From Lachnospiraceae bacterium (GTDB taxonomy: Bacteria; Bacillota; Clostridia; Lachnospirales; Lachnospiraceae): a DNA stretch of 64,000 bases. A program made the translations under genes and the position numbers. Shown here one piece after another: positions 1 to 64,000 of this stretch. Below the pieces are notes generated by a model. It searched no databases. It saw only the letters and a list, made by a program, of their open reading frames with translations, and had not been told where the DNA came from. Where the stretch lies: positions 1-64,000 of the forward strand of contig JAFUIR010000005.1 of NCBI GenBank assembly GCA_017468395.1. The letters run 5' to 3'. Every line of letters begins with the position of its first letter. Positions within the stretch are counted from its first letter, which is position 1.

Positions 1-24
1 ACTAATCGGTCGAAGGCTTAACCA
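1..24 (+). rRNA. 23S ribosomal RNA, 3' end (partial)
   Basis: The window opens on ACTAATCGGTCGAAGGCTTA, which matches the conserved last bases of bacterial 23S rRNA. The rest of the gene lies upstream of the window. The mature 3' end is estimated from the usual ...CTTAACC ending and could be off by a few bases. Bases 25-135 are transcribed spacer leading into a tRNA cluster. No 5S rRNA is present there. Confidence 0.8.
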
Positions 25-135
25 GGAAGGACGTTTCGAGATAGAAGCAGAAGTTTCTATGTGAAAGCAAAGCGAGTTATTCCAAAAGGAACTCGGAGTT
101 CAATGTTCGGTTTTGAAGGTATAATCCCTTCATAT

Positions 136-207
136 TCCTCGATAGCTCAATGGTAGAGCACTCGGCTGTTAACCGAGTTGTTGTAGGTTCGAGCCCTACT
201 CGGGGAG
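136..207 (+). tRNA. tRNA-Asn (GTT), copy 1
   Basis: The 72-nt cloverleaf has a TCCTCGA/TCGGGGA acceptor stem, anticodon GTT in a CTGTTAA loop, and a GTAGG/CCTAC T-stem with a TTCGAGC loop. The discriminator is G and no CCA is encoded. The sequence is identical to the copy at 290-361. It is co-transcribed downstream of the 23S rRNA. Confidence 0.95.
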
Positions 208-217
208 TTTAATACTT

Positions 218-289
218 GGCTCCATGGTCAAGCGGTTAAGACATCGCCCTTTCACGGCGGTAACACGGGTTCGATTCCCGTTGGAGTCA
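218..289 (+). tRNA. tRNA-Glu (TTC)
   Basis: The 72-nt cloverleaf has a GGCTCCA/TGGAGTC acceptor stem, anticodon TTC in a CTTTCAC loop, and discriminator A. CCA is not encoded. Its last base directly abuts the first base of the second tRNA-Asn. Confidence 0.95.
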
Positions 290-361
290 TCCTCGATAGC
301 TCAATGGTAGAGCACTCGGCTGTTAACCGAGTTGTTGTAGGTTCGAGCCCTACTCGGGGAG
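290..361 (+). tRNA. tRNA-Asn (GTT), copy 2
   Basis: This is an exact duplicate of the tRNA-Asn at 136-207, with the same acceptor stem, GTT anticodon and G discriminator. It begins with zero spacing after tRNA-Glu, so RNase P and 3' processing must act at a shared junction. Confidence 0.95.
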
Positions 362-364
362 TCT

Positions 365-435
365 GGCGACATAGCCAAGCGGTAAGGCGTGGGTCTGCAA
401 CACCCTGATCACCAGTTCAAATCTGGTTGTCGCCT
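365..435 (+). tRNA. tRNA-Cys (GCA)
   Basis: The 71-nt cloverleaf has a GGCGACA/TGTCGCC acceptor stem, anticodon GCA in a TCTGCAA loop, and discriminator T (U in the tRNA). CCA is not encoded. It is the last gene of the rRNA-tRNA unit, followed by a terminator at 443. Confidence 0.95.
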
Positions 436-442
436 CTGAAAA

Positions 443-468
443 CCTCAAGAATTTCTTGAGGTTTTTTT
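443..468 (+). terminator. Rho-independent terminator of the rRNA-tRNA operon
   Basis: The stem is CCTCAAGA/TCTTGAGG (8 bp) with a 3-nt loop, followed by a run of seven T. It lies 7 nt after tRNA-Cys. Confidence 0.9.
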
Positions 469-547
469 AATTGTTTATGAAGTTGCTGTATTTTCTTTTA
501 GCTTTTATATATAATAATCCCAGGTAAGAAAGGGATTATTTATAAGT

Positions 548-1291
548 ATGAAGAATAATATTGCGATTGTATTAGGTGTACTGTTTGTTTTGTATTTTAT
601 ATGCATAGAATTTTTTACGGGACATGGAACCAATTTCTATTTTATATGGCTCATTATGGGGCTGGGGCTCCTGTTATTTGCTTTTTGCAGTAAAATGGGG
701 ATGTTGGATACATTGCCTTTGTGGATACGCAGAAGTGCTTCGATATTCTTTATATTGGGGATGCTTGTATTTCTGTTTGTGGAAAGTCTGATTATTGGGG
801 GATTTGGCGCAAAAGGAGAAAAGGATTTGGATTATCTGATTGTACTGGGGGCACAGTTAAAAGTCAGCGGTCCAAGCAAAGTTTTACGAATGAGATTAGA
901 TACAGCATATGACTATTTGTTGGAGAATGAGGATACAAAAGTGATAGTTTCCGGCGGTCAGGGAAGTGATGAACCCGATACGGAAGCACAAGGAATGTTT
1001 GATTATTTGGTTAAAAGAGGAATTGAGTCACAGCGGATTATTAAGGAGGATAAATCTACAAACACAACTCAAAATATTTCCTTTAGCAGCCGATACTTAA
1101 ATAAAGAAGAAGATTCTGTCGGAATTGTGACTAATAATTTTCATGTTTATAGGGCGACCGCCATTGCCAGAGCAAATGGATATGCGGATGTATGTGGTGT
1201 TGCGGCACCGGCGGATCCTTTTTTGCAAGCCAATAATATGTTGAGGGAATTTTTCGGCGTGGTAAAAGATTCGGTGTTTGGAAATATGTGA
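548..1291 (+). CDS. YdcF/SanA-type DUF218 membrane protein
   Basis: The protein has 247 aa. Three hydrophobic segments (about residues 5-22, 31-48 and 63-86) are followed by a DUF218 domain from about residue 95. Motifs are YLIVLGAQL, VSGGQGSDEPDTEA, STNTTQN and VTNNFHVYRA, the conserved acidic and Asn/His positions of the family. E. coli relatives (SanA, ElyC, YdcF) affect envelope integrity, but the biochemical activity is not settled. The start is an ATG preceded by an AGAAAGGG-like SD further upstream. It is followed at 72 bp by the Sir2 gene in the same direction. Confidence 0.85.
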   Translation: MKNNIAIVLGVLFVLYFICIEFFTGHGTNFYFIWLIMGLGLLLFAFCSKMGMLDTLPLWIRRSASIFFILGMLVFLFVESLIIGGFGAKGEKDLDYLIVLGAQLKVSGPSKVLRMRLDTAYDYLLENEDTKVIVSGGQGSDEPDTEAQGMFDYLVKRGIESQRIIKEDKSTNTTQNISFSSRYLNKEEDSVGIVTNNFHVYRATAIARANGYADVCGVAAPADPFLQANNMLREFFGVVKDSVFGNM

Positions 1292-1363
1292 TGCCTAATC
1301 TACCGGACAGGAATAGAACAAAACATAGGGGAACCTGAAAAAGAGAAAAATGGAAGAGAAAAA

Positions 1364-2095
1364 ATGGAACAGAAAATGAAAGAGAAAATTTCAAAACTGA
1401 GAGAAATCGTGGAGGACAGCAAAAGTATTGTCTTTTTTGGGGGCGCCGGTGTTTCCACGGAAAGCGGTATTCCCGATTTTAGAAGTGTAGATGGTTTATA
1501 TAATCAGCAGTATGATTATCCGCCTGAAACTATATTGAGCCATACTTTTTACATAAGACGTACCGAGGAATTTTACCGCTTCTACCATAATAAAATGATT
1601 TTTGTGGATGCAAAGCCGGGAAAAGCGCATCTGAAACTGGCGAAATGGGAGCAGGAAGGAAAATTAACAGCAGTAGTTACCCAAAATATTGACGGACTCC
1701 ATCAGGCAGCGGGAAGTAAGAATGTATTTGAACTCCATGGTTCGGTGTTGAGGAATTATTGTGAAAAATGTCACTCGTTTTATGATGTGGATTACATACA
1801 AAGCACAGATGGAGTTCCTTACTGTAACCGATGCGGTGGCAGAATTAAGCCGGATGTGGTATTATATGAAGAAGGGTTGGACAGTAATGTACTTGCAGGT
1901 GCAATTCGCGCAATCAGTGAGGCGGATACTTTGATTATTGGCGGCACTTCTTTGGCGGTATATCCGGCTGCAGGACTGATAGATTATTTCAGAGGCAAAA
2001 ATATAGTGCTTATAAATAAGACCCCTACTGCCAGAGATGAGGTGGCAGATTTGGTGATTCAAGGTAGTATCGGTGAGGTGCTGGATAGTGTCTAG
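1364..2095 (+). CDS. cobB: NAD-dependent protein deacylase, Sir2 family
   Basis: The protein has 243 aa, the usual length for a bacterial sirtuin. It shows the NAD-binding GAGVSTESGIPDFRS motif, TQNIDGLHQAAG, the catalytic His in FELHGS, two zinc CxxC pairs (CEKC and CNRC) and GTSLAVYPAAG near the C-terminus. It should remove acetyl or acyl groups from lysines using NAD+ and release O-acyl-ADP-ribose and nicotinamide, in the cytoplasm. An ATG at 1364 follows a GGAAGAGAAA stretch; a second in-frame Met four codons later is possible. The DUF951 gene follows closely. Confidence 0.93.
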   Translation: MEQKMKEKISKLREIVEDSKSIVFFGGAGVSTESGIPDFRSVDGLYNQQYDYPPETILSHTFYIRRTEEFYRFYHNKMIFVDAKPGKAHLKLAKWEQEGKLTAVVTQNIDGLHQAAGSKNVFELHGSVLRNYCEKCHSFYDVDYIQSTDGVPYCNRCGGRIKPDVVLYEEGLDSNVLAGAIRAISEADTLIIGGTSLAVYPAAGLIDYFRGKNIVLINKTPTARDEVADLVIQGSIGEVLDSV

Positions 2096-2121
2096 AAGAA
2101 AATAGAAAGATGAGAGCAACT

Positions 2122-2304
2122 ATGAACATCAATGTTGGCAATATTTTAAAACTAAAAAAACAACATCCCTGCGGAAGCCATGAATGGGAAGTTTTGCGTG
2201 TGGGAGCAGATTTTAGACTGAAATGTCTGGGGTGTGGCCACCAAATTATGATTGCCAGGAAATTAGTGGAAAAAAATATAAAAGAAATACGCGAAAACTC
2301 TTGA
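2122..2304 (+). CDS. DUF951 domain-containing protein
   Basis: This small protein (60 aa from this start) matches the DUF951 pattern: VGNILKLKKQHPCG, then HEWEVLRVGADFRLKC, then CGHQIMIARKLVEK. Three Cys and a His suggest a small metal-binding or nucleic-acid-binding fold, but the function is unknown. DUF951 genes often sit just before rpsF in Firmicutes, as here. I chose ATG 2122 because the conserved N-terminus begins there and a GAGAG lies about 6 nt upstream; an in-frame ATG at 2110 adds four residues. The rpsF promoter -35 box overlaps its stop codon. Confidence 0.85.
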   Translation: MNINVGNILKLKKQHPCGSHEWEVLRVGADFRLKCLGCGHQIMIARKLVEKNIKEIRENS

Positions 2305-2329
2305 AATTAGCCGAGGTTTGTGTTATCAT
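2301..2329 (+). promoter_or_regulatory. Sigma-A type promoter of rpsF-ssb-rpsR
   Basis: The -35 is TTGAAA (2301-2306), with a 17-bp spacer and a -10 of TATCAT (2324-2329). The -35 overlaps the stop codon of the DUF951 gene. Transcription should begin near 2336, leaving a leader of about 65 nt. Confidence 0.7.
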
Positions 2330-2335
2330 AAATCT

Positions 2336-2395
2336 CCGTGATATATAATTCCTTGCTCCTGATAAGCAGGGGCCAGAGACCAAAAGGAGGTAAAT
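2336..2395 (+). promoter_or_regulatory. rpsF leader with SD-sequestering stem (candidate S6/S18 autoregulatory leader)
   Basis: CTCCT at 2356-2360 is complementary to AGGAG at 2385-2389, the core of the rpsF Shine-Dalgarno. The 24 nt between hold a GC-rich CAGGGGCC segment. S6:S18-binding leaders that repress rpsF are known in many bacteria. Here the pairing is visible, but I cannot confirm the exact protein-binding motif. Confidence 0.4.
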
Positions 2396-2400
2396 GAAGC

Positions 2401-2691
2401 ATGAACAAATATGAATTAGCCGTTGTTGTTAGTGCTAAAATCGAAGACGATGAAAGAGCAGCAGTTGTAGACAAATGCAAGGCTCTGATCGAAAGATTCG
2501 GTGGAACCATCACGAACGTTGATGAATGGGGTAAGAAGAAACTTGCTTACGAAGTTCAGAAAATGAAAGAGGCGTTCTACTACTTCATCCAGTTCGATGC
2601 TGACAGCACTGTACCGGCAGAAATTGAAAGCCGTATCCGTATTATGGACAATGTTGTTAGATATTTAGTAGTTAAACAGGACGAGGCATAA
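2401..2691 (+). CDS. rpsF: 30S ribosomal protein S6
   Basis: The protein has 96 aa, the normal length for S6. The N-terminus MNKYELAVVVSAKIEDDERA and the segment VDEWGKKKLAYEVQKMKEAFYYF are characteristic. S6 dimerises with S18 on the platform of the small subunit. A strong AAAGGAGG SD precedes the ATG. It is the first gene of a three-gene operon with ssb and rpsR, and translation may be controlled by the leader stem upstream. Confidence 0.98.
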   Translation: MNKYELAVVVSAKIEDDERAAVVDKCKALIERFGGTITNVDEWGKKKLAYEVQKMKEAFYYFIQFDADSTVPAEIESRIRIMDNVVRYLVVKQDEA

Positions 2692-2739
2692 GTATATGCC
2701 GGATGAAATTATCTGGCTATACAGAAAGTGAGATAAATA

Positions 2740-3189
2740 ATGAACAAAGTTATTCTTATGGGACGTTTAACCAGAGACCCTGAAGTAAGATATTCTCAGG
2801 GAGAAAATGCATTGGCAATTGCCAGATATACATTGGCTGTAGACCGTAGAAATACCCGTAATAGCGGAGATGATAATACTGCAGATTTTATTAACTGTGT
2901 GGCTTTTGGCCGTTCTGGTGAATTTGCAGAAAAATACTTCCGCAAAGGAACCAAGTTGGTTGTAACAGGCCGTATTCAGACCGGTAGTTATACCAACAAA
3001 GACGGAGTGAGGGTTTACACTACAGAAGTTGTTGTGGAAGACCAGGAATTTGCAGAGAGCAAAAGTTCTTCTTCCAATGATGGCGGATATTCGGGAGGAA
3101 ATTCTTATCAGAGACCGGAACCTTCAGGTGCCGGCGATGGATTTATGAATATTCCGGATGGTATTGACGAGGAATTGCCGTTTAACTAA
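2740..3189 (+). CDS. ssb: Single-stranded DNA-binding protein
   Basis: The protein has 149 aa. An OB-fold covers residues 1-105 (MNKVILMGRLTRDPEVRYS, FINCVAFGRSGEFAEKYFRKG, YTTEVVVEDQEF), followed by a flexible Ser/Gly-rich linker and an acidic tip DGIDEELPFN. The tip normally ends in PF, where it binds partner proteins; here one extra Asn follows the Phe. It binds ssDNA as a tetramer during replication and repair. The position between rpsF and rpsR is classical for Firmicutes and suggests it is the housekeeping SSB. Confidence 0.97.
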   Translation: MNKVILMGRLTRDPEVRYSQGENALAIARYTLAVDRRNTRNSGDDNTADFINCVAFGRSGEFAEKYFRKGTKLVVTGRIQTGSYTNKDGVRVYTTEVVVEDQEFAESKSSSSNDGGYSGGNSYQRPEPSGAGDGFMNIPDGIDEELPFN

Positions 3190-3227
3190 TTAACACATTT
3201 TGATTTTAAAAGAATGGAGGCACTGAC

Positions 3228-3491
3228 ATGGCTTACAATAAAGCAGACAAAGCAGATGCGCCTATGAGAAAAAAAGGCGGACTGCGCAGAAGAAAAAAAG
3301 TTTGTGTATTCTGTGGTAAAGACAACGTAATCGATTACAAAGATACAAATAAACTGAAAAGATACGTTTCTGAGAGAGGAAAAATCCTTCCCAGAAGAAT
3401 CACAGGTAACTGTGCAAAACATCAGAGAGCACTGACTGTTGCAATCAAACGTGCACGTCATATTTCCCTGATGCCTTATGTACAGGATTAA
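3228..3491 (+). CDS. rpsR: 30S ribosomal protein S18
   Basis: The protein has 87 aa. After a basic N-terminus it shows [27 protein letters not shown], then [13 protein letters not shown], giving the four-ligand (CxxC...CxxH) zinc-binding form of S18. It pairs with S6 on the 30S platform. A clear SD (AATGGAGG) precedes the ATG. It is the last gene of the operon, and a strong terminator follows at 3554. Confidence 0.98.
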
Positions 3492-3553
3492 TCCCGTAAT
3501 AATTAAGAATTTAGGGATGTAAATTTGTGTTTTGACACAATTTAAAAGAGCGA

Positions 3554-3590
3554 AAAGACCAATTACCCTTTTGAGTAATTGGTCTTTTTT
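3554..3590 (+). terminator. Terminator after rpsR
   Basis: A perfect 13-bp stem (3554-3566 with 3575-3587) and an 8-nt loop are followed by a T run. The A-rich 5' flank suggests it can also terminate the opposite gene at 3601-4041. Confidence 0.92.
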
Positions 3591-3600
3591 AATCGCATTT

Positions 3601-4041
3601 TTAGTTGTTTAAAGAGGAACCGCATTTCATGCAAAATGCGTAATTATCAGAAACTTCATGACCGCAGTTCGGGCATTTTTTTGCAACTTTCTCGATACTG
3701 TCGGAGACTGTTTGCTGAGAAAGAGAAGGTTCAACGGAAGACTCCGCAGAAGGTTCAGGTGTTACTGCGGGTTGCACCGGCTGTTCGGATTGCACCGGTT
3801 GCTCAGGTTGTACCGGCTGTACTTGAATTGCCGGATTTTGCATCTGATTGAATGCACTACGTTCAATTGTCATAGCGATTCGCTCCAGATAGGCATTGGT
3901 TTTTCGCTGTTCCTGCAATAATTTGTTGATTTTGAAATACCAGCAGGTAAGTTCTCTGAATAAGAAAAATAACCCGATGCTGATTGCAATACCTAATAAG
4001 ATTGCAAGAATTAAAAGAATTAAGACTGTTGTTGAGTTCAT
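3601..4041 (-). CDS. Zinc-ribbon membrane protein, hypothetical
   Basis: The protein has 146 aa. One N-terminal transmembrane segment (about residues 5-29) is followed by a short amphipathic or coiled stretch (residues 35-65). Then comes a low-complexity linker of repeated PVQPEQPVQSEQPVQP units, and a C-terminal zinc ribbon with ligands CPNCG and CMKCG. This TM-linker-zinc-ribbon plan is common in uncharacterised Firmicutes proteins. A good SD (AAAGGAGG) precedes the ATG. It is monocistronic and convergent with rpsR. I assign no specific function. Confidence 0.75.
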   Translation of the reverse strand: MNSTTVLILLILAILLGIAISIGLFFLFRELTCWYFKINKLLQEQRKTNAYLERIAMTIERSAFNQMQNPAIQVQPVQPEQPVQSEQPVQPAVTPEPSAESSVEPSLSQQTVSDSIEKVAKKCPNCGHEVSDNYAFCMKCGSSLNN

Positions 4042-4250
4042 TAGTTTATGTCCTCCTTTGTGTTGTGTTTATATCATATACTATTTTGCGTTTTTATGCA
4101 ATTATTTAGCTGATACTTTATATAGTTTTCTATCATCTGAAAGAAAGTGAAGTGAAAGGGAGATAATTCTTGAAGCATAATGCGAAAGGTTTTATAATAA
4201 CTAGTAGAAAAAAGAATTGATAGGGGGAGTTGTTTTACTTGTAATTCTAC

Positions 4251-4961
4251 TTGGACTGGGAGGATGCGCTGGTTGAGACTTTGCAGGCTGATTTGGTGGC
4301 GCAGGACTTGAAAGAAAAATACATGTATGATGTGAATCTGATTGTATCAGAGGATATGTGCATTGACAGTGATTCTTTTGAGGACTTTAAAACAAGTGTT
4401 TCTGAGTCGGATGAAGAGACAAAGGCAACTTTTGTCAAGAATGCATCTGCTACAACTGATGCAGAAGCAATGCAATACAATGTACTCAGTGAATTGGATA
4501 AGAGAGCAAAGGAAATTCTTGCTGAGATTATTACAGACGAAATGTCCGATTTGCAGAAGGTTAAGGCTATTCATGATTATATGGTAGTCAATTTTGATTA
4601 TGACTATGATAATTATCTTATGAAAACCATTCCTTATTATAGTTACACTCCGCAAGGCGCATTTGAAAATGGTTATATAGTTTGTGCAGGTTATGCAAAA
4701 ACATTTGCATTGTTCTGTAAACATGCAGACATCCGGTGCGAATATGTAGTAGGACTTGGTGGAGAAGGTTTGCATGCATGGAATCAGGTAGAAATTGATG
4801 GAGAATGGTATAACATAGATGTAACCTGGGATGATCCGACGTGGCTTGGAAAAGAATTTGATAATCACATAAGTAATAATTATAATTATTTTCTGTTGTG
4901 CGATGAGCATATGTATGAAAATCACACGGCCTATAATGCAAAAAATATACGAAATTGTTAG
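4251..4961 (+). CDS. Transglutaminase-like protein, frame-disrupted (probable pseudogene of a lipoprotein)
   Basis: The open frame (236 codons) carries a transglutaminase core: KAIHDYMVVNFDYDYD, the nucleophile Cys in VCAGYAKTFALFCK, the His in LHAWNQVEIDGEWYNIDVTWDDP and the Asp in DVTWDD. It has only a TTG at 4251 with no SD. Just upstream, in another frame, TTG 4217 reads a lipoprotein signal peptide ending LLGLGGCAG before a stop at 4274-4276. One base change would fuse this lipobox to the core. The 3' end also seems to shift into the frame of the next ORF. I judge it a decaying surface lipoprotein, or a sequencing error. Confidence 0.55.
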   Translation: MDWEDALVETLQADLVAQDLKEKYMYDVNLIVSEDMCIDSDSFEDFKTSVSESDEETKATFVKNASATTDAEAMQYNVLSELDKRAKEILAEIITDEMSDLQKVKAIHDYMVVNFDYDYDNYLMKTIPYYSYTPQGAFENGYIVCAGYAKTFALFCKHADIRCEYVVGLGGEGLHAWNQVEIDGEWYNIDVTWDDPTWLGKEFDNHISNNYNYFLLCDEHMYENHTAYNAKNIRNC

Positions 4962-5514
4962 GGATGCGTTGGAAAATGGAAAAAACAAATTCAAAATAAC
5001 CGTTTCCGGAAATTTTGAGGGTGAGGTCCGCAAAGCCGTTAAAGAGGGATGTGTAATTGCGGGATATCCTTTGGATACTTTTTCGTGTAATTCTACCAGT
5101 CATCTTGATGGCGGTATTGTGGAATATTGGTTTAAGGTCATCAAGGAACCTGTAGAGAAAGTAGTTATATTTTATAACGAAAAGGATGTAAGGGACTATT
5201 ATGACCAGTGTATTGCAGACGGCTTTTATGGAGAGGAGGCTGTGTATTACAGAGATACATCCATTGATATGGAGAGGATTGTTTGGGATTATTTGCTTAA
5301 TGGCGCAATAGTTGGTTACCATATTGGTGATGAAGTGGCACCCGGATACTATAGGGGTACGGCTCATGTATGGGGAAGAGAATTAACCTCAAATGAAGCC
5401 AGAGATGAAATCTTGAATGTATATTTGGGTAAGATTAATAGTCATGGGCACAGTATAGGTGGCTATTGGGAGGAAGGCTTACTTCTGTTTAATGTTATTT
5501 TCAGGAAAGAATAA
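4936..5514 (+). CDS. Hypothetical ORF, possibly the displaced C-terminal part of the transglutaminase-like gene
   Basis: The frame encodes about 192 aa from ATG 4936; the same frame is open back to an ATG at 4903. There is no SD, and it overlaps the end of the transglutaminase frame in the +1 register. The protein is soluble, with segments such as KIYEIVRDALENGKNKFKI and IVGYHIGDEVAPGYYRGTAH and no motif I recognise. The overlap and missing SD suggest it was once continuous with the preceding reading frame. It ends 14 nt before the next gene's start. Confidence 0.5.
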   Translation: MQKIYEIVRDALENGKNKFKITVSGNFEGEVRKAVKEGCVIAGYPLDTFSCNSTSHLDGGIVEYWFKVIKEPVEKVVIFYNEKDVRDYYDQCIADGFYGEEAVYYRDTSIDMERIVWDYLLNGAIVGYHIGDEVAPGYYRGTAHVWGRELTSNEARDEILNVYLGKINSHGHSIGGYWEEGLLLFNVIFRKE

Positions 5515-5528
5515 AGGAGGTTTTGAAA

Positions 5529-6476
5529 ATGTCAGTGAAATTTCATTTGCCGGGTTTGAGATATAATTATCCTTTAAATATGTTGCTACTCAGTTTGCTT
5601 GAAAAGTATCCTGAGAATTTTAGGGAGGGGGTAGAAATTGCGTCCTTTTTCGGGGAATTTCCTCTTTCTTTATGGAATGGCGGAAGATATAGCCGGGGGG
5701 ATCAATGTGACCCTAATTTTGTAAAGGGCGTAATTAAAAATATTAATTCCCATGGTATTCCTGTGAGATATACATATACAAATCCTACCATTACAGAGAA
5801 AGATTTGGACGACCCGTACTGCAATTTCTGCATGCAGGCAGCGGATAATGGAATGAATGAAGTGCTTGTGGTTTCTCCTATTTTGGAAAAGTATATTAGG
5901 GAAAAATATCCCAGTTTTAAAGTGAACAGCAGTACCTGTAAGGAAATTAGGGATGTAGAGGGACTGAATAAGGAACTGGAGAAAGATTATGCGCTGGTGG
6001 TGCTGGATTACAATTTGAATAATAAATTTGAATTATTGGAACAGATTGAAGATAAAGGCCGCTGTGAAATTTTAATCAATGCATGTTGCACCCCCAATTG
6101 TCAGCGAAGAGGAGCTCACTATAAAGCTATGGCAGAAATGCAGCGTATAGAATTGGCGAACAGGAAATTACCGCCAAACAAGCAGATTCCCGTGCCGCCT
6201 TCGTGGGAGTGTCCTTGCGAGGGAATGAATAATATTTATAATATTCAGAATTTCCCTACCTTTGTATCCCCGCAGGCAATATGGGAAAAATATGTGCCTA
6301 TGGGATTTCAGCATTTTAAAATCGAAGGCAGAACTTCAAATATTTTTCAAATCTTGGATACATATTGTTTTTATTTGTTTAAACCGGAAAAAAAGGATGA
6401 GATGCGTTTTCTTCTTTTAACAAATTTGGAAAATAATAAAATCATACAAGTAAACAAGCCTAAAAAGTATTTGTAA
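5529..6476 (+). CDS. U32-peptidase-like TIM-barrel protein
   Basis: The protein has 315 aa from ATG 5529, which sits 8 nt after a perfect AAAGGAGG; a TTG two codons earlier is less likely. The FKIEGR motif near residue 265 is the signature seen in U32-family proteins. FFGEFPLSLWNGGR near the N-terminus and the Cys-rich segments INACCTPNCQRRG and ECPC resemble the 4Fe-4S ligands of U32/UbiU-type proteins. Those relatives act in RNA or quinone hydroxylation or are called peptidases; the substrate here is unknown. The family call is moderate. Confidence 0.55.
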   Translation: MSVKFHLPGLRYNYPLNMLLLSLLEKYPENFREGVEIASFFGEFPLSLWNGGRYSRGDQCDPNFVKGVIKNINSHGIPVRYTYTNPTITEKDLDDPYCNFCMQAADNGMNEVLVVSPILEKYIREKYPSFKVNSSTCKEIRDVEGLNKELEKDYALVVLDYNLNNKFELLEQIEDKGRCEILINACCTPNCQRRGAHYKAMAEMQRIELANRKLPPNKQIPVPPSWECPCEGMNNIYNIQNFPTFVSPQAIWEKYVPMGFQHFKIEGRTSNIFQILDTYCFYLFKPEKKDEMRFLLLTNLENNKIIQVNKPKKYL

Positions 6477-6483
6477 GGGAAAG

Positions 6484-6501
6484 TGCGCACACGGTTGCGC
6501 A
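6484..6501 (+). promoter_or_regulatory. Inverted repeat TGCGCA-N6-TGCGCA, candidate operator
   Basis: Two TGCGCA palindromes are separated by 6 bp. They lie about 80 bp upstream of the -35 of the galactanase gene and 8 bp after the preceding stop codon. This could be a repressor or activator site. No regulator gene is adjacent. Confidence 0.3.
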
Positions 6502-6564
6502 AAAACTGTGGACTAATGCCTAAAGTGCAAAGAATGAGCAAAAAAATCTTGTTTGATGTGATAA

Positions 6565-6594
6565 TTGACCGGACAAGGCCCAAAAAGTTAAAAT
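6565..6594 (+). promoter_or_regulatory. Promoter of the GH53 gene
   Basis: The -35 is TTGACC (6565-6570), with an 18-bp spacer and a -10 of TAAAAT (6589-6594), 45 bp before the ATG at 6639. Confidence 0.6.
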
Positions 6595-6596
6595 GA

Positions 6597-8654
<2,058 letters not shown>

Positions 8655-8663
8655 AAAGGAAAT

Positions 8664-8697
8664 GGCTGTGTCTTTTTTTCGACACAGCCTATTTTTT
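8664..8697 (+). terminator. Terminator after the GH53 gene
   Basis: The GGCTGTGTC/GACACAGCC stem (9 bp, perfect) with an 8-nt loop is followed by a T-rich tail (ATTTTTTG). Confidence 0.9.
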
Positions 8698-8751
8698 GAC
8701 TGAACAACCCTGTATTCGACAAATTATCGTGTGGCGCAACCAAACATAGTG

Positions 8752-8760
8752 TGGTATAAT
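8752..8760 (+). promoter_or_regulatory. Extended -10 promoter of the structured RNA
   Basis: TGGTATAAT is an extended -10 element (TGN followed by a consensus TATAAT at 8755-8760). No good -35 is visible at 17 bp. The predicted start is near 8767, just before the structured segment. Confidence 0.55.
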
Positions 8761-8766
8761 GTTCGC

Positions 8767-8940
8767 GTAGGCAATGAGCCATGCAAAATCCGGCGAGCAG
8801 AAAATCGCCTGCTTGCAGAGCGATTTGGTGGTGAGACGGATTTTATAGGGCGAAGCCCGCGAGTTTTGGACGAAGTCACAAAACTTGCATGGCGAATATC
8901 TCGCAGGTGCGCGCAGGTATCCTTTGGATGCGAGGGTTTG
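8767..8940 (+). ncRNA. Candidate multi-stem structured RNA upstream of gdpP
   Basis: Nested complementary segments define a junction. P1 is 8778-8786/8885-8893 (9 bp). P2 is 8787-8792/8837-8842. P3 is 8802-8811/8816-8826 with a CUUG tetraloop and one bulged A. P4 is GGGC-GAA-GCCC (8848-8858). P5 is 8862-8871/8875-8885 with a GAA loop and one bulged A. P6 is CTCGCA/TGCGAG (8900-8905/8929-8934). An extended -10 lies just upstream and the gdpP SD just downstream, so it could be an independent RNA, a leader, or a dispersed repeat. I do not recognise a known family. An ORF across it (8731-8943) has no SD and is probably not translated. Confidence 0.5.
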
Positions 8941-8961
8941 TAATAAATACAAGGGGTGTAC

Positions 8962-11019
8962 ATGAAGAAAAGAATCAGATTAAAAGGTAGAATAAGAACT
9001 TACATATTATTTTCGATTTATTTGGGAGTGCTGCTTTTAGTAGTAAACACATTTTTGTTCTTGTTGGATTATCGTGCTGCATTGTTATTGGCATGTTTTA
9101 CGTTGTTCTATTTCATTGTAACATTGACGCTTTATTTTTATAATAAGCCGATTTTGATGAATGAACTTATTAGTTTTGCGACCCAATACGGTCAGATTCA
9201 AAAGCGTTTGCTGAGAGATTTGGAGATTCCTTACGCATTGCTCGATGATACGGGAAAGGTAGTGTGGACAAACACTGCCTTTGAAACTGTGGTTCATCAG
9301 CCGAAAGGATATAACAAGTCTATAACCGGTCTTTTTCCTACGATTACCAGAGACCGCTTACCGGGCAGTGAAAATTTCGAGGAAGCCCAGTATGAATTGG
9401 CGTATGAAGGTAGCGAATATATAGCGAAGTTCAGAAAAATTTCTCTGCATGAGATGGCAGAAAACAGTGATATGATTTCGGCAGAAGGATATAATGGTTA
9501 TTTGATTGCAATGTACCTGTTCGATGAAACTGCCCTTCATATTGCATTACAGGAAGTGGATGACCAAAGTCTGGCTGTGGGACTTATTTATTTGGACAAC
9601 TATGAGGAATCTTTGGAAAGTATTGAAGAGGTCCGCCGCTCCTTATTAACAGCCTTGGTGGATAGAAAAATTAATAAATATATTACCGCATTGGATGGTA
9701 TTGTAAAGAAAATCGAAAAAGATAAGTATTTAATTGTTATGCGGAAAAAGTCTATTGCACAGTTGCAGGAAGTCAGATTTGATTTGCTGGAGGATGTCAA
9801 AACCGTAAGTATTGGTAATGAAATGGCGGTAACTATCAGTATCGGTGTCGGTTTGGACGGATTGACCTATGCACAAAACTATGAGTTTTCCAGAAATGCA
9901 ATTGACCTTGCGCTTGGACGAGGCGGCGATCAGGCTGTAATTAAAACTCCCGCAAGCATTACTTATTACGGCGGAAAGAGCCAGCAGGTGGAGAAGAACA
10001 CCAGAGTAAAAGCAAGAGTGAAAGCCCATGCGCTAAAAGAAATTATTACAGGTAAAGATAAAGTCTTTATTATGGGTCACAGAAACGCCGATGTAGACAG
10101 TTTTGGTGCGGCCGTAGGTATTTATCGTATTGCACAGGCTCTTGACAGAAAAGCCCATATCGTTTTGAGCGATGTAGGTTCTTCTGTTCAACCGTTGGTG
10201 GATTTGTTTGTGAATAATCCGGAATACGATACAGATATGATTATCAGTGGGCAGCAGGCTATTGACAGTGCAGGAGCAAATAATAATACCGTCTTGGTTG
10301 TGGTGGATGTAAATAAGCCCTCTATCACAGAATGTCCGGAGTTGCTTAAACTTTGTAAGTCTATTGTGGTTTTGGACCATCACAGACAAGGTGCAGATAC
10401 CATTGAAAATGCAACTTTGTCATATATTGAACCTTATGCATCATCTGCCTGTGAAATGGTTTCCGAAATTTTGCAGTATACATATGACAACATTAAGATT
10501 CATACAGAAGAAGCGGATTGTATGTATTCCGGTATTATGATTGATACCAATAACTTTATGAGCAAAACCGGTGTAAGAACTTTTGAAGCAGCTGCATTTT
10601 TGCGCAGAAATGGTGCGGATGTAACCAGAGTACGCAAATTGTTCAGGGAAGATGCCAGCGAGTATAAGGCAAAAGCAGATGCAGTCAGTCAGGCCGAAAT
10701 TTATAAACAGGCTTTTGCTATTTCCGTTTGCACTACCGAGGATATTCCCAGTCCCACTGTTGTGGGGGCGCAGGCGGCCAATGAATTGCTGAATATCAAG
10801 GGTGTTAAGGCAAGTTTTGTGCTGACGGATTATCAGGGCAAGATATATGTATCGGCCCGTTCTATTGACGAAGTAAACGTACAGATTATTATGGAGAGAC
10901 TTGGAGGTGGCGGTCATATGAGTATGGCGGCTTGCCAAATGGAAGGTGTTGGCTTGGCGGAAGCCATCGGAACCTTAAAAAGTACAATTGACATTATGTT
11001 AGAGGAAGGTGACATCTAG
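8962..11019 (+). CDS. gdpP: Cyclic-di-AMP phosphodiesterase, GdpP/YybT type
   Basis: The protein has 685 aa. Two TM helices (about 12-55) are followed by a PAS domain (about 75-160), a degenerate GGDEF domain (about 180-310), a DHH domain (VFIMGHRNADVDSFG, VVVDVNKPS, VLDHHRQ, GIMIDTNNF) and DHHA1 with GGGGHMSMAA. This is the full GdpP architecture. It hydrolyses c-di-AMP to pApA and thereby tunes potassium, osmotic and cell-wall homeostasis at the membrane. ATG 8962 follows AAGGGG at a 5-nt spacing. It precedes rplI and dnaB as in Bacillus (yybT-rplI-dnaC), with rplI starting 1 nt after its stop. Confidence 0.95.
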   Translation: MKKRIRLKGRIRTYILFSIYLGVLLLVVNTFLFLLDYRAALLLACFTLFYFIVTLTLYFYNKPILMNELISFATQYGQIQKRLLRDLEIPYALLDDTGKVVWTNTAFETVVHQPKGYNKSITGLFPTITRDRLPGSENFEEAQYELAYEGSEYIAKFRKISLHEMAENSDMISAEGYNGYLIAMYLFDETALHIALQEVDDQSLAVGLIYLDNYEESLESIEEVRRSLLTALVDRKINKYITALDGIVKKIEKDKYLIVMRKKSIAQLQEVRFDLLEDVKTVSIGNEMAVTISIGVGLDGLTYAQNYEFSRNAIDLALGRGGDQAVIKTPASITYYGGKSQQVEKNTRVKARVKAHALKEIITGKDKVFIMGHRNADVDSFGAAVGIYRIAQALDRKAHIVLSDVGSSVQPLVDLFVNNPEYDTDMIISGQQAIDSAGANNNTVLVVVDVNKPSITECPELLKLCKSIVVLDHHRQGADTIENATLSYIEPYASSACEMVSEILQYTYDNIKIHTEEADCMYSGIMIDTNNFMSKTGVRTFEAAAFLRRNGADVTRVRKLFREDASEYKAKADAVSQAEIYKQAFAISVCTTEDIPSPTVVGAQAANELLNIKGVKASFVLTDYQGKIYVSARSIDEVNVQIIMERLGGGGHMSMAACQMEGVGLAEAIGTLKSTIDIMLEEGDI

Positions 11020-11020
11020 G

Positions 11021-11467
11021 ATGAAAGTTATTTTGTTACAGGATGAGAAGAAGTTAGGAAAAAAAGGTGATTTAGTAGAGGTCAGTGAAGGATATGCCCG
11101 TAACTTTATTTTGCCGAAAAAAATCGGTGTGGAAGCAACTGCCAAGAACATGAATGATTTGAAACTGCAAAAAGCAAATCAGGAAAAAGTGGCAAAAGAA
11201 CAGTTGGATGCGGCAAAAGAGTTGGCGGCAACTTTGGAGACAAAGGAAGTTATCGTAAAGATTAAAGCGGGCGAGGGTGGTAAGGCTTTCGGAAGCGTAT
11301 CTTCCAAGGAAATTGTAGTAGCATGCAAAGAGCAAAACGGTATTGAATTGGATAAGAAAAAAATCCAGTTGCCGGAAGCTTTAAAGAATTTTGGAACTTA
11401 TGAAGTGGTTGTTAAATTGCACCCTCAGGTAAGTGCAAAATTGAAGGTAAAAGTACAGGAAGCGTAA
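11021..11467 (+). CDS. rplI: 50S ribosomal protein L9
   Basis: The protein has 148 aa. MKVILLQDEKKLGKKGDLVE and SEGYARNFILPKK are the canonical L9 N-terminal domain. A long central helix (residues 40-75) and a C-terminal domain (GGKAFGSVSSKEI, KLKVKV) follow. It binds 23S rRNA at the L1-stalk base. The start is the ATG 1 nt after the gdpP stop, with SD GAGGAAGGTG inside gdpP, so the two are translationally coupled. Confidence 0.98.
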   Translation: MKVILLQDEKKLGKKGDLVEVSEGYARNFILPKKIGVEATAKNMNDLKLQKANQEKVAKEQLDAAKELAATLETKEVIVKIKAGEGGKAFGSVSSKEIVVACKEQNGIELDKKKIQLPEALKNFGTYEVVVKLHPQVSAKLKVKVQEA

Positions 11468-11486
11468 ACAATCCGGAGGAGAAAAA

Positions 11487-12827
11487 GTGGCAGCAATAGA
11501 AGAAACTGTCTTAAAAAGAGTATTACCTCATAGTGTGGAAGCAGAGCAATCGGTAATCGGCTCTATGATTATGGACAGAGAAGCGATTGTGGTGGCCTCT
11601 GAATTGATTACAGAGGAAGATTTCTACAATAAGCAATACGGCATTCTTTTTGAGACCATGATAGAACTGAATGATGAAGGAAAACCGGTGGATTTGGTTA
11701 CGCTGCAGAACAGACTGAAGGAGAAAGACGTACCACCGGAAGTCAGTAGTTTGGAGTTTGTGCGTGATCTGATTACGGCGGTTCCTACATCTGCAAATAT
11801 TAAACATTACGCCACCATTGTGGCAGAAAAGGCAACACTGCGTAAACTGATTCGTTTAAATGAAGAAATTGCCAACACCTGTTACATGGGGAAAGAAAAT
11901 CTGGAAGTTATTCTTGAGGAAACAGAAAAGAAAATCTTTCAGTTAGTTCAAAAACGAAACACGGGAGATTATGTACCTATCAGGCAGGTCGTAATGAATG
12001 CACTGGACAAAATCGAACAGTCAGGAAGAAATAAAGGTGCAGTAACGGGTATTCCCACAGGATTTATTGATTTGGATTATCGGACGGCCGGCATGCAGCC
12101 TTCAGATTTGGTATTGATTGCGGCGCGTCCTTCCATGGGTAAAACCGCATTTGTATTGAATATTGCGGAACATGTGGCGTTCAAACAAAATAAGACTGTG
12201 GCAATATTTAGTTTGGAAATGTCTAAGGAGCAGTTGGTAAACCGTCTGCTCTCACTGGAATCCAGAGTGGATTCCCAACATATCCGTACCGGTAATTTGT
12301 CCGACCAGGAGTGGGACAAGTTGATTGAAAGTGCTAATGTAATCGGCAAGTCCAATCTGATTATTGATGATACACCGGGTATCAGTATCGCGGAACTGCG
12401 TTCCAAATGCCGAAAGTATAAGTTGGAGCACAATTTGTCCATGATTATCATCGACTACTTGCAACTTATGTCCGGTAGTGGAAGATCAGATTCAAGACAG
12501 CAGGAAATTTCCGACATTTCCCGCTCCTTAAAAGCTGTGGCCAGAGAACTTAGTGTGCCCGTTTTGGCTCTGTCCCAGCTTAGCCGTGCGGTAGAACAAA
12601 GACCGGATCACCGTCCGATGCTTTCGGACCTTCGTGAATCAGGAGCCATTGAGCAGGATGCGGACGTGGTTATGTTCATTTATCGTGATGATTACTATAA
12701 TCATGATACAGAAAAGAAAGATGTGGCTGAGATTATCATTGCAAAACAGAGAAATGGTCCTATCGGTACGGTGGAACTGGCTTGGCTGCCTAATCTCACC
12801 AAGTTTGCAAATTTGCAGAAACAATAA
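11487..12827 (+). CDS. dnaB: Replicative DNA helicase DnaB
   Basis: The protein has 446 aa, the standard length with no intein. The N-terminal DnaB domain (LPHSVEAEQSVIGSMI) is followed by a RecA-like domain with Walker A ARPSMGKTAF, Walker B MIIIDYLQLM, ALSQLSRAVEQRPDHRP and SDLRESGAIEQDADVV. It forms the hexameric replication-fork helicase. The start is GTG with SD CGGAGGAG. The partner loader (DnaI type) and DnaD are encoded at 41.8-43.9 kb. A terminator follows. Confidence 0.97.
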   Translation: MAAIEETVLKRVLPHSVEAEQSVIGSMIMDREAIVVASELITEEDFYNKQYGILFETMIELNDEGKPVDLVTLQNRLKEKDVPPEVSSLEFVRDLITAVPTSANIKHYATIVAEKATLRKLIRLNEEIANTCYMGKENLEVILEETEKKIFQLVQKRNTGDYVPIRQVVMNALDKIEQSGRNKGAVTGIPTGFIDLDYRTAGMQPSDLVLIAARPSMGKTAFVLNIAEHVAFKQNKTVAIFSLEMSKEQLVNRLLSLESRVDSQHIRTGNLSDQEWDKLIESANVIGKSNLIIDDTPGISIAELRSKCRKYKLEHNLSMIIIDYLQLMSGSGRSDSRQQEISDISRSLKAVARELSVPVLALSQLSRAVEQRPDHRPMLSDLRESGAIEQDADVVMFIYRDDYYNHDTEKKDVAEIIIAKQRNGPIGTVELAWLPNLTKFANLQKQ

Positions 12828-12841
12828 ATTACACTTTTACG

Positions 12842-12876
12842 AAAGAGAACAAGCAGAGGGCTGTTCTCTTTTTATT
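12842..12876 (+). terminator. Terminator of gdpP-rplI-dnaB
   Basis: The AAAGAGAAC/GTTCTCTTT stem (9 bp) with a 12-nt loop is followed by TTTATTATTT. Confidence 0.85.
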
Positions 12877-12898
12877 ATTTAAAATAATTCTAATCTGT

Positions 12899-12945
12899 CT
12901 ATTTTTGTTTTGTGCAAGCAGCACTTGCAGCCAAAACGCAAATAG
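12899..12945 (+). other. Long imperfect hairpin upstream of the merR gene
   Basis: Three nested paired blocks occur: CTATTT/AAATAG, GTTTTG/CAAAAC and TGCAAG/CTTGCA around a CAGCA loop. No T run follows. It lies 50 bp upstream of the MerR-family start, so it may be an operator or leader element. Confidence 0.5.
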
Positions 12946-12995
12946 GCGGATTGAGAGTAGAAATAAAATGCAATAGTTATAGAAAGGGGAAAAAG

Positions 12996-13571
12996 ATGAG
13001 TAGTAATTATTTAATTTCAGATGCAGCAAAACAGGTAAATGTAGAGGCGCACGTGCTACGCTATTGGGAAGAGGAATTGGGGCTTCCCATAAAGAGAAAT
13101 GAATTGGGGCACCGTTTTTACACACAGGCCGATGTGGAGCGGTTCCGGGAAATTAAGAACATGAAAGAAAGGGGATTACAGTTGAAAGCAATCAGAATGA
13201 TTTTAAAGGATGGGAAATTGGACAGGCTTGATGCGGCCGGGATAGAGGAATTTGCCACGGCAGATGAAGAGATAATGACACCTATGGCGCCAAATGCAGA
13301 GAATCAATTGTCTGTTGAAGAAAATGGCGAAAATAAGGCACAAAGGTTGCAATGGCTCTTGCAACAGTTATTTCGCGAAACATTGCAGGAAAACAATAAG
13401 GAACTGTGTCAAATGATAAAGGAAAGTGTCTTAAAAGAAATGGATTATCAATTCCGTGTGCAGGAAGAGCGGGAAGATGAGCGACATGCACAGTTGATGC
13501 AAAAAGAGGAGGAGCATTTCCGCAAAGTAGATGAACTTCTCAGAAAAAAACGCAGATTATTGAAAAAATAA
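12996..13571 (+). CDS. MerR-family transcriptional regulator
   Basis: The protein has 191 aa. The N-terminal MerR helix-turn-helix (residues 6-75) reads YLISDAAKQVNVEAHVLRYW, then LGHRFYTQADVERFREIKN and MKERGLQLKAIRMIL. A linker and a C-terminal charged coiled coil (about 110-190, rich in E/K/R) follow. There is no Cys-rich metal or redox effector domain. It resembles the RacA/coiled-coil subgroup more than ligand sensors, but I cannot say what it controls. ATG 12996 follows AGAAAGGGG. It is monocistronic with a terminator. Confidence 0.85.
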   Translation: MSSNYLISDAAKQVNVEAHVLRYWEEELGLPIKRNELGHRFYTQADVERFREIKNMKERGLQLKAIRMILKDGKLDRLDAAGIEEFATADEEIMTPMAPNAENQLSVEENGENKAQRLQWLLQQLFRETLQENNKELCQMIKESVLKEMDYQFRVQEEREDERHAQLMQKEEEHFRKVDELLRKKRRLLKK

Positions 13572-13572
13572 A

Positions 13573-13608
13573 AAACAGGCTGGTCACATAAATGACCGGC
13601 CTGTTTTT
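13573..13608 (+). terminator. Bidirectional terminator between merR-type gene and ferredoxin
   Basis: The arms 13573-13586 and 13593-13606 pair over 14 bp with one T-G wobble. T runs exist on both strands, so it can end both convergent genes. Confidence 0.85.
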
Positions 13609-13616
13609 CCGTTTTA

Positions 13617-13787
13617 TTAAGCTTCTGCAATAGCGCCTACAGGACACTGTCCTGCGCAAGAACCGCAATCGATACATTTATCTGCATCAATTTCAAATTT
13701 GCCATCTCCCATGCTGATAGCACCTACGGGGCACTGAGCTTCGCAAGCACCACAGCAAACGCAACCGTCTTTAATTTCGTATGCCAT
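13617..13787 (-). CDS. 2[4Fe-4S] ferredoxin
   Basis: The protein has 56 aa: MAYEIKDGCVCCGACEAQCP is followed 17 residues later by CIDCGSCAGQCP. These are two classical CxxCxxCxxxCP clusters, the second half repeating the first, with the clostridial-type length. It is a low-potential electron carrier of fermentative metabolism. SD GGAGG lies 7 nt before the ATG. It sits downstream of pflA on the same strand, about 90 bp away, and may be co-transcribed or have its own promoter. Confidence 0.95.
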   Translation of the reverse strand: MAYEIKDGCVCCGACEAQCPVGAISMGDGKFEIDADKCIDCGSCAGQCPVGAIAEA

Positions 13788-13876
13788 TGTTATATCCTCC
13801 TTAAGTATAGCGAGATTTATTGATATAAATTTATCATTACCCTTATTTTAATATAAACAAAAGATAAATACAAGAC

Positions 13877-14641
13877 TTATTTAGAGTTTTCGGTCATTTC
13901 GGCACGACGTTTTTTGATGCCTTGCAATATTACTTGCTTTTTTTCGACGACCTTATCTTTGTCCATGGCGGGCACATCTTTTAACTTGTACTCCAAGCCC
14001 AATTTTTCGTATTTTACAGTACCCATAGTATGATAAGGCAAAACATCGAGGGCTTTTAAGTTGTGGAACTGGCCGATGAAATATCCTAAATCAAACAAAT
14101 ATTTATCATCATCGGTATATCCGGGCACAACAACATGGCGAATCCACATATCCACATTTTGGCTGCTTAAATATTCTGCAAATGCCAAAATGCCGGTATT
14201 GGGCTGTGCAGTCAGTTCCTTGTGCTTTTCATTGTCTATATGCTTGATATCCAGCATTACTAAATCTGTTAACGGCATTAACTTGTCCAGTTTGGCGATA
14301 AAGTCCGCATTTTCGGGATTGAATGCAATACCGGAACTGTCAATACAGGTGTGAATATTTTTTTCTTTTGCAAGAGTAAATAAGTCAATGAGGAAATCAA
14401 CCTGCATCAGGGGTTCACCGCCGGTAACGGTAATACCGCCGCCATTATAAAAACCTTTATTTCTTTCATATTGTTCAATAATGTATTCGGGTTCCATTAA
14501 AGTACCGCCGGTCATAGCCCAGGTATCCGGGTTATGGCAGTAGGCGCAGCGCATAGGACAACCTTGTACAAAAACAACATATCGTACGCCGGGTCCATCT
14601 ACGGTGCCAAAACTTTCAAGAGAATGAATTCTTCCTTGCAT
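13877..14641 (-). CDS. pflA: Pyruvate formate-lyase activating enzyme (radical SAM)
   Basis: The protein has 254 aa, the usual length. It begins MQGRIHSLESFGTVDGPGVR. The radical-SAM cluster motif CPMRCAYC coordinates a 4Fe-4S cluster, and VTGGEPLMQ is the SAM-binding GGE motif. It abstracts a hydrogen from the glycine of its substrate to make the glycyl radical. The start at 14641 is preferred over in-frame upstream codons because GAAAGGATTTACTAT precedes it and homology begins there. Here its target glycine lies in a separate 81-aa protein encoded just upstream. Confidence 0.95.
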   Translation of the reverse strand: MQGRIHSLESFGTVDGPGVRYVVFVQGCPMRCAYCHNPDTWAMTGGTLMEPEYIIEQYERNKGFYNGGGITVTGGEPLMQVDFLIDLFTLAKEKNIHTCIDSSGIAFNPENADFIAKLDKLMPLTDLVMLDIKHIDNEKHKELTAQPNTGILAFAEYLSSQNVDMWIRHVVVPGYTDDDKYLFDLGYFIGQFHNLKALDVLPYHTMGTVKYEKLGLEYKLKDVPAMDKDKVVEKKQVILQGIKKRRAEMTENSK

Positions 14642-14681
14642 ATAGTAAATCCTTTCTAAATTGGGAAGTGTTAATAACAAT

Positions 14682-14710
14682 AGTATATACGTTTTGGGCG
14701 CAAAAGACAA
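14682..14710 (-). promoter_or_regulatory. Promoter of pflA
   Basis: Reading the minus strand, -35 is TTGTCT (14705-14710), with a 17-bp spacer and a -10 of TATACT (14682-14687). Confidence 0.6.
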
Positions 14711-14751
14711 CAAGGTGGTGAAAGGGAGATTGTACTTTTGGGGAAACAAGA

Positions 14752-14833
14752 GGTGCGCTAATCGGGACATGCTATCAAGGACGTGCTAACCGGGTGATGC
14801 CGGCGCACCACCCGGTTAGACGGGCATGCGCCC
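14752..14833. repeat. GC-rich palindromic cluster upstream of pflA
   Basis: A perfect 11-bp inverted repeat, CTAACCGGGTG (14786-14796) with CACCCGGTTAG (14809-14819), is followed by a second hairpin GGGC-ATGC-GCCC (14822-14833). A related GCTAATCGGGACATGC copy sits at 14757. GGTGCGC (14752-14758) also pairs with GCGCACC in the first loop. There are no T runs. It is much more GC-rich than its surroundings and looks like a REP-type unit. Confidence 0.5.
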
Positions 14834-14844
14834 TATAAAACAGC

Positions 14845-14888
14845 AAATAAAAAACGGTCCGAAGATAATAAATTACCTTCGGAACCGT
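14845..14888 (-). terminator. Terminator of the pflB operon
   Basis: On the minus strand, a stem of 11 bp with one bulged base (14854-14864 with 14877-14888) is followed by a TTTTTTATTT tail. It separates the three-gene pyruvate formate-lyase unit from pflA. Confidence 0.85.
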
Positions 14889-14922
14889 TCTTATTTACTG
14901 TTTTGCACGTCCCATTTGAATG

Positions 14923-15168
14923 CTAGATGCTTTCGTGGAAAGTACGGGAGATAACGTCTGCCTGCTGTTCAGGTGTCAACTTGATGAAGTTAACAGCGTA
15001 TCCGCTTACACGGATTGTCAGCTGAGGATAGTTCTCGGGATGTTTCTGAGCATCCAGTAACATATCTCTGTTCAGTACGTTTACGTTCAGGTGATGACCA
15101 CCTTTAATTGCATAACCATCTAATAAAGATACCAGGTTATTAACCTGAGCCTGATTTACTTCTGCCAT
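14923..15168 (-). CDS. Pyruvate formate-lyase glycyl-radical subunit (detached C-terminal domain)
   Basis: The 81-aa protein corresponds to the last segment of canonical [23 protein letters not shown], then [20 protein letters not shown] and RVSGYAVNF, with Gly56 as the radical site. It resembles GrcA/YfiD, the autonomous glycyl-radical cofactor. The difference is that the adjacent large subunit stops just before this domain, so this protein is expected to be an obligate subunit. A strong SD (AGGAGG) and ATG mark it as a real gene. It is third in the operon, followed by a terminator. Confidence 0.9.
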
Positions 15169-15200
15169 TTCTAGGTCCTCCTATTTTAATCAATACTTCT

Positions 15201-15404
15201 TTAGTTATAATCGTCTAGTCCCTGTTCAAGGGTGGGAACACTGCATGCCAGAGGAGTTCTGGAACAATCAGAACAGCCCATGGTCTGAACTTCTTTTGCT
15301 TTTGTACTTTCGGTGTCGAATTCGATGTTTACGTGACCGACACCCTGTGTCATGCCTGCATCAAGCATCTTCACCAAATCGTCAATCATTGCCTTTTGGT
15401 CCAT
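15201..15404 (-). CDS. Degenerate PFL C-terminal-domain paralogue, Cys-rich tail
   Basis: The protein has 67 aa. Residues 8-32 (DDLVKMLDAGMTQGVGHVNI) align with the [20 protein letters not shown] stretch of the glycyl-radical subunit encoded 32 bp downstream. The second half lacks the RVSGYA radical loop and instead has a tail with CSDC and a further Cys (TPLAC). SD AGAAAGGAGC precedes the ATG. It lies between the large and radical subunits, so it may be a structural or regulatory third chain, or a redox-sensitive plug. I infer homology from the hinge motif only. Confidence 0.7.
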   Translation of the reverse strand: MDQKAMIDDLVKMLDAGMTQGVGHVNIEFDTESTKAKEVQTMGCSDCSRTPLACSVPTLEQGLDDYN

Positions 15405-15428
15405 AAGTGCTCCTTTCTGATTAGAGAA

Positions 15429-17468
15429 TTAGTTGTTTAAATCTAATTCGATATCGCCTGCGAATACCTGATCTTCTTTGCCAAGTGCTCCGGGGATGAT
15501 AGTGAAGGTATTGGAAATACCATCCTGTGCATCCTTGAAAGGAAGTTTGGATACGGAAGACAGAGATGCTACTGCACCATGTGTATCACGTCCGTGCATA
15601 GGGTTAGCACCGGGAGCGAAAGGCTGGCCTTTCTTACGTCCGTCAGGTGTGTTACCTGTTGCTTTACCATAAGTTACGTTAGAAGTAATGGTAAGGATGG
15701 AAGTGGTAGGGATACCGTTTCTGTAGGTATGATGTCTTCTGATAGCGGTCATGAATTTATGAACGATATCCTGAGCAATCAAGTCTACGCGGTCATCATC
15801 GTTACCGTATTTAGGGAAGTCACCTGTTGTCTTGAAGTCAACGATAACGCCGTCTTCATCACGAACAACTTCAACTTTTGCATATTTGATAGCAGACAGG
15901 GAGTCAGCTACAATAGACAGACCTGCAACACCGGTTGCGAAGTAACGTTTAACGTCTCTGTCATGAAGAGCCATTTCTGCTCTTTCGTAGCAGTATTTGT
16001 CATGCATATAGTGGATGATGTTCAGAGTGTTTACATATACATCTGCCTGCCACTCAATCATATCCATGAATTTGCTGTATACATCATCGTAATCCAGAAC
16101 ATCGCCTTCAACAGCGCGGTATTTAGGACCAACCTGTTTCTTGGTAACCTCGTCAACACCGCCGTTCAGAGCATACAGCAGACATTTTGCAAGGTTTGCA
16201 CGAGCACCGAAGAACTGCATTTCTTTACCGATTACCATGGAGGATACGCAGCAAGCGATACCGTAGTCATCGCCGTGGTCGATTCTCATCAGGTCGTCGT
16301 TTTCGTACTGGATGGAAGAAGTCAGGATAGACATCTTAGCACAGTATTTTTTGAAGTTCTCAGGAAGTCTTGTAGACCACAGAACTGTCAGGTTGGGCTC
16401 GGGTGAAGCACCAAGGTTTGTCAGAGTGTGGAGATAACGGAAGGACATCTTGGAAACAAGGTGACGACCATCAACACCAACACCAGCCAAAGACTCTGTT
16501 ACCCATACAGGGTCACCAGCGAAGATCTGGTTGTATTCAGGTGTACGAGCGAATTTGATGCAACGCAGTTTCATAATGAAATGGTCAACAAATTCCTGGA
16601 TTTCGGACTCTGTGAAAGTACCGTTTGCAAGGTCTCTTTCAGCGAAGCAGTCAAGGAATGTGGATGTACGTCCAAGGGACATAGCAGCACCATTCTGCTC
16701 TTTAACTGCACACAGATATCCGAAGTAAGTAGCCTGAATAGCTTCTTTTACGTTTGTAGCAGGTTTGGAAATGTCGCAACCATAGGAAGCAGCCATTTCT
16801 TTCATCATCTTCAGAGCAACGATCTGCTCGGAGATTTCTTCACGAAGACGGATAATATCGTCTGTCATAACACGTCCTGTAGAGTTTTTCTGATCAAGTT
16901 TGTCTTCGATCAGTCTGTCGATACCGTACAGAGCAACACGTCTGTAGTCGCCGATGATACGTCCACGACCATATGCATCAGGAAGACCTGTGATGATGTG
17001 GGAAGAACGGCAAGCTCTCATCTCATCGTTATAAGCATCGAAACAACCTGCGTTGTGTGTTTTTCTGTGAGTAGAGAAGAATTCGCTGATTTCAGCGTCA
17101 ACTTCGTATCCGTTATCGGAGCAAGCTTTTTCAGCCATTCTGATACCGCCGTAAGGCTGCAGGGAACGTTTGAAAGGCTTGTCTGTCTGGAAACCTACGA
17201 TAGTTTCTTTGTTTTTGTCAAGGTAACCGGGACCGTGAGAAGTGATTGTGGAAACAACTTTTGTGTCCATATCAAGAACACCGCCTGCTTCACGCTCTTT
17301 CTTCTGGAGTTCAAGTACCATGCTCCATAAATCTTTTGTGTTTTGTGTAGCTTCGGCTAAGAAGGAATCATCGCCATCATAGGGATGGTAGTTTTTCTGG
17401 ATGAAATCACGTACGTTGATTTCACTTTCCCATTTGCCGCCTACAAAATCTTTCCATTCTGGTCTCAT
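15429..17468 (-). CDS. pflB: Formate C-acetyltransferase large subunit lacking the glycyl-radical domain
   Basis: The protein has 679 aa, against about 740-760 for usual [23 protein letters not shown] begins the conserved N-terminus. The active-site pair Cys406-Cys407 lies in [11 protein letters not shown], and the chain runs in register to [17 protein letters not shown], then ends with a short acidic tail. The C-terminal glycine loop is missing and is encoded at 14923-15168. It converts pyruvate and CoA to acetyl-CoA and formate. ATG 17468 has AGGAGG upstream and begins the homology; the in-frame codons further upstream overlap the promoter. Confidence 0.95.
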
Positions 17469-17542
17469 TTTGAAATAGCCTCCTGTTATTATTTGAATTA
17501 GGTTGATTATTAGTAAATAAATTTTGCTAATCCTATGAGACA

Positions 17543-17571
17543 ATTATATGAAAAAGGGGTATAAACGTCAA
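17543..17571 (-). promoter_or_regulatory. Promoter of the pflB operon
   Basis: On the minus strand, -35 is TTGACG (17566-17571), with a 17-bp spacer and a consensus -10 TATAAT (17543-17548). It is a strong sigma-A type promoter with a leader of about 70 nt. Confidence 0.8.
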
Positions 17572-17657
17572 GCAATGCAGTGTACTTTTTTGGGTACAAA
17601 TAGCGGATTTTACAAGTGTTTTAGAAAAAATACAAGAAATTTCCGAGACAGGAATAC

Positions 17658-17686
17658 TTGTCAAGAAAGAGGGAAAGTATTATACT
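17658..17686 (+). promoter_or_regulatory. Promoter of the DUF1858 gene
   Basis: The -35 is TTGTCA (17658-17663), with a 17-bp spacer and a -10 of TATACT (17681-17686). It is divergent from the pflB promoter about 90 bp away. Confidence 0.75.
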
Positions 17687-17763
17687 ATGAAAGTGTCCCG
17701 CGGCGAATATATAAAGCAGCGGGCAAGTTAATACCAATGTAAAGATGCAAGGAGGTTATAGAT

Positions 17764-17955
17764 ATGGCAGAGATTACAAAGGAAATGACAATCGGAGAAA
17801 TCCTGAGAACAAAACCTGAGGTTGCCCCGGTTCTTTTGGACATGGGAATGCATTGTCTGGGATGTCCTTCAGCACAGATGGAATCTTTGGAGCAGGCAGC
17901 AATGGTTCACGGAATGGATATTGATGTGTTGATGTCAAAAATCAACGCTCTGTAA
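17764..17955 (+). CDS. DUF1858 domain-containing protein
   Basis: The protein has 63 aa: [20 protein letters not shown], then [19 protein letters not shown]. This is the DUF1858 fold with a CxxC pair at residues 36-39, found alone or at the N-terminus of hybrid-cluster and related redox proteins. It probably binds a metal or Fe-S cluster, or acts in redox sensing. Strong SD AAGGAGG. It is divergently transcribed from pflB, which hints at a link with anaerobic metabolism, but no partner gene is adjacent. Confidence 0.9.
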
Positions 17956-17964
17956 AAAAGAAAA

Positions 17965-17998
17965 GGCTTTTGTCATGGTTGACAGAAGCCGTTTTTTG
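17965..17998 (+). terminator. Terminator between the DUF1858 gene and mecA (probably bidirectional)
   Basis: The GGCTTTTGTCA/TGACAGAAGCC stem (11 bp, one wobble) with a TGGT loop is followed by a T run. The complementary strand also ends in a T-rich tract. Confidence 0.85.
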
Positions 17999-17999
17999 A

Positions 18000-18764
18000 T
18001 TAGTTCATTTTCGCCAATGCATTAAGGGCATCGGAAGCAATCAGTGGTGCAAAGTGTTCCTCTAAATAGAAACGGTTTGCCTGATGGAATTTTTTGGCAA
18101 TCCCGTATTCGGAAAGCACATTGCAGACCCGGTTGAATTCCGAAGGAGTATGCCCACCTTTGGAAATTACCAGAAGATATTGGTTTTCACGCTCGTCTTT
18201 ATATAAAGAATTTTCAGCGCGGTAACTTTCGGACAAAATGCCGGAAAGGCGGATTAATTTATTCAGGGAATCAAATACAAAAATTCGGGTCATGTCGGAA
18301 TCCGTTTGTTTATCGGGCTCCGGACTGTTTGCGGTGTCATTCGCAGGTTTGTTTTCGGTTTCATTAATTGCTTTTTTTGTTTCGTGGATTTTTTTGAAAA
18401 GATCCAGAACTTCGTCGGCGGCTCCGGAGAGACCGTCAATCACTTCCTCCAAGCCTTTTTCGGACTCATCGTGTACAGAAGGGGCAAATTTGGAAAAACG
18501 GGTGTCCAATTCTTCCGGATCTTCCACCTTTGTGATAATGAGTACAATGCACTCGGAATTGATGGGAATTGCTTCTATCATCAGAGGAATATCCTCTGCT
18601 TCAAAACCAAATTCGTAAGACGCCTGCTGCATCATATCACGGAACAGGTTTTTGGCTTTTTCACTTCCGTAAGCCAGTTCGCTGATTTTTAATTCGCGGT
18701 TTGCAAGGTCTTCGCGAGTCAAAGTACAACGGATTTGGTTTTCGTTCATTTTTTCTATTTTCAT
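18000..18764 (-). CDS. mecA: Adaptor protein MecA
   Basis: The protein has 254 aa. The MecA N-terminal domain (MKIEKMNENQIRCTLTREDL, then ELAYGSEKAKNLFRDMMQQA) binds substrates. A low-complexity linker (residues 110-155, E/N/P/S-rich) follows, and a C-terminal ClpC-binding domain (about 160-250, with FDSLNKLIRLS and YLEEH). It targets proteins to ClpCP. No competence genes are close, so the substrates are unknown. The start Met is preceded by AAGGACGTGATAAC. It has its own promoter at 18843-18871. Confidence 0.93.
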   Translation of the reverse strand: MKIEKMNENQIRCTLTREDLANRELKISELAYGSEKAKNLFRDMMQQASYEFGFEAEDIPLMIEAIPINSECIVLIITKVEDPEELDTRFSKFAPSVHDESEKGLEEVIDGLSGAADEVLDLFKKIHETKKAINETENKPANDTANSPEPDKQTDSDMTRIFVFDSLNKLIRLSGILSESYRAENSLYKDERENQYLLVISKGGHTPSEFNRVCNVLSEYGIAKKFHQANRFYLEEHFAPLIASDALNALAKMN

Positions 18765-18842
18765 GTTATCACGTCCTTACTGTTCAGATACTGCAATGAC
18801 ACTGTTTTATGACGGAAATCCTTGTAAAATCTGAATAAAAGT

Positions 18843-18871
18843 ATATTATACTTTTCCGGCTTTTAAGTCAA
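18843..18871 (-). promoter_or_regulatory. Promoter of mecA
   Basis: On the minus strand, -35 is TTGACT (18866-18871), with a 17-bp spacer and a -10 of TAATAT (18843-18848); TATAAT two bases upstream of that is an alternative. Confidence 0.65.
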
Positions 18872-18930
18872 TACCACTGCGAGAGTTTAATGTTTTTTAA
18901 TATTTAAAATGATGAAAAAAATATTTTCGC

Positions 18931-18959
18931 TTGAAAAAACGATGAAAGTGCTATATAAT
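18931..18959 (+). promoter_or_regulatory. Promoter of the 18.97 kb RNA
   Basis: The -35 is TTGAAA (18931-18936), with a 17-bp spacer and a consensus -10 TATAAT (18954-18959). The predicted start at about 18966 coincides with the first base of the closing stem below. Confidence 0.8.
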
Positions 18960-18965
18960 TGTCTT

Positions 18966-19206
18966 CAAGAGATGCCTTCGGTAATCGGTACAAGAAGGAG
19001 GCACTGTTTATATTATTATATTCTAAACTCTTCTAAAGTGTTTTAAGCAATCTATTTGGATCTAAAATTCTCATTCATCAAGTTAGTATTATGAATGTCT
19101 TACAAGCTTATGTGCTTGGTCTGAGATCAAATTTTTCCAAATGTAAAAATCAACGTTTTAATTCAATCTAAGGTAGTAATTTTGTGTACAGCTATGGCAT
19201 CTCTTT
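18966..19206 (+). ncRNA. Candidate structured noncoding RNA of about 240 nt
   Basis: A 10-bp closing stem pairs AAGAGATGCC (18967-18976) with GGCATCTCTT (19196-19205) directly downstream of a strong promoter. Inside are GTACA/TGTAC (18988-18992/19185-19189), TTTGGATCT/AGATCAAA with one bulge (19055-19063/19124-19131), CATTCAT/ATGAATG (19072-19078/19091-19097) and CAAGC/GCTTG (19103-19107/19114-19118). There is no long ORF. The branched layout does not fit 6S, tmRNA, SRP or RNase P RNA as I know them. It ends about 70 nt before a small ORF, so a leader role is the alternative. Confidence 0.5.
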
Positions 19207-19276
19207 ATTTATTGTACCCAATATATCACGAATCCTTCTTTTGGCGGGTGCAATTTTGTGAAAGGAGGTTATTTCA

Positions 19277-19489
19277 TTGTGTAAAGGTGAAAAACAGGTT
19301 CTGAAAGAAAATCTTGAAATTATGTGCAGAAACGGTGTGGCACTGTTTTTGGAAGGGGAACCTTCCACGCCCGGAGAAATCATCGGAAAATGTGTGGGTG
19401 AGGACAGTATGTACATGGCAGATTATGTGCTTAATGAAGAAGGGTATCTGACAGAACTGAGATATGACCTCGTGTCTGTCTGGAAATAA
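19277..19489 (+). CDS. Hypothetical protein, 74 aa
   Basis: The ORF starts with TTG 8 nt after a perfect AAAGGAGG and encodes MCKGEKQVLKENLEIMCRNG and, near the end, YVLNEEGYLTELRYDL. It is acidic and soluble, with two Cys near the start and one in the middle (GKCVGED). I recognise no family. The strong SD and good codon pattern support expression. It lies downstream of the 240-nt RNA and could share its transcript. Confidence 0.65.
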   Translation: MCKGEKQVLKENLEIMCRNGVALFLEGEPSTPGEIIGKCVGEDSMYMADYVLNEEGYLTELRYDLVSVWK

Positions 19490-19507
19490 GAAGCACATGT
19501 CAGTGTG

Positions 19508-19558
19508 GGCGGAAAGCAGGGTAAATCAGAGTGCCTCTCTATGCGAAGGCTTTCCGCC
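19508..19558 (+). other. Strong hairpin in the leader region of the GH18 gene
   Basis: GGCGGAAAGC (19508-19517) and GCTTTCCGCC (19549-19558) form a perfect 10-bp stem enclosing 31 nt, with an internal AGAG-TGC-CTCT mini-hairpin. No T run follows. It may be a terminator remnant, a processing site or a small RNA element. Confidence 0.5.
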
Positions 19559-19617
19559 GTCCCAGAAGAACAGGATTTTCTTAAAAGAAATTTAAGGGGA
19601 TTTTGTCAAATTAAGTA

Positions 19618-19646
19618 ATGACGATAACACAATAGTTTGTTATAAT
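19618..19646 (+). promoter_or_regulatory. Promoter of the GH18/SH3 gene
   Basis: The -35 is ATGACG (19618-19623), with a 17-bp spacer and a consensus -10 TATAAT (19641-19646), 26 bp before the ATG. Confidence 0.65.
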
Positions 19647-19671
19647 AAGGACGTTGGAAAGGAGCAGTGCC

Positions 19672-21390
19672 ATGAAAAAAGCCATCACAGTTGTACTAGC
19701 CATTGTTCTTATTGTAATTATTGCCTGGTTTACATTCGGCAGAAAGGTTGCGGAAAAGTATACGTATTCCGACGAGAGAGCCGATTTATATGAATATTTT
19801 AATTTGTTGAAAGAGGAAGAAGTTGCTGTTATTTTACAGAACGAAATGATTGAGGAAAAAGCAATTCTTTTGGACGGAGTATGCTATTTTGATTTGGCTA
19901 CCGTGCAGAAGTATTTTAATGAGCGTTTTTATGTGGATGAGACAGAGGAGTTGATTCTTTATACCACGCCTACGGAGGTTATCCGCACGGTTTCCGGAAC
20001 CGGTGTTTACGAGATGGGTGGGGAGAAAAAAGACGCAGGATACAGATTGACACTTACAAGGGTGTCGGGAGAAAATACGATTTATTACATTGCGGTTGAC
20101 TATATTCAGGAGTTTACCAATTTTTCTTATGAATTGTATACAGAGCCCAATCGCATGCAGATTTATATGGAGTGGCCGGAAAGAACGGTTGCGGATGTGG
20201 CAAAGGACAGTGCGGTAAGAAAACTGGGAGGAATCAAAAGTCCTATTCTTTCCGATGTAAAGACCGGTGATAAACTGGTAATACTGGAAAAGATGGAGAC
20301 ATGGTGTGAAGTAAAAACTGAGGATGGCTACATCGGATATATTGAAAATAAAATGCTGGAAAATGAGCGAATGGAAACGCCTAAGCCGGTAACAGATTAT
20401 GAAGTGCCGGAATATACTGCGCTTACGAGAGAGCACAAGATTGCCCTTGGCTGGCATGCTGTGTTAAAGGTTTCAGACAATGACGGAATGGGAGAACTGG
20501 TAGTCAATACAAAGGGCATGAATGTCATTGCGCCTACCTGGTTCAGTTTGTGTGACAATGAGGGGAATTTCCAGAGTTTTGCGTCCCAAGATTATGTGGA
20601 CAAAGCACATGGGGTTGGCTTGGAAGTCTGGGGTGTGCTTGATAATTTTAATTACCGATTGAACAATAAGGCGGATGTGGACAGTGCCAAGATATTATCT
20701 TCAACAACGGTAAGAACAAAGTTGATTGAAAATTTAATGGCGGAAGCTTTAGAGTATGATTTGGACGGAATCAATGTGGATTTGGAAGATATCAAAGAAT
20801 CTTACGGGGAAGATTATGTTCAATTTATGAGAGAAATGTCTATTGCATGTCGTGAAGCGGGGCTTGTGCTGTCTGTAGATATACCGGTTCCTTTTCATTA
20901 CAATGCATATTATGATATTAAAGAGTTGGGTGCTGTTTGCGACTATGTAATCATTATGGGATATGATGAGCATGGTGAGGGTAGTACGCAGGCAGGTTCT
21001 GTTGCGTCTTTAGGGTATGTGACCCAGGGACTGATTAACGCTACAGAGGTAATACCTTCCCATAAGGTTATGAATGCGTTGCCTTTCTACACACGCCTTT
21101 GGACAACGGAAGGCGCCAACGTAAGTAGCCGTGCCTATGGAATGAGGGCGACAAATGGTCTGGTGTCAGACTATGGAATGACGGTTGTTTGGGATGAAGA
21201 AACCAACCAGAATTATGCAAGTTCTGAAATTAATGGTGTGAAATATGAAATGTGGATTGAGGATACCACTTCTATTTTGGCAAAAGTTAATATGATGAAA
21301 AAATATAACCTTGGTGGTGTGGCTGCATGGAGACTGGGATACGAAAAGGCAGACATATGGGAAGTTATTTGGGCATATACATTGGAGTAA
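19672..21390 (+). CDS. Membrane-anchored GH18 glycosidase with SH3 domain
   Basis: The protein has 572 aa. An N-terminal TM anchor (residues 4-23) is followed by a beta-rich region (about 45-165), an SH3-like domain (about 175-225; SPILSDVKTGDKLVILEKME, then DGYIGYIENKML) and a GH18 barrel (about 255-572). The catalytic DxxDxDxE-type motif reads YDLDGINVDLEDI with Glu as acid. Related proteins act on spore cortex or cell-wall peptidoglycan (YaaH/SleL-like N-acetylglucosaminidases). ATG 19672 follows GGAAAGGAGC. The amidase gene next door supports a cell-wall role. Confidence 0.88.
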   Translation: MKKAITVVLAIVLIVIIAWFTFGRKVAEKYTYSDERADLYEYFNLLKEEEVAVILQNEMIEEKAILLDGVCYFDLATVQKYFNERFYVDETEELILYTTPTEVIRTVSGTGVYEMGGEKKDAGYRLTLTRVSGENTIYYIAVDYIQEFTNFSYELYTEPNRMQIYMEWPERTVADVAKDSAVRKLGGIKSPILSDVKTGDKLVILEKMETWCEVKTEDGYIGYIENKMLENERMETPKPVTDYEVPEYTALTREHKIALGWHAVLKVSDNDGMGELVVNTKGMNVIAPTWFSLCDNEGNFQSFASQDYVDKAHGVGLEVWGVLDNFNYRLNNKADVDSAKILSSTTVRTKLIENLMAEALEYDLDGINVDLEDIKESYGEDYVQFMREMSIACREAGLVLSVDIPVPFHYNAYYDIKELGAVCDYVIIMGYDEHGEGSTQAGSVASLGYVTQGLINATEVIPSHKVMNALPFYTRLWTTEGANVSSRAYGMRATNGLVSDYGMTVVWDEETNQNYASSEINGVKYEMWIEDTTSILAKVNMMKKYNLGGVAAWRLGYEKADIWEVIWAYTLE

Positions 21391-21414
21391 AAGAATAACG
21401 GACAGTGTATAAGC

Positions 21415-22140
21415 ATGACAGAAAAAAAAGAAGCGGTTTTTTCTGGAATATTAAAAATTTTAGTGATGGCCATGGTCTTTTGTGTGGCTCTTTTGGCGGC
21501 AAATAAGGAGCCGAAGGAAAGTGCCTCTGAAAAAGTTGCGAAAAAAGAAAATTGGCCGGTAGTTGTATTGGATGCAGGGCACGGCGGTAATGACCCGGGA
21601 AAAGTAGGCATTAACGGTGCGCTGGAGAAAGAGGTAAATTTGCAGATTGCAAGTATATTGCAAAAGTTTTTAGAGGCCAATGATATACAAGTGGTAATGA
21701 CCCGGACAGAGGATGCAGGGCTTTACGATGAGGATGCTTCCAATAAAAAAGTGCAGGATATGAAGCGCAGAATTGCGCTGATAGAGGAAGCAAATCCGCT
21801 TTTGGTGGTAAGTATCCATCAGAACAGTTATCAGGAAGAGTATGCAAAAGGCGCCCAGGTATTTTACTATACCGGCAGTACAGAAGGGCAGGCCTTGGCG
21901 GATAAAATACAGACCAGATTAATTCAGGATGTTGATCCCCAAAATCATAGACAGATTAAGGCAAATGACAGTTATTATCTTTTGAAAAAGACGGGGAAAC
22001 CCATAGTAATAGTGGAGTGTGGTTTTTTGTCAAACAGCGAAGAGGCAAAAAAACTTGTTACGCCCCTGTATCAGGAAAAAATGGCTTGGGCCATTCATTT
22101 GGGAATCATACAATATATAAATGAAACGGAAAAGGAATGA
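21415..22140 (+). CDS. N-acetylmuramoyl-L-alanine amidase (Amidase_3, CwlD-like)
   Basis: The protein has 241 aa. An N-terminal TM or signal anchor (about 9-28) is followed by an Amidase_3 domain. Zinc ligands are His in VVLDAGHGGNDPG, Glu in ALEKEVNL and His in VVSIHQNSY; the catalytic Glu lies in IVIVECGFLSN. It cleaves the bond between muramic acid and the stem peptide outside the membrane. It lies 24 bp after the GH18 gene and its stop overlaps the next ATG by 4 bp, so the three genes are likely one operon. Confidence 0.92.
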   Translation: MTEKKEAVFSGILKILVMAMVFCVALLAANKEPKESASEKVAKKENWPVVVLDAGHGGNDPGKVGINGALEKEVNLQIASILQKFLEANDIQVVMTRTEDAGLYDEDASNKKVQDMKRRIALIEEANPLLVVSIHQNSYQEEYAKGAQVFYYTGSTEGQALADKIQTRLIQDVDPQNHRQIKANDSYYLLKKTGKPIVIVECGFLSNSEEAKKLVTPLYQEKMAWAIHLGIIQYINETEKE

Positions 22141-23678
22141 TGGGCAACTGGAAGAAAAAACTAAGTGCATATAATTGGGAAAAAACAGCGTTTTATTGTG
22201 TCATGGCACTTCTTTGTGTGTTACTGGTGTATCATGCGCAGTTTGGGGATGTTTTCAGTAATTATGAACTTGGAAAAGTACTGGTGTCCGGCGGGATTTT
22301 GAAGTGGTTGTATACTATAGCGGTACTCGCAGTGGTGTCCGTGGCAGCTTTTTGTATATTAAAGAAAAATTTGCGTCTGGAGATGCAATATCTCATATTG
22401 GCAGGGGTTATGGGGGCGTTCTATTTATTTGCTCTTCCGTATAACTCCGTGCCGGATGAACATGCTCATTTTTTGAGAATATACTCTGTTACGGAAGGAT
22501 ATTTACTGTGTGACAAAGCGGAAGTTGACGGAAACGAGGGTGTGGGCGGTGCCATAATGGACAGTAACCTTCCGGACTATAATGTTTGGACTGATTATGC
22601 GGGAACCATGGAACTGGCTCAAATGGATACCGATAAAGAAAACGGCAGTTGGTACAGTTTTCCGGGGGCGGCTTTGTATGCTCCGGTGTCTTATACCCCG
22701 CAGGTAATAGGGATGTCCGTTGCGAAATTGTTTACGGATAATGTGCTTTTGCTGATTTATGCAGGGCGGATAGGCGGTTATTTGTTCACATTGTTTGCAG
22801 TATATATGGGAATAAAAGTACTTCCTTTCAAAAAGCATATTTTGTTTTTGGTGACGCTGATGCCCACTTTTATGCAGGAGGCAGTTTCCCTTGCCAGCGA
22901 TTCTTTTACTAATGCAATCAGTATTCTTTTGTTATCTTATGTGTTATATTTGGCGGCGCAAAAGGAGACAGTTGGAAAAAAAGAGATTATTATACTTAGT
23001 GTTTTATGTATATGTATGACGTTGTGTAAAATTGTATACCTGCCCTTGATTTTTTCTGTGTTTATGATTCCGGCAGAAAAGATGGGGGGCAAAAAACGGT
23101 ATTTTAAAATATTTGGTGCCGTTGCAGGGGTGGCGGTCATTGTGAATTTGCTTTGGCTGGCGCTGGCGTCCGGTTATCTGATGGAATTCAGGCCGGGAGT
23201 GGATAGCGGGCAGCAGGTAATGTTTGTACTGAGTAATCCCGTGAAGTTTTTGGATATTTGTTATTCTACTTATTTGCAACAGGCCGAAGAGTTTTTGCAT
23301 TATATGTGCGGGGCCTATTTCCAAGTGCCGCGAGTTTTGATTTTTGTATATTTACTGTTGATTTTGGCGGGAAGCACTTTATATAGCGAAAATTCCGTAA
23401 AACCCACAGTGAAAATATCCAGAATTGCATTGCTGCTTGTGCTTGCGGTTATTGCATTAATCAGTGCCAGTTTGTATGTGCAGTGGACATCGGTAGGGGC
23501 CAATCAAATTGAGGGTATACAGGGAAGATATTTTATTCCGCTTATTATGCTTTTGCCGCTTGTTTTGCCAAAGATAGAATACAAAAAGACACTTTCCGGA
23601 TACCATGAATATGTATTATGTTTTGTGGCTTATACCGGTTGTGTGGTATTGCAGAGAATTATGATAAATTCACTATAA
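22137..23678 (+). CDS. DUF2142 family polytopic membrane protein
   Basis: The protein has 513 aa with about 10-12 hydrophobic segments. The DUF2142 signature includes YNSVPDEHAHFLRIYSVTEG after the second TM helix and VSLASDSFTNAISILLLSY in the middle. DUF2142 proteins resemble membrane glycosyltransferases of the GT-C type, and the acidic PDE-H loop is consistent with that, but activity is not established. ATG overlaps the amidase stop (ATGA), indicating translational coupling. It may handle a cell-surface glycan alongside the adjacent wall hydrolases. Confidence 0.85.
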   Translation: MMGNWKKKLSAYNWEKTAFYCVMALLCVLLVYHAQFGDVFSNYELGKVLVSGGILKWLYTIAVLAVVSVAAFCILKKNLRLEMQYLILAGVMGAFYLFALPYNSVPDEHAHFLRIYSVTEGYLLCDKAEVDGNEGVGGAIMDSNLPDYNVWTDYAGTMELAQMDTDKENGSWYSFPGAALYAPVSYTPQVIGMSVAKLFTDNVLLLIYAGRIGGYLFTLFAVYMGIKVLPFKKHILFLVTLMPTFMQEAVSLASDSFTNAISILLLSYVLYLAAQKETVGKKEIIILSVLCICMTLCKIVYLPLIFSVFMIPAEKMGGKKRYFKIFGAVAGVAVIVNLLWLALASGYLMEFRPGVDSGQQVMFVLSNPVKFLDICYSTYLQQAEEFLHYMCGAYFQVPRVLIFVYLLLILAGSTLYSENSVKPTVKISRIALLLVLAVIALISASLYVQWTSVGANQIEGIQGRYFIPLIMLLPLVLPKIEYKKTLSGYHEYVLCFVAYTGCVVLQRIMINSL

Positions 23679-23696
23679 ATTTGAAGAGGAATTGAA

Positions 23697-24746
23697 GTGA
23701 AAACAAAGTTAGTTACGGTTATAGAAGAGGATAAACAAAGAGAGGTTTTGCCGGAAGCAGGAAAAATACTGCAAGAAGGCGGTTTGGTTGCGTTTCCGAC
23801 GGAGACGGTATACGGGCTGGGCGGAGATGCGCTGAACCCGGATTCTTCCAGAAAGATTTATGCAGCAAAAGGACGTCCTTCCGACAATCCTTTGATTGTG
23901 CACATATGCTGTATGGAAGATTTAGAACCCATTGTGCAGGAAATTCCGGAAGCGGCAAAAAAACTGGCGGACCGGTTTTGGCCGGGACCCTTGACTATGA
24001 TTTTGAAAAAAACGGAAAAAGTACCTTATGAAACTACGGGCGGACTCGATACAGTAGCTGTGCGTATGCCGGACAACCCCATTGCCTTGGGACTGATTAG
24101 GGCAGCGGGGGGATATGTGGCGGCGCCAAGCGCCAACATATCGGGAAAGCCAAGCCCTACACTTGCCAAGTATGTTATGGAAGATATGGATGGCAGGATT
24201 GACATGATTTTGGACGGAGGAACGTTGGGAATCGGTTTGGAGTCCACGATTGTGGATTTGACCGGCGAGATGCCGGAAATCTTAAGACCGGGATATATTA
24301 CCAAGGAAATGCTGGAGGAAGTTTTGGGTAAGGTGGAAACGGACAAGACAATTTTGAGTCTTGACAGTAAAACGCCGCCCAAAGCACCGGGAATGAAATA
24401 CCGGCACTACGCACCATCAGGAGAATTGACGGTGGTATGCGGCAGTCAGGAAAAAGTGGTGGAACATATTAACAAGCAATTGGAAAAGGCATGTCTGGAA
24501 GGAAAAAGGACCGGAGTTATCTGTACGGAGGAGACAAAAGAACTTTACAAGGCAGATTTTGTAAAAAGTGCAGGAAAACGTGAAGATGAAGCCAAAATTG
24601 CAAGGGAGTTGTATCGTATCTTAAGAGAGTTCGATGATGAAAAAGTTGAAATTATGTATTCGGAGGCTTTTGATACGGCAGGTATGGGACAGGCTATTAT
24701 GAACCGTCTGCTCAAGGCAGCAGGCCATCATGTAGAATATCTATAA
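23697..24746 (+). CDS. L-threonylcarbamoyladenylate synthase (Sua5/YwlC)
   Basis: The protein has 349 aa. The YrdC/TsaC domain (residues 10-205) shows GGLVAFPTETVYGLGGDA, AAKGRPSDNPLIVH, RFWPGPLTMIL, AAPSANISGKPSPT and GLESTIVDLT. A linker (KAPGMKYRHYAPSGELTV) and the C-terminal Sua5 domain follow. It makes threonylcarbamoyl-AMP from Thr, bicarbonate and ATP for tRNA t6A37 synthesis. GTG start with GAAGAGGAATT upstream, 18 nt after the DUF2142 gene. rpiB and upp follow, as ywlC-ywlF-upp lie near each other in Bacillus. Confidence 0.95.
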   Translation: MKTKLVTVIEEDKQREVLPEAGKILQEGGLVAFPTETVYGLGGDALNPDSSRKIYAAKGRPSDNPLIVHICCMEDLEPIVQEIPEAAKKLADRFWPGPLTMILKKTEKVPYETTGGLDTVAVRMPDNPIALGLIRAAGGYVAAPSANISGKPSPTLAKYVMEDMDGRIDMILDGGTLGIGLESTIVDLTGEMPEILRPGYITKEMLEEVLGKVETDKTILSLDSKTPPKAPGMKYRHYAPSGELTVVCGSQEKVVEHINKQLEKACLEGKRTGVICTEETKELYKADFVKSAGKREDEAKIARELYRILREFDDEKVEIMYSEAFDTAGMGQAIMNRLLKAAGHHVEYL

Positions 24747-24792
24747 AAATAAATTGTAGGGCGGAAGTCTTACCAGAAAGGAAAGAAAAAAG

Positions 24793-25218
24793 ATGATAGC
24801 AATCGGATGTGATCATGGCGGATATGACCTGAAAGTGGAAGTTTTAAAATATTTGGAGGAGAAAGGTCTGGAATATAAAGATTTCGGCTGCATGGACAAG
24901 TCTTCCGTGGATTATCCTATTTACGGACGTGCAGTGGCAGAGGCTGTTGCAGCGGGAAAGTGCGAAAAAGGAATAGTTATCTGCACAACCGGTATCGGTA
25001 TTTCCATCGCCGCAAATAAAGTGCAGGGAATCCGTTGCGCACTTTGCAGTGATACATTGTCTGCAAAGATGACAAGGCTTCATAACGATGCAAATGTGTT
25101 AGCGTTAGGCGGGGGTATGATTGGAACAAATCTGGCATTGGATATTGTGGAAATGTTTTTAAATACTCCTTTTTCAGAGGAAGAAAAACACCAAAGAAGA
25201 GTAAACCTTCTGGTGTAA
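24793..25218 (+). CDS. rpiB: Ribose-5-phosphate isomerase B
   Basis: The protein has 141 aa. RpiB/LacAB fold: MIAIGCDHGGYDLKVEVLKY, the catalytic-Cys loop ICTTGIGISIAANK and ALCSDTLSAKMTRLHNDANV with the substrate-binding Arg/His. It interconverts ribose-5-P and ribulose-5-P. Context between sua5 and upp (as ywlF in Bacillus) favours RpiB over LacB. SD AGAAAGGAAAG. Confidence 0.93.
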   Translation: MIAIGCDHGGYDLKVEVLKYLEEKGLEYKDFGCMDKSSVDYPIYGRAVAEAVAAGKCEKGIVICTTGIGISIAANKVQGIRCALCSDTLSAKMTRLHNDANVLALGGGMIGTNLALDIVEMFLNTPFSEEEKHQRRVNLLV

Positions 25219-25275
25219 GGGAATAAAGAACAGGATAATTGTCAAAATACAAAAAGAGAACAGGGAGGTAGCAAA

Positions 25276-25905
25276 ATGGCTAAAGTAGTAGTTATGGATC
25301 ATCCGTTGATTCAGCACAAAATCGGTTATATCAGAAGAAAGGAAACCGGAACCAAGGACTTCAGACAGACTATCAGCGAGATCGCAATGTTAATCTGTTA
25401 TGAAGCAACCAGAGATTTGCAACTTAGTGATGTGGAGATTGAGACTCCCATTTGTAAGGCTGCGGTAAAAGAATTGAAGGGTAAAAAAATGGCTATTGTT
25501 CCCATTCTCAGAGCGGGTCTTGGAATGGTTGACGGTGTGCTGGAACTGATTCCTGCGGCAAAAGTGGGACACATCGGTCTTTACAGAGACCCGGAAACTT
25601 TGGAACCTGTAGAATATTATTGCAAACTTCCGGCAGATTGTGATGAGCGTGAAGTTTTCGTGGTAGACCCTATGCTTGCTACCGGCGGTTCTTCTGTGGC
25701 AGCTATCCAGATGTTAAAAGATAAGGGCTGCAAAAAAATCCATTTCATGTGTATTATTGCGGCTCCCGAAGGTGTGGAAAAAATGAAAGCTGCTCACCCG
25801 GATGTGGATATGTACATCGGTGCGCTGGATGAAAAATTAAACGACCATGGTTATATTGTGCCCGGACTTGGAGATGCCGGAGACAGAATTTTCGGTACAA
25901 AATAG
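25276..25905 (+). CDS. upp: Uracil phosphoribosyltransferase
   Basis: The protein has 209 aa, the exact family length. It shows [39 protein letters not shown], the PRPP loop [18 protein letters not shown] and the uracil-binding [18 protein letters not shown] end. It salvages uracil to UMP using PRPP. SD GGGAGGT. The dCMP deaminase gene follows in the same direction, so this is a pyrimidine-salvage pair. Confidence 0.98.
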
Positions 25906-25967
25906 GCTGCGGGGCAAGGTAAAAACAAGGCACGAAAGACGCACAAAAGCGTAGAAGTGGAGTAGAT

Positions 25968-26468
25968 ATGGCAGAGAAGATGCAAAGCCGTAAAAGACAG
26001 GATTATATCACATGGGATGAGTATTTTATGGGAATTGCACATTTGGCGGGGATGCGTTCCAAGGACCCTAACACACAGGTAGGGGCCTGCATTGTCAGCA
26101 GGGATAATAAAATTTTATCCATGGGTTACAACGGATTTCCCAAAGGATGTTCTGATGATGAATTTCCGTGGGACAGGGAAGGTGACGTGTTAGAGACGAA
26201 ATATCCCTTTGTGACACACAGTGAGTTGAACGCTATTTTAAACTACAGGGGCGGTTCTCTTGAAGGAACAAAATTGTATGTATCATTGTTCCCGTGCAAT
26301 GAGTGTGCAAAGGCCATTATTCAGTCAGGTATTACGGAAATTGTATATGACAGTGATAAGTATGACGGAACGCCCATGAATATTGCGTCAAAAAGGATGT
26401 TTGATGCTGCTGCAGTGAAATACACCCGGTATCAGAAAAACGGACGGAAAATATCATTGGAATTATAA
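25968..26468 (+). CDS. dCMP deaminase (ComEB type)
   Basis: The protein has 166 aa. Zinc-dependent deaminase motifs: HSELNAIL (HxE, with catalytic Glu) and LFPCNECAKAII (PCxxC). NTQVGACIV and GYNGFPKGCSDDEFPWDR are typical of the dCMP deaminase/ComEB group. It turns dCMP into dUMP to feed thymidylate synthesis. ATG 25968 lies in a purine-rich AAGTGGAG context. It is downstream of upp. Confidence 0.9.
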   Translation: MAEKMQSRKRQDYITWDEYFMGIAHLAGMRSKDPNTQVGACIVSRDNKILSMGYNGFPKGCSDDEFPWDREGDVLETKYPFVTHSELNAILNYRGGSLEGTKLYVSLFPCNECAKAIIQSGITEIVYDSDKYDGTPMNIASKRMFDAAAVKYTRYQKNGRKISLEL

Positions 26469-26503
26469 AAGCGATGTAAGAACTTAGGAGAAAGGAGGTT
26501 CCC

Positions 26504-27661
26504 ATGAGAAAAATATATAAGCATAAAATTGCGACTTTGCTGATTTTTGTGTTACTGGCCGCTTCTATGCCTGTTGTATCTTATGCGACCTCCACTCAGG
26601 ATAAACTGAATGCCGCAGAGGATGAAAAAGAACGGCTGGAACAGGAACAGAAAGAAGCAAAGGAAGAATTAAAAGAACTGCAAAAGGAACAGAAAGGTTT
26701 GAAAGCAGAGTTGGCTGAACTGAACCAACAACTGGCAGATGTTGGAGAACATTTGGAAGACCTTGAGTATCAAATCGGCGAAAAAGAATTAGAGATAGAG
26801 TACATAGTTACTGCATTGGCAGAGGCCAAGGAGACGGAAGCGTGGCAATACGAATCCATGAAGGTCAGGATGCAGTATATGTATGAAATGGGAGATACCC
26901 TTTATTTAGAGTCGTTGTTCCATATAGACAGTTTTTCGGATTTGCTGAATTTCAATGATTATTTTGAGCAACTTACATCTTATGACCAGTCTATGCTGGA
27001 TGAATTTATAGCCAACAGGGAACATATCGAGAGTATCGAAGTTCAATTAAATCAGGATATGGCTGTGCTGGATGGTTTGAAATTGGAAGCGGAAGCAGAA
27101 AAGAGTAAAGTTTCCGGTTTGATTGGTCAATTGACAACTACAATCCAGCAGTATGCCGAAGATATTGAAGAGGCGGAGGCAGAAGCGGAAGCCTATGAAA
27201 AACAAATTAAAGAAAAAGAAAAAGATATTGAATATCTAAAGAAGAAGATTCAGGAGGAAATCCTGTTATCACAGGCGGCGGCAAATGCTACATGGCGAGA
27301 TATTTCCCAAGTCAAGTTTGCGGAAGGTGACAGATATCTGTTGGCAAATCTGATTTATTGCGAAGCCGGCGGAGAACCCTATGTGGGACAAGTAGCAGTA
27401 GGGGCGGTTGTAATGAACCGTGTGCTCAGTTCCAAATATCCGGATACGGTGGTAGGGGTAATTTATCAGAAGAGCCAGTTTTCACCGGCGGGAAGCGGGC
27501 GGTTGGCATTGGCACTGGCCCATAATAAGGCCACGGCAAGTTGCTACAAAGCGGCAGATGAGGCTATGGCAGGCGTAACCAACGTAGGAAATTGCCTGTA
27601 CTTTAGGACCCCTATTCCGGGACTTACGGGAATCCGCATCGGCGGACATATTTTCTATTAA
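26504..27661 (+). CDS. Secreted coiled-coil protein with SleB-type cell-wall hydrolase domain
   Basis: The protein has 385 aa. A signal peptide (cleavage likely near SYA-TS, residue 29) is followed by a long coiled coil (about 33-115), a second helical block (about 140-250) and a C-terminal Hydrolase_2 domain (about 275-385; LANLIYCEAGGEPYVGQVAV, GAVVMNRVLSSKYP, NCLYFRTP). The plan resembles FtsX-activated PcsB-like hydrolases but with a SleB catalytic domain in place of CHAP. It probably cuts peptidoglycan at septa or in spore cortex. SD AAAGGAGG. A terminator follows. Confidence 0.87.
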   Translation: MRKIYKHKIATLLIFVLLAASMPVVSYATSTQDKLNAAEDEKERLEQEQKEAKEELKELQKEQKGLKAELAELNQQLADVGEHLEDLEYQIGEKELEIEYIVTALAEAKETEAWQYESMKVRMQYMYEMGDTLYLESLFHIDSFSDLLNFNDYFEQLTSYDQSMLDEFIANREHIESIEVQLNQDMAVLDGLKLEAEAEKSKVSGLIGQLTTTIQQYAEDIEEAEAEAEAYEKQIKEKEKDIEYLKKKIQEEILLSQAAANATWRDISQVKFAEGDRYLLANLIYCEAGGEPYVGQVAVGAVVMNRVLSSKYPDTVVGVIYQKSQFSPAGSGRLALALAHNKATASCYKAADEAMAGVTNVGNCLYFRTPIPGLTGIRIGGHIFY

Positions 27662-27678
27662 CTATTATGTTGTATTCA

Positions 27679-27722
27679 AAACACTTGGAAAGTTGTCATT
27701 ATTACTTTTCAAGTGTTTTTAT
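27679..27722 (+). terminator. Terminator after the SleB-like gene
   Basis: A 15-bp stem with one wobble (27679-27693 with 27704-27718) is followed by TTTTT. The remaining 27723-27954 holds only the atp promoter and leader. Confidence 0.9.
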
Positions 27723-27862
27723 TGTTATGGAAAAGTATGCTGACGGTATAGTGCAAAGATGGAATTTGTTACTAGAGGATTGGATATAATAAAGACAACC
27801 ATTTTTTGGTGCTTTGTTATAAAAAATAATGGAAAAAATTCGCACAAATAGTTTGATTTGAC

Positions 27863-27891
27863 TAGACTTTTAAGGGGTATAAAGGTATAAT
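27863..27891 (+). promoter_or_regulatory. Promoter of the ATP synthase operon
   Basis: The -35 is TAGACT (27863-27868), with a 17-bp spacer and a consensus -10 TATAAT (27886-27891). TTGACT 5 bp further upstream would need an over-long spacer. Confidence 0.65.
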
Positions 27892-27954
27892 TTAAGACAA
27901 GATGCGGTAATTTGTTTATGCAGCACTTTTCTTATGGGAGAAAGGAATTTTTAC

Positions 27955-28206
27955 ATGAAAAAAGGTGGCTATGAGCGCAGCGTTTTCCGCTCTTTGGCAT
28001 TAATCAGCCAGTTTAGCATCAATATGATAGTTCCCATGGTGCTTTGCATGTTTTTGGGACTGTTTTTGGATAAAAAACTGGACACTTCCTACTGGACAAT
28101 TATCCTTTTTTTTGTAGGGGCTTTGGCTGGATTTAACAGTATATATAAGATGGCAAAACGTATATACAAGGATAAGAGCGGTGAGGAAAATGATAGAAAA
28201 AATTAG
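27955..28206 (+). CDS. AtpZ/AtpI-family membrane protein
   Basis: The protein has 83 aa with two TM helices (about 18-38 and 47-66) and a basic C-terminus. LISQFSINMIVPMVLCMFLG followed by FLDKKLDTSYW matches the small AtpZ (F0-gene1) family upstream of F-ATPase genes. With AtpI-type proteins it may form a Mg2+/Ca2+ channel or assist c-ring assembly. ATG 27955 follows GAGAAAGG. It overlaps the next gene by 17 bp. Confidence 0.85.
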   Translation: MKKGGYERSVFRSLALISQFSINMIVPMVLCMFLGLFLDKKLDTSYWTIILFFVGALAGFNSIYKMAKRIYKDKSGEENDRKN

Positions 28207-28651
28207 AGGTTGGAACCGTACTCTTTTGGAACTGGAGATGGGCATTGTGCTGTTTGGGTTGGCAGTACAGATTACGGGAGTGTGGTTTGCAAAGGACAAA
28301 GTAGATTACAGCGCAGGGATTTGGCTTGGAATATTGATCGCCATGTGGGCTGCAGCGCACATGGCTTATGTTTTAAACAGGGCATTTTCAGGACCGGAGG
28401 AAGATGTGACCAAACGGATGGCCAGAGGCAGCGTTATAAGATATGTGGCAATTGTTTTGGCCTACGGTGCAGTGGTTTTAAGTGGTGCGGGCAATCCGGT
28501 GTTAGCGTTTATCGGAATTATGGGTTTGAAAGTAGCGGCTTATATTCAGCCGTTTACTCATAAATTTACTAATTGGATTTTTCATGAGACAGATCCGGTT
28601 CCGGAGCCTTTGCTTGAGGAGGAAACGGAACAAAACAAGGAAGAAGAGTAA
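28190..28651 (+). CDS. atpI: ATP synthase subunit I-like protein
   Basis: The protein has 153 aa. Four hydrophobic segments fit the AtpI topology, with an acidic C-terminal tail (PEPLLEEETEQNKEEE). Sequence conservation of this family is low; the assignment rests on position between the AtpZ-like gene and atpB and on topology. AtpI acts in c-ring assembly or stability in other bacteria. ATG 28190 is coupled to the end of the preceding gene, with GAGG just before it. Confidence 0.75.
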   Translation: MIEKIRGWNRTLLELEMGIVLFGLAVQITGVWFAKDKVDYSAGIWLGILIAMWAAAHMAYVLNRAFSGPEEDVTKRMARGSVIRYVAIVLAYGAVVLSGAGNPVLAFIGIMGLKVAAYIQPFTHKFTNWIFHETDPVPEPLLEEETEQNKEEE

Positions 28652-28663
28652 GGAGGTGAGAAA

Positions 28664-29398
28664 ATGGGACGAAGTATTTTGTTGTCCAGTGAGGCAAACG
28701 TGGATTTCATGATACACGGCGTGTTCGAATATGAACTGTTTGGACAGAAATTGTGGATTACTACTTCTCATATATGTCTGTTCATTGTGGTTATGATTAT
28801 CTTCGGATTTGCGGTTGCTGCAAACAGAGCGATGAAAAAAGCCACGGAAGTGCCGGGGGCGTTTCAAAATGTAGTCGAACTGGTGGTGGAAAAACTGGAC
28901 GGCATGGTTGCAGGAACGATGGGAAAAAATGCCCCGAAGTTTCAAAATTACATCGGAACGATATTCATTTTTATTCTGCTTAGTAACTTTTCGGGACTTT
29001 TGGGACTCAGACCACCTACTGCGGACTATGGTGTGACATTGCCCATGGGTATTTTGACTTTCATACTGATTCACTTTAATCAGTTTAAACATCAAACGCC
29101 CAAAGATATTTGGGTAGGAATGTGTTCGCCCTTGCCGCCGTGGTTACCGATTTGGTTCCCCATCAATGTCATTAGTGAAATTGCAGTGCCGATTTCCCTG
29201 TCGCTTCGTTTGTTTGCAAACGTGCTTTCAGGAACGGTTTTGATGGCTTTGGTATACGGCCTGTTGCAGAAATTTGCATTAATCTGGCCGGCTGCACTGC
29301 ATGTATACTTTGATCTGTTTTCGGGAGCAATACAGACCTATGTGTTCTGTATGTTGACTATGACTTATGTCAATAATGCAATTGATTCAGATGGTTAA
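28664..29398 (+). CDS. atpB: ATP synthase F0 subunit a
   Basis: The protein has 244 aa with 5-6 TM helices. The conserved stator Arg lies in EIAVPISLSLRLFANVLSG, and the last helix carries GAIQTYVFCMLTMTYV. It forms the ion half-channels against the c ring. SD AGGAGGTGAG. A hairpin overlaps its stop codon and precedes atpE. Confidence 0.96.
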   Translation: MGRSILLSSEANVDFMIHGVFEYELFGQKLWITTSHICLFIVVMIIFGFAVAANRAMKKATEVPGAFQNVVELVVEKLDGMVAGTMGKNAPKFQNYIGTIFIFILLSNFSGLLGLRPPTADYGVTLPMGILTFILIHFNQFKHQTPKDIWVGMCSPLPPWLPIWFPINVISEIAVPISLSLRLFANVLSGTVLMALVYGLLQKFALIWPAALHVYFDLFSGAIQTYVFCMLTMTYVNNAIDSDG

Positions 29399-29415
29399 TA
29401 GCAAAATGCTATTAA
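29395..29415 (+). other. Intercistronic hairpin atpB-atpE
   Basis: TTAATAGC/GCTATTAA (8 bp, perfect) with an AAAAT loop includes the atpB stop codon. No T run follows, so it is more likely an mRNA-stability or processing element than a terminator. Confidence 0.55.
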
Positions 29416-29420
29416 AATAG

Positions 29421-29720
<300 letters not shown>

Positions 29721-29738
29721 GGACAGGAGGATGGCAGG

Positions 29739-30292
29739 TTGAATAGTATATTGGGAAACAGCCCGGTTTTACTGGAATCAGGTGCGGAAATGTCCAGATT
29801 GTTTGATTTGGACCTGCAACTTATCGTAGATTCGGGACTGACGATCATAGCATTATTCTTCCTGTATTTCGCATTATCTTATTTCCTGTTTAATCCTGCG
29901 CGCAAGATGTTGCAGAACAGACAGGAAAAGATTAAGGGCGAACTGGAGAGCGCGGCAGCAGACATGGAAACTGCCGGCAATCTGAAGGAAGAATACGAAC
30001 TGAAAATTAAAGAAATCGACAAAGAAGCAGAACGCATTCTCGGTGAAGCCAGAAAGAAGGCATTGGCTAATGAAAGCCAGATTATCGAAGAAGCAAGAGC
30101 GGAAGCTGCACGTATTATGGACAAAGCAAGGAAAGATGCGGAACTTGAAAAGCAGAAAGCTGCAGATGAAGTGAAGAAAGAGATGATTGCTTTGGCATCC
30201 ATGATGGCAGGAAAAGTTGTATCGGCATCCATTGATACGACGGTTCAGGAATCTCTGATCGATGAGACTTTGAAAGAAATGGGTGAGAGTAC

Positions 30293-30305
<13 letters not shown>
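29739..30305 (+). CDS. atpF: ATP synthase F0 subunit b
   Basis: The protein has 188 aa from a TTG that lies 8 nt after AGGAGG; an ATG at 29731 is closed after three codons. One TM helix (about 32-52) is followed by a long charged coiled coil (residues 58-160), the peripheral stalk. The N-terminus is about 25 residues longer than usual, so a start at the internal Met before SRLFDLDLQ is possible. It overlaps atpH by 13 bp. Confidence 0.95.
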
Positions 30306-32372
<2,067 letters not shown>

Positions 32373-32405
32373 GCAGACACGTTGAGAAAGGCAGGTTGAA
32401 GCGTT

Positions 32406-33272
32406 ATGGCATCCATGAGAGATATCAAACGCCGTAAGGGCAGTATACAAAGTACCCAACAGATTACCAAAGCCATGAAACTCGTGTCTACCGTAAAGTT
32501 GCAGAGAGCAAAAGCAAATGCGGAACGCTCTCAGGCATATTTCCAAAGCATGTTCCAGACCGTAAATTCTATTCTGGCAAAAACCAGAGGATTGGATCAT
32601 CCCTATTTGCAGGAAAGCGAATCTTCAAAAAAAGCGGTGATTGTAATGACATCCAACAGAGGTTTGGCGGGAGGATATAACTCCAATATTGCCAAACTTG
32701 TGATGAACAGCGGATTGGAAAAGGAAGACCTTTTGATATATGCTGTAGGCCGTAAAGGTAAAGAGACATTACAGCGAAACGGCTATCATATCGAAGAAGA
32801 TTGGTCCGATATTGCGGAGGAACCGGCTTATGCCGATGCCATGCAACTTGGAAAAGTTCTTTTGCAGAAATTTGCAGATGGTGAAATCGGAGAGATTTAC
32901 CTAGCCTATACAAAATTTAAAAATACAGTAAGCCATGAACCTACGTTGATTAAACTTCTTCCTGTGGAGGTTCCCGAGGAAAACCACGAGGAAAAAGAAG
33001 TATCTGAGGCAGAAGCTATTATGAACTTCGAGCCTGAAGATGAGGAAGCATTGAATATGATTATTCCCAAATATGTCAACAGTCTGATTTATGGAGGCTT
33101 GGTAGAGTCTGTAGCCAGTGAGAACGGTGCGAGAATGCAGGCAATGGATTCCGCGACCAGTAATGCGGAAGAAATGATTGGGGACTTGACCCTGAAATAT
33201 AATAGAGCAAGACAAGGCTCTATCACACAGGAATTGACAGAAATCATAGCAGGTGCGGAAGCAATTTCCTAA
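32406..33272 (+). CDS. atpG: ATP synthase F1 subunit gamma
   Basis: The protein has 288 aa. The N-terminal helix is MASMRDIKRRKGSIQSTQQI, followed by TKAMKLVSTVKLQRAK, MTSNRGLAGGYNSNI and the C-terminal helix SATSNAEEMIGDLTLKYNRA. It is the rotor shaft turning inside alpha3beta3. Spacing of 33 bp from atpA. Confidence 0.97.
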   Translation: MASMRDIKRRKGSIQSTQQITKAMKLVSTVKLQRAKANAERSQAYFQSMFQTVNSILAKTRGLDHPYLQESESSKKAVIVMTSNRGLAGGYNSNIAKLVMNSGLEKEDLLIYAVGRKGKETLQRNGYHIEEDWSDIAEEPAYADAMQLGKVLLQKFADGEIGEIYLAYTKFKNTVSHEPTLIKLLPVEVPEENHEEKEVSEAEAIMNFEPEDEEALNMIIPKYVNSLIYGGLVESVASENGARMQAMDSATSNAEEMIGDLTLKYNRARQGSITQELTEIIAGAEAIS

Positions 33273-33280
33273 TTTGCTAG

Positions 33281-34690
<1,410 letters not shown>

Positions 34691-34691
34691 T

Positions 34692-35087
34692 ATGAGTGAT
34701 ATCGCATTAAAAATTATAACGCCGGACAGAATTTTCTATGAAGGGAAGGCGTCGGCGGTAGAGTTTAATACAACCGAGGGTGAAATTGGTATTTTGCCCG
34801 GACATATTCCTATGACTGTCATCGTCAAACCCGGAATTTTGGTGATTGAAGAAGATGGTCAGGAAAAAGAAGCGGCTCTTCATGCGGGTTTTGCGGAGAT
34901 TTTACCGGAAAGTGTAACAATTCTGGCAGAAATCATTGAATGGCCGGATGAGATTGATATTGAAAGAGCGGAGGATGCCGCAGAACGTGCCAGGGAACGT
35001 CTCAGAAACCGTAATGACGGTTTGGATGTTGTGAGAGCCGAAACTGCATTGTTGCGTGCAATTACCCGTATCAATGTTTTAAAATAA
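34692..35087 (+). CDS. atpC: ATP synthase F1 subunit epsilon
   Basis: The protein has 131 aa. The beta-sandwich domain (FNTTEGEIGILPGHIPMTVI) and the C-terminal helical hairpin (ERAEDAAERARERL...ALLRAITRINVLK) are both present, so the inhibitory arm is intact. It starts 1 nt after the atpD stop and is the last gene of the operon; a terminator follows. Confidence 0.97.
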   Translation: MSDIALKIITPDRIFYEGKASAVEFNTTEGEIGILPGHIPMTVIVKPGILVIEEDGQEKEAALHAGFAEILPESVTILAEIIEWPDEIDIERAEDAAERARERLRNRNDGLDVVRAETALLRAITRINVLK

Positions 35088-35100
35088 TAATGTGTAAAAA

Positions 35101-35137
35101 TGCCTTGAAGAAGAACGTCTTTTTCGGGGCATTTTTT
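35101..35137 (+). terminator. Terminator of the atp operon
   Basis: A 13-bp stem with several G-T wobbles (35101-35113 with 35119-35131) and an AACGT loop, then TTTTTT. Confidence 0.9.
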
Positions 35138-35180
35138 ATAGGCTCTGCATATACTACCAAAAAGAGTAGTAGGTAACGGT

Positions 35181-35570
35181 ATGGATTATAGACATAGAGT
35201 AGTTCCTTTTTATATGGCTTATCAGACACCATGGTTTGTGGGAGAAGAGGATAATGTGTTAAAGGATTTGGATTACTTGCAACAAATGTATCCTGCCCAG
35301 GCAAAAAAGTACCAGAAAAGGATAGCGGAAATTGTGGACCGGATGGATTACGAAGGCAGTATGATTTATGATGAATATCCTGACAGATGGCAGCTTTACC
35401 GGTTGGCAGAGAGTATATTGGAGATCATTCGGCAAGAGGAATACGAATCGGGAACGGAAGAAACCTCTCCGGAAAAGTGGGAATGGTTGGCGGATATGAT
35501 ACAAATTCTTCTTTTTCATGAGATTTATAGAAGAAGACGTGGTGGGAAACGCGGATTTCTCAAATTTTAG
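35181..35570 (+). CDS. Conserved hypothetical protein, 129 aa
   Basis: This is a small, soluble, mostly helical protein. Landmarks are MDYRHRVVPFYMAYQTPWFV, LDYLQQMYPAQAKKYQKRIA, YDEYPDRWQLYRLAESILEI and a basic end RRRRGGKRGFLKF. Its aromatic, charged composition is typical of uncharacterised Lachnospiraceae proteins. The start ATG has only a weak SD (GTAACGGT). It stands alone between two terminators. I assign no function. Confidence 0.75.
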   Translation: MDYRHRVVPFYMAYQTPWFVGEEDNVLKDLDYLQQMYPAQAKKYQKRIAEIVDRMDYEGSMIYDEYPDRWQLYRLAESILEIIRQEEYESGTEETSPEKWEWLADMIQILLFHEIYRRRRGGKRGFLKF

Positions 35571-35599
35571 TTGAGGTTTTGTTATAAAGACATTAAAAT

Positions 35600-35646
35600 A
35601 TAGTCATGGTATGCAGAAAAATAAAATGTTTACCATGGCTATTTTA
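35600..35646 (+). terminator. Terminator after the 129-aa gene
   Basis: The ATAGTCATGGTA/TACCATGGCTAT stem (12 bp, one wobble) with a 19-nt loop is followed by TTTT. Confidence 0.7.
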
Positions 35647-35672
35647 TGTAGAGCGCTTTTTGAGGATATAGT

Positions 35673-36857
35673 ATGAGTGAAATAAAAACAGTACTAAATG
35701 AGTGGATAGATGAAAATTTAAAACAGATGATTCTCAGCAACAGTAAGGATGTTTTGATTGCGAGCAAAGCGAAAATACGTCCGGTGATTATTAAAGGAGA
35801 GGTTGTTTATCAGGAAACTTTATATCAGGGAACCAAAGTGCTTCATACCAATTATGGGAAGGAAGAACTGCTTCCCCGTTTAGAAAAAATGTTGGGCGAA
35901 GTTTTCAGACAGGGCGAAATTCAATCTGAAAACGGTATGGTGACTATTCTTATCAGTAAGAAGGGAAAGGTGACTGTAAACGCTAAAAGAAAAAATGTGC
36001 AAAAGCATGAAAGTGACGGGGAAAATGTGCCTGTGGCCCGTTTAATGGAACACAATAGAGTGAAGAATTATATATTGGAAGAAGGCGTACCGGTAGACTT
36101 TCTGGTGGGGCTTGGTGTACAGACCAAAGACGGTAAGATTGTGAAGGCGAAATACGATAAATTTAAGCAGATTAACCGTTATCTGGAATTTATCGAAGAT
36201 ATTATTCCGAAATTGCCCAAAGATAAGACTCTTCGCATTATTGATTTTGGATGCGGAAAGTCCTATTTGACATTTGCTATGTATTACTATTTGCACAAGT
36301 TGAAAAAATATCCTGTAGATATTACGGGTTTGGACTTGAAAACAGATGTTATTGAGAGATGTAACGGATTGGCAAGGGAATATGGCTATGACCATTTGCA
36401 TTTTGAAAAGGGTGATATTAGTACCTATGAGGGGGCGGACAGTGTGGACATGGTGGTAACACTGCACGCTTGCGATACCGCTACGGATTATGCGTTGGAA
36501 AAAGCTATAAAATGGGGCGCCTTAGTAATTATGGCTGTACCTTGTTGCCAACACGAGGTAAACAAACAGATTTCCTGTGAACCTTTAAACGGTGTACTGC
36601 GGTATGGACTTATCAAAGAGCGCATGTCGGCGCTTATTACGGATGCACTTAGGGCAGACATGCTGGAAGAGATGGGCTATGATGCACAAATCTTGGAGTT
36701 TATCGATATGGAGCATACGCCTAAAAATATACTTATCCGTGCAGTAAAGAAAAGCGGAATGCAAAAAAGAGGAAGTCAAAAGAACTTGTCTGTGAAAGAG
36801 ACATGTGAGTTTTTGAATATATCTACAACATTACAGAAATTGCTGGAACAGGAGTAA
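35673..36857 (+). CDS. Class I SAM-dependent methyltransferase
   Basis: The protein has 394 aa. An N-terminal domain of about 170 aa is followed by a Rossmann methyltransferase domain: motif I IIDFGCGKSYLTFAMYYYLH, acidic motif II DITGLDLKTDVIERC, DMVVTLHACDTATDYALEKA and MAVPCCQHEVNKQI. It resembles the Methyltransf_32 (GSTCD-like) group; the PCCQHE motif with two Cys is characteristic. The substrate is unknown, with RNA a reasonable guess. It lies 3 nt before the 843-aa gene, probably one operon. Confidence 0.82.
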   Translation: MSEIKTVLNEWIDENLKQMILSNSKDVLIASKAKIRPVIIKGEVVYQETLYQGTKVLHTNYGKEELLPRLEKMLGEVFRQGEIQSENGMVTILISKKGKVTVNAKRKNVQKHESDGENVPVARLMEHNRVKNYILEEGVPVDFLVGLGVQTKDGKIVKAKYDKFKQINRYLEFIEDIIPKLPKDKTLRIIDFGCGKSYLTFAMYYYLHKLKKYPVDITGLDLKTDVIERCNGLAREYGYDHLHFEKGDISTYEGADSVDMVVTLHACDTATDYALEKAIKWGALVIMAVPCCQHEVNKQISCEPLNGVLRYGLIKERMSALITDALRADMLEEMGYDAQILEFIDMEHTPKNILIRAVKKSGMQKRGSQKNLSVKETCEFLNISTTLQKLLEQE

Positions 36858-36860
36858 AAT

Positions 36861-39392
36861 ATGAAAAAAGCCATATTAAAAGGGACTGTCTTTGGACTGG
36901 TCTTCTTTATAGCCCTGATTGTCATAGGGCAGGTTATGAATATGGGTAATACAGATATGACGGCAGAGATGGCAGAGGCGACTTTTCCGGTAATTTGTAT
37001 GGACTTGGAGGGACAGACTTACAATGAACTGCACGGTTATGCTAAGGCCATGGATATCCCTTACATGAGAGAAAATATTACTGTTTTGGATGAAAACAGA
37101 AAAACTGCCTTCACTCTCCAAAAATATGGTAGTGATGTGGCAAAAATTTCTTTTGAAGTCCGAAGTGTGGACGGTAGCAGGCTTATTGAAAAGACTGAAG
37201 TAACGGATTTTGAAGAAGACGAAGATAAAATTTTTGCGCAGATAACGCTAAAAGATTTGATTGATAAGAATCAGGAATATGCGTTAATTTTTCTGGTGGA
37301 AATGGGAAACGGCCAAACAGTTCGATATTATACCAGAGTGGTGTGGAGTACAAATTACAGTGCTGCAGAAAAAATAAGTTATGTAATGGATTTTAACTCT
37401 AAAACTTTTGACAAGGAAGCAGCCAAGGACCTTACAAAATATTTGGAAACCAATTCACAAGGAGATAATTCAACTTTTCATGTAGTGGATATTCACAGTA
37501 AACTTTCCCAAGTGACATGGGGAAAGTTGAATGTGCACAAAGAGATGGAACCTGTGGCAAATCTTATTGAGTTGGCTACTGAAACGGCAAGTATTAAGTT
37601 GCATTATGTAGTTTCCATGCAACCTGCCAGCCAAAAACAATATTATTATGTGGAAGAATTTTACCGTATCCGTTATACACCGGACCGTACGTATTTGCTG
37701 GATTTTGAGAGAAATATGACCCGGTTTTTCCAAGAAGATGAAAGTGTATATGCCAATGACAAGATTGTACTGGGCATTGCCGCAGCAGATATACCTTTTG
37801 TGGAAAGTCAGGACGGAAATAATTTTGCTTTTGTGATTCAGAATAAACTTTGCAGTTATAATGTGACCGATAATAAACTTGCGGTGTTGTTTTGTTTTTA
37901 TAATGAAAAGAACAGTGATGTTAGAACCATTCATAATAGTCATGAATTCAAAATACTGGATGTGGATGAAACCGGTAGTGTCCGGTTTGTAGTGTATGGC
38001 TATATGAACAGGGGCAGACATGAAGGTGAAGTAGGAGTGCAGATATGCAACTACGACAGCAGTTTGAACACCATTGAAGAAATTGCGTATATTCCTTATA
38101 CAAAGTCAGATGAGATTTTGCGGGAGGAGATGGAGCACCTTCTTTATGCCAGCCGGGAAAATTATTTGTATTTAACCATGGATGAAAATGTGTATGAGGT
38201 AAATCTGGATACCAAAACATATGATAAGATTATTCATACAACTACAGACGGCAGTATGCAGGTTTCTGATAACCAAAAAGTTATTGCATGGCAAAATACG
38301 GCAGATGCCTATTCCTGTGAAGAGGTAGTACTGAAAAACTTAAATTCCCGTGAACAAAGAACCATTAAAGCCCGTAGCGGCGAATATATTATGCCTCTTG
38401 GGTTTATGGGAGAAGATTTGATTTACGGATATGCAAAAGAAGATGATATAGTCAGGGACAGTGCAGGACGTGTTACTTTTCCTATGTATCGTATTTGCAT
38501 TGTGGGAACAGATGGTACCCTGCTGATGAAATATGAGCAGGAAGATATTTATGTGGTGAGTTGTTCCATTGAAGGAAACCAGATAAATATGCAAAGAGTT
38601 GTGAAGGCAGAAGACGGCCGGTATATGGAAACTACCGATGACCAGATTATGAACAGTCAGGAAGTTGAAGTGGGTAAAAACAAGGTATCAGGTGTGGTAA
38701 CCGAATTGTACGAAACTGTAGTGCAGATTACGGTGAAAAAGGATATCAATGCCAAAACCCTTAAGGTCTTGACACCCAAAGAAGTGCTTTTTGAGGGCGC
38801 AAGAGAAATTAGTTTCCAAAATGAGGATTTGGAAAAGAGATATTATGTATATGGTTTGGAAGGTGTGGAAGCCATTTACAGAAACCCTGCAAATGCGGTA
38901 AATCTTGCTTATGAAATATCGGGAGTTGTGCTCGGAGACGATGGACAGTATGTGTGGATTCGTGGAAACCGGGTGCTGAAAAATCAGATTATGGCTATTG
39001 AAGGTGCCGGCATTACGCAGGAGAAAGATAGTATTGCAGTGTGTTTGGATACAATGCTGAAATACGAGGGAGTCATTAGAAATTCCGAATATTTGCTGGC
39101 CGGCGGAGAGACAATTTATTCCATTTTGGAAAATAATCTGCCGGATGCACAGATACTGGATTTGAAAGGATGCACGTTGGAATCCGTACTATATTATGTC
39201 AACCGGGACATTCCCGTGTTTGCAACATTAAATGACGGTACAGCAGTGCTGATTATCGGTTTTAACCAATATAATATTGTGGTGCTGGATCCCGTAAAAG
39301 GGGCTGAAAGTGCAATTTATAAAAAGGGTATGAATGATTCCAGAGAGTGGCTTGAGAGAAATGGGAATTGTTTTATCACATATGTAAGATAG
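36861..39392 (+). CDS. Large membrane-anchored protein with degenerate C39-like domain
   Basis: The protein has 843 aa. One N-terminal TM anchor (about 5-25) precedes a long extracytoplasmic beta-rich region; residues 270-590 contain repeated blade-like segments suggesting a beta-propeller. The last 130 aa resemble a papain-like C39 peptidase fold. The nucleophile position in DSIAVCLDTMLKYEG appears to be Ser, and the His position in GTAVLIIGFNQYNIVVLDP is Thr, so it is probably inactive and perhaps binds peptides. No family name is certain. It follows the methyltransferase gene by 3 nt and ends in a shared terminator. Confidence 0.7.
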   Translation: MKKAILKGTVFGLVFFIALIVIGQVMNMGNTDMTAEMAEATFPVICMDLEGQTYNELHGYAKAMDIPYMRENITVLDENRKTAFTLQKYGSDVAKISFEVRSVDGSRLIEKTEVTDFEEDEDKIFAQITLKDLIDKNQEYALIFLVEMGNGQTVRYYTRVVWSTNYSAAEKISYVMDFNSKTFDKEAAKDLTKYLETNSQGDNSTFHVVDIHSKLSQVTWGKLNVHKEMEPVANLIELATETASIKLHYVVSMQPASQKQYYYVEEFYRIRYTPDRTYLLDFERNMTRFFQEDESVYANDKIVLGIAAADIPFVESQDGNNFAFVIQNKLCSYNVTDNKLAVLFCFYNEKNSDVRTIHNSHEFKILDVDETGSVRFVVYGYMNRGRHEGEVGVQICNYDSSLNTIEEIAYIPYTKSDEILREEMEHLLYASRENYLYLTMDENVYEVNLDTKTYDKIIHTTTDGSMQVSDNQKVIAWQNTADAYSCEEVVLKNLNSREQRTIKARSGEYIMPLGFMGEDLIYGYAKEDDIVRDSAGRVTFPMYRICIVGTDGTLLMKYEQEDIYVVSCSIEGNQINMQRVVKAEDGRYMETTDDQIMNSQEVEVGKNKVSGVVTELYETVVQITVKKDINAKTLKVLTPKEVLFEGAREISFQNEDLEKRYYVYGLEGVEAIYRNPANAVNLAYEISGVVLGDDGQYVWIRGNRVLKNQIMAIEGAGITQEKDSIAVCLDTMLKYEGVIRNSEYLLAGGETIYSILENNLPDAQILDLKGCTLESVLYYVNRDIPVFATLNDGTAVLIIGFNQYNIVVLDPVKGAESAIYKKGMNDSREWLERNGNCFITYVR

Positions 39393-39399
39393 TATAGGC

Positions 39400-39426
39400 A
39401 AAGGGAAGATTAAAAAATCTTCCCTT
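39400..39426. terminator. Bidirectional terminator overlapping the end of queT
   Basis: AAAGGGAAGATT/AATCTTCCCTTT is a perfect 12-bp stem with an AAAA loop. It serves the 843-aa gene on the plus strand. On the minus strand it contains the last codons and stop of queT. Confidence 0.85.
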
Positions 39427-39898
39427 TATATTTTTCCAGAGTAAAAAGCAGTGCCATGCCAAGTAAGCCGCAGGAAATAATCTCTCCTAAGCCGACAGTT
39501 AACATAAAGTAAGGCAGGCTTCCTTCAAAGTGATAAGCATAGGACAAGATAAAAGGAACAATAAGAACATTGGACAAAATGGGCGGAATGGGAGCAAGCC
39601 ATTTGGAATGTTTATGGACTAACCTGGTGCCCAGAGCACCCAGCAAGGTGGCAACAGAGCCAAAAATAACATCCCAGATTACGCAACCTGTCAGAAGATT
39701 GCTAAGCAGACATCCTATAAAGAGCCCGGGGACGGCGGCAGGCATGAAAAAAGGCAGTATGGTCAGCGCTTCAGAAAAACGTACTTGGATGGCATAACGG
39801 TCGAGGCCGAGAGCGGCAGCAAATAACGTTAAGACAACATAAAGCGCGGCAATCATAGATGCCTGAGTGATAAAAGTAACTTTCTTGTTCTGTTTCAT
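39410..39898 (-). CDS. queT: QueT family queuosine-precursor transporter
   Basis: The protein has 162 aa with five or six TM segments. ITQASMIAALYVVLTLFAAA, QVRFSEALTILPFFMPAAVP and FGSVATLLGALGTRLVH are typical of QueT, a substrate-binding S component of ECF transporters. It should import preQ1 or a related queuosine precursor; the energising EcfAAT module is elsewhere. The preQ1-riboswitch-like leader directly upstream supports the assignment. SD AAGGAG lies 8 nt before the ATG inside the riboswitch tail. Confidence 0.9.
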   Translation of the reverse strand: MKQNKKVTFITQASMIAALYVVLTLFAAALGLDRYAIQVRFSEALTILPFFMPAAVPGLFIGCLLSNLLTGCVIWDVIFGSVATLLGALGTRLVHKHSKWLAPIPPILSNVLIVPFILSYAYHFEGSLPYFMLTVGLGEIISCGLLGMALLFTLEKYKGKIF

Positions 39899-39906
39899 AT
39901 TTTATT

Positions 39907-39967
39907 CTCCTTAGTTTTGTTTTTTGGCCGCATATAGCGGTTGGGTGAGGATGGTTACGAACTCACC
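39907..39967 (-). promoter_or_regulatory. preQ1 riboswitch (class I-like) controlling queT
   Basis: Reading the minus strand: P1 GGTGAG/CTCACC (39962-39967 with 39944-39949) encloses the loop TTCGTAACCATC. An extra small hairpin CCGC-TATAT-GCGG (39928-39940) follows, then an A-rich tail AAAAAACAAAACTAAGGAG that includes the queT SD. The C-rich loop, the A tail and ...ACTAAGGAG match preQ1-I aptamers, which sequester the SD when ligand is bound. The inserted hairpin is unusual. Confidence 0.75.
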
Positions 39968-39975
39968 AATGATAA

Positions 39976-40530
39976 TTACAATATTTTTGCTTTTTGCAGG
40001 CGCTTATAAATCCGGGGACCTAAGAGTAGTACCAGAATTATTTTGCACACATCTCCCGGTAAAAATGGGAGCACACCCAAAGAGAGGGCAGAAAGAAAAG
40101 AAAGATGAGTTTGGAAGGCAAGCCAGACCGTGCCAAGCAAATAACAAAATAAAGTACTGATGAAAAGAGCAGCGGCGCAGGTAAAAGTGCGCTGCCTGTT
40201 TGGGGTAATAATTATTCCTGCAATGAGAGGAATGCATAAATATCCCAGCAGATAGCCGCCGGTAGGTCCCAATAGCTTGCCAAATCCACCGCTAAAACCG
40301 GAGAAAACAGGGATTCCTACAGCACCTATTATCAGATACAGGCAGCAGGCGCAGAAAGAATGTTTTGCTCCAAGCAAATAGACAGACAAATATAAAATAA
40401 AAGTTGTTAACGATAGCGGAACCGGGCTAAAAGGCAGTGGAAAGGAAAACGGAGAAACTACACAGATGACGGATGTCATAAGTGCAATAAAAACCATATG
40501 GAAAAGACGGTTTCTACTTGTACTTTTCAT
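39976..40530 (-). CDS. bioY: BioY family biotin transporter (ECF S component)
   Basis: The protein has 184 aa with about six TM helices. The BioY signature includes SPVPLSLTTFILYLSVYLLG and GFSGGFGKLLGPTGGYLLGY, the biotin-binding loop with conserved Gly and Lys residues. It imports biotin with ECF energising subunits. ATG 40530 follows GAAAAGGAGATACT. It lies between the prs terminator and queT, each with its own control region. Confidence 0.92.
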   Translation of the reverse strand: MKSTSRNRLFHMVFIALMTSVICVVSPFSFPLPFSPVPLSLTTFILYLSVYLLGAKHSFCACCLYLIIGAVGIPVFSGFSGGFGKLLGPTGGYLLGYLCIPLIAGIIITPNRQRTFTCAAALFISTLFCYLLGTVWLAFQTHLSFLSALSLGVLPFLPGDVCKIILVLLLGPRIYKRLQKAKIL

Positions 40531-40556
40531 AGTATCTCCTTTTCTAAGGTAAGTAT

Positions 40557-40588
40557 CAAAAATCCAGCGCACATTTATGCACGCTGGA
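40557..40588 (-). terminator. Terminator after prs
   Basis: On the minus strand, TCCAGCG/CGCTGGA (40582-40588 with 40563-40569) is followed by TTTTTG. It separates prs from bioY. Confidence 0.75.
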
Positions 40589-40630
40589 CTTGAAATCAAA
40601 TGGAGCATTGCGCCACAGACCGGTAAGAAA

Positions 40631-41815
40631 TTATAATTCACCGGTTTTATATTTGGCTACAATCTGCTGGATTCTTTCGCTAGGATTAAGCAAATCACTA
40701 ATGGAAGAATCGTGGTTTAAAGTATCGATGATATAAGCAATATATTTACTCATGTCACAGTTAATATACCAGTCGCGTTTTAATAATTCGGGAGTCTGGT
40801 AAATTAAGTTTGTGGTCAAAACCTTATCAATTACTCCGTTTTCATAGGCTTTATCGAACTTGTCCAAACCGTTGGTAAAAAGTCCGAAAGTAGCAAATAC
40901 AAAGATGTTGCGCGCTTTGCGTTCTTTCAAAGCAGCGGCAACTTCCAACACGCTTTCGCCGGAAGAAATCATATCGTCAATGATAATCATATCCTTGCCT
41001 TCTACACTGGTTCCCAAAAATTCATGGGCTACAATAGGGTTTCGTCCGTTTTCGATGCGGGTGTAATCACGTCTCTTATAGAACATACCCATATCCAGAC
41101 CCAGAACGTTTGCAATATAAATAGCACGGCGCATACCACCTTCGTCGGGGCTGATAACCATCATATGGTCAGAATCAAGCTGAAGGTCTTTTACGTTGCG
41201 CAACAGTCCTTTTATGAACTGGTAAGCAGGCTGAACGGTTTCAAAACCATGAAGAGGAATCGCATTTTGTACTCTGGGGTCATGGGCATCAAAAGTAATA
41301 ATGTTGTCAACACCCATGTGAACCAATTCCTGAAGTGCCAGGGCACAGTCAAGTGATTCTCTGGAAGTACGTTTGTGCTGTCTGCTTTCATATAAGAAGG
41401 GCATGATAACGGTAATTCTTCTTGCCTTACCGCCTACAGCAGCGATAATACGCTTTAAGTCTTGATAGTGGTCGTCGGGGGACATGTGGTTTTCGTGTCC
41501 GCTGAGGGAATATGTTAAACTATAGTTTGCAACGTCTACTAAAAGATAAAGGTCAGAGCCGCGCACGGATTCGTTAATCACGCCTTTTGCTTCGCCGGAA
41601 CCAAAACGAGGTACTTTTGCATTTAAAAGATAGGACGGTCTTTGATAACCGGCAAATGCCAGACTGTCTTTATGCTCACTTTCTCTTTCGGTTCTCCATT
41701 CCACCAGATATTTGTCAATTTTTTCGCCTAAGGGGCGGCAGCCCTCCAGGGCGATCATACCCAGGGAACCTACAGGGATGGTTTCGAGATTGCGCTTTTC
41801 TTCGCGGTTTGACAT
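40631..41815 (-). CDS. prs: Ribose-phosphate pyrophosphokinase, long divergent form
   Basis: The protein has 394 aa, about 80 longer than the usual 310-320. Prs features are present: MPFLYESRQHKRTSRESLDC, ITFDAHDPRVQNAI, VISPDEGGMRRAIYIANVLG and the PRPP loop IIIDDMISSGESVLEVAAAL. The N-terminus (residues 1-60, rich in E/K/R) and inserts around residues 75-110 are extra. It makes PRPP from ribose-5-P and ATP. The divergence suggests a distinct allosteric class; a related sugar-phosphate role cannot be excluded. It precedes bioY after its own terminator. Confidence 0.9.
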   Translation of the reverse strand: MSNREEKRNLETIPVGSLGMIALEGCRPLGEKIDKYLVEWRTERESEHKDSLAFAGYQRPSYLLNAKVPRFGSGEAKGVINESVRGSDLYLLVDVANYSLTYSLSGHENHMSPDDHYQDLKRIIAAVGGKARRITVIMPFLYESRQHKRTSRESLDCALALQELVHMGVDNIITFDAHDPRVQNAIPLHGFETVQPAYQFIKGLLRNVKDLQLDSDHMMVISPDEGGMRRAIYIANVLGLDMGMFYKRRDYTRIENGRNPIVAHEFLGTSVEGKDMIIIDDMISSGESVLEVAAALKERKARNIFVFATFGLFTNGLDKFDKAYENGVIDKVLTTNLIYQTPELLKRDWYINCDMSKYIAYIIDTLNHDSSISDLLNPSERIQQIVAKYKTGEL

Positions 41816-41825
41816 GAAAAAATCC

Positions 41826-42797
41826 TCACTTTCTGTTTGCCATTCGTTTCTTATATATTCGGATATCCGGTCCGGACATCTTACATAACTGATATTGACT
41901 GGTAATTCGGGAGTAAACTCTGTCGGAGTAGCGGTCGCGCAGTTCCTCCAATGTAAGATTGGTGGAAATAATGGTAGATTTCTTGCGCAGATGACGCTCG
42001 TTCAGACAAGCGAACAACTGGGAAGTGACAAAGGAATTGGTTACCTCTGTACCCAAGTCGTCAATTATCACCAAGTCACAATTGTACAAGTCTTCGTAGG
42101 TATTGTAAAGAGATTCTTTTAATTTATGATCAAAAGAATAACGGGCTAACGTGTCAAACAGACCTGTAGCACTAAAATAGATAACGGAATTTCCTTTGTG
42201 CAGCAGTTCTTTGGCAACACAATAGGATAAGAATGATTTTCCAGTACCTACTGTACCATAAAAAAACAAATTGCGGTAGTCTGTTTTGAAAGAATCCACA
42301 AAATCTTTGCAATTTCTTACCGCATTTTGGAAACGGAGAAGGTCTTCGCCCTCGTAATATTCCTCTGACAGGGCAGAGAAATCTGCCAAAGCCAACATAT
42401 CCTGTATATTGGATTGTTCATATAATAAATTAATCATCTGTTGTTTAAAACAGTGACATTTCTTTCCGTTTATATAGCCTGTATCCTGACAATCCGGGCA
42501 GTCGTAAATGGGGTCCAGATAGTTTGCGGGAAGACCCGCAGCCAACAAAAGATTGGCCTTTCTTCCGGAGAGTTCTTCCAAATTTTTCTTTAATTCATCC
42601 AAAGCGGATTCGTCCCCGGAAAGTGCTTTTTTTCCGTAACTGACAGACAAAGTGGCAACGGACTCATCGGAATCCTTATAACCGGGAACATGTTCGTATA
42701 CATAGTCTCTGCGATTATTGAGCAGATGGCGGTTTTTGTCTTGTGTTTCTTCGTATCCTTTGCGAATGGATTCGTATTGCGCATTTGTAAGTGCCAC
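41826..42797 (-). CDS. Replicative helicase loader, DnaI/DnaC-type AAA+ ATPase
   Basis: The protein has 323 aa. The N-terminal helical domain contains a zinc-binding CPDCQDTGYINGKKCHCF cluster (about 99-116), followed by an AAA+ domain with Walker A FFYGTVGTGKSFLSYC, Walker B CDLVIIDDLGTE, sensor SFVTSQLFACLNERH and a C-terminal arginine region. It should load DnaB onto DNA. The gene lies 15 bp after the DnaD-family gene, so the two form a replication-initiation operon. Confidence 0.92.
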   Translation of the reverse strand: MALTNAQYESIRKGYEETQDKNRHLLNNRRDYVYEHVPGYKDSDESVATLSVSYGKKALSGDESALDELKKNLEELSGRKANLLLAAGLPANYLDPIYDCPDCQDTGYINGKKCHCFKQQMINLLYEQSNIQDMLALADFSALSEEYYEGEDLLRFQNAVRNCKDFVDSFKTDYRNLFFYGTVGTGKSFLSYCVAKELLHKGNSVIYFSATGLFDTLARYSFDHKLKESLYNTYEDLYNCDLVIIDDLGTEVTNSFVTSQLFACLNERHLRKKSTIISTNLTLEELRDRYSDRVYSRITSQYQLCKMSGPDIRIYKKRMANRK

Positions 42798-42812
42798 GGT
42801 ATGTCTCCTTGC

Positions 42813-43877
42813 CTAGTTGCTTAATAATTCCCGCTCAATTGCTTCGAAATCATAGTCGTGCTGAGGGAATTGGTTGAATTTATTATTGCTGCTACTGCCG
42901 GTAGTATTTTTTGTGGTGCGGCGTTTCTGGTACAATTCGTCAATTTTGCGGATGTCAGATTTGCCGTGCACATTTTCTTTTTTCCAACTGGTAAGTATGC
43001 TGTCCGCATATTCAAAGCGGTGCTTGTCCGTCGCAAGGACAGTGCGCTCGCAGGCTTCCCGGATAACATCCAAAGTAAAGCCGTATTCCTTGGTCCAGCG
43101 GTTAATGTATTCTGCCTCCTTGGCGGTTGGGGAACTGTTACGTCCCAGTTCTTTCATAATAACATAAACGGATTCGTCGTATTTTGAGGAGAATTTTTCT
43201 GCCTGTTTAGGAGTGGAAATCCCCTCTTTTGCCCAGTTGATGGCAACTGCTTCTATGTAACGGAAACTCTTTTTACCACGCTCTACGCAGTATTGGAGCA
43301 GGTAGTCTATAAGGTCATTGGAAAACTTCAGACAATCCGAAAAATAGAGAATGGATTTCATGTCGGAGGGTGTGAGAGTTTTTCCTAAATAAATTTCTGC
43401 AATGGTAAATAATTGTTTCGTGTCTTCTTTGCCGCAAAAATCCCGGAGTTGGTCTAAGGAATAGGAAGGTTTGGCAAAAGGTTCCTGCACAGGGGCTGCA
43501 AATTCTTCCGCCGGCTGTCTGGATACAATGGATATCACAGGCGCACTTTCCGAAGCAGCTGCGGCAGGAGAGACGGGGGCTGCAGAAAGTTCCTGGAGAT
43601 GGATACCTACTAATGACTTGGATTCATCGTAATCCAAGGAGAGCAGCTGATGTTTCTCCCAATATTTCAGCGCACGCATCACGTCTTTTTCTGTATGGTT
43701 AAACTTGTCCGCAATTTCGGACACACTGGTAGCCAGATTTGCGCTCATCATGCGGATGAGATACAGATAGATTTTTAACTGTGCATCATTGGCATCCTTC
43801 ATATATTCATCTATAAAACGATTGGACACCACTGTAGAATCTACATAGTTATCCCTGTAAATTGTAAAGCGACTCAT
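42813..43877 (-). CDS. DnaD domain replication-initiation protein
   Basis: The protein has 354 aa. The winged-helix N-terminal domain (MSRFTIYRDNYVDSTVVSNR, FIDEYMKDANDAQLKIYLYL, VSEIADKFNHTEKDVMRALK) is followed by an Ala/Pro-rich linker (about 105-145) and two DnaD-like C-terminal modules (about 150-215 and 235-300; AINWAKEGIST-type motif). DnaD helps remodel the origin and recruit the helicase loader. It is first in an operon with the loader. The intergenic region upstream carries a cluster of DnaA-box-like 9-mers. Confidence 0.9.
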   Translation of the reverse strand: MSRFTIYRDNYVDSTVVSNRFIDEYMKDANDAQLKIYLYLIRMMSANLATSVSEIADKFNHTEKDVMRALKYWEKHQLLSLDYDESKSLVGIHLQELSAAPVSPAAAASESAPVISIVSRQPAEEFAAPVQEPFAKPSYSLDQLRDFCGKEDTKQLFTIAEIYLGKTLTPSDMKSILYFSDCLKFSNDLIDYLLQYCVERGKKSFRYIEAVAINWAKEGISTPKQAEKFSSKYDESVYVIMKELGRNSSPTAKEAEYINRWTKEYGFTLDVIREACERTVLATDKHRFEYADSILTSWKKENVHGKSDIRKIDELYQKRRTTKNTTGSSSNNKFNQFPQHDYDFEAIERELLSN

Positions 43878-43992
43878 AGATATTCACCCATCTTCCGGTA
43901 ATTTTAAGCAAGTCCAAGTATAACATACAAAAGTAAAAAAAGAAATAGTAAATTTCCCTGCAAACCCTTGAAAATACAGGGTTTTCGGGGAT

Positions 43993-44174
43993 TGTGGATA
44001 ATGTGGAAAATGTGGAAAAAAGATAAAATAACGGGCGGGATAAAATGGGATTTCGCAGAGACATCACATTTGTGAGTGCCGGGAAAAACAGGAAAGATAT
44101 CCACAGTAAAATTTAAAATATCCACATTCCCAAAGCCTTGAAAAGTACTTTGAAAATGTGGATATTGTGGACAA
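43993..44174. promoter_or_regulatory. Cluster of seven DnaA-box-like 9-mers
   Basis: Matches to TTATCCACA, either orientation: 43993-44001 (exact), 44002-44010 and 44011-44019 (TTTTCCACA), 44097-44105, 44118-44126 and 44157-44165 (ATATCCACA), and 44166-44174 (TTGTCCACA). Three are tandem with 9-bp spacing, two are 21 bp apart, and two are tandem. They fill the region between murC and the dnaD-loader operon. The A/T-rich stretch 43918-43960 is a possible unwinding or promoter element. Confidence 0.7.
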
Positions 44175-45554
44175 TTAATTTCCGAGCAGATTTTCCCCGA
44201 TTTTTAGCACATCTCCGGCACCCATAGTTATCAACAAGTCACCGTTGATACAATTTGTTAATAAAAAATTTTCAATTTCATCAAAAGAGGGGAAATAATA
44301 ACAGGTGTGCCCCAGTTTTTCTATTTCTTTTTGCAAAGTTTCGGAACTGATTCCCAAAGTATCGGTCTCTCTGGCGGCATAAATGTCCGCCAAAACCACA
44401 TTGTCTGCCAGAGATAAAGCCTGGGCAAATTCTTTCATAAAGGTTTTGGTACGGGTATAGGTATGAGGCTGGAATACGCACCAAAGGTTTTTGTGGGGAT
44501 AAGTTTGTGCAGCTTGTAAAGTTGCAGTAATTTCTGTGGGATGATGTGCATAATCATCTATTATAGTGACACCGCCGATGGAACCTTTGTATTCAAAACG
44601 TCTGTTGGTTCCTGAAAAAGAAAGAAGGGCATCTGCCACGGTTTTTCTGCTTAGGTTTAGTAAATCGGCGAGAGCAATGGATGCCAGCGCATTCAATATA
44701 TTATGGTCACCGGGAACGCTTAAAGTTACCGGGTCTTTGGTGCCGTCCGGACGGCATACTTGAAAGGAAGCGCAGGCCATTTCATTGTAAGTGATGTCAG
44801 CAGGAGAATAATCAAAAGCAGCGCTGTGACCGAAGGTAATGATACGGCAGGCAAGCCCTTCGGTAATCTCCTGATAATTAGGTATTTCGCCGTTGATAAT
44901 CAAGGCACCGTCCGCAGGCAAAAGTTGCGCAAAGCGTCGGAAAGAACTGCGGATGTCTTCTAAATCTTTAAAGAAATCCAGATGGTCTTCTTCTATATTT
45001 AAAATAATGCTGATTTTGGGGTTGAAACTAAGGAAACTGTTGGTGTATTCGCACGCTTCGGTTACGAAGATATCAGAACCGCCCACCCGGATATTTCCGC
45101 CGATGGCTTTCAAAATTCCGCCTATGGACAAGGTGGGGTCCGTTTCGGCCTGCAATAAAATCTGGGAGACCATGGACGTGGTAGTTGTTTTACCGTGGGT
45201 TCCGCTGATGGCAATGGGAGTTTCGTAGTTTTGCATAATCTGCCCCAAAAGCTGGGCGCGGGACATGTAAGGGATTTTCTTTTCGCAAAGGGCCTGAAAT
45301 TCCAAGTTGCTTTCATGTACGGCACTGGTAAGCACCGCGCAGTCGATATCCTCCGTAATGTGGGAAGGACTTTCGCCATAGTATACGCTGATGCCTTTTT
45401 CCTCTAACTTTTTGGTGATGGGAGAGGCGTTCCAGTCCGAACCGGATACACGGAAACCGGCATCTGCCAGGATTTCAGCAAGACCACTCATGCTGATACC
45501 GCCGATTCCGACAAAGTATATGTGAATAGGATGTTCAAAATCAATTTGGTACAT
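44175..45554 (-). CDS. murC: UDP-N-acetylmuramate--L-alanine ligase
   Basis: The protein has 459 aa. It shows HIYFVGIGGISMSGLAEIL, the ATP-binding AISGTHGKTTTTSMVSQIL, VTEACEYTNSFLSFNPKI, NIEEDHLDFFKDLEDI and DDYAHHPTEITATLQAA. It adds L-Ala to UDP-MurNAc in peptidoglycan precursor synthesis in the cytoplasm. The stop codon abuts the last DnaA-like box. It is monocistronic in this window. Confidence 0.97.
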   Translation of the reverse strand: MYQIDFEHPIHIYFVGIGGISMSGLAEILADAGFRVSGSDWNASPITKKLEEKGISVYYGESPSHITEDIDCAVLTSAVHESNLEFQALCEKKIPYMSRAQLLGQIMQNYETPIAISGTHGKTTTTSMVSQILLQAETDPTLSIGGILKAIGGNIRVGGSDIFVTEACEYTNSFLSFNPKISIILNIEEDHLDFFKDLEDIRSSFRRFAQLLPADGALIINGEIPNYQEITEGLACRIITFGHSAAFDYSPADITYNEMACASFQVCRPDGTKDPVTLSVPGDHNILNALASIALADLLNLSRKTVADALLSFSGTNRRFEYKGSIGGVTIIDDYAHHPTEITATLQAAQTYPHKNLWCVFQPHTYTRTKTFMKEFAQALSLADNVVLADIYAARETDTLGISSETLQKEIEKLGHTCYYFPSFDEIENFLLTNCINGDLLITMGAGDVLKIGENLLGN

Positions 45555-45888
45555 AATATTCTCTTCTTTCTTTCTGTTAATGATATTATTATACGCATTT
45601 GCGGCGCAAAAGACAAATAATAAATACTTGTTCTTCTATAAAAATTTCCAGAAATGGGAAAATAATTCCCAAATTAGTAAAGATGAATAAATGACAATAT
45701 TTGTTATTAAAGACCAAAGTGTGTATATTGCACAAAAAATTCAGGGTAATTGACACAACTCTGTCTATATTACACAGAAAAATTTGTAGAAAACAGAAGA
45801 TATTTTGTAATTATTATTCACTTTCCCGATTTTATGTGATATAATCAATATACCTATAAGTAGGTAGAGACTAGAACGAGGTGATGAC
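45555..45888. other. Intergenic region between murC and glgC with a direct repeat
   Basis: This 334-bp divergent region holds the murC leader, a small hairpin TGGGAA-AATAA-TTCCCA near 45656, and an imperfect direct repeat: TATATTGCACAAAAAATT (45724-45741) and TATATTACACAGAAAAATT (45766-45784), 42 bp apart from start to start. The second copy lies about 33 bp upstream of the glgC -35 box, so the repeats may bind a regulator of glycogen genes. No further coding sequence was seen. Confidence 0.45.
45817..45845 (+). promoter_or_regulatory. Promoter of glgC-glgD
   Basis: The -35 is TTCACT (45817-45822), with a 17-bp spacer and a consensus -10 TATAAT (45840-45845), 43 bp before the ATG. Confidence 0.65.
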
Positions 45889-47157
45889 ATGATTAAAAAA
45901 GAGATGATAGCCATGTTACTGGCTGGTGGACAGGGTAGCCGTTTGGGTGTTCTCACATCAAAAGTGGCAAAACCCGCTGTTGCCTTCGGTGGCAAATACC
46001 GTATTATTGACTTCCCACTGAGTAACTGTATCAATTCTGGTGTAGATACAGTAGGTGTTTTGACACAGTATCAGCCTCTCAGACTGAATACGCATATCGG
46101 CATTGGTATTCCTTGGGACTTGGATAGAAATATCGGAGGTGTAACTGTTTTACCTCCCTACGAGAAGAGTTCAAACAGTGAATGGTATACCGGAACCGCT
46201 AATGCGATTTACCAGAACATTGATTACATGGAAAGTTTCAATCCGGAATATGTTTTGATTCTCTCCGGTGACCATATTTATAAAATGGATTATGAGGTAA
46301 TGCTGGACTTCCATAAAGCAAACGGTTCGGAAGTGACCATTGCGGTTATGCCTGTTCCTATGGAAGAAGCAAGCCGTTTTGGTATTATCATTGCAGATGA
46401 AAACCGTAAAATCCAGGACTTTGAAGAGAAACCTGCAAATCCCCGCAGTAATCTGGCATCTATGGGTATTTACATATTCAACTGGAAGACTTTGAAGGAG
46501 GCGCTCATTGCTATGGCTGAGCAACCTGCACTGGACTTCGGTAAACATGTAATTCCCTATTGCCATGAAAAGCAGATGCCTTTGTTTGCATACGAGTTCA
46601 ACGGTTATTGGAAGGATGTAGGTACATTAAGTTCCTATTGGGAAGCTAATATGGAACTGATCGACATTGTTCCCGAATTTAACCTGTATGAAGAGTATTG
46701 GAAGATTTATACCAAGAGTGATATTCTTCCTCCCCAGTATTTCTCCTCAGACAGTGTAGTGGAGAGAAGTATTGTAGGTGAAGGTTCCGTTATCTATGGT
46801 AAAGTATACAACTCCGTTATCGGATGTGGTGTTACCATCGGTGCAGATACTGTGGTAAGAGACTCCATTATCATGAACCAGACAGAAATCGGCGGTGGCG
46901 GTGAAATCAATAAAGCAATCATCGCAGAAAATGTTAGGATTGGTGATAATGTTAAGATGGGTATCGGTGAGGAAGCGGAAAATGAAACCGCACCCCACAT
47001 TTACAATCATGGTCTGACTACAGTGGGTGAAAAGAGTGTAATTCCTGCCGGAGTAAGCATTGGAAAGAATACGGTAATTTCCGGCGTGACGACAGCAGAT
47101 GATTACGAGAATTCCTATCTCGCAAGCGGAAAAACATTGATTAAGGCAGGTGAATAA
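45889..47157 (+). CDS. glgC: Glucose-1-phosphate adenylyltransferase
   Basis: The protein has 422 aa. It shows [50 protein letters not shown] and [13 protein letters not shown], with a C-terminal left-handed beta-helix of hexapeptide repeats (about 290-400). It makes ADP-glucose for glycogen. The Asp and Arg/Lys residues of the catalytic site are intact. SD CGAGGTG. glgD follows by 2 bp, forming the two-subunit form used in Firmicutes. Confidence 0.97.
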
Positions 47158-47159
47158 CA

Positions 47160-48278
47160 GTGAGAGCAATCGGAATTATTTTAGCAGGCGGTAATAACCA
47201 CCGAATGAAAGAGTTATCCCAGAAACGTGCAATTGCTGCAATGCCCGTAGCTGGAAGTTACAGAAGTATAGACTTTGCGCTGAGTAGTATGTCCAATTCC
47301 CGCATCCAGAAAGTGGCTGTATTTACACAGTACAATTCCAGAAGTTTGAATGAACATCTCAGTTCTTCCAAATGGTGGGATTTCGGACGTAAACAGGGCG
47401 GTTTATATGTACTTACCCCGGCCGTAACAGCGGACAACAGCAACTGGTACAGAGGAACGGCAGATGCCATTTACCAGAATCTGACATTCCTGAAAAACAG
47501 TCACGAACCTTATGTAGTAATTGCATCGGGCGACTGTGTTTATAAGATGGATTTCAATAAAGTATTGGAATATCATATTGATAAGAAAGCGGATATCACA
47601 GTTGTCTGCCGCGATATGGAACCCGGCATTAACGTGGAACGTTATGGTACAGTACGTTTGAACGGGGACAACCGTATAGAAGAATTTGAGGAAAAACCGT
47701 TGGTTGCCAAGACCAACACCATTTCCTGCGGTATTTATGTAATCCGCCGTCGTCAACTTATTGAAATGATTGAGAGATGTGCGGAAGAAGACAGATATGA
47801 TTTTGTAAGGGATATTTTAATCCGTTATAAAGATATTAAGAAGATTTACGGTTACAAAATGACTGACTATTGGAGAAATATTGCATCTGTGGATGATTAC
47901 TTCAACACAAACATGGACTTTTTGAAACCGGAAGTAAGAGATTACTTCTTTAGAAATTATCCTGATGTTTACTCCAAAGTGGACGACCTTCCTCCGGCGA
48001 AATACAATCCCGGTGCGCAGGTTAAAAACAGTCTGGTTGCCAGCGGATGTATCGTAAACGGTGTAGTAGAAAACTCTGTTATATTTAAGAAGAGTTACAT
48101 CGGCAATAACTGTGTAATTAAGAATTCCATTATTTTGAATGATGTTTATATTGGGGACAACACCCATATTGAAAACTGTATTGTGGAAAGCCGTGATACT
48201 ATCAGAGCTAACTCTTATCATTATGGTGAGAATGACATTAAAATTGTAGTGGAGAAAAACGACAGATACGTCATTTAA
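47160..48278 (+). CDS. glgD: Glucose-1-phosphate adenylyltransferase subunit GlgD
   Basis: The protein has 372 aa and is homologous to GlgC but degenerate at the active site: IILAGGNNHRMKELSQKRAI lacks the GxGTRL Arg, and the helix-turn segments are shorter. GlgD proteins modulate GlgC in a heterotetramer. The C-terminal beta-helix is present (NSVIFKKSYIGNNCVIKNSI). The GTG start is 2 nt after the glgC stop, so expression is coupled. Confidence 0.95.
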   Translation: MRAIGIILAGGNNHRMKELSQKRAIAAMPVAGSYRSIDFALSSMSNSRIQKVAVFTQYNSRSLNEHLSSSKWWDFGRKQGGLYVLTPAVTADNSNWYRGTADAIYQNLTFLKNSHEPYVVIASGDCVYKMDFNKVLEYHIDKKADITVVCRDMEPGINVERYGTVRLNGDNRIEEFEEKPLVAKTNTISCGIYVIRRRQLIEMIERCAEEDRYDFVRDILIRYKDIKKIYGYKMTDYWRNIASVDDYFNTNMDFLKPEVRDYFFRNYPDVYSKVDDLPPAKYNPGAQVKNSLVASGCIVNGVVENSVIFKKSYIGNNCVIKNSIILNDVYIGDNTHIENCIVESRDTIRANSYHYGENDIKIVVEKNDRYVI

Positions 48279-48307
48279 TGTATTGACTACCAAAGGGGGA
48301 CATACAA

Positions 48308-48580
48308 ATGCAAATTACAGATGTTCGGGTTCGAAAAATTACAAAAGAAGGAAAGATGAAAGCTATTGTATCAATTACCATTGATGATGAATTTGTGGTT
48401 CATGACATTAAAGTAATTGAGGGTGAAAAGGGTCTTTTTATCGCTATGCCCAGCAAGAAAGCAATGGACGGCGAGTATAGGGATATTGCACATCCCATCA
48501 ATTCTTCTACAAGAGATTCTATCCAGAAAATCATTCTGGACGCTTATGACAAGGCTCTTTTGGAGCCGGACGAGGCATAA
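48308..48580 (+). CDS. spoVG: Septation protein SpoVG
   Basis: The protein has 90 aa. [20 protein letters not shown] and [20 protein letters not shown] are canonical. SpoVG is a small nucleic-acid-binding regulator of sporulation, septation or virulence in Firmicutes. SD AAAGGGGG. It lies upstream of pth-mfd as in Bacillus, but separated from them by the VTC/DUF4956/CotH cassette. A terminator follows. Confidence 0.97.
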
Positions 48581-48608
48581 TTTAAACGGGTAAAGTAAAA
48601 AATGGGTT

Positions 48609-48640
48609 AAAAGAGGGCGACAATAGTTGCTCTCTTTTTG
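48609..48640 (+). terminator. Terminator after spoVG
   Basis: AAAGAGGGC and GCTCTCTTT form a stem with one wobble around GACAATAGTT, then TTTTTG. Confidence 0.75.
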
Positions 48641-48661
48641 TGTTTGAAGGTTAAGGCAATC

Positions 48662-48691
48662 TTGTTTACATTTGAAAGAATATGATATAGT
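48662..48691 (+). promoter_or_regulatory. Promoter of the VTC-DUF4956-CotH cassette
   Basis: The -35 is TTGTTT (48662-48667), with an 18-bp spacer and a -10 of TATAGT (48686-48691). The leader is short (about 15 nt to the ATG at 48714). Confidence 0.5.
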
Positions 48692-48713
48692 ATTAAACGT
48701 GTAGTAATATAAT

Positions 48714-49427
48714 ATGGGTATGCAGTTGGGAATAATGAAAGAAGAAAGTACATTAAAATATCGGAATGAAATTAAATATATCTGCAGCGAGCAGGAACTG
48801 AGGCTGATTGAGCAACAGATACAAAGTATTTGTAAAAGGGACAGTCATGCGGGCAGTCAAGGCATATATGAAGTGAGAAGTGTGTATTTTGACGACTATA
48901 ATGATTCTTGTTATTTGGAAAATAAAAATGGTGTCAATTCCAGAGAAAAGTTCCGCATCCGTATTTATAACGGGGATATGAGCAGGGTGCGCCTGGAGTG
49001 CAAGCAGAAGCAAAACGGTAAAAATCATAAATTTTCTGCGGCGCTGACCGGGGAACAATGTATGTCTATATTGCAGGGGAATTTTGCATTACCGGAAGAA
49101 GCACCCCCTTTGCTGGGGAAATTTTATTTGCAGTATCACACTAAAATGCTCCGGCCTAAAGTAATTGTGCAGTACGAAAGAACACCGTTTATATATGAAA
49201 CGGGGAATGTCAGAATTACATTTGACCGTTATGTGTCCGGTTCCAAAAACATATTGGATTTTGGCCAAAAGAAACTGGATGTAAGACCGGTGATGCAGAC
49301 CGGATTACATGTTTTGGAAGTAAAATACGATGAGTTTCTCCCGGACTTTATCAGGGAGACATTACAAATCCAAAATTTGCAGCAGACAGCATTTTCAAAG
49401 TATTGTATGTGCCGTAAATTTTGTTAA
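48714..49427 (+). CDS. VTC-domain (polyphosphate-polymerase-like) protein
   Basis: The protein has 237 aa from ATG 48714; Met8 (48735) is an alternative. VTC-tunnel features are KYRNEIKYICSEQELRLIEQ, VRSVYFDDYNDSCYLENKNG, REKFRIRIYNG, RLECKQKQNGKNHKFS, PKVIVQYERTPFIY and HVLEVKYDEFLPDFI. The basic and acidic residues of the triphosphate tunnel are present. Eukaryotic VTC makes polyphosphate; bacterial homologues are little studied. It is followed by DUF4956 and CotH genes, a recurring association. Substrate here is inferred only. Confidence 0.85.
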   Translation: MGMQLGIMKEESTLKYRNEIKYICSEQELRLIEQQIQSICKRDSHAGSQGIYEVRSVYFDDYNDSCYLENKNGVNSREKFRIRIYNGDMSRVRLECKQKQNGKNHKFSAALTGEQCMSILQGNFALPEEAPPLLGKFYLQYHTKMLRPKVIVQYERTPFIYETGNVRITFDRYVSGSKNILDFGQKKLDVRPVMQTGLHVLEVKYDEFLPDFIRETLQIQNLQQTAFSKYCMCRKFC

Positions 49428-49454
49428 AAACACGTGAAAATAGGAGAAAAGAAC

Positions 49455-50132
49455 ATGGGATTTTCAGACGTATTTAAAAAATCATTTTTGGAAGGTGCAA
49501 GTGCATCCAACCTGACAACAACCTCTATTGTAGTAACAATGTTGGTTACTGCGATTTTGGGAGCGTATATTTTTGTGGTGTACCGGATGATTTGTAAAAA
49601 AGTTTTTTATTCAAAGAGTTTTAATATTTCGCTGGTTGCCATTGCCATGATTACCGCTGCGATTATTTTGGCAATTCAGTTCAGCGTAGTGATTTCCCTT
49701 GGTATGGTAGGTGCGTTGTCCATCGTGCGTTTCAGAACTGCAATTAAAGACCCCATGGATTTGGTGTTTTTGTTCTGGTCCATTTCCATAGGTATCATAT
49801 GCGGAGCGGGACTGATTGAATTGGGTATTTTGGTATCGGTTTTGCTAACCTTGGTTATTTTTGTTTTGGATATCACACCCTCTTTGCGGTCTCCCATGAT
49901 ACTGGTTGTGAATGGACAAAATGAAGATATTGAGGATAAATTAAAATTAATCCTTAATAAATATTCTAAGAAGTATGTAATTAAGTCCCGCAATCTGACC
50001 CAATCCGGCATGGATATGATAGTGGAAATTCGCATGAAAGACAATGGCGGTGAACTGATAAAAGAAGTGAAAACAGTGGAAGGTGTCCGCTCAGTATCCC
50101 TGGTGATGCATGACGGTGAAGCGGTCAGTTAG
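49455..50132 (+). CDS. DUF4956 domain-containing membrane protein
   Basis: The protein has 225 aa. It has three or four TM helices (about 25-45, 55-80, 85-100, 108-135), with the conserved segment LGMVGALSIVRFRTAIKDPM, FLFWSISIGIICGAG and LEL-type turn, then a soluble C-terminal domain (about 145-225). ATG 49455 follows TAGGAGAAAAG. It lies between the VTC-domain and CotH genes; the membrane part could export or anchor the product of the VTC protein. Confidence 0.87.
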   Translation: MGFSDVFKKSFLEGASASNLTTTSIVVTMLVTAILGAYIFVVYRMICKKVFYSKSFNISLVAIAMITAAIILAIQFSVVISLGMVGALSIVRFRTAIKDPMDLVFLFWSISIGIICGAGLIELGILVSVLLTLVIFVLDITPSLRSPMILVVNGQNEDIEDKLKLILNKYSKKYVIKSRNLTQSGMDMIVEIRMKDNGGELIKEVKTVEGVRSVSLVMHDGEAVS

Positions 50133-50152
50133 GTTTAAATAGGAGGCAGAAG

Positions 50153-51853
50153 TTGAGGAGAAAGAGGCAAATAGCTGTAATTCTCATAAATTTGCTGATT
50201 CTGGCTGTATATTTGGGAATACAGGTTGTAAAAGTTTATGAAGAAAACAATGCTTCAATATCAGGTACACAGGTAACAGAAAAGAACGGGGAAGATAACA
50301 TTCCTTTTGAATATAGCGGCAAAGTCATGGGTATTCCCATAGTGGAAAATGCTGATTTTCTGGAAGGTATGAACAAACTTAAGACCGAAGAAAATCCGGG
50401 AATCTGCTTTGAAGATACTATAGTTCCTTATTCGAAATCCGGGAACACCCTGTATTTGTCTCAGGACTATGAAAAGACAGAATGGGTTGGAAAATTATCT
50501 GTTGCATTGGAAGATGCTTTTTTGTGTACCTTGCAGGATGCATTTTGGAATGAAAAAAGGGATGCCATCAAGGCAGGGCATTCCTTTTCTTTGTGGTGCC
50601 TAACCAAGGATGGTTACTATGAATTTGATTTGGTAATATCAGGAATGCCTGTAATATCTATGACCACGCAGTACAGCAAGGTACAGAAAAAAGTACCCTA
50701 TGAGATAGACCCTGACAAACTGTATTATGATTCTGAGGATTTATATTATGGGGAGTTCAGGGTGTTTAATCCCGGCGTGGGCACCGGAAATTATGAGATT
50801 GTTGAAAGCGGCGTGCGCTACCACTATAAAGGCGCTACTTCAAAAGCCTTTAGCAAGGGAAGTTATGCTCTGAGTTTAAGAGGCGCAGACCAAAGAGATT
50901 TGGATGTTTCCCTGCTGGGAATGCGCGCGGACAATAGTTGGAAATTAAATGCTTTGTGTACGGACGTAAATGCTATCCGGGAAAAAACTGCTGCGCAGAT
51001 ATGGGAAGAGTTTGATTTGGCGGATGCTGCCTTAAACACCCCGGGACCCCGGATGGAGTATGTGGAACTGATTTTGGATGATGATTACCGTGGAGTATAT
51101 TGTCTGGTGGAGCCAGTGGATGAAAAAAAGGTCGGTTTGGACGACAATGACGCGCTTTACAAAATGATAGATTATACCATTGTGGAAGATGGGGACATAC
51201 AACATTCCATTGATAAAAAGTGGAAGATAAGGAGTTCTATCCGCGTGCGTTATCCTAAAGATATCGCCGATTATTCGGCTGCATGGTATCCCATACGGGA
51301 TTACCTAAATACCTTTTACAGAGGGCAGGTAACAGAAAATGCAGCAGACAAGTTATATTTGGATAATGCAGTTGATATGTTAATGTATACTGAAGTAATC
51401 AGCGGTAGTGATAATTATTTCAAAAACATATATTTTGCAGCTGATGTGAGCCCGGAGGGGACATATAAAATGAGACAATTGCCTTGGGATTTAGACTATA
51501 CTTTCGGCAATATGTGGACTTTGGATAATGATAACCGGGTTTACTTTAATCCGGATGTGACAGTATCATATCATGAAAAATCGGTACCTTATTTGGCGGA
51601 AAATGATGCAAAGGGCATCAAAGAGTTACTGGAAAGCAGATGGACGACGTATAGGAAGAGTTTTTTGAGTACGCAGGAGATTCAAAAAAAACTGACTGAC
51701 AACCGGGATTATTTGATAAATACAGGGGCTGTAGAGCGGCAGAATGCCCGTTGGCCCCAGTATGCCATAAGTACGGATATTGAGTATCTTTTGGAGTATC
51801 AGGCGGACAGGATGCAGTGGTTGGATGAATATATAATGTCCTTTGCACAGTAA
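50153..51853 (+). CDS. CotH-family kinase, membrane-anchored
   Basis: The protein has 566 aa from TTG 50153 with AGGAGG upstream. An N-terminal TM segment (about 5-23) precedes an Ig-like or linker region and a CotH domain (about 190-530). It shows NSWKLNALCTDVNAIREKTA, YVELILDDDYRGVYCLVEPV, LDNAVDMLMYTEVISGSDNY and MRQLPWDLDYTFG. CotH is an atypical protein kinase that phosphorylates spore-coat proteins in Bacillus; non-spore homologues may act on secreted proteins. The extracytoplasmic topology is inferred from the anchor. Confidence 0.85.
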   Translation: MRRKRQIAVILINLLILAVYLGIQVVKVYEENNASISGTQVTEKNGEDNIPFEYSGKVMGIPIVENADFLEGMNKLKTEENPGICFEDTIVPYSKSGNTLYLSQDYEKTEWVGKLSVALEDAFLCTLQDAFWNEKRDAIKAGHSFSLWCLTKDGYYEFDLVISGMPVISMTTQYSKVQKKVPYEIDPDKLYYDSEDLYYGEFRVFNPGVGTGNYEIVESGVRYHYKGATSKAFSKGSYALSLRGADQRDLDVSLLGMRADNSWKLNALCTDVNAIREKTAAQIWEEFDLADAALNTPGPRMEYVELILDDDYRGVYCLVEPVDEKKVGLDDNDALYKMIDYTIVEDGDIQHSIDKKWKIRSSIRVRYPKDIADYSAAWYPIRDYLNTFYRGQVTENAADKLYLDNAVDMLMYTEVISGSDNYFKNIYFAADVSPEGTYKMRQLPWDLDYTFGNMWTLDNDNRVYFNPDVTVSYHEKSVPYLAENDAKGIKELLESRWTTYRKSFLSTQEIQKKLTDNRDYLINTGAVERQNARWPQYAISTDIEYLLEYQADRMQWLDEYIMSFAQ

Positions 51854-51883
51854 GAATAATTGTAAAGATAGGCAGGATGTAAT

Positions 51884-52462
51884 ATGTATATTATAGTAGG
51901 ACTTGGTAATCCGGGAAAAGATTATGCGGGTACCAGACACAATATCGGTTTTGATGTAATAGAGACTTTGGCACAGCGGGCAAATATCAGCGTTATAGAA
52001 AAGAAGCATAAAGCCATGATTGGGAAAGGCTATATCGAAGGGCAGAAAGTGGTATTGGTAAAACCTCAGACTTTTATGAATCTCAGCGGTGAAAGCGTGC
52101 GTGAGGTGGTGGACTATTATAAAATTGACGAGACGGAAGAATTGATTGTAATTTCCGATGATATCAGTTTGGAACCGGGACAACTGCGTATCCGCAAAAA
52201 AGGAAGCGCAGGGGGGCACAACGGACTGAAAAATATTATTGCGCACCTTGGACATGATGAATTCCAGCGTGTAAAAATGGGAGTCGGGGAAAAACCTAAG
52301 GGGTATGACTTGGCCGATTATGTGCTGGGACATTTTACCGGAGATGAGAAGAAAGTGATGGAAAAAGCTGCCGCAGAAGCAGCCGATGCCATTGTGATGA
52401 TGATGATGGAAGGCGTAGAGCCGGCTATGAATAAATACAATAAGAAAAATAAGGTAGAATAA
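51884..52462 (+). CDS. pth: Peptidyl-tRNA hydrolase
   Basis: The protein has 192 aa. It shows IIVGLGNPGKDYAGTRHNIG with catalytic His, KPQTFMNLSGESVREVVDYY, ISDDISLEPGQLRIRKKGSA, GGHNGLKNIIAHLG and GVGEKP. It frees peptides from stalled peptidyl-tRNA. It sits directly upstream of mfd as in Bacillus. SD AGGCAGGATG. Confidence 0.97.
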   Translation: MYIIVGLGNPGKDYAGTRHNIGFDVIETLAQRANISVIEKKHKAMIGKGYIEGQKVVLVKPQTFMNLSGESVREVVDYYKIDETEELIVISDDISLEPGQLRIRKKGSAGGHNGLKNIIAHLGHDEFQRVKMGVGEKPKGYDLADYVLGHFTGDEKKVMEKAAAEAADAIVMMMMEGVEPAMNKYNKKNKVE

Positions 52463-52491
52463 ATTCCGAAATTAAACTGCAGGAGGCAAAT

Positions 52492-55400
52492 ATGCAGGCG
52501 CTCATTTCTCCTTTACAGGAACTTGCAGAATACGGGCAAATACAAGAAATTATTAAAAAGCAAGGGGGAGTCGCTGCCTTAAGCGGGTGTGTGGATTCCC
52601 AAAAACTGCATATGATATACGGACTCTCCGACGGCTTTCGTTACAAAGTGGTCGTTACTTATAGTGACTTAAGAGCCAAGGAAATCTATGAAGAATATAA
52701 ATTTTACGACCGGAATGTGTACCTTTATCCGGCCAAGGACCTGATTTTCTTTCAGGCAGATATCCACGGAAATAATCTGACCAGAGAGCGCGTGAAAGTA
52801 TTGCGCAGACTGATGGAAAAAAAGCCGTTTACGCTGGTAACAACATTTGCGGCCTTGCTGGCACCCCAGGCTCAGTGGGAGGAAGAACGGGATACAGTTT
52901 TCATCGAAAAACAGTCCCAAGTGGACGAAGGGGCGCTGGCAGAAAAACTGGTTACCATGGGCTATGAGAAGACCTATCAGGTGGAATCACCGGGGCAGTT
53001 TTCCGTCCGTGGTGGAATTATAGATGTTTTTGACCTGACCGAGGAAAATCCATATCGTATCGAACTTTGGGGAGAGGATGTGGAATCGATCCGCAGTTTT
53101 GATATCCTTAGCCAGCGGTCTATTGAAAAATTAGGTTCAGTGCGTATTTATCCGGCGACGGAATTTGTGCTTACCAAGGAGCAACTGGAAAAGGGCGTTG
53201 CAAAACTGGAAAAAGAAGCAAAAAAACAGGAGGAGATATTCCGCGGGGATTTTTTGACCGAGGAAGCACATCGTATAAAAACTCAGGTGAAGGAACTGAA
53301 AGAGCAACTTTTGGAGTTCCGTTCCATTATCAATTTGGAAGGGTACATCCGGTACTTTTGCGAAAATGTGGGAAGTCTGCCGGAGATTTTACAAAACACG
53401 TCAGAAGGGAAAATGTGTTTTTTTCTTGATGAACCGGCCAGAATTAAAGAGCAGGGGGCGGCGGTGGAAGCGGAATTTCGGGAGAGTATGAGCCACCGTG
53501 CCCAGAAGGGGTATATTTTGCCCGGACAGATGGATTTGCTTTATTCCACAGAGGAAATCGCCGCCAAATTAGAACGCTCGCCTGTTGTGACCATTGCGGC
53601 AATGGACTTAAAAAATCCGTTGGTGAGAGCTGAAAGAAGATTCGACATACAGGCTAAAAGTATGTCCTCCTATAATAATAGTTTTGAGGCTCTGGTAAAG
53701 GACTTAAAGAGATATAAGAAAAATAATTACCGGGTGCTTCTTTTGTCCGGGTCCAGAACGAGAGCAAAACGTCTGGCGGAGGATTTGCGGGAGCAGGAAC
53801 TTGCAGCAGTGTACACGGAAGATCCCATGAGGGAAGTGTTGCCGGGAGAAGTGCTGACCTATTATGGTCATGTACAGAAAGGCTTTGAATATCCGCTGCT
53901 TAAGTTTGTAGTTATTGCAGAGAGTGATATTTTCGGAGCGGAAAAAAAGAAAAAGAAGAAAAAACGTCTTTATGAAGGCCAGAAGATTAATGATTTTGCG
54001 CAGCTGAAAGTCGGTGATTATGTTGTGCATGAAAATCATGGTCTTGGAATTTATAAAGGAATTGAAAAAGTAGAAGTTGAAAAAGTAGTGAAAGATTACA
54101 TCAAGATAGAATACCGGGACGGCGGAAATCTTTATATTCTGGCCACCGGTCTTGATGTGATTCAAAAATATGCTTCTGCCGATGCAAAGAAACCGAAACT
54201 GAACAAACTGGGCACCAAGGAATGGGAGAAAACCAAAACAAGGGTGCGCGGTGCAGTCAGTGAAGTGGCGAAAGATTTGGTGGAACTGTATGCTAAAAGG
54301 CAGCAGTCCGAAGGCTATCAGTTTGGCAAAGATACGGTTTGGCAGAGAGAATTTGAAGAATTGTTTCCTTTTGAGGAAACTCAGGACCAGCTGCAGGCTA
54401 TTGAAGATACCAAGTACGACATGGAAAGCCGCAAGATTATGGATCGTCTGGTTTGCGGCGATGTGGGTTACGGAAAGACGGAAGTGGCTATCCGTGCGGC
54501 ATTTAAGGCAGTTCAGGAAGGGAAACAGGTAGTATATCTGGTGCCTACAACCATTTTAGCACAGCAACACTACAATACCTTTGTGCAGCGTATGAAGGAC
54601 TATCCCATCCGTGTGGATTTGCTGTCACGTTTCCGCAGTGCGAAGGAACAGAAAAAAACCTTGGAAGACCTTCGGAAAGGCTTTGTGGACATTGTAATCG
54701 GCACCCACAGGGTATTGTCGGAGGATGTGGTCTACAAGGATTTGGGGCTTTTGATTATTGATGAAGAGCAGCGCTTTGGTGTAGCCCATAAAGAAAAAAT
54801 AAAGAAACTGAAGGAAAATGTTGATGTTCTGACATTGACTGCCACGCCGATTCCCAGGACGCTGCATATGAGCCTTATAGGCATCCGGGATATGAGTATT
54901 TTGGAAGAGGCACCGCAGGACCGTATGCCTATCCAGACATTTGTATGTGAGTATAACGAAGAAATGGTAAGGGAGGCTATTGCCCGCGAACTGGCCAGAG
55001 GAGGACAGGTGTATTATGTTTATAACCGTGTCCATAATATTGAAGAAATTGCGGCTACCATCCAGAGTCTGGTGCCGGAGGCGTCGGTTGCCTATGCCCA
55101 CGGACAGATGAGAGAACAGGAGTTGGAGCGCATTATGTACGATTTCATCAGCGGTGAAATCGATGTTTTGGTGTCCACAACCATCATTGAAACCGGTTTG
55201 GATATTTCCAATGCAAATACAATGATTATCCATGATTCCGATAATATGGGATTGTCTCAACTTTACCAGCTCAGAGGACGTGTGGGACGTTCCAACAGGA
55301 CGGCATATGCGTTTTTGATGTATAAGCGGGACAAAATGTTAAAAGAAGTGGCGGAGAAACGTTTAGCTGCCATCAAGGAATTTACGGACCTTGGAAGCGG

Positions 55401-56049
55401 CTTTAAAATTGCCATGAGGGATTTGGAAATCCGGGGTGCCGGTAATCTTTTGGGCGAAAGACAGCATGGGCATATGGAAGCGGTAGGATATGATTTATAC
55501 TGTAAAATGCTGAATGAAGCAGTGAAGAATCAAAAGGGTATTGCTACGATTATGGATTTTTCCACTACGGTGGATATGGATGTGGATGCCTTTATTCCGC
55601 CCCAGTACATTGTAAATGAAGTCCAGAAATTGGACATTTATAAACGTATTGCAGGCATTGAGAATATAAAAGAACGGGACGATATGAAGGATGAACTTTT
55701 GGACCGTTTTGGCGCCATACCGGAATCTGTGGAAAATCTGCTCCGCATTGCGTTGATTCGTGTGGCTGCCCATAAACTTTATATGACCGAGATTAAAGGA
55801 AAAAATGAGCGTATTCAGTTTGTGTTTAAACCGGGGGCAAAGTTAAACCCTGCGGGTGTACCCGGGCTTGTAAGTAAGTACAAAGATGCACTGAAGTTTA
55901 TTTCCTATGGTTCCCCTGCGTTTGTTTATAAATATAAGAAGACCGGGCTTGTAGAAAAAGATGCTGCTCTGTTGTTAGATATGACAGAACGGCTTTTGGC
56001 AGAAATGACAGAAGCTTTGACTCTTCCGGAGGAGGCACACGCTGGTTGA
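52492..56049 (+). CDS. mfd: Transcription-repair coupling factor Mfd
   Basis: The protein has 1185 aa. The UvrB-like N-terminal part (ATP-binding lost) is followed by an RNA-polymerase-interacting domain (about 490-560, YVVHENHGLGIYKGIEKVEV), then a RecG-like motor with Walker A CGDVGYGKTEVAIRAAF, DEEQ box LLIIDEEQRFGVAHKEKIK, TATPIPRTLHMSLIGIRDMS and the translocation motif QLRGRVGRSNRTAYAFLMY. A C-terminal UvrA-binding domain ends the protein. It displaces stalled RNA polymerase and recruits excision repair. SD AGGAGG. Confidence 0.98.
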   Translation: MQALISPLQELAEYGQIQEIIKKQGGVAALSGCVDSQKLHMIYGLSDGFRYKVVVTYSDLRAKEIYEEYKFYDRNVYLYPAKDLIFFQADIHGNNLTRERVKVLRRLMEKKPFTLVTTFAALLAPQAQWEEERDTVFIEKQSQVDEGALAEKLVTMGYEKTYQVESPGQFSVRGGIIDVFDLTEENPYRIELWGEDVESIRSFDILSQRSIEKLGSVRIYPATEFVLTKEQLEKGVAKLEKEAKKQEEIFRGDFLTEEAHRIKTQVKELKEQLLEFRSIINLEGYIRYFCENVGSLPEILQNTSEGKMCFFLDEPARIKEQGAAVEAEFRESMSHRAQKGYILPGQMDLLYSTEEIAAKLERSPVVTIAAMDLKNPLVRAERRFDIQAKSMSSYNNSFEALVKDLKRYKKNNYRVLLLSGSRTRAKRLAEDLREQELAAVYTEDPMREVLPGEVLTYYGHVQKGFEYPLLKFVVIAESDIFGAEKKKKKKKRLYEGQKINDFAQLKVGDYVVHENHGLGIYKGIEKVEVEKVVKDYIKIEYRDGGNLYILATGLDVIQKYASADAKKPKLNKLGTKEWEKTKTRVRGAVSEVAKDLVELYAKRQQSEGYQFGKDTVWQREFEELFPFEETQDQLQAIEDTKYDMESRKIMDRLVCGDVGYGKTEVAIRAAFKAVQEGKQVVYLVPTTILAQQHYNTFVQRMKDYPIRVDLLSRFRSAKEQKKTLEDLRKGFVDIVIGTHRVLSEDVVYKDLGLLIIDEEQRFGVAHKEKIKKLKENVDVLTLTATPIPRTLHMSLIGIRDMSILEEAPQDRMPIQTFVCEYNEEMVREAIARELARGGQVYYVYNRVHNIEEIAATIQSLVPEASVAYAHGQMREQELERIMYDFISGEIDVLVSTTIIETGLDISNANTMIIHDSDNMGLSQLYQLRGRVGRSNRTAYAFLMYKRDKMLKEVAEKRLAAIKEFTDLGSGFKIAMRDLEIRGAGNLLGERQHGHMEAVGYDLYCKMLNEAVKNQKGIATIMDFSTTVDMDVDAFIPPQYIVNEVQKLDIYKRIAGIENIKERDDMKDELLDRFGAIPESVENLLRIALIRVAAHKLYMTEIKGKNERIQFVFKPGAKLNPAGVPGLVSKYKDALKFISYGSPAFVYKYKKTGLVEKDAALLLDMTERLLAEMTEALTLPEEAHAG

Positions 56050-56074
56050 TTTGTCTTGTGCTGTATGGTACAAT
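56046..56074 (+). promoter_or_regulatory. Promoter of the LRR-like gene
   Basis: The -35 is TTGATT (56046-56051), with a 17-bp spacer and a -10 of TACAAT (56069-56074). The -35 overlaps the mfd stop. Confidence 0.5.
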
Positions 56075-56111
56075 TTAGGTACTAAAGTTACATGAAATGA
56101 GGAAGAATGAT

Positions 56112-57539
56112 ATGAGTAATAATAGAGGGAGTATAGGAGATACTTTATTACACATATTTTCAGTAGTAGTTATTTTTGTATTATGTGTAGTTCCTGCTTG
56201 CTATATTCTATATTGTGTCGGTAGTGTAGTGTACGTTAATTATATAGAAAAACCGGCACGGGAAAAAGCGGAACAAGAAGCAATTGCACAACGAAGAGAA
56301 GAACTTAGAATTGCTGCGGAAGAAGAAGCCAGAATTGCCGCAGAACAAGAAGCTCATTATCGGGATAAATACGAAGGTAAGATTTATTATGAAATTTTTG
56401 GAGAGCATAATCGGCTTGCTGAAAATTATGAATACCTTGGCATTGTGTATGATGTTTATAAAAGCGGGGCACTTTTTGTGCGAAAGTCCGATGAACAGTT
56501 TTCGATTCCTGAAGTGATGGAGTACAATGGAACTGAATACCCTGTAATAGGTATGATTGGAAAAGAAGATCATATATCAGGGCACCTGGAATCGAATAAT
56601 AATTTTTACTTATGGAATGAAGAAACATTTCCGGCAAATTGGAAATATCTTTTCAATGTATGCTTTGCGAATGGGCTGACACAGGTGGTAATTCCGGAAA
56701 CGGTTGAGTATTACGAATTCTGTGAATTGCCATATAATCGCAAATGGTCATCTCACGATTATGTGAATCGTACACTTGAGGAAATCATTATTGAGAGCAA
56801 GTTTGATCCCAGGGAATGGTGCTTCTGTGAAAATTATGAGAAACATTGTTATTATATTTCAACACAGGGATATGATAATGTTTATGACGAGAACGCTCAG
56901 TGCCTTCCTGAAAGGCATATTAGTATGAGTAGGTGTTATCGCTATTATGTTGCGTTGAAGAAGGTGATAATACCGGAATGGGTAACGTCGATTCCAAGCG
57001 GAATTAAATATTCCTACGGAAACGATTATTATACTTTTCAATCAATTACGGCAAGTAGGATCGAGCTGGCTCCGACAGTCACATATGTGGATTTATCTGC
57101 GTTTAATAATGTTCCATTGACCGAATTTGATTTCTACTCCGGAGTAAAATATGATGGCTCGATAGTGGGTTGGAAGGTGAAAGAATTGAATTTGATTTCA
57201 GACTATTCCCTCCCTCATACAGTAACTGTGGCAGATTGCTCCGAACTTGAAACTCTCTATATAAGTGCGGCCACAAGACATGAGAGATTTCCCGCGTATG
57301 TGATTCGGAATTGCCCGAATCTGAAAACGGTGTATATCGATACTGACGCCGATTACAGTGAAATAAGTATTTCCGGTTGCAATAGCTTGGAAACTGTTAC
57401 CATTGTAAATCTTCCGCCAAACGGAAATGATGCCATGTTCTCAAACGTGAATGCAGGATTTACTTTGAAGGTTCCGGCAAAATATGTGGATTACTATAGT
57501 GCAATATATAAAGATCTCAATGTAATGTCTTGTGAATAG
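56112..57539 (+). CDS. Membrane-anchored leucine-rich-repeat-like protein, hypothetical
   Basis: The protein has 475 aa from ATG 56112, 6 nt after GAGGAAG; an ATG at 56097 is the alternative. One N-terminal TM helix (about 13-42) is followed by a charged coiled coil (about 50-85, alternating E/A/R) and a long domain with BspA-type repeats such as LTQVVIPETVEYY, LKKVIIPEWVTSIPSGI and CNSLETVTIVNLPPN. These LRR_5-like repeats often mediate adhesion or protein binding. It is topologically a type II anchored surface protein. I cannot assign a ligand. Confidence 0.75.
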   Translation: MSNNRGSIGDTLLHIFSVVVIFVLCVVPACYILYCVGSVVYVNYIEKPAREKAEQEAIAQRREELRIAAEEEARIAAEQEAHYRDKYEGKIYYEIFGEHNRLAENYEYLGIVYDVYKSGALFVRKSDEQFSIPEVMEYNGTEYPVIGMIGKEDHISGHLESNNNFYLWNEETFPANWKYLFNVCFANGLTQVVIPETVEYYEFCELPYNRKWSSHDYVNRTLEEIIIESKFDPREWCFCENYEKHCYYISTQGYDNVYDENAQCLPERHISMSRCYRYYVALKKVIIPEWVTSIPSGIKYSYGNDYYTFQSITASRIELAPTVTYVDLSAFNNVPLTEFDFYSGVKYDGSIVGWKVKELNLISDYSLPHTVTVADCSELETLYISAATRHERFPAYVIRNCPNLKTVYIDTDADYSEISISGCNSLETVTIVNLPPNGNDAMFSNVNAGFTLKVPAKYVDYYSAIYKDLNVMSCE

Positions 57540-57565
57540 TCCTGAATATCGTACTTTAAAAATGA

Positions 57566-57617
57566 TACCATTCTTTCAGAAACAGGAAACAGGGTTTTTG
57601 AAAGGATGGTAATTTTT
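57566..57617 (+). terminator. Hairpin-terminator overlapping the SD of the 33-aa gene
   Basis: TACCATTCTTTCA (57566-57578) pairs with TGAAAGGATGGTA (57599-57611) with one wobble, followed by TTTTT (57613-57617). The AAAGGATGG in the 3' arm is also the SD of the next small gene, so the structure could terminate transcription or mask translation. Confidence 0.65.
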
Positions 57618-57719
57618 ATGAAAGGTTACGTTACGGCAAGCGGTTATATGGGTTATGTAGAAGGCGAATATATTTTATTTGCAAGTGAGGACGATTACAG
57701 GGAGTTCATGGCAGATTAA
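57618..57719 (+). CDS. Small hypothetical protein, 33 aa
   Basis: ATG 57618 begins a 33-codon frame: MKGYVTASGYMGYVEGEYIL, then FASEDDYREFMAD. It has a good SD-like AGGATGG at 6-7 nt, though it lies inside the preceding hairpin. The sequence is rich in aromatic and acidic residues, with no TM helix and no Cys. It looks like a small conserved Clostridia-type protein of unknown function; I base this on appearance only. It precedes the KDG-kinase-like gene. Confidence 0.6.
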   Translation: MKGYVTASGYMGYVEGEYILFASEDDYREFMAD

Positions 57720-57744
57720 GTTCTGCTTTCCGTTGCATTTCCGC

Positions 57745-57774
57745 TTTACGCAGTGCCGGCAAATATGGTATGAT
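57745..57774 (+). promoter_or_regulatory. Promoter of the KDG-kinase-like gene
   Basis: The -35 is TTTACG (57745-57750), with an 18-bp spacer and a -10 of TATGAT (57769-57774). The TSS at about 57781 lies just before the palindrome at 57787. Confidence 0.5.
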
Positions 57775-57786
57775 AAAAATATGGAT

Positions 57787-57800
57787 TGTAAGTACTTACA
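57787..57800 (+). promoter_or_regulatory. 14-bp palindromic operator candidate
   Basis: TGTAAGTACTTACA is a perfect palindrome right after the predicted transcription start. Its GT...AC half-sites resemble GntR/FadR-type operators. It probably mediates repression of the kinase gene. Confidence 0.5.
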
Positions 57801-57868
57801 TAGTGCAAAACACGGGGACGGCGAGGTTTCCGTGCACAGCAGGAATGCCGGAAAGGAAGGAATATAGA

Positions 57869-58891
57869 ATGAAAAAAGATTTTGATTTGGTGTCTTTGGG
57901 AGAATTGATGCTGAGATTATCCCCTACGGATAACGAGCGTATTACAAGAGGTGACTCTTTCAGCAAGCAGGTAGGCGGCGCCGAGATGAATGCCATTACC
58001 GGTACGGCTATGCTGGGACTGCGCTGCGGTATTATTTCCAAGTTACCGGCAAATGACTTGGGCACATATGTAAAAAACCGTGTGCGTCTGTGCGGTGTCA
58101 GTGATGACTATTTGGTATATGATGAGGATAAAGATGCACGCCTTGGCGTATATTATTATGAGAACGGTGCATACCCCAGAAAACCCAGAATCGTTTATGA
58201 CAGAAAAAATACTTCTGTGAACAAAATAGATGTATCGGATTATTCTGATGAACTGTATGCATCTGCCAGATGTTTCCACACCAGCGGTATTACGCTGGCC
58301 CTCAGCCCACAGTGCCGTAAAACAGCGGTGGAAATGATTAAGAGATTTAAAGAGCAGGGAGCAATGATTTCCTTTGACGTAAACTTCCGTGGCAATCTGT
58401 GGACGGGCGCAGAGGCAAAGGAGTGTATTGAACAGATTTTACCTTATGTGGACATTTTCTTCTGTTCGGAGGATACTGCACGCCTCACTTTCTTAAAAGA
58501 AGGTGATTTGAAGAGCATTATGAAGAGCTTTACAGAGGATTATCCTATTTCTATTGTGGCTTCCACACAGAGAATTGTGCACAGTCCCAAGAGACATACT
58601 TTTGGTTCTGTTATTTACAGTGCCAAGGAAGATAAATATTATGAAGAAGCGCCCTATGCGGATATTGAAGTGGTAGACCGTATCGGTAGTGGTGATGCCT
58701 ATATTTCGGGTGTGCTTTACGGTTTACTTGCCCACGAAGGAAATTACCAAAGAGCGCTGGAGTACGGTAATGCCACCAGTGCGTTAAAGAATACAATCCC
58801 CGGTGACCTTCTGTCCACGGATTTGAAGGAAATTGACGGTATTATCAAAGAGCACAAGTCCACAGGCAGAAAATCAGAGATGGACAGATAG
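57869..58891 (+). CDS. PfkB-family sugar kinase, 2-keto-3-deoxygluconate kinase-like
   Basis: The protein has 340 aa. It shows LVSLGELMLRLSPTDNERIT, GGAEMNAITGTAMLGLRCGI, ISFDVNFRGNLWTGAEA and the PfkB signature DRIGSGDAYISGVLYGLL with catalytic Asp. The N-terminal GE-ML-R-SP pattern matches KDG kinases (KdgK). It would phosphorylate KDG in uronate or pectin catabolism, but no aldolase is adjacent. ATG 57869 follows GAAAGGAAGG; in-frame codons upstream cover the promoter and are rejected. Confidence 0.82.
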   Translation: MKKDFDLVSLGELMLRLSPTDNERITRGDSFSKQVGGAEMNAITGTAMLGLRCGIISKLPANDLGTYVKNRVRLCGVSDDYLVYDEDKDARLGVYYYENGAYPRKPRIVYDRKNTSVNKIDVSDYSDELYASARCFHTSGITLALSPQCRKTAVEMIKRFKEQGAMISFDVNFRGNLWTGAEAKECIEQILPYVDIFFCSEDTARLTFLKEGDLKSIMKSFTEDYPISIVASTQRIVHSPKRHTFGSVIYSAKEDKYYEEAPYADIEVVDRIGSGDAYISGVLYGLLAHEGNYQRALEYGNATSALKNTIPGDLLSTDLKEIDGIIKEHKSTGRKSEMDR

Positions 58892-58911
58892 TAAAGGAAA
58901 CAGTAGATTTT

Positions 58912-60537
58912 ATGAGATATGACGAATCATTTATAGATTCAAGGATTGTCAGGGCTGTAACGGAGATGGGGTTTGAGACCATGACCCCTATTCAGGAGCA
59001 GGCAATTCCCTATTTACTTGAGGGACGGGATATCATTGGTCAGGCACAGACCGGAACGGGAAAAACAGCCGCATTCGGCATTCCGTTGCTGCAAAAAATT
59101 GATCCGGATGACCGCAGTTTGCAGGCTGTGGTACTTTGCCCCACCAGAGAACTTGCCATTCAGGCATCGGAGGAAATGCGTAAATTTGCCAAGTATATGC
59201 ACGGTATCAGAATGGTGCCTATATACGGCGGACAGGATATTACCAGACAGATTAAGGCTTTAAAAGGTGGTGTTCAGGTAATTGTGGGAACTCCCGGCAG
59301 GGTAATGGACCATATGCGCCGCCATACCATCAAAATGGATACTGTTAAAATGGTGGTGCTTGATGAGGCGGATGAGATGCTGAATATGGGTTTCCGTGAA
59401 GATATGGAAACTATTTTGAAAGAAGTGCCGGGGGAACACCAGACGGCACTGTTTTCTGCAACCATGCCACAGGCAATTTTGGACATAACAGGAACATACC
59501 AGCATGATGCCGTAACCGTAAAAGTGGCGGCAAAAGAATTGACGGTGCCCCTGGTAAAGCAATTTTATTTTTATGTAAAAAATATTTACAAAGAAGAAGT
59601 AATCAGCCGATTGCTGGAAGTGCATGGTTTGAAACGCTCCATGATTTTTTGTAACACCAAGAAAATGGTGGACGAGTTGGCTGAAAATCTGAAAGCCCGT
59701 GGATATCAGGCGGAAGGGTTGCACGGCGATTTGACCCAAAAACAGAGAGATTTTGTTATGAATCGTTTCCGCAGCGGCAATTTGGAGATTCTGATTGCTA
59801 CAGACGTGGCAGCCAGAGGAATTGACGTGGATGACGTGGAAGCGGTATTTAACTATGACATTCCTCAAGATATTGAATATTATGTGCACCGCATCGGACG
59901 AACGGGACGTGCGGGAAGGGAAGGTATGGCTTTTACCTTCGCTTATGGCAGGGATATGTATAAGCTTCGTGATATCGAGAGAGTTTGTAAGACCAAAATG
60001 ACAGAATCCCAAGTTCCCAGTGCCAAGCAGGTAAACCGCATGAAAGCGGAAAAAGTTTTGAAAAATGCAGTTTTGCTCACGCTGGACAACCAACTGGAAA
60101 AATTGGAAGAAATGCTGGAAGAATATGTGACAGAGCACGAACTGGATCCCATGCAATTGGTGGCGGCACTTGTGAAAATGCAGGTAGGAGAGCCTCTTCG
60201 GGAAATCGAGATAGAACAACCCCGTGCGCAGAGACATAAGAGCAGCGACGGTGAAAACAGAAGTAGCCGGGGAAGGGGCGGTGACCGTAGTGGCGAGGGA
60301 AGAGAAAGCCGCAGAGGCGGTGACCGTGACAGAAAGCCGGAGCGTGGCGGCAAGCGTCAGGAGGAACAGGGCAGAAGACGCCGTGGTAAATTGGGCGTTC
60401 GGGAGTATACTCCCGAAAAGGACAGGGGCGGCAGAAAGAAGAACCGCACCGAGAAATATAAAGCAGAAAAATATGAGAAATTTACAAAAATGCCAAAAGA
60501 TGTGAGAAGAAACGGAAAAAGGGCTGATGCAAGATAG
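58912..60537 (+). CDS. DEAD-box RNA helicase
   Basis: The protein has 541 aa. Q motif and GFETMTPIQEQAIPYLLEGR; Walker A AQTGTGKTAAFG; DEAD in VVLDEADEMLNMGF; SAT in ALFSATMPQ; motif VI YVHRIGRTGRAGREG. The C-terminal region (about 425-541) is a basic RG/RGG-like tail (RGGDRSGEGRESRRGGDRDR) that binds RNA. It resembles CshA/DeaD, which act in ribosome assembly and mRNA decay. A terminator follows. Confidence 0.93.
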   Translation: MRYDESFIDSRIVRAVTEMGFETMTPIQEQAIPYLLEGRDIIGQAQTGTGKTAAFGIPLLQKIDPDDRSLQAVVLCPTRELAIQASEEMRKFAKYMHGIRMVPIYGGQDITRQIKALKGGVQVIVGTPGRVMDHMRRHTIKMDTVKMVVLDEADEMLNMGFREDMETILKEVPGEHQTALFSATMPQAILDITGTYQHDAVTVKVAAKELTVPLVKQFYFYVKNIYKEEVISRLLEVHGLKRSMIFCNTKKMVDELAENLKARGYQAEGLHGDLTQKQRDFVMNRFRSGNLEILIATDVAARGIDVDDVEAVFNYDIPQDIEYYVHRIGRTGRAGREGMAFTFAYGRDMYKLRDIERVCKTKMTESQVPSAKQVNRMKAEKVLKNAVLLTLDNQLEKLEEMLEEYVTEHELDPMQLVAALVKMQVGEPLREIEIEQPRAQRHKSSDGENRSSRGRGGDRSGEGRESRRGGDRDRKPERGGKRQEEQGRRRRGKLGVREYTPEKDRGGRKKNRTEKYKAEKYEKFTKMPKDVRRNGKRADAR

Positions 60538-60554
60538 TTGCATCGGCCTTTTTG
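60522..60554 (+). terminator. Terminator after the DEAD-box helicase
   Basis: GGCTGATGCAA/TTGCATCGGCC (11 bp, one wobble; 60522-60532 with 60538-60548), then TTTTTG. Confidence 0.9.
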
Positions 60555-60707
60555 CATGGGGATACAGCAAAACAGACAAAAAAGGACTCAATTTTTTGGA
60601 ATAAAACAGAATAATTGTGAGATGAAAATAGTCATAATTTATGTTAAAATGTTGAAAAGTACATTTTCTTGCAGAAAAAAGGATGATATTTATCTGGAGG
60701 TTTGGGC

Positions 60708-63700
60708 ATGAAAAAGCATGAAGGTATGATGGCGGGAATGAAAGGAGCTTTTTATCTGTTTTTTGCGCTGGTAACGTTGTTCTTTATAATGGGAACGATT
60801 TTTTTGCCGTCGGAAACAGATTCCATAAAAGGGGAGTGTCAGCCCTTTTGGGCGCAGTGGCAGCAGATTTTGCCTGACGGTTCCACAAAAACAGTGGAAG
60901 TGCCCGGAAAATGTGTAATTGCCAAAGGAGAAACGGCGGTGGTGGAAACGGTTCTGCCGGACTATATGGAGGATGGTAAATGGCTTTGTTTCCGTAGTTC
61001 CCAGCAGGATATGCGGCTATATGTGGACGGACAGCTGCGTCAGGAATATCATACGAAAGAAACCAGACCTTTCGGAAAAACCAGTATGAGTACCTATGTC
61101 TTTTTGGAAGTGTCTAAGGAAGATGTGGGAAAAATTTTGCGGGTAGAGGCAGAAAGTGTTTCCAATTTCGGCGGAATCTTGAATCCGGTATATTACGGGG
61201 ACAAATTCGGTATTTGGGAATATTACATAAGCCAGTACGGAGCGGAAATGATGATTGCCATGTTCATGCTGATTCTGGCAGTGATCTGTATTGTCTTTAG
61301 TATTGCGCTGAAGAGTTTTCATAATAAAAATATTGTTTTGGAATATCTGGGCTGGGGCATTTTGCTTGTGGCTATATGGATTATTACGGAAAACAGACTG
61401 CGTCAGTTGTTCTTTTCCAATGTATCCATTGTGGCAAGTATGAATTTCTTTGCGTTAATGCTGTTGCCCATGCCTTTCCTGATTTATATTAACAGTATTC
61501 AGGAATTCCGTTACAAAAAGTGGTATCAGATTTTATATGCGGTTGCCATGGCCGATGCAGTGGTTTGCACGCTGTTACAGGCTTTCAGTATTGTAGATTT
61601 TTTGGAAAGCATGGTAAGTATGCATGTTATGCTGTTGGCAGACATATTGGCAATTATAGTGACAATTGTTCTTGATATTAAGAAACGCTATATCCGTTCC
61701 TACCGGTTGGTAGCATTCGGAATGGTAGTACTTATGGCGGCCGGTGTGGTAGAAATTTCCAAAGTTTATATTAATAATGGACAGGTGAGCGGAAATGGCC
61801 TGTGCCTGGGACTAATATTCTTGTTGGTAATGGCTGCGATTAAAACAGGTCAGGATTTGCTGAAAGTGGATCGGGAACGTCAAAGAATACTTTTGGATAA
61901 TGAAACCAAAGCGGGATTTTTGGCAAAAATGTCCCATGAAATCAGAACACCTATTAATACCATGATTGGTATGAACGAAATGATAGCAAGGGAGAGTAAA
62001 GACCCGGCTATTGAGTTGTATGTGGCAAACGCCCAAGAAGCGGGTAAAACTTTGTTGGCGCTGGTAAACGATGTGCTGGATTTTTCCAGAATGGAGTCCG
62101 GACATTTGAATTTGACGGAGACCGTATATCAGTTGGCCTCTTTGATTAATGACGAAGTACATATGGTTCAGGCCCGTGCTGAAAAGAAACAACTGGAAGT
62201 GGTTGTGAATGTGGATAAAAAACTGCCTTCCTACCTGTACGGCGATGAAGTGCGTATTAAGCAGATTATCAGCAATTTATTATCAAATGCAGTAAAGTAC
62301 ACGGAAGAGGGAACTATTACTTTCAGTGTAGGCTGTATGAACAATGATGACGGAGAGTTTTTCCTGAAAATCGCCGTGGCAGATACGGGAGTGGGTATTC
62401 AGGAAAAAGATATGGAGCGCCTTTTTGACAGTTTTGCCAGATTGGACGAAAAGAAGAGTAAAAATGCCGGTGGAACCGGATTGGGATTGAATATTATTAA
62501 ACAGTTGTTGACGGAAATGCAAGGCGACATAAAAGTGCGCAGTGTTTATGGAAAAGGTTCCCTGTTTACGGTAGTTGTGCCTCAAAAAGTGATTGATGCC
62601 AAGCCTATCGGAATGTTGCAGGATTCTTTTGAAGAAGAGACTGCGCAAATTAAGAAATATCGTGCTTCCTTTATTGCACCTCAGGCGAAAGTGCTTGCGG
62701 TGGACGATAATGAAATGAATTTGGAAGTGGTAAAGGGCTTTTTAAAACGTACACAGATGCAGTTGGATACGGCTATTTCCGGCGAAAAATGTTTAAAACT
62801 TTGTAAGGAAAATGCGTATCACGTTATTTTAATGGACCATATGATGCCTGAGCCGGATGGTATACAGACGTTGCAATTGCTGCGCCAGCAAGAAGGCGGG
62901 TGTAATGTGGATACACCGGTAATTGTGCTTACGGCCAATGCGGTGGCTGGCAGCCGTGAAGAATATTTATCGGATGGATTTGCAGAGTATTTGTCCAAAC
63001 CAATCTCTCCTGAAAGACTGGAAGAGGTTTTAAAACGGTTCCTTTCACCAGAACTGATTATCCCTCAGGAAGAGCATAAGCAGGAAGAGCCTTTGAAGGT
63101 AGAAAAACCGAAAGCAAAGGAAGTTACTTCGCCTGAACCAAAGGAGGAACTTATCAGTTGTAAATTGGGTATATCCTATTGCGGCGGCGATGAAGAAATG
63201 TATTGGGATATGCTGGACACTTATCATAAACAGGGACGAATTTACGCAGAAAAACTTCCCCAGTATTTTGCCCAAAAGGATTGGAAAAACTATTCCATTA
63301 CTGCCCATGCCATGAAGAGTACCTCTTTAAGTATCGGTGCAAGAAGATTTTCTGATATAGCAAAGGAACATGAAATGGCGGGAAAAGAGGAGCGGGCGTC
63401 ATGGATTGAAGGACAGTGGGAAGGTTTCTATAAACTGTTTTTGGATGTGCTTGCAACTGCAGAAGAAATGCTGAAAGAAAATGCGGGTGAGGAAAAGGAA
63501 GTTTTGGAAGCGGAAGAAGTGTCAAAAGAGGACTATGCAAAAGAATGTGAACTTTTGTTGGAATATCTCAGAAATTACGAGATGAATGCCTCTGTGGAAC
63601 AAACGGACAAATTGGAAGGTCTGACCACCGCAGGAATGAATGCGGAAGAAAAAACAGAAGTGATTAAAGGAATTAAAGAAGCGATTGACGAGTTCGATTA

Positions 63701-63752
63701 CACAAAAGCGGAAGAACTGTTGGAAGAATGGATGAAGGGAGTGCTGCCTTAG
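60708..63752 (+). CDS. Hybrid sensor histidine kinase/response regulator with HPt domain
   Basis: The protein has 1014 aa. TM1 (about 10-32), an extracytoplasmic beta-rich domain (about 40-180) and seven TM helices (about 185-395) resemble 7TMR-DISM sensors. HisKA follows (FLAKMSHEIRTPINTMIGMN, His410), then HATPase (DEVRIKQIISNLLSNAVKY, GGTGLGLNIIKQLL), REC (VLAVDDNEMN, Asp710 in LMDHMMPEPDG) and HPt (SITAHAMKSTSLSIGARRFS, His867). It is a phosphorelay kinase. ATG 60708 follows TGGAGG. The next gene, a response regulator, starts 1 nt after its stop. Confidence 0.93.
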   Translation: MKKHEGMMAGMKGAFYLFFALVTLFFIMGTIFLPSETDSIKGECQPFWAQWQQILPDGSTKTVEVPGKCVIAKGETAVVETVLPDYMEDGKWLCFRSSQQDMRLYVDGQLRQEYHTKETRPFGKTSMSTYVFLEVSKEDVGKILRVEAESVSNFGGILNPVYYGDKFGIWEYYISQYGAEMMIAMFMLILAVICIVFSIALKSFHNKNIVLEYLGWGILLVAIWIITENRLRQLFFSNVSIVASMNFFALMLLPMPFLIYINSIQEFRYKKWYQILYAVAMADAVVCTLLQAFSIVDFLESMVSMHVMLLADILAIIVTIVLDIKKRYIRSYRLVAFGMVVLMAAGVVEISKVYINNGQVSGNGLCLGLIFLLVMAAIKTGQDLLKVDRERQRILLDNETKAGFLAKMSHEIRTPINTMIGMNEMIARESKDPAIELYVANAQEAGKTLLALVNDVLDFSRMESGHLNLTETVYQLASLINDEVHMVQARAEKKQLEVVVNVDKKLPSYLYGDEVRIKQIISNLLSNAVKYTEEGTITFSVGCMNNDDGEFFLKIAVADTGVGIQEKDMERLFDSFARLDEKKSKNAGGTGLGLNIIKQLLTEMQGDIKVRSVYGKGSLFTVVVPQKVIDAKPIGMLQDSFEEETAQIKKYRASFIAPQAKVLAVDDNEMNLEVVKGFLKRTQMQLDTAISGEKCLKLCKENAYHVILMDHMMPEPDGIQTLQLLRQQEGGCNVDTPVIVLTANAVAGSREEYLSDGFAEYLSKPISPERLEEVLKRFLSPELIIPQEEHKQEEPLKVEKPKAKEVTSPEPKEELISCKLGISYCGGDEEMYWDMLDTYHKQGRIYAEKLPQYFAQKDWKNYSITAHAMKSTSLSIGARRFSDIAKEHEMAGKEERASWIEGQWEGFYKLFLDVLATAEEMLKENAGEEKEVLEAEEVSKEDYAKECELLLEYLRNYEMNASVEQTDKLEGLTTAGMNAEEKTEVIKGIKEAIDEFDYTKAEELLEEWMKGVLP

Positions 63753-63753
63753 G

Positions 63754-64000
63754 ATGAAGAAAACCATATTAGTTGTAGATGATGATAAGTCTAATTTGAT
63801 GATGGCCCAGAAAGTTTTGGTGGATGAATATCGTGTGGCGGCTGTAAACTCCGGAAAACTTGCGTTTCAGTATTTGGAAAAAAATGATCCTGTTATGATT
63901 TTGCTGGATATCCAAATGCCTGAAATGGATGGCTTTGAGGTAATGAAAATATTGCAGGCAAATGCAAAGTGGTGCAAAATACCGGTTATTTTCCTGACTG
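63754..64000 (+). CDS. Response regulator, N-terminal part (runs off the window)
   Basis: 82 codons are visible. The REC domain begins MKKTILVVDDDKSNLMMAQK and has the phospho-Asp in MILLDIQMPEMDGFEVMKIL and the conserved Thr region IPVIFLT. The output domain lies beyond the window. It starts 1 nt after the stop of the hybrid kinase, so it is its likely partner. Confidence 0.92.
   Translation, partial: MKKTILVVDDDKSNLMMAQKVLVDEYRVAAVNSGKLAFQYLEKNDPVMILLDIQMPEMDGFEVMKILQANAKWCKIPVIFLT

Follow-up and report, generated by a model that had tools for sequence, protein, structure and literature searches.

In glycyl radical enzymes the radical glycine is normally built into the catalytic chain, so that oxygen damage costs the whole enzyme. 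Cysteine-bearing accessory proteins occur in this group. The small subunit of 4-hydroxyphenylacetate decarboxylase is one of them; like the small subunits of benzylsuccinate synthase, it carries Fe-S clusters, and in both enzymes the large chain retains the radical glycine. A [4Fe-4S] cluster needs four cysteine ligands. For E. coli pyruvate formate-lyase (PFL), paper abstracts give C418 and C419 as the two active-site cysteines. A described two-part form of this enzyme is cleaved E. coli PFL together with the stand-alone radical protein YfiD (GrcA), and excerpts of PMC8683613 report several of its properties. Unless cleaved PFL is present, free YfiD shows no detectable activation by PFL-AE; cleaved PFL lets YfiD activation reach the wild-type level. 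Residues 696-733 of E. coli PFL are described in the same excerpts as a recognition element that is critical for YfiD binding. When the chain is cut to residue 695, YfiD binding becomes unmeasurable and activation is 32-fold lower, and removal of the N-terminal extension of YfiD gives 5.4-fold better activation of PFL 1-695, a partial relief. Once activated with YfiD, PFL 1-695 matches wild-type activity, again according to these excerpts.

NCBIfam already holds a small protein of this kind as GrcA3, an autonomous glycyl radical cofactor. Among the matches listed from the open-licence PMC literature, we found no description of a split PFL, of GrcA3 by name or of the third protein described below, which we call mid; in the excerpts of PMC11528403 the word "split" is used for EPR lines only. 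Split PFLs are probably under study by others, because the PDB holds 38lb and 38la, both entered as formate acetyltransferase. Chain 38lb continues beyond LGK with ALGKSGNVMFGECDMCEMKELDDV, a tail that contains cysteine, and it is missing from the radical-domain matches; to judge by its sequence, it is a probable split chain. Chain 38la ends at LGKED, with its chain end at 687. Among the PDB matches, E. coli GrcA (6owr) was the sole radical domain on a chain of its own.

Results

The window, by which we mean the whole 64-kb stretch of DNA that was analysed, carries genes for a large PFL chain, mid, GrcA3 and PflA in this order on its minus strand (Table 1). The intergenic gaps are 24 nt between the large gene and mid, 32 nt between mid and GrcA3, and 281 nt between GrcA3 and pflA. 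Relative to the large gene, mid lies in the same reading frame and GrcA3 in a different one. The hairpin with its T run between GrcA3 and pflA has a fold z-score of -6.55, and none of 200 shuffles was equally stable. Because this terminator-like hairpin sits before pflA, the genes for the large chain, mid and GrcA3 look like one transcript. The promoter-like sequence in Table 1 lies in a region upstream of the large gene that holds 8 promoter-like sites against a shuffle mean of 9.9, which is no excess. The sequence-only reading of this DNA had recognized that the PFL chain is truncated before its radical domain and that this domain, with the RVSGYA loop, is a separate 81-aa gene with its own Shine-Dalgarno sequence, and the match to NF038360 and the alignment to E. 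coli PFL bear out the separate gene. It had placed the end of the large chain directly at the GALGKED segment, whereas the chain ends 13 residues past it. The split into two genes that it described is real, but it overlooked a third gene, mid, in place of which other genomes have a cysteine tail.

Table 1. Features of the split PFL locus, numbered from the first letter of the window
Feature	Position	Strand	Basis
Promoter-like TTGACG-17-TATAAT upstream of the large chain	17543..17571	minus	11/12 consensus letters
Shine-Dalgarno-like AGGAGG of the large gene	17479..17484	minus	
Large PFL subunit, 679 aa, TAA stop, without glycyl-radical domain	15429..17468	minus	TIGR01255, PF02901
Cysteine pair C406-C407 of the large chain	16248..16253	minus	Aligned with C418/C419 of E. 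coli PFL (1h16)
Shine-Dalgarno-like AAGGAG of mid	15410..15415	minus	
mid, 67-aa accessory protein	15201..15404	minus	N-terminal half a radical-domain homologue, C-terminal half a cysteine element
Cysteine element of mid, residues 44-59 (CSDCSRTPLACSVPTL)	15228..15275	minus	Alignment of 17 rows
Shine-Dalgarno-like AGGAGG of GrcA3	15177..15182	minus	
GrcA3, 81-aa separate glycyl-radical subunit	14923..15168	minus	NF038360, E. coli PFL alignment
Radical loop RVSGYA of GrcA3, Gly56 = E. coli PFL Gly734	14995..15012	minus	Alignment
Terminator-like hairpin and T run between GrcA3 and pflA	14858..14883	minus	Scan and folding
PflA, radical SAM PFL-activating enzyme, 254 aa	13877..14641	minus	TIGR02493, 296 bits (cut-off 231.75)

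The gene for a DUF1858 dithiol protein (17764-17955) lies upstream on the opposite strand, and it was rejected as a component of the system. It occupies this place in 43 of the 54 close-relative loci with enough upstream DNA and in 2 of 32 wider-family loci (with a somewhat stricter letter pattern, and with two loci having less than 450 bp upstream), a distribution that we read as local synteny.

The large chain scores 1081 bits against TIGR01255 (cut-off 994) over profile positions 2-665 of 744, and the last 79 or so profile positions are absent from it. It begins with an ATG behind AGGAGG, has the catalytic domain and the cysteine pair of a PFL, and lacks the radical glycine in cis. Its median dN/dS among relatives is 0.039, which indicates strong purifying selection, and the large chain of one family genome (G031) is 95% identical to it over 470 columns. 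The draft genome that holds the window (G000) is 92.7% complete, so that a fused PFL could sit in its missing part, as it could in the other draft genomes counted below; in the assembled part PF02901 matches only the large chain, and no other PFL-like chain and no full-length PFL elsewhere were found. PF01228 finds two stand-alone radical proteins in this genome, one in the window and one on contig C25, together with a partial match at the end of the large chain.

GrcA3 of the window scores 158 bits against NF038360, whose cut-off is 158, and 156.9 bits, below that cut-off, in the genome search. Its residues 6-80 align to residues 679-758 of E. coli PFL. The window copy contains no cysteine, and the median dN/dS among relatives is 0.039; the GrcA3 of one locus (L175) carries RISGYA. 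Like GrcA/YfiD (6owr, TIGR04365), with which 62 residues could be aligned, GrcA3 is a stand-alone radical domain with RVSGYA. Unlike it, GrcA3 has no disordered N-terminal extension of about 60 aa, since the match begins at residue 6 of its 81 aa, and in this respect it is like truncated YfiD. GrcA3 also differs from GrcA in that its gene lies near the large-chain gene and in that neither the genome of the window nor 53 of 56 split drafts yielded a full-length PFL to rescue. By sequence, then, the small protein resembles GrcA but appears to stand outside the defining setting of GrcA, which is a full-length PFL to rescue. The second 81-aa radical gene of the same genome, on contig C25, has no PFL frame within 16 kb around it. 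Two stand-alone GrcA3 copies occur in 9 of the 56 split family genomes, and no PFL frame was found within 7.5-16 kb of the second copy in seven genomes (G000, G031, G041, G064, G080, G112 and G144).

The N-terminal half of mid matches the GrcA3 profile (hhalign probability 96%, E 4e-9, 31 columns). It is the counterpart of the front half of the glycyl-radical domain, at about residues 677-712 of E. coli PFL, and it overlaps the recognition element at 696-733. In the phylum sample described below, the mid profile also matches the C-terminal part of fused PFLs with an E value of about 1e-4. Homology of mid to PF01228 is confined to the first half of the domain; the RVSGYA loop is absent, and mid has the cysteine element instead. 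Residues C47, A53, C54, P57 and L59 are invariant in 17 aligned mids, so that two cysteines are invariant across these mids, and the window copy has three; the mids of two genomes (G012 and G026) end ahead of the second invariant cysteine. Searches of Pfam gave no match for mid, and NCBIfam gave the GrcA3 model at 14.9 bits only, which is sub-threshold. The PDB search yielded no mid-like chain, its two matches (E 0.56 and 1.8) both being kinases. The median dN/dS of mid is 0.096 over 51 pairs of relatives, again indicating purifying selection. AlphaFold2, working from shallow alignments of close relatives, gave a mean pLDDT of 38.6 for large, mid and GrcA3 of locus L130 and 40.3 for large and mid of the window, values too low for the models to be interpreted, whether for docking or for a HiPIP-like fold. 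We considered whether Cys54 of mid stands in register with the radical glycine, 30 residues past a shared histidine. The window copy has this spacing, but homologues differ in it, and the idea was rejected.

We then counted these genes in a sample of 150 genomes from the family to which the window belongs, the Lachnospiraceae. At a threshold of 1e-200, 114 of them match TIGR01255, and 112 remained after the partial matches in two genomes (G034 and G089) were dropped. A near-complete PFL is truncated in 56 of these 112 genomes and full-length in 59, three genomes having both, and the truncated chain is the sole PFL in 53 of the 56 split genomes, all counted from drafts. The TIGR01255 match ends mostly at 663-677 in truncated chains and at 742-744 in fused ones. 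In two genomes (G099 and G110) the match continues through the stop into mid, and two chains that were partly scored (G061 and G042) were assigned by reading their tails. The 56 split genomes bear 56 different genus labels. Taking a stand-alone GrcA3 to be an open frame of less than 150 aa, which excludes frames of 156 and 183 aa in G034 and G142, we found it in 60 of the 150 genomes, among the matches listed. It accompanies the truncated chain in 56 of 56 genomes and is found in 0 of 56 fused-only genomes, among the same matches. Four genomes (G022, G060, G128 and G129) have a stand-alone GrcA3 without a listed PFL match, and in G022 and G060 the end of a truncated chain lies near a contig edge. 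mid was found in 39 of the 150 genomes, none of them fused-only; it is present in 34 of the 56 genomes with a truncated chain against 0 of the 56 fused-only ones.

These counts bear on three further points of the sequence-only reading. It proposed a search for truncated chains and co-located small radical proteins across the family, where the two do occur together, and it judged a sequencing error unlikely, a view that the separate Shine-Dalgarno sequences and the recurrence of the split in 56 of 112 family genomes uphold. It also held the small protein to be essential; GrcA3 is indeed very probably essential for PFL activity, because 53 of the 112 family genomes have only a truncated PFL and the genome of the window has no detected full-length one.

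The split extends beyond the family, to a lineage at the level of the order. Among 398 genomes sampled across the phylum, clear stand-alone copies appeared only in two family members (G000 and G371) among the matches listed, after three frames had been left out of the count (G351, 110 aa and 79 bits; G176, 198 aa; G347, 252 aa). This hinted at a split limited to a single family, an idea that 196 genomes sampled from the order contradict: stand-alone copies occur in at least 26 of them, 8 from this family and 18 from three other families (f147, f150 and f160); a 94-aa frame with 129 bits (G722) was left out as fused-type by score. In a named collection, a relative is encoded at 274 loci, and the best 80 of these are mostly titled Lachnospiraceae or Acetatifactor, with about ten other names, some of which are probably wrong; one carrier, Acetatifactor muris DSM 23669 (locus L120), is in culture. 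The large chain, mid and GrcA3 occur together in 73 of these best 80 of 274 loci, and in the other 7 the large chain or GrcA3 is cut by the contig end. A phage-borne GrcA3 was also considered and, for the best match in the phage collection, rejected: this record, MT838895.1, is bacterial DNA that encodes malic enzyme, PflA and a split PFL.

In place of mid, some systems carry at least two cysteines on the tail of the large chain. Among 74 split systems, 47 have mid, 25 have such a cysteine tail, none has both and 2 have neither. The 56 family systems comprise 34 with mid, 21 with the tail and 1 with neither, and the 18 systems of other families comprise 13, 4 and 1, respectively. In 33 of the 34 family systems with mid, its gene lies beside the other genes of the operon, and in the remaining one it lies on another contig. 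The mutual exclusion of mid and tail has a Fisher p of 1e-17, a value that ignores kinship and treats as independent rows that are not. When the family tails were compared with the C-terminal profile of mid, 13 of 21 beat at least 499 of 500 of their own shuffles, and the other 8, mostly of the DCACCEP type, fell below this bar. The helix-strand half of mid is absent from the cysteine tails.

In a tree of 96 large chains with tails removed, one clade (SH-aLRT 100) unites the 74 split rows with 5 fused rows. The same tree requires 3 changes between split and fused and 11 between mid and tail, and one split followed by two re-fusions would most simply account for the former. A topology in which the 56 family split rows form one clade without the re-fused rows was rejected (p-AU 0.017), which is consistent with re-fusions nested inside the split clade. 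One re-fused clade of four genomes has a short cysteine-free linker and no mid match. The other re-fused genome keeps a cysteine stretch between the large and GrcA3 parts of a single 774-aa frame. Kinship-aware pairing left only 3 supported independent contrasts, which had the expected sign in almost every random pairing and were not significant. As far as these sequences go, such a pattern would be expected if the element is required whenever the radical domain is a protein of its own, and for the most part only then. Six fused rows that were off pattern (G054, G078, G008, G132f, G119f and G102) were left out of the trees, and five of these six represent a divergent fused subtype.

Discussion

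The split, its conservation, the co-occurrence of its parts and the interchange of mid and tail are all read directly from the compared genes. Like E. coli PflB (TIGR01255, 1h16), the split PFL has the cysteine pair, scores above the equivalog cut-off and has PflA adjoining; the difference is that the radical domain is on the chain in PflB and is a separate gene here. Judged from these features, the system should work like PFL, though the radical glycine in cis is absent. The reading that we consider likely is a heteromeric PFL whose radical subunit is obligatory and replaceable, and in which mid or the tail would serve as a cysteine element for docking or gating. The large chain would supply the barrel and the two active-site cysteines, and PflA would install the radical. 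GrcA3 would give the radical glycine in trans, seated in the place that the covalent domain takes in ordinary PFL, and we infer strongly that it is essential and docks in this canonical way.

The E. coli work, as far as the excerpts of PMC8683613 go, bears on several parts of this scheme. A two-part PFL can work, because activated E. coli PFL 1-695 with YfiD equals the wild type; that pair is engineered, was studied in vitro and lacks mid, whereas the split PFL is a natural gene set. Since the E. coli two-part enzyme works without mid, mid may be dispensable for catalysis. The lack of detectable activation of free YfiD in E. coli suggests, by analogy, that activation of GrcA3 by PflA happens on the complex.

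On weaker grounds, three further elements can be added to the heteromeric enzyme. Because the radical is on an 81-aa protein, the radical subunit may be replaceable alone, and oxygen-cleaved GrcA3 could be swapped without resynthesis of the 679-aa chain. mid, or the tail, would most likely help to dock, hold or gate GrcA3, and the conserved cysteine pair of mid might be a redox or metal-binding switch. The cleaved E. coli PFL partner of YfiD retains residues 696-733, whereas the split large chain lacks this region; mid, being partly homologous to it, could supply docking, placeholder or gating functions in trans. This recognition-element idea covers mid lineages only, since the tails are without the helix-strand half; in tail lineages the cysteine part is all that is present, so the essential portion may be the cysteines. 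The two split systems with neither element count against a general need for mid or tail.

A narrower version of the heteromeric reading, which we put forward tentatively and regard as doubtful, is that mid is what remains of the covalent radical domain after its loss and serves as a cysteine-gated placeholder and dock for loading and activating fresh GrcA3. As a placeholder it would fill the site of the radical domain while GrcA3 is missing or damaged. The YfiD-repaired E. coli PFL likewise holds two copies of the segment that mid and GrcA3 duplicate, and if the placeholder reading is true, the split PFL would be a genetically fixed form of the oxygen-cleaved, YfiD-repaired E. coli enzyme.

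Two other roles for mid seem unlikely to us. In one, mid or the tail would not be a dock but an accessory subunit that binds metal or an Fe-S cluster and tunes the formation of the thiyl or glycyl radical. Excerpts of PMC12590467 offer a precedent in BSSβ, a [4Fe-4S] subunit of benzylsuccinate synthase that promotes thiyl radical formation; the beta and gamma subunits of that glycyl radical enzyme are, like mid, small accessory proteins with cysteines, and mid or tail has at least two cysteines in 72 of the 74 split systems. Nevertheless, mid falls short of the four cysteines of an Fe-S accessory subunit, as the two that are invariant in 17 mids do not suffice to bind a [4Fe-4S] cluster within a single chain, its PDB search gave no match to such subunits, and its N-terminal half is radical-domain-like. 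That half is left unexplained by the other role, which we find similarly improbable. Here mid would be a cysteine redox sensor whose dithiol oxidation releases or blocks GrcA3 under oxygen and protects the active site, with docking needing only GrcA3 and the large chain. Such a sensor would agree with the cysteine pair common to mid and tails, with a GrcA3 without cysteine and with the second stand-alone GrcA3 in 9 of the 56 split family genomes, but the DUF1858 dithiol protein is a conserved neighbour in close relatives only.

We give very little credence to the possibility that GrcA3 is a spare part as in E. coli, with the large chain inactive or in another role and pyruvate cleaved by another enzyme. 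The NCBIfam name, autonomous glycyl radical cofactor, and the resemblance to E. coli GrcA/YfiD (6owr) would fit it. Against it, 53 of the 56 split genomes have no detected full-length PFL to rescue, and the large chain keeps its cysteine pair, exceeds the TIGR01255 cut-off and is under strong purifying selection. A sequencing, assembly or gene-decay artefact, at which a lone split gene in one draft genome would hint, is refuted because the split recurs across genomes, with the same layout under 56 genus labels in the family, in 18 genomes from three other families of the order and with all three genes in 73 of the best 80 of 274 named loci (the other 7 being contig-cut), and because each gene in the window has its own Shine-Dalgarno sequence.

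The heteromeric reading would correct the present annotation, in which the large chain is filed as an ordinary PFL, the small protein as an optional cofactor and mid is without a Pfam family; the name GrcA3 attached to NF038360 implies an optional cofactor, whereas the gene content here implies an obligatory subunit. In an entire clade of anaerobes, the radical part of the enzyme seems to have become a small separate subunit, accompanied by a new cysteine protein. The split PFL could thus offer a natural system for the exchange of radical subunits, activation in trans and recovery from oxygen. Many of its carriers come from animal guts, according to the titles of their records.

Variants and neighbors of the split PFL

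The separate parts of the split pyruvate formate-lyase (PFL) are joined in genome G096, where a single frame runs from the large chain through a cysteine stretch, TCGCEEVTC, into the radical protein GrcA3; judged from its sequence, this frame is a natural re-fusion of the split enzyme. Two stand-alone copies of GrcA3 are found in 9 of the 56 split family genomes. The second copy of the source genome, G000, has no PFL frame near it in the 16 kb read and is possibly a true spare part.

Features of the re-fused, duplicated and neighboring genes
Feature	Location	Strand	Remark
Re-fused PFL	L227 (G096:C26)		one 774-aa frame
Second GrcA3 gene of G000	contig C25:238121-238354 (locus L005, 8113-8358)		
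DUF1858 / TIGR03980 redox-disulfide protein	window 17764-17955	+	divergent from split pfl operon

The short genes for mid, the ORF between large chain and GrcA3, in L089 (G012) and L103 (G026) end directly after CxxC, and the second invariant cysteine is absent. Both mid and a two-cysteine tail are missing from the split PFLs of L098 (G130) and L260 (G725), and G130 has its pflA placed between the large-chain and GrcA3 genes. Besides a split operon that includes the large chain, G651 has a second mid-GrcA3-activase set on a short contig (L263, G651:C97).

Alongside a malic enzyme, MT838895.1 (L226), filed as bacteriophage, encodes PflA, GrcA3 and a split PFL of the cysteine-tail type; by this gene content it looks like bacterial DNA despite its filing.

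The DUF1858 gene is kept beside the split pfl operon in 43 of 54 close relatives, but the wider set shows this arrangement in just 2 of 32 loci.
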